Assembly: GCA_903928045.1 (NCBI GenBank)
Contig: CAIYPH010000544.1
Location: 1-9,626 of the forward strand
Reading direction: 5' to 3'
DNA: 9,626 nucleotides
Origin: an uncultured Rhodospirillales bacterium
GTDB taxonomy: Bacteria; Pseudomonadota; Alphaproteobacteria; Acetobacterales; Acetobacteraceae
Shown here: piece after piece, positions 1 through 9,626 of the stretch
How the letters are laid out: each line of letters opens with the position of its first letter
How positions within the stretch are numbered: the first letter of the stretch is position 1
Notes under the pieces: model-generated
What the model was told of the DNA's origin: nothing
The model's input: the letters and a program-made list of their open reading frames with translations, nothing else
Databases searched by the model: none
Translations under genes and position numbers: made by a program

Positions 1-491
1 CCGTTGAGCCCGTCGATGAAGTTCATCGCGTTGGTGGCGAACAGGATCCAGACCAGCGTCAACGGGACGCCGAACCAGCCGACATCGACGGCGCCAAGCA
101 ATGGGAGGTTGAAGACGTGGATCCACAACCCGCTGCCGATTGCCGCCAGTGCCGCCAGAACCTGGGCGCCGAGCTTGATGGCGAAGGGCCAGTCGCGAAT
201 ATCGTCAATGAAGCTCACCACCGCGATCGAGGCGGCGGCGAGGATGACGCCGCGGAAATACGGGTCGGCGATGCGCGAGAAGGTCGCGGTGCCATACAGC
301 ACGGCGATGCCGAGCATGAAGGCCACCACGATCCCCACCCCGCCGCCCCGCGGGGTCGGGTTGCGGTGGGCGCTGCGGGCATTGGGGATGTCCATCACCC
401 GCGCCGTGATCATCGCGCGCACGGTGATCGCCGAGACCATAGCGAGGCCGGCGCAGAACAGCATGTGGCGCAGGAAGGCGAGCATCGTCAT
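1..491 (-). CDS. Partial WecA/MraY-type undecaprenyl-phosphate sugar-1-phosphate transferase
   Basis: Reading the minus strand from an ATG at 491 gives 163 open codons that run off the left edge, so the 3' part is missing; family members are usually 300-370 residues. The protein is hydrophobic, with several membrane segments. It shows the family landmarks in order: H42 followed by PRGGG at 47-51, an Asp pair at D96-D97 in FIDD, and NAMNFIDGLN at 154-163. The Asp-rich motifs are where this polyprenyl-phosphate transferase family binds metal and substrate. Members move a sugar phosphate (often HexNAc-1-P) from a UDP-sugar to undecaprenyl phosphate at the inner membrane, starting O-antigen, capsule or exopolysaccharide synthesis. 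An in-frame ATG at 485 is an alternative start; only weak purine-rich sequence precedes either. It is divergent from the dehydratase gene, 45 bp away, which supports a glycan role. The exact sugar cannot be read from the fragment. Confidence 0.85.
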   Translation of the reverse strand, partial: MTMLAFLRHMLFCAGLAMVSAITVRAMITARVMDIPNARSAHRNPTPRGGGVGIVVAFMLGIAVLYGTATFSRIADPYFRGVILAAASIAVVSFIDDIRDWPFAIKLGAQVLAALAAIGSGLWIHVFNLPLLGAVDVGWFGVPLTLVWILFATNAMNFIDGLN

Positions 492-519
492 CCCGCCTGC
501 TTACCCCGGCGCGGCGAGT

Positions 520-529
520 GGCGTATAGC
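520..529 (+). promoter_or_regulatory. Possible -10 element of the dehydratase gene, leaderless candidate
   Basis: The only gap between the divergent glycan genes is 492-536. It holds TATAGC at 524-529, with a weak -35-like TTACCC 17 nt upstream (501-506). Initiation 6-8 nt downstream would fall almost on the ATG at 537, giving a leaderless or near-leaderless mRNA. That would fit the missing ribosome-binding site. The -35 match is poor, so this is a weak call. Confidence 0.2.
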
Positions 530-536
530 GGGGCCG

Positions 537-2423
537 ATGCGTATCTCTCGCGCCCCCACGCGAATCCTGTTGAACGCCGGCCTGGACGGGCTGTTGGCGG
601 GCGCCGCCGTGCCTTTGGCGCAGTTCATGGCCGCGCCGGACGGCGACCCGTTCCAGCCGCTCTGGGCGATTCCCTGGGGCGCGGCCGCCTTGCTGCTGGC
701 CGGCATCCCCTTCCGGCTCTCGGTGCAGTACTGGCGTTTCGCGGGGGTGGGAGACTTGTTGGGCGTCGCGGCCGCGAGTATCGCCGCGGCCGCCTTGTTC
801 CCCGTGGTGCTGCACGAGGCCGGGGTATTGCCGGTCACGCTGGCGTTTCCCGCCATCCATGCTTTGGTGCTGATGGTGCTGCTGAGTCTGCCGCGGATCG
901 GCTACCGCCTGATGCGCGAGAACCCAACCCGCGAGGGGGAGGCCCAGTCGGTGCTGCTGATCGGCGCCGGCGAGGGGGCCGATATTTTCCTCCGCGCGCT
1001 CGCCGCCGACCGAGCCGCGCCCTGGGTGGTCGCCGGCCTGCTCTCGCTCGGCCGCGGCCAGACGGGGCGGCGCATCAACGGCCACGCGATCCTCGGCGGC
1101 ATCGATGACGCGGCCAGCGTGCTCGCCCGGCTGCGCGCCGAGCAGCGGCTGCCCGCCTCGCTGGTGGTGACCGACGCCGACATCCCCGGCACCCGCCTCG
1201 CCGAGCTGATGGAGGTTGCCGATCGCGAGGGAATGCGCGTCTTCCGCGCCCCCCGCCCCACCGCGCTCGACCCGGCCGGGACCAACAGCGTCGACCTCAA
1301 GCCCGTCGCCATCGAGGACCTGCTGAACCGCGCCCAGGTTCCGCTCGACCGCGCGGGGATGGCGCGGATGATCCAGGGCCAGCGCGTGATGGTCACCGGC
1401 GCCGGCGGCTCGATCGGCTCCGAGCTGGTCCGCCAGGTCGCTGCCCTCGGGCCGGACCTCTTGGTGCTGCTCGACATCAGCGAATACGCGCTGTGGCAGA
1501 TCGACCTCGAACTGGCCGAGAGCTTCCCCAATGTCCCCCGCCGCGCGCTGATCGCCGATGTGCGGGACATCCCGCGCATCGGGGCGGTGTTCGCCGAGCT
1601 GCGGCCCGATCTCGTCTTCCACGCGGCCGCCCTCAAGCACGTGCCGATCGTCGAATCCAACCCGCTCGAGGGCCTGCTCACCAACGTCATCGGCACCCGC
1701 GCGGTGGCCGACGCGGCGCGGGCCAATGGCGCGACGGCGATGGTGGTGATCTCCACCGACAAGGCGGTGAACCCGACCAGCGTGATGGGCGCCTCCAAGC
1801 GCATGGCGGAGATGTACTGCCAGGCGCTCGACATCCAGGCCCGCGCGAATGGGGGGATGCGCTGCGTGACCGTCCGCTTCGGCAATGTGCTGGGCTCCAC
1901 CGGCTCGGTCGTGCCGCTCTTCCAGCGCCAGCTCGCCCGCGGCGGCCCGCTCACCGTCACCCACCCGGACATGCAGCGCTACTTCATGACCGTGCGCGAG
2001 GCGGTCGGCCTGGTGCTTCAGGCCTCCGTGGTTGGCACCACCGAGGCCACCGACGAAGGCGGCATTTTCGTGCTCGACATGGGCGAGCCGGTAAAGATCG
2101 TCGATCTCGCCCGCCAGATGATCCGCCTCGCCGGGCTGCGGCCGGATATCGACGTCGAGGTGCGCTTCACGGGTCTGCGGCCGGGCGAGAAGCTGTTCGA
2201 GGAGATGTTCCACGGCAAGGAACCCCCCTCCCCCACCCGCTACCCCGGCCTGCTGATGGCCACTCCCCGCACGTCCGACCCCGCTTTGGTCGGCCGCGCA
2301 ATCGACGAACTCGCCAATTCCTGCCATGCCGGGCAGACCAAACTGGCTTTGGCCCAGCTTGCCCGAATGGTGCCCGAATTCGCGCATAACGCGGATGGCA
2401 GCATCGGCGCGGCGCGCGCCTGA
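537..2423 (+). CDS. Membrane-bound nucleotide-sugar 4,6-dehydratase (PglF/CapD/WbpM type)
   Basis: The 628-residue protein has the full layout of the long retaining UDP-HexNAc 4,6-dehydratases. There are about four membrane segments in residues 10-120, a first nucleotide-binding fold starting VLLIGAGEGA at 139-148, and an extended-SDR domain with TGAGGSIG at 287-294. The active-site stretch is STDK at 406-409 and M417-x3-K421. This family is known to carry Met where ordinary SDR enzymes have the catalytic Tyr, so M417 is expected. Known members oxidise C4 and remove water across C5-C6 of UDP-GlcNAc, using bound NAD, to give a 4-keto-6-deoxy sugar. The ATG at 537 was chosen because the membrane region begins there; the upstream open frame reads across the divergent gene in a non-protein-like composition. 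No good ribosome-binding site precedes 537. The aminotransferase gene follows after 12 nt and probably uses the keto product. Confidence 0.9.
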   Translation: MRISRAPTRILLNAGLDGLLAGAAVPLAQFMAAPDGDPFQPLWAIPWGAAALLLAGIPFRLSVQYWRFAGVGDLLGVAAASIAAAALFPVVLHEAGVLPVTLAFPAIHALVLMVLLSLPRIGYRLMRENPTREGEAQSVLLIGAGEGADIFLRALAADRAAPWVVAGLLSLGRGQTGRRINGHAILGGIDDAASVLARLRAEQRLPASLVVTDADIPGTRLAELMEVADREGMRVFRAPRPTALDPAGTNSVDLKPVAIEDLLNRAQVPLDRAGMARMIQGQRVMVTGAGGSIGSELVRQVAALGPDLLVLLDISEYALWQIDLELAESFPNVPRRALIADVRDIPRIGAVFAELRPDLVFHAAALKHVPIVESNPLEGLLTNVIGTRAVADAARANGATAMVVISTDKAVNPTSVMGASKRMAEMYCQALDIQARANGGMRCVTVRFGNVLGSTGSVVPLFQRQLARGGPLTVTHPDMQRYFMTVREAVGLVLQASVVGTTEATDEGGIFVLDMGEPVKIVDLARQMIRLAGLRPDIDVEVRFTGLRPGEKLFEEMFHGKEPPSPTRYPGLLMATPRTSDPALVGRAIDELANSCHAGQTKLALAQLARMVPEFAHNADGSIGAARA

Positions 2424-2435
2424 AGGAACTTCCGC

Positions 2436-3569
2436 ATGACCGACGCCCCCATCCCCTTCCTCGACCTCAAGGCCCAGCAGCGCCGCATCGCGGCCGATCT
2501 GCGGGCGCGGATCGATAGGGTGCTGGAGCACTGCCAGTTCATCCTCGGGCCGGAAGTGGCCGAGCTGGAAACCGCTTTGGCGGAATTCTGCGGCGCGGCG
2601 CATTGCGTGACGATCTCGTCCGGCACCGACGCGCTGCAGATCGCCATGATGGCCGAGGGCATCGGGCCGGGCGACGCGGTGTTCCTCCCCGCCTTCACCT
2701 ACACCGCCACCGCCGAGGTGCCGCTGGTGCTCGGCGCCACCCCGGTGTTCGTCGACGTCGATCCCCGCACCTTCCAGATCAACCCCGACCACCTCGCCCA
2801 CCGCATCGCCGAAGTGCGCGCCGCCGGCAAGCTGACGCCGAAAATGGTGATCGGCGTCGATCTCTTCGGCCAGCCCGCGGACTGGCCGGCAATCTCCGCC
2901 ATCGCGGCCCGCGAGGGGCTGTTCACGCTCGACGATTGCGCCCAGAGCTACGGCGCCAGCCACCACGGCCGCATGCTCGGCACCCAGGCGGATGCCACGA
3001 TCGCCAGTTTCTTCCCCTCGAAATCGCTCGGCGCCTATGGCGACGGCGGCGCGCTGTTCACCCAATCCGCCGAGAAGGCGGACCTCTACCGGTCACTGCG
3101 CACCCATGGCGAGGGCAAGACGCGCTACGAAGTGCTGCGGACGGGCATGAACGGGCGGATGGACACCATGCAGGCCGCCGTTCTGCTCTCCAAACTCACC
3201 GTTTTCCCCGACGAGCTGAAGGCGCGCGAACGCATCGCCCAGACCTATGACCGCCGGCTCGGCAATGCGGTGATGACGCCGGTGCGCGTGCCGGACAGCA
3301 CCAGCGCCTGGGCGATCTACGCCATTCTGCTGCCGGACAGCGCCGCGCGGGACCGCATGCAGGCCGGGCTGAAATCCGTCGGCGTGCCCTCGGCGATCTA
3401 CTACCCCAAACCTCTGCACCATCAGCCGGCCTACCAGCCCACGCATGACGGCGCCGCCCTGCCGGTGAGCGAGGACCTCGCCACCCGCATCATGGCGCTG
3501 CCGATCCATCCCGATCTCACCGATCAGGACGTGGACCGGATTTGCGCGGCCGTGCTGGCCAACGTTTAG
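2436..3569 (+). CDS. DegT/DnrJ/EryC1/StrS-family PLP aminotransferase for amino-sugar synthesis
   Basis: The 377-residue protein matches the sugar aminotransferase family in length and motifs. It opens with PFLDLKAQ, typical of these enzymes. SSGTDAL near residues 62-68 binds the PLP phosphate. DDCAQSYGA, with D166-D167 and Q170, holds the pyridine nitrogen and ring. SFFPSKSLGAYGDGGA contains the Schiff-base lysine K196. The family transfers an amino group from glutamate to a keto-sugar nucleotide. Next to a PglF-type dehydratase the simplest reading is a PglE-like step making a UDP-4-amino-4,6-dideoxy sugar, but WbpE-like 3-amination cannot be excluded from motifs. A good ribosome-binding site (AAGGAA, 2423-2428, overlapping the previous stop) sits 7 nt before the ATG, so the two genes form one transcriptional and probably translationally coupled unit. 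Nothing looks damaged. Confidence 0.9.
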   Translation: MTDAPIPFLDLKAQQRRIAADLRARIDRVLEHCQFILGPEVAELETALAEFCGAAHCVTISSGTDALQIAMMAEGIGPGDAVFLPAFTYTATAEVPLVLGATPVFVDVDPRTFQINPDHLAHRIAEVRAAGKLTPKMVIGVDLFGQPADWPAISAIAAREGLFTLDDCAQSYGASHHGRMLGTQADATIASFFPSKSLGAYGDGGALFTQSAEKADLYRSLRTHGEGKTRYEVLRTGMNGRMDTMQAAVLLSKLTVFPDELKARERIAQTYDRRLGNAVMTPVRVPDSTSAWAIYAILLPDSAARDRMQAGLKSVGVPSAIYYPKPLHHQPAYQPTHDGAALPVSEDLATRIMALPIHPDLTDQDVDRICAAVLANV

Positions 3570-3598
3570 CGCCTCCACCTATCCTTCGCGGCGCATGG

Positions 3599-3626
3599 TT
3601 GGCGACTGATATAAAACTGTCATAAT
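3599..3626 (+). promoter_or_regulatory. Alternative sigma-70-like promoter overlapping the Pho box
   Basis: TTGGCG (3599-3604) and CATAAT (3621-3626) are 16 nt apart, with four and five matches to the -35 and -10 consensus. Initiation near 3633 would leave a leader of about 30 nt containing the ribosome-binding site of phnD. The Pho box sits between and over these hexamers. If this is the real core promoter, PhoB would act from an unusual position, so the two readings compete. Confidence 0.3.
3606..3623 (+). promoter_or_regulatory. Pho box (PhoB operator) upstream of phnD
   Basis: The sequence reads CTGATAT-AAAA-CTGTCAT: two 7-mers 11 bp apart, separated by an A-rich 4-mer. The second 7-mer is a perfect match to the PhoB half-site CTGTCAT and the first matches at 5 of 7. 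Spacing and orientation are those of a one-unit Pho box pointing at phnD, whose start lies 39 nt downstream. PhoB-regulated phosphonate uptake is well established in proteobacteria, so site and gene support each other. I see no strong -10 hexamer about 10 nt downstream; PhoB-activated promoters often have poor core elements. Confidence 0.72.
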
Positions 3627-3662
3627 GCGAGGCTCTGGCTGAACGCAGCGAAAGGGCCCGCC

Positions 3663-4628
3663 ATGCTCACCCGCCGACATCTCCTCGCGACTGCCGCCGC
3701 AACTTCATTTGCCACCGCCGCGATGGCGCAGGACACCCGCGAATTGCCCAAGCCCGGCAAGCGCGCCTGGGCCGCCAAGGTGCCGGTGGTGCGCATTGGC
3801 CTGCTCGGCGGCGAGAACGACGCCGACCGGCTGCAACGCGTGGATGGCTACAAGAAGCTGATCGAAAGCACCTTCGATGTGCCGACCAAGCTGCTCATGG
3901 CCTCCGACTATGCCGGCGTGATCCAGGCCTTCGCCGCCGGCCAGGTCGATCTCTCCTACATGTCGCCGGCGAGCTATGCCGCGGCCTGGATCGAGAGCAA
4001 AGGCAACATCGTGCCGCTCACCACCAGCCAGGAGAAGGACGGCTCGATCTCCTACGTCGCGGTGGCCTATGTGCGCGCCGATTCGGGCATCACCTCGATC
4101 GAGCAGCTCAAGGGCAAGTCGCTCGCCTGGGCCGACCCCAACTCCGCCTCCGGCTACCTCATCCCGCGCTCCGAGTTCCGCGCCATGGGGATCGACCCCG
4201 AGCCCGGCAAGTATTTCGGCCGCACCGGCTTCGGCGGCGGGCATGAGCAGGCGGTGGTGGCGGTGCTGAACAAGCAGTACGACGCCGGCGTCACCTGGGC
4301 GTCCGGCATCGGCGACGTCAACGAGGGCTACACCCGCGGCGCGCTGCGCATCATGGTCGAGAAGAAGCTGCTCGCGATGAAGGACCTCCGCATCATCTGG
4401 AAGTCCCGCCCGATCGTGAACGGCCCGCTCGCCGTGCGTGGCGATACGCCCGCGGAGTTCCAGGCCGACATGCTCGCCCTGCACCGCGCCATCCCCCGCA
4501 CCAATCCCGACATCTTCCATTCGATGGACATGGGCTCGTCCAGCGACTGGGTGCCGGTGAAGCACGCGGACTACCAGGTGTTCGTCGACATGCTCCAGGC
4601 CGAGGCGGCACAGCGTCGGAAGCCGTGA
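3663..4628 (+). CDS. phnD: Phosphonate ABC transporter, periplasmic substrate-binding protein PhnD
   Basis: The 321-residue protein starts with an export signal: T3-R4-R5-H6-L7-L8, then an Ala/Thr-rich segment ending AMA before Q23. The paired Arg resembles a Tat signal, though Sec export is possible. The mature part has PhnD-family features: VRIGLLGGEND near the N-terminus, YMSPASY at 99-105, the signature ADPNSASGYLIP at 157-168, and a GGGHE motif with H194, then D207 in YDAGVTW. By motif position H194 and D207 may match ligand-contacting residues of E. coli PhnD, but this is unaligned inference. It should bind phosphonates in the periplasm and hand them to the two PhnE permeases; phosphite or phosphate esters are possible ligands in this superfamily. 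Start support: AAAGGG (3651-3656) lies 6 nt before the ATG. A Pho box precedes it. A dyad element begins directly after its stop codon. Confidence 0.92.
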   Translation: MLTRRHLLATAAATSFATAAMAQDTRELPKPGKRAWAAKVPVVRIGLLGGENDADRLQRVDGYKKLIESTFDVPTKLLMASDYAGVIQAFAAGQVDLSYMSPASYAAAWIESKGNIVPLTTSQEKDGSISYVAVAYVRADSGITSIEQLKGKSLAWADPNSASGYLIPRSEFRAMGIDPEPGKYFGRTGFGGGHEQAVVAVLNKQYDAGVTWASGIGDVNEGYTRGALRIMVEKKLLAMKDLRIIWKSRPIVNGPLAVRGDTPAEFQADMLALHRAIPRTNPDIFHSMDMGSSSDWVPVKHADYQVFVDMLQAEAAQRRKP

Positions 4629-4765
4629 GAAGGAAGGGCTTCTTTTTGAAAAAAGAAGCAAAAGCTTTTTATCCGCTTGGCATCGCGCCCTCCATGGAAA
4701 GCACGACGCCAATGGTTAAAAGTTTTTTGGTTCTTTTTTCCAAAAAAGAACCGCTTTCTTCCTTC
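4629..4765. repeat. Dyad repeat element 1, between phnD and the first phnE
   Basis: The element begins at the first base after the phnD stop and fills most of the gap. Its ends are GAAGGAAG (4629-4636) and the exact inverse CTTCCTTC (4758-4765). Just inside each end is a hairpin. The left one, 4638-4659, has 10-bp arms (GCTTCTTTTT and its complement). The right one, 4729-4752, has 11-bp arms (GGTTCTTTTTT and its complement). The stems are T/A runs clamped by G-C pairs. On the inner side come AAAA (left) and the inverse run AAAAGTTTTTTGG (right, 4718-4730). The core starts ATCCGCTTG (4671-4679) and holds GACGCCAATGG (4705-4715), both shared with element 2. No protein is encoded. No T-run follows a hairpin as in a classic terminator. 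Confidence 0.85.
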
Positions 4766-4782
4766 TCCCCGCACCCCACGCC

Positions 4783-5655
4783 ATGACCAGCACGCTCGCC
4801 GGCGTAGAGCTGGGCTATCAGGCCCGGCGCCGTTCGCGCCGCACCGCGACGCTCGCCTATGGCGCCGTGCTGCTCGCCTGCATCGCCGTCTCCGCCTGGG
4901 TCTCCGAGGTGTTTCCCGAGACCTTGGCGCGCGGGCTGCCGCAGGTCGGTGTCTATTTCGGCAAGCTGGTGCCGCCCTTCACCTGGGAGCATCTCTTCGC
5001 CGGGCCGAAGCAGGCCGGCTCCATCGCCTACTGGTTCTACCGGTTGGATTCCTGGGGCTGGATGCTTTTCGAGACCACGCAGATCGCCGCGCTGGCGACG
5101 CTGCTCGGCGCGGTGGCCGCCTTCTGCGCGTGTTTCGCCGCCTCGGCCAATCTGGCGCCGAACCGTGCCACCTACGTGATCTGCCGCCGCGTGCTGGAGC
5201 TGTTCCGCACGGTGCCCGACATCGTCTACGCGCTGATCCTGGTCTATGCGCTCGGCGTCGGCCCGCCCGCCGGCATATTCGCCATCGCGCTGCACACCAC
5301 CGGCGCGCTCGGAAAGCTGTTCGCCGAGGTGGTGGAGAACGCCGACATGCGGCCGTGGGACGGCGTGCGCGCCGCCGGCGGCACCTGGCTGCACGGGGTG
5401 CGCTTCGCCATCCTGCCACAGGTGATGCCGAATTTCCTCTCCTACCTCCTGCTGCGCTTCGAGGTAAATGTGCGCGGCTCCACCGTGATCGGCTTCGTCG
5501 GCGCCGGAGGGATCGGGCAGGAGCTGTACCTGGTGATCGCCAAGAACTACTATGACGAGATCGGCGCCATCATCGTGCTGATCATCCTCACCGTCGCGCT
5601 GATCGACATCGTCTCGGAGCGGCTGCGGACCTGGGCGATCGGGCGGATCGCATGA
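4783..5655 (+). CDS. phnE: Phosphonate ABC transporter permease PhnE (first copy)
   Basis: This 290-residue inner-membrane protein has a MetI-type permease domain. A first membrane helix lies at about residues 23-44, a periplasmic stretch at about 45-95 follows, then several helices. The ABC-permease coupling loop (EAA-type) is DGVRAAGG through FAILPQ, about 193-213, the region that docks on the ATPase. GAGGIGQEL after it is typical of PhnE. The last helix (IIVLIILTVALIDIV) is near the C-terminus. It should pair with the second PhnE to form the phosphonate channel fed by PhnD. The ATG at 4783 matches the family N-terminus, but the 17 nt between the dyad element and the ATG are C-rich, with no visible ribosome-binding site. 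A 154-nt gap from phnD rules out tight translational coupling. Another dyad element starts 8 nt after its stop. Confidence 0.9.
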   Translation: MTSTLAGVELGYQARRRSRRTATLAYGAVLLACIAVSAWVSEVFPETLARGLPQVGVYFGKLVPPFTWEHLFAGPKQAGSIAYWFYRLDSWGWMLFETTQIAALATLLGAVAAFCACFAASANLAPNRATYVICRRVLELFRTVPDIVYALILVYALGVGPPAGIFAIALHTTGALGKLFAEVVENADMRPWDGVRAAGGTWLHGVRFAILPQVMPNFLSYLLLRFEVNVRGSTVIGFVGAGGIGQELYLVIAKNYYDEIGAIIVLIILTVALIDIVSERLRTWAIGRIA

Positions 5656-5663
5656 GGGCGGGG

Positions 5664-5818
5664 GAGGGCAGCGCTCCTTTTTTGAAAAAAAAGAGCAAAA
5701 AACTTTTATCCGCTTGTTATGTACCGCCCGCAACCATCCCGAGAGCGTACGCCAACGGCATGGATGGAACAGAAAGTTTTTTTGGTTCTTTTTGTTCACA
5801 AAAAGAACACCTTCGGTG
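5664..5818. repeat. Dyad repeat element 2, between the two phnE genes
   Basis: The element starts 8 nt after the first phnE stop. The left terminus and hairpin are degenerate: GAGGGCAGCG, then GCTC-T-run and A-run-GAGC at about 5673-5696. On the inner side come AAAAAACTTTTATCCGCTTG (5697-5716). The right hairpin (5785-5808) is perfect, with 11-bp arms GTTCTTTTTGT and its complement around a TC centre, preceded by the inverse of the A-run (5776-5783). The right outer end is eroded. The core 5721-5760 is homologous to the core of element 4 in reverse orientation, and its ends match element 1. Exact ends are uncertain by several bases. Confidence 0.8.
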
Positions 5819-5824
5819 CCTTAC

Positions 5825-6667
5825 ATGAGCGTCGCCCCCGCCGAGATCGCAGCCCTCAAGGCGCGCATGCCCGCCGCCTTCGGCGCCTCCCCCGGCCGCA
5901 AGGCGATGCGCGCCGTGCTGGCGCTGCTGGCCTTGGCCTGGCTCGTCACCCTGCTGGTGTGGTTCGACCTCACGCCCGCGCGGCTCTGGGCCGGGGTGAG
6001 TGGCCTCACCAAAATCCTCCGCCTGATGTTCCCGCCGAGCCCGGGCGAGCAATGGCTCGATATCCTGCGCGGCCTCGCGGAATCGGTGGCGATGGCCTTC
6101 CTCGGCAGTTTCGTCGCCATGCTCGTCGCCATCCCGCTCGGCTTTCTCGGCGCGCGCAACGTGGTGGTGAACACGCTGGCGCATTTCTCCATCCGCCGGG
6201 TGTTCGACGGATTCCGCGGCATGGACCAGCTGATCTGGGCGCTTGCCTTCGTGCGCGCCGTCGGCCTCGGGCCACTGGCCGGGGTGATGGCGATCACCGC
6301 CGCCGAGGTCGCGATCCTCGCCAAGCTGTTCGCCGAGGCGATCGAGAATGCCGATACCCGCCAGCCCGAGGCGATCACCGCAGTGGGCGGCAATGCCGCG
6401 CTGCGGGTGCGCTTCGGCCTGCTGCCACAGGTGGCGCCGGTGATGCTGGCGCAGTTCCTCTACCAGGTCGAAAGCAACACCCGCAGCGCCTCCATCCTCG
6501 GCGTGGTCGGCGCGGGCGGCATCGGGTTGCAGATTTCAGAGCGCATCCGGGTGGGATACTGGGACCAGGTGCTGTTCATCATCATCCTGATCCTCGTCAC
6601 CGTCGCGGTGATCGACTTCCTGTCGGCGAAGATTCGGCATGCGTTGATCGGTACTGGGTCGCGGTGA
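5825..6667 (+). CDS. phnE: Phosphonate ABC transporter permease PhnE (second copy)
   Basis: This 280-residue MetI-type permease has a first helix at about residues 30-50 (VLALLALAWLVTLLVWF), a further helix around SVAMAFLGSFVAMLVAIPLGFLGARN, and the EAA-type coupling loop from E182 to LLPQ at 199-202. GVVGAGGIGLQI and a last helix near 245-265 follow. The layout parallels the first PhnE, so the pair probably makes a heterodimeric channel; two phnE genes per operon is a known arrangement. I chose ATG 5825. The open frame reaches back to 5714, but those 37 codons lie in dyad element 2 and translate the repeat (KFFWFFLFTKR), so they are not protein-like. No clear ribosome-binding site precedes 5825. 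Dyad element 3 starts just after its stop. Confidence 0.9.
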   Translation: MSVAPAEIAALKARMPAAFGASPGRKAMRAVLALLALAWLVTLLVWFDLTPARLWAGVSGLTKILRLMFPPSPGEQWLDILRGLAESVAMAFLGSFVAMLVAIPLGFLGARNVVVNTLAHFSIRRVFDGFRGMDQLIWALAFVRAVGLGPLAGVMAITAAEVAILAKLFAEAIENADTRQPEAITAVGGNAALRVRFGLLPQVAPVMLAQFLYQVESNTRSASILGVVGAGGIGLQISERIRVGYWDQVLFIIILILVTVAVIDFLSAKIRHALIGTGSR

Positions 6668-6668
6668 A

Positions 6669-6817
6669 GCAAGGAAGCGGTTCTTTTTTGAAAAAAAGAA
6701 CCAAAAAACTTCTGATGCGAAGCGAAGCGGAGCGGCGACGGGAGCGGCAGCGGATCGGCTTCGATCCGCGAGAGCGCGGCCTGCTTCTTTTTTCAAAAAG
6801 AAGCGCTTCCTTCCTGC
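6669..6817. repeat. Dyad repeat element 3, with a variant core
   Basis: The element starts 1-2 nt after the second phnE stop. Its left arm is the cleanest in the window: AAGGAAGCG, then a perfect hairpin (6679-6702) with 11-bp arms GGTTCTTTTTT and its complement, then AAAAAACTTC. The right hairpin (6783-6804) has 10-bp arms GCTTCTTTTT and its complement, followed by GCTTCCTTCCT near its outer end. Unlike elements 1 and 2, the right arm lacks the inner T-run. The core is also unrelated: GC-rich, full of AGCGG/GGAGCGG-like short repeats, with its own hairpin GCGGATCG/CGATCCGC (6750-6769, 4-nt loop). It looks like a hybrid, or the same ends around different filler. Confidence 0.8.
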
Positions 6818-6836
6818 ACCGATCCAGGCACCACGC

Positions 6837-8651
6837 GTGACTGCTCTGCTCATCCCTGCGCTCGCAACCGCGCGGTTGCGGCTGGAACCGCTGAGCCTCG
6901 CCCATTCCGCCGGGATGTTCGCGCTGTTCCGCGAACCCGAAGTCTGCCGCTACGCCGGCCCGGCGCAGGACGCGGCCGGGCCGATCCCGCTTCCCGCCGA
7001 AACCCCGGCCGATACCGACCGCATCATCGCGCTGTTCCTGGAAGGTGCCGCGGCGGGCGGCTGGTTTCGCTGGGCGGTGACGGCGCGCGATGGCGCAGTC
7101 CTCGGCGCCGTCGGCTTCAACCGGCTGGGACACATCGCAGAATTCGCCTACCACCTCCACCCAAGCGCCTGGGGCCAAGGCTACATGCGCGAGGCGGCCG
7201 AGGCCGCACTGGCGTGGTGGCGCGGCCAGCCCGAGGCCGAGGAGGTCGAGGCCTTCATCCACCCGGAGAACGCCGCCTCGATCGGGCTCGCCATCCGCCT
7301 CGGCTTCCGTCGGGCCGGCGGCACGCGTGAGCGGCGGCGCTATTTGCTTTCCCTCGCCCCCTCTTGCCAGCAACCATCGGCACGGCCAGCATCTGCCGAA
7401 CCCAAGGAGGAACCCGCCATGATCACCGCCCGCCCCGAGGATGTCGGCCTGTCCAGCGCGCGCCTTGCCCGCGTGGATGGCTGGATGGACAAATGGGTCG
7501 CCTCCGGCCGCCTGCCCGGGCTGTCGGTGACGATCAACCGTCGCGGCAAGACGGTCTATCACCGCACCACCGGCAAGCGCAGCGTCGAGACCGGCGCGCC
7601 GATGACCACCGACACCATCGTGCGCATCTATTCGATGACCAAGCCGCTCACCTCGGTGGCGCTGATGATGCTCTACGAGGAGGGGCATTTCCTGCTCGAT
7701 GACCCCATCACCCGCGTGCTGCCGACCTGGCGCAACCAGCGGGTGCTCACCGGCGGCAACGCGCAGAAATACGATACCGTGCCCGCCGAGCGCGACATCA
7801 CCTACCGCGATTTGCTGACCCACACCTCCGGCCTCGCCTTCGGCTTCGTGGTGACGCACCCGGTCGACCAGCTCTACGTCAACAAGGGGATCGATTTCAT
7901 CTGGGTCGGCGGCCGCCCGAAGGAGCCCGTCACTCTCGCCGAGATGACCGACCGTGCCGGTGCCCTGCCGCTGATGGCCCAGCCCGGCAAGGCCTGGAAC
8001 TACTCCATCGCCACCGACATCATCGGCCGCCTGGTCGAGATCCATGGCGGCATGCCCTTTGCGCAATTCATGGCCGAGCGCGTCACCGGCCCGCTTGGGA
8101 TGGTCGATACCGGATTCTACGTGCCGGAGGGCAGCCAGTCCCGCTTCGCCGCCAACTACATCCCGGACGGCAAGGGCGGCATGCGCCTGTTCGATGACCC
8201 CACCACCAGTCAGTATCTCCAGGCCCCGCCCGTGCCCTCTGGCGCCGGCGGGCTGGTCTCCACGGCCGGCGACTACATGCGCTTCTGCCAGATGATGCTG
8301 AACGGCGGCACGCTCGATGGCGTGCGCCTGCTCGGCCGCAAGACGGTGGAGTTGATGACCGCCAACCACCTCGGCGGTGACATGGCCTCGATGGGCAAGC
8401 CGCGCTTCTCGGAGGCGAATTACGAGGGCATCGGCTTCGGTCTCGGCTTCTCCGTGATGCTCGACCCCGCCCGCGCCCAGATCATGGGCACACCGGGCGA
8501 ATATGCCTGGGGGGGTGCGGCCAGCACCGCCTTCTGGTGCGATCCCAAGGAGGAGATGGCGGTGGTGATGCTCACCCAGCTGCTGCCGAGTTCCACCTAC
8601 CCGATCCGCCAGGAGCTGCGGGTGCTGACCTACCAGGCCGTGGTGGATTGA
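6837..8651 (+). CDS. GNAT acetyltransferase domain in one open frame with a serine hydrolase
   Basis: From a GTG at 6837 one uninterrupted frame of 604 residues encodes two unrelated domains. Residues 1 to about 175 are a GNAT fold of the RimJ/RimL type: ATARLRLEPLS at the start, the acetyl-CoA loop W112-G-Q-G-Y-M117, and HPENAASIGLAIRLGF from H142. Residues 195-604 are the serine hydrolase listed separately. The joining stretch (about 176-194, Pro/Ala/Ser-rich) looks like translated spacer rather than a designed linker. GNAT-family members acetylate protein N-termini, amines or antibiotics; this one's substrate is unknown. A strong ribosome-binding site and ATG lie exactly at the domain border, so the alternatives are a true fusion, two products from one frame, or a frameshift that removed the GNAT stop codon. 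No strong ribosome-binding site precedes the GTG. Confidence 0.6.
   Translation: MTALLIPALATARLRLEPLSLAHSAGMFALFREPEVCRYAGPAQDAAGPIPLPAETPADTDRIIALFLEGAAAGGWFRWAVTARDGAVLGAVGFNRLGHIAEFAYHLHPSAWGQGYMREAAEAALAWWRGQPEAEEVEAFIHPENAASIGLAIRLGFRRAGGTRERRRYLLSLAPSCQQPSARPASAEPKEEPAMITARPEDVGLSSARLARVDGWMDKWVASGRLPGLSVTINRRGKTVYHRTTGKRSVETGAPMTTDTIVRIYSMTKPLTSVALMMLYEEGHFLLDDPITRVLPTWRNQRVLTGGNAQKYDTVPAERDITYRDLLTHTSGLAFGFVVTHPVDQLYVNKGIDFIWVGGRPKEPVTLAEMTDRAGALPLMAQPGKAWNYSIATDIIGRLVEIHGGMPFAQFMAERVTGPLGMVDTGFYVPEGSQSRFAANYIPDGKGGMRLFDDPTTSQYLQAPPVPSGAGGLVSTAGDYMRFCQMMLNGGTLDGVRLLGRKTVELMTANHLGGDMASMGKPRFSEANYEGIGFGLGFSVMLDPARAQIMGTPGEYAWGGAASTAFWCDPKEEMAVVMLTQLLPSSTYPIRQELRVLTYQAVVD
7404..7410 (+). 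promoter_or_regulatory. Strong ribosome-binding site for an internal start of the serine hydrolase
   Basis: AAGGAGG, a near-perfect Shine-Dalgarno sequence, lies 8 nt before the in-frame ATG at 7419. It is the best ribosome-binding site in the window and sits inside an open frame that began at 6837. The ATG is where serine hydrolases of this family normally start, so it argues for independent translation of the second domain. Confidence 0.75.
7419..8651 (+). CDS. Beta-lactamase-like serine hydrolase (class C / EstB-type esterase family)
   Basis: Starting at ATG 7419 the product is 410 residues, normal for the PF00144-type family. Motifs appear in order: S72-M-T-K75 (the SxxK nucleophile pair), Y195 in WNYSIATDIIGRLVE (the second catalytic motif, as in EstB-type esterases rather than the classic YxN), and W364-G-G in EYAWGGAASTAFWCDP, which takes the place of the KTG/HxG motif. 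This set fits a carboxylesterase, transesterase or D-amino-acyl/lactam hydrolase more than a resistance beta-lactamase. No signal peptide is visible, so it is probably cytoplasmic. Start choice rests on the AAGGAGG at 7404-7410 and the family N-terminus. The crotonase gene follows after 5 nt, so the two are co-translated and may share a catabolic pathway. The true substrate cannot be inferred. Confidence 0.85.
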   Translation: MITARPEDVGLSSARLARVDGWMDKWVASGRLPGLSVTINRRGKTVYHRTTGKRSVETGAPMTTDTIVRIYSMTKPLTSVALMMLYEEGHFLLDDPITRVLPTWRNQRVLTGGNAQKYDTVPAERDITYRDLLTHTSGLAFGFVVTHPVDQLYVNKGIDFIWVGGRPKEPVTLAEMTDRAGALPLMAQPGKAWNYSIATDIIGRLVEIHGGMPFAQFMAERVTGPLGMVDTGFYVPEGSQSRFAANYIPDGKGGMRLFDDPTTSQYLQAPPVPSGAGGLVSTAGDYMRFCQMMLNGGTLDGVRLLGRKTVELMTANHLGGDMASMGKPRFSEANYEGIGFGLGFSVMLDPARAQIMGTPGEYAWGGAASTAFWCDPKEEMAVVMLTQLLPSSTYPIRQELRVLTYQAVVD

Positions 8652-8656
8652 GCGCC

Positions 8657-9451
8657 ATGAACCTCACCTCCGGGCTCATCAAGGCCCGCACCCAGGGGCC
8701 GATCGGCTGGCTGATTTTCGACAATCCCGAGAAGCTCAACGCCCTCTCGCCGGGGATGGCGGAGGACGGCATCGAGGTGATCTCCGCCTACGCGGCCGAC
8801 CCCGCGATCAAGGTGGTGATCATGCGCGGCTCCGGCACGCGGGCCTTCATCTCGGGCGGCGACATCAAGAGCTTCGGCACCACGCGGGCCGACCCGGAGG
8901 CGGCGCGCATCGCGCGCGAGGCGCCGGGCAAGCTCCGGCGGATGATGCTCGACCTCGAGAAGCCGCTGATCGCCATGATCCACGGCTACTGCCTCGGCGG
9001 CGGCCTCGGCATGGCGCTCAACGCCGATCTGCGCTTCGCTTCCTCGGACGCGCAGTTCAGCGTGCCCGCTGCCGTGCGCGGCATCGCCTATGCGCCGGAC
9101 GGGCTGAAACAGTTGGTCGATCTGGTCGGCCCAAGCATCGCCAAGGACATCATGTTCTCCGCCCGCCGCCTCAAGACCGAGGAGGCGCTGCGCATCGGCC
9201 TGATCAACCGGGTGGTGGAGGCTGATGAGCTGGAGGCGGTGACGGTGGCTTATGCCGAGACGCTGGCGGCCAACGCGCCGCTCTCCATCCGCGCCTCGAA
9301 ATACTTCATCGCCCAGCTCGGCCTCGAACGCGAACAACGCGACGAGGCCCGCATGGACGCGATGCAGCGCGAGGCCGAGGCGAGCGAGGACTTCAAGGAG
9401 GCGACGGCTTCGTTTATCGAGAAGAGGAAGCCGGTGTTTAAGGGGAAGTGA
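8657..9451 (+). CDS. Enoyl-CoA hydratase/isomerase (crotonase) superfamily protein lacking both canonical Glu residues
   Basis: This 264-residue protein has the crotonase fold: GPIGWLIFDNPEKLNALS near the N-terminus, the oxyanion-hole stretch SGGDIKSFG at 66-74, and the second oxyanion motif HGYCLGGGLGMAL from about 109, then NADLRFASSDAQFSVPAAVRG. Members act on acyl-CoA thioesters as hydratases, isomerases, hydrolases or lyases. The positions of the two catalytic glutamates of classic hydratases (GGGCE and FGQPE) are Gly118 and Ala138 here. The acyl-CoA site is intact, but ordinary 2-enoyl-CoA hydration is doubtful. The ATG at 8657 is 5 nt after the serine hydrolase stop; the open frame reaches back to 8537, but that part overlaps the hydrolase and is not family-like. 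No clear ribosome-binding site is visible, so coupling to the upstream gene is likely. Dyad element 4 starts at once after its stop. Confidence 0.88.
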   Translation: MNLTSGLIKARTQGPIGWLIFDNPEKLNALSPGMAEDGIEVISAYAADPAIKVVIMRGSGTRAFISGGDIKSFGTTRADPEAARIAREAPGKLRRMMLDLEKPLIAMIHGYCLGGGLGMALNADLRFASSDAQFSVPAAVRGIAYAPDGLKQLVDLVGPSIAKDIMFSARRLKTEEALRIGLINRVVEADELEAVTVAYAETLAANAPLSIRASKYFIAQLGLEREQRDEARMDAMQREAEASEDFKEATASFIEKRKPVFKGK

Positions 9452-9608
9452 AAGGATGGCTGTTCTTTTTGTGAACAAAAAGTACCAAAATAACTTTTTT
9501 GGACTTCGTTGCCGTTGGCTTGGCTCTCCCGGTGGTTGGGAGTGGTACACACCATGGGGGTAGAATTTTTTTGCTTATTTTTTTCAAAAAAAGAAGCGCT
9601 TCCTTCCT
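9452..9608. repeat. Dyad repeat element 4, core in reverse orientation
   Basis: The element starts directly after the crotonase stop. The left hairpin (9462-9485) has arms GTTCTTTTTGT and ACAAAAAGTAC, with one mismatch. The right hairpin (9573-9597) has GCTTATTTTTTT against AAAAAAAGAAGC, one mismatch, followed by GCTTCCTTCCT, identical to the right end of element 3. Inner runs are degenerate (AAAATAACTTTTTT at 9487-9500). Read on the minus strand, the core at 9510-9548 aligns with the core of element 2: 20 of 26 positions from GTACC onward, then after a 1-nt shift an exact GCCAACGGCA. So this copy is inverted relative to elements 1 and 2. The last 18 bases of the window hold nothing I recognise. 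Confidence 0.8.
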
Positions 9609-9626
9609 CAAATCACCCTGAGCGAC

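Follow-up and report, generated by a model that had tools for sequence, protein, structure and literature searches.

Gene context of the four elements

The window, by which is meant the whole 9,626-nucleotide stretch of DNA analysed, carries a phnD-like gene for a phosphonate-binding protein (3663..4628, plus strand, PF12974), followed on the same strand by two permease genes matching PF00528, one phnE1-like (4783..5655) and one phnE2-like (5825..6667). No phnC ATPase gene was seen within the window next to this phnD-phnE-phnE run (3663-6667). In two of the orthologous regions compared below, L002 and L003, additional phnE-like nucleotide matches lie nearby on the opposite strand. The next open reading frame (6837-8651) joins, according to Pfam, a GNAT acetyltransferase domain to a domain of the beta-lactamase family in a single frame. 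It contains an internal ATG at 7420 that is preceded by AAGGAGG, and its alignment with L002 covers only part of it, from 7355 onward. An enoyl-CoA hydratase gene (8657-9451, Pfam) completes the set.

The initial annotation had placed four two-armed palindromes in this region, all of them intergenic, and their positions were borne out. E1 (4629..4765) lies directly behind the phnD stop codon (4626-4628), E2 (5664..5818) between phnE1 and phnE2, E3 (6669..6817) behind phnE2, and E4 (9452..9608) behind the enoyl-CoA hydratase stop. An element had been proposed to follow nearly every stop codon, starting with that of phnD; four of the five stops (4628, 5655, 6667 and 9451) bear this out, the exception being the stop at 8651, where the next gene begins at 8657. 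The arm profile assigns lengths of 133, 155, 144 and 155 bp to E1 through E4, E1 representing a 133 bp subtype and E2 and E4 a 155 bp subtype. E4 is read on the plus strand; E2 is on the minus strand, as is E1 by the likeness of its core to that of E4, and the similarity of the three cores was judged by eye in an alignment.

In E1, the left AT-rich hairpin (4638..4659, arm model R1) and the right AT-rich hairpin (4729..4752) enclose an A/T-closed stem that bears a central hairpin (4660..4728). The corresponding left and right hairpins are located at 5673..5696 and 5785..5808 in E2, at 6679..6702 and 6783..6804 in E3, and at 9461..9485 and 9573..9597 in E4. The architecture was proposed to be common to all four, and the inverse arrangement of the two arms is indeed present throughout; E3, however, departs from the description in that its right arm is shortened and lacks the A-run and its GC-rich core is different.

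A large repeat family in Acetobacteraceae

The grouping of the four elements was assessed with a profile from which the window and its two orthologous copies in L001, the nearest relative, were excluded, while the remaining copies from G001, the nearest genome, were kept. This profile recovered all eight window arms, with scores of 48.4, 47.1, 43.5, 37.7, 35.7, 35.4, 30.4 and 19.3 bits, the lowest belonging to the left arm of E4. When the window was shuffled 100 times with dinucleotide composition preserved, the highest score was 5.0 bits. The four palindromes are thus confirmed as one family, and they are members of a large family of small mobile repeats in Acetobacteraceae. The annotation had made its proposal depend on further copies and on a better alignment than that of shuffled sequence; copies abound and shuffles score far lower, so the family stands.

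An arm covariance model (R1), built from ten arms drawn from the window and from two relatives, gave at least 150 matches in seven of the ten genomes with a relative of PhnE and none in the remaining three. An exact hairpin pattern matched 89, 133, 113, 217, 252, 215 and 284 times in seven genomes, counts in which a few palindromic places are scored on both strands, and its reversed control did not match at all. At E 1e-3, 50 of 150 Acetobacteraceae genomes, G001 among them, contain at least one arm match, and 21 of those 50 contain at least 40. A match was found in 60 of 200 genomes of an order-level sample, which overlaps the family sample, and in 2 of 385 genomes of a class-level sample, both of which are also among the 150 family genomes. 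Weak copies can escape these large scans, in which the filters were strict and few candidates were scored. Element density in the fetched stretches ranges from 25 to 150 per Mb. The values for G072 (25 per Mb) and G248 (58 per Mb) derive mostly from regular-grid sampling, together with some stretches holding previously listed matches, whereas those for G001, G002, G004, G005 and G008 lean high because their stretches were picked on contigs with known matches. Most of the genomes compared are metagenome bins without annotation.

Architecture and predicted structure

The usual copy is 132–133 bp long and comprises a purine head (GGAAGGAAGC), an AT-rich hairpin, an A/T stem bearing a GC-rich hairpin, a second AT-rich hairpin and the inverse head. 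The loci scanned yielded 82 distinct two-arm elements of 113–242 bp with a mode of 132–133 bp; the full unit mostly measures 113–190 bp and two copies reach up to 242 bp. Another 40 arms in these loci have no partner found, some of them being severed by the end of the locus. The 48 elements of 126–140 bp share a mean identity of 74%. The head consensus, taken over 158 ends, is GGAAGGAAGCG and is preceded by a purine-rich stretch. A single arm model fits both element ends, in opposite orientations, and the ends hence constitute terminal inverted repeats. At two places (L125:869-940 and L156:11307-11380) two arms stand back to back with overlapping heads, the opposite of the usual head-out pair.

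Covariation was examined in 34 of the 48 elements of 126–140 bp, namely those whose left hairpin carries no insertion. In the central helix, 14 of the 19 pairs exhibit two-sided changes, and 81% of the cells are paired. The structure as a whole is 90.8% paired, compared with 50–62% when the partner is slid by 1–3 columns and 88.2% in shuffles; because the tested structure was derived from one of the 34 sequences, the comparison favours it. In the central hairpin, therefore, the sequence varies and the pairing is kept. The AT hairpins are nearly invariant within the 34-element subset, and between subtypes their clamp differs on both sides (GCTTC/GAAGC, GGTTC/GAACC and CTCC/GGAG).

Folded as free RNA, E1 with its flanks forms a single long hairpin with a z score of -7.4, better than all 200 shuffles, and E3 yields a z score of -3.4 with one shuffle equally good. 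Pairing from arm to arm would thus compete with the three-hairpin form. On both strands, AAAAGTTTTTT-like runs follow the central hairpin, and four of the eight terminator-like sites of the window fall inside elements. The total of eight is no excess over the shuffles, which average 5.6 (sd 2.5).

Filled and empty sites

Orthologous regions were obtained via relatives of PhnE1, and overlaps and gene starts in them were read by eye. The E1 and E2 sites are filled in the window and in L001 and empty in L002, L003 and L004. At the E2 site, the latter three regions display a 4-bp ATGA stop/start overlap; the E1 site is tight in L002 and L003 and contains ~50 bp of extra sequence in L004. Since the empty sites of the relatives overlap or are tight, insertion is the simpler direction of change for E1 and E2. 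E3 is not present in L001 and L002, and L004 possesses an element behind its phnE2 with different sequence downstream. In L001 and L002, no copy of E4 follows the corresponding stop, a comparison of the left side only, as the window ends before the right flank. The empty orthologous junctions whose existence the annotation had proposed to check are accordingly present for E1, E2 and E3. Elsewhere, an element shared by G001 and G002 is missing from G003 and G030, where the empty site is an ATGA overlap, and the filled copy is flanked by ATGA on either side; a further element is common to G003, G004 and G030 and missing in G001 and G002. As read by eye, five of ten empty sites are 4-bp NTGA overlaps (those of E1, E2 and E3, one in G002 and one in G004).

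The same annotation had called for a search for target-site duplications. Direct repeats that contain the stop/start overlap flank several copies: ATGAG at E2, its left copy (5652..5656, plus strand) including the phnE1 stop and its right copy (5825..5829, plus strand) the phnE2 start; GTGA at E3 (6664..6667 and 6837..6840, plus strand), the right copy lying where the following gene starts; ATGA at the site in G002; and TGAG at E1 in L001. Four further pairs of filled and empty sites exhibit no clear flanking repeat. The flanking repeat is identical with the stop/start overlap and could therefore also result from selection preserving both genes; the repeats are suggestive of a target-site duplication. 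In one comparison of G001 with G002 (L128), the empty site carries ~120 bp of other sequence and resembles a replacement more than an insertion.

Four orthologous pairs of elements were compared by region. The arms are 83–96% identical, the flanks 82–96%, and the cores 49, 74, 74 and 92%, such that in three of the four pairs the core diverges much faster than the adjacent DNA. Template switching or conversion between copies may account for the fast change of the core. Strong purifying selection on the arms was not seen in these four pairs, in which arms and flanks change about equally fast. Two assembly features were noted in passing. At L138:6700-6845 in G002, the alignment to G001 and G003 breaks at the element and its two sides match different contigs in both genomes. 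In G030, a contig (C78, L190) starts within an element, and hence the repeats may fragment metagenome assemblies.

Position relative to stop codons

Genes were called with our own script, which reproduces the window genes backed by Pfam. A stop codon was counted when it lay between 10 bp outside and 10 bp inside the element, a tolerance set by us, at copies with both neighbours called. By this measure a stop adjoins 63 of the 75 copies of a first sample, and both stops adjoin the element at 15 of its 28 convergent junctions. The respective values in a wider sample are 72 of 107 paired copies and 16 of 33 convergent junctions, the two samples overlapping, including in two stretches of G005 and G008. 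The four genomes added in the wider sample contribute 35 of 60 and 6 of 16. A looser count that admits frames reaching more than 10 bp into the element gives 65/75 and 21/28 for the first sample and 79/107 and 20/33 for the wider one; the stricter recount was used. Uniform insertion into non-coding gaps predicts 16% for one stop and 4.5% for both stops at convergent junctions, and the nominal probabilities are 1e-32 and 1e-13 under the assumption of independence. The link is weak in G248 and in G008 (5 of 16 copies each). Among 53 arms without a found partner, a stop lies within 10 bp of the head in 20 and of the tail in 8. Divergent junctions hold 8 of the 107 copies, compared with 29% expected from their non-coding length.

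TGA accounts for 23 of 38 stops at elements in tandem junctions and 24 of 56 at convergent ends, and for 544 of 859 stops in all called genes. As a simple target word TGA was discarded because all three stop codons adjoin elements. In several copies the stop is located inside the head (TGAAGC, TAAGGAAGC). Convergent junctions that lack an element have no more than 18 bp between the stops in 43 of 93 cases; compact genomes alone therefore make tight flanks. Nonetheless, compactness does not explain why wide gaps are seldom chosen. Two copies reside on RefSeq plasmids of Pseudoroseomonas cervicalis PL22-11A, where 4–8 bp separate the BLAST-matched stretch from the annotated ends of genes: 4 and 8 bp in the case of two convergent genes, and 6 bp behind a single stop.

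Interpretation of the family

The reading that we favour, with a probability of about two in three, is that of a non-autonomous mobile family of the BIME or MITE kind, moved in trans by an inferred enzyme, whose copies land or survive at gene ends. The initial annotation had entertained REP/BIME-like sequences or MITE-like elements devoid of a transposase, and the hundreds of arms per genome, the far lower scores of shuffles and the empty orthologous sites agree with this broad assignment. A transposase supplied in trans would recognise the arms, either as hairpins in single-stranded DNA or by their nature as terminal inverted repeats, and insertion would create a short duplication of ~4 bp. 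Where host genes abut or overlap, insertions would persist if the duplication spares the upstream stop and the downstream start; copies would lie right behind stop codons because only insertions leaving stop and start intact last. Once transcribed, the inserted element would form a 3' untranslated structure with three hairpins, which probably changes mRNA decay or the ends of transcripts. A structured 3'-UTR module, the third option of the annotation, fits the position of the elements, the RNA role being putative. Three insertions occur in one transporter gene cluster and two of them are common to the nearest relative, which makes an effect on operon expression directly testable. A single arm profile suffices to detect the family, and clean empty sites reveal its individual insertions.

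It is possible, although we consider it with reserve, that the elements are instead domesticated 3' modules retained as bidirectional terminators or as stabilisers of mRNA 3' ends, genes ending right at them because the surrounding DNA was trimmed away. The A/T-closed central GC hairpin, the T-run on both strands, the compensating changes in the central stem, the terminator-like sites within elements and the scarcity of copies between divergent genes all speak for this explanation. So does the general presence of inverted repeats downstream of stops in bacteria, as described in the accessible portion of PMC13155455. However, E1, E2 and E3 split a phnD-phnE1-phnE2 run that is free or nearly free of gaps in L002 and L003 (starts by eye), and full terminators there would be harmful. 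Moreover, the window contains no excess of terminator-like sites, the tight element-free convergent junctions indicate that many gene pairs manage without an element, and in the four orthologous pairs the arms change about as fast as their flanks and the core faster.

Rather unlikely, in our judgement, is insertion directed to the ends of reading frames irrespective of the stop codon, in which the machinery itself picks gene ends instead of survivors being filtered. Such insertion could follow a cue such as translation or transcription termination and be coupled to it, and it would fill or replace junctions exactly, the heads serving as backup stops. The frequency with which both stops lie within 10 bp at convergent junctions, against the uniform expectation, points in this direction, as do the empty sites at 4-bp NTGA overlaps, where few positions are available to an insertion. 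Against it, the use of all three stops leaves no obvious DNA word, overlapping gene pairs that are conserved lend themselves more readily to comparison and thereby bias the set of empty sites, and the link is weaker in G248, in G008 and at partnerless arms. If placement at stops does exceed filtering, the family would offer a rare example of an element able to find the ends of genes.

Search for a transposase and relation to known repeats

The mobile-family reading calls for an enzyme, and the Y1 transposase domain (PF01797, Y1_Tnp) was searched at E 1e-3. It has no match in 9 of 13 element-rich genomes, many of which are metagenome-assembled and may be incomplete; four match, three of them over the cut-off, as does one of seven element-free genomes, below the cut-off. 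No arms were detected near the Y1 transposase in the five matched loci of 2.4–3.3 kb. With matches so sparse and free of arms, a RAYT is not supported as the mover. Nor were transposase-like genes seen, in translations inspected by eye, between three pairs of solo arms (L134, L128 and L156). The genes enclosed at these three places look ordinary or unknown by eye and lend no support to the notion that solo arms are the ends of a larger autonomous element.

A REP/BIME family mobilised by a RAYT and bearing an unusual tag is improbable on these grounds. The GTAG REPs, BIMEs and RAYTs, as far as the accessible parts of PMC3733652 and PMC2817692 describe them, share with the present family many intergenic palindromes, inverted pairs, conserved 5' heads that can supply a stop codon and a location mostly downstream of genes, and the high copy number, extragenic location and palindromic nature by which GTAG REPs are recognised are found here too. 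Yet the head consensus is GGAAGGAAGC and not GTAG, although GTAG does precede the head in individual copies; the hairpins are AT-rich, with a third, covarying hairpin between them; and no RAYT link was found. BIMEs consist of inverted REP units around a conserved spacer; inverted arms and a structured spacer are present here, but the arms are not GTAG REPs. The CGTC REPs of Alphaproteobacteria are also short palindromes of high copy number in the same class; the present family lacks the CGTC consensus tag. Membership in a described REP family is not supported, given the missing consensus tags and the genomes without a Y1 match. CGTC repeats are reported to be missing from Acetobacteraceae in the accessible text of PMC3733652, and the family described here adds an abundant repeat to that group. 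An independent origin of AT-rich intergenic hairpins, to which the simple T-run/A-run form of the arms and short look-alikes in Bacteroides plasmids might lend some colour, is refuted by the profile test against shuffles, and the identity among copies of 126–140 bp and the empty sites run counter to it as well.

Prokaryotic MITEs such as ERIC and Correia/NEMIS have inverted ends, are ~100–200 bp long, contain no gene and leave empty sites. The present family resembles them in all four respects; it differs in the hairpin inside each end, in a target duplication that is suggestive only and in that no parent transposon was found. RIME elements of rhizobia are alphaproteobacterial intergenic elements with palindromes, and the resemblance is one of description alone. 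The genus Lichenicola belongs to the Acetobacteraceae. For Lichenicola cladoniae, a generic RepRanger scan counted 1,369 REPs, a bare number with families not specified in the accessible part of PMC12306157. The accessible part of a paper on Acetobacter pasteurianus mentions REPs and MITEs in general terms only (PMC4686929). No description of this repeat family in Acetobacteraceae was recognised in the literature covered, largely its openly accessible part.

Rfam gave no match at the four elements at E values up to 1; its sole match in the window, at 7496-7590, is far under the gathering score. With plasmid and phage searches, 23 records from Bacteroides, Parabacteroides and Enterococcus and one Microviridae record matched 24–28% of the query and were dismissed as short AT hairpins, and E2 alone as the query had no match against plasmids. 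A second palindromic repeat family of ~220 bp was encountered at L115:9473-9694 in G001 and at many places in G001–G004 and G030. It consists of GC-rich hairpins with similar GGAAG heads and has many both-strand matches per genome.
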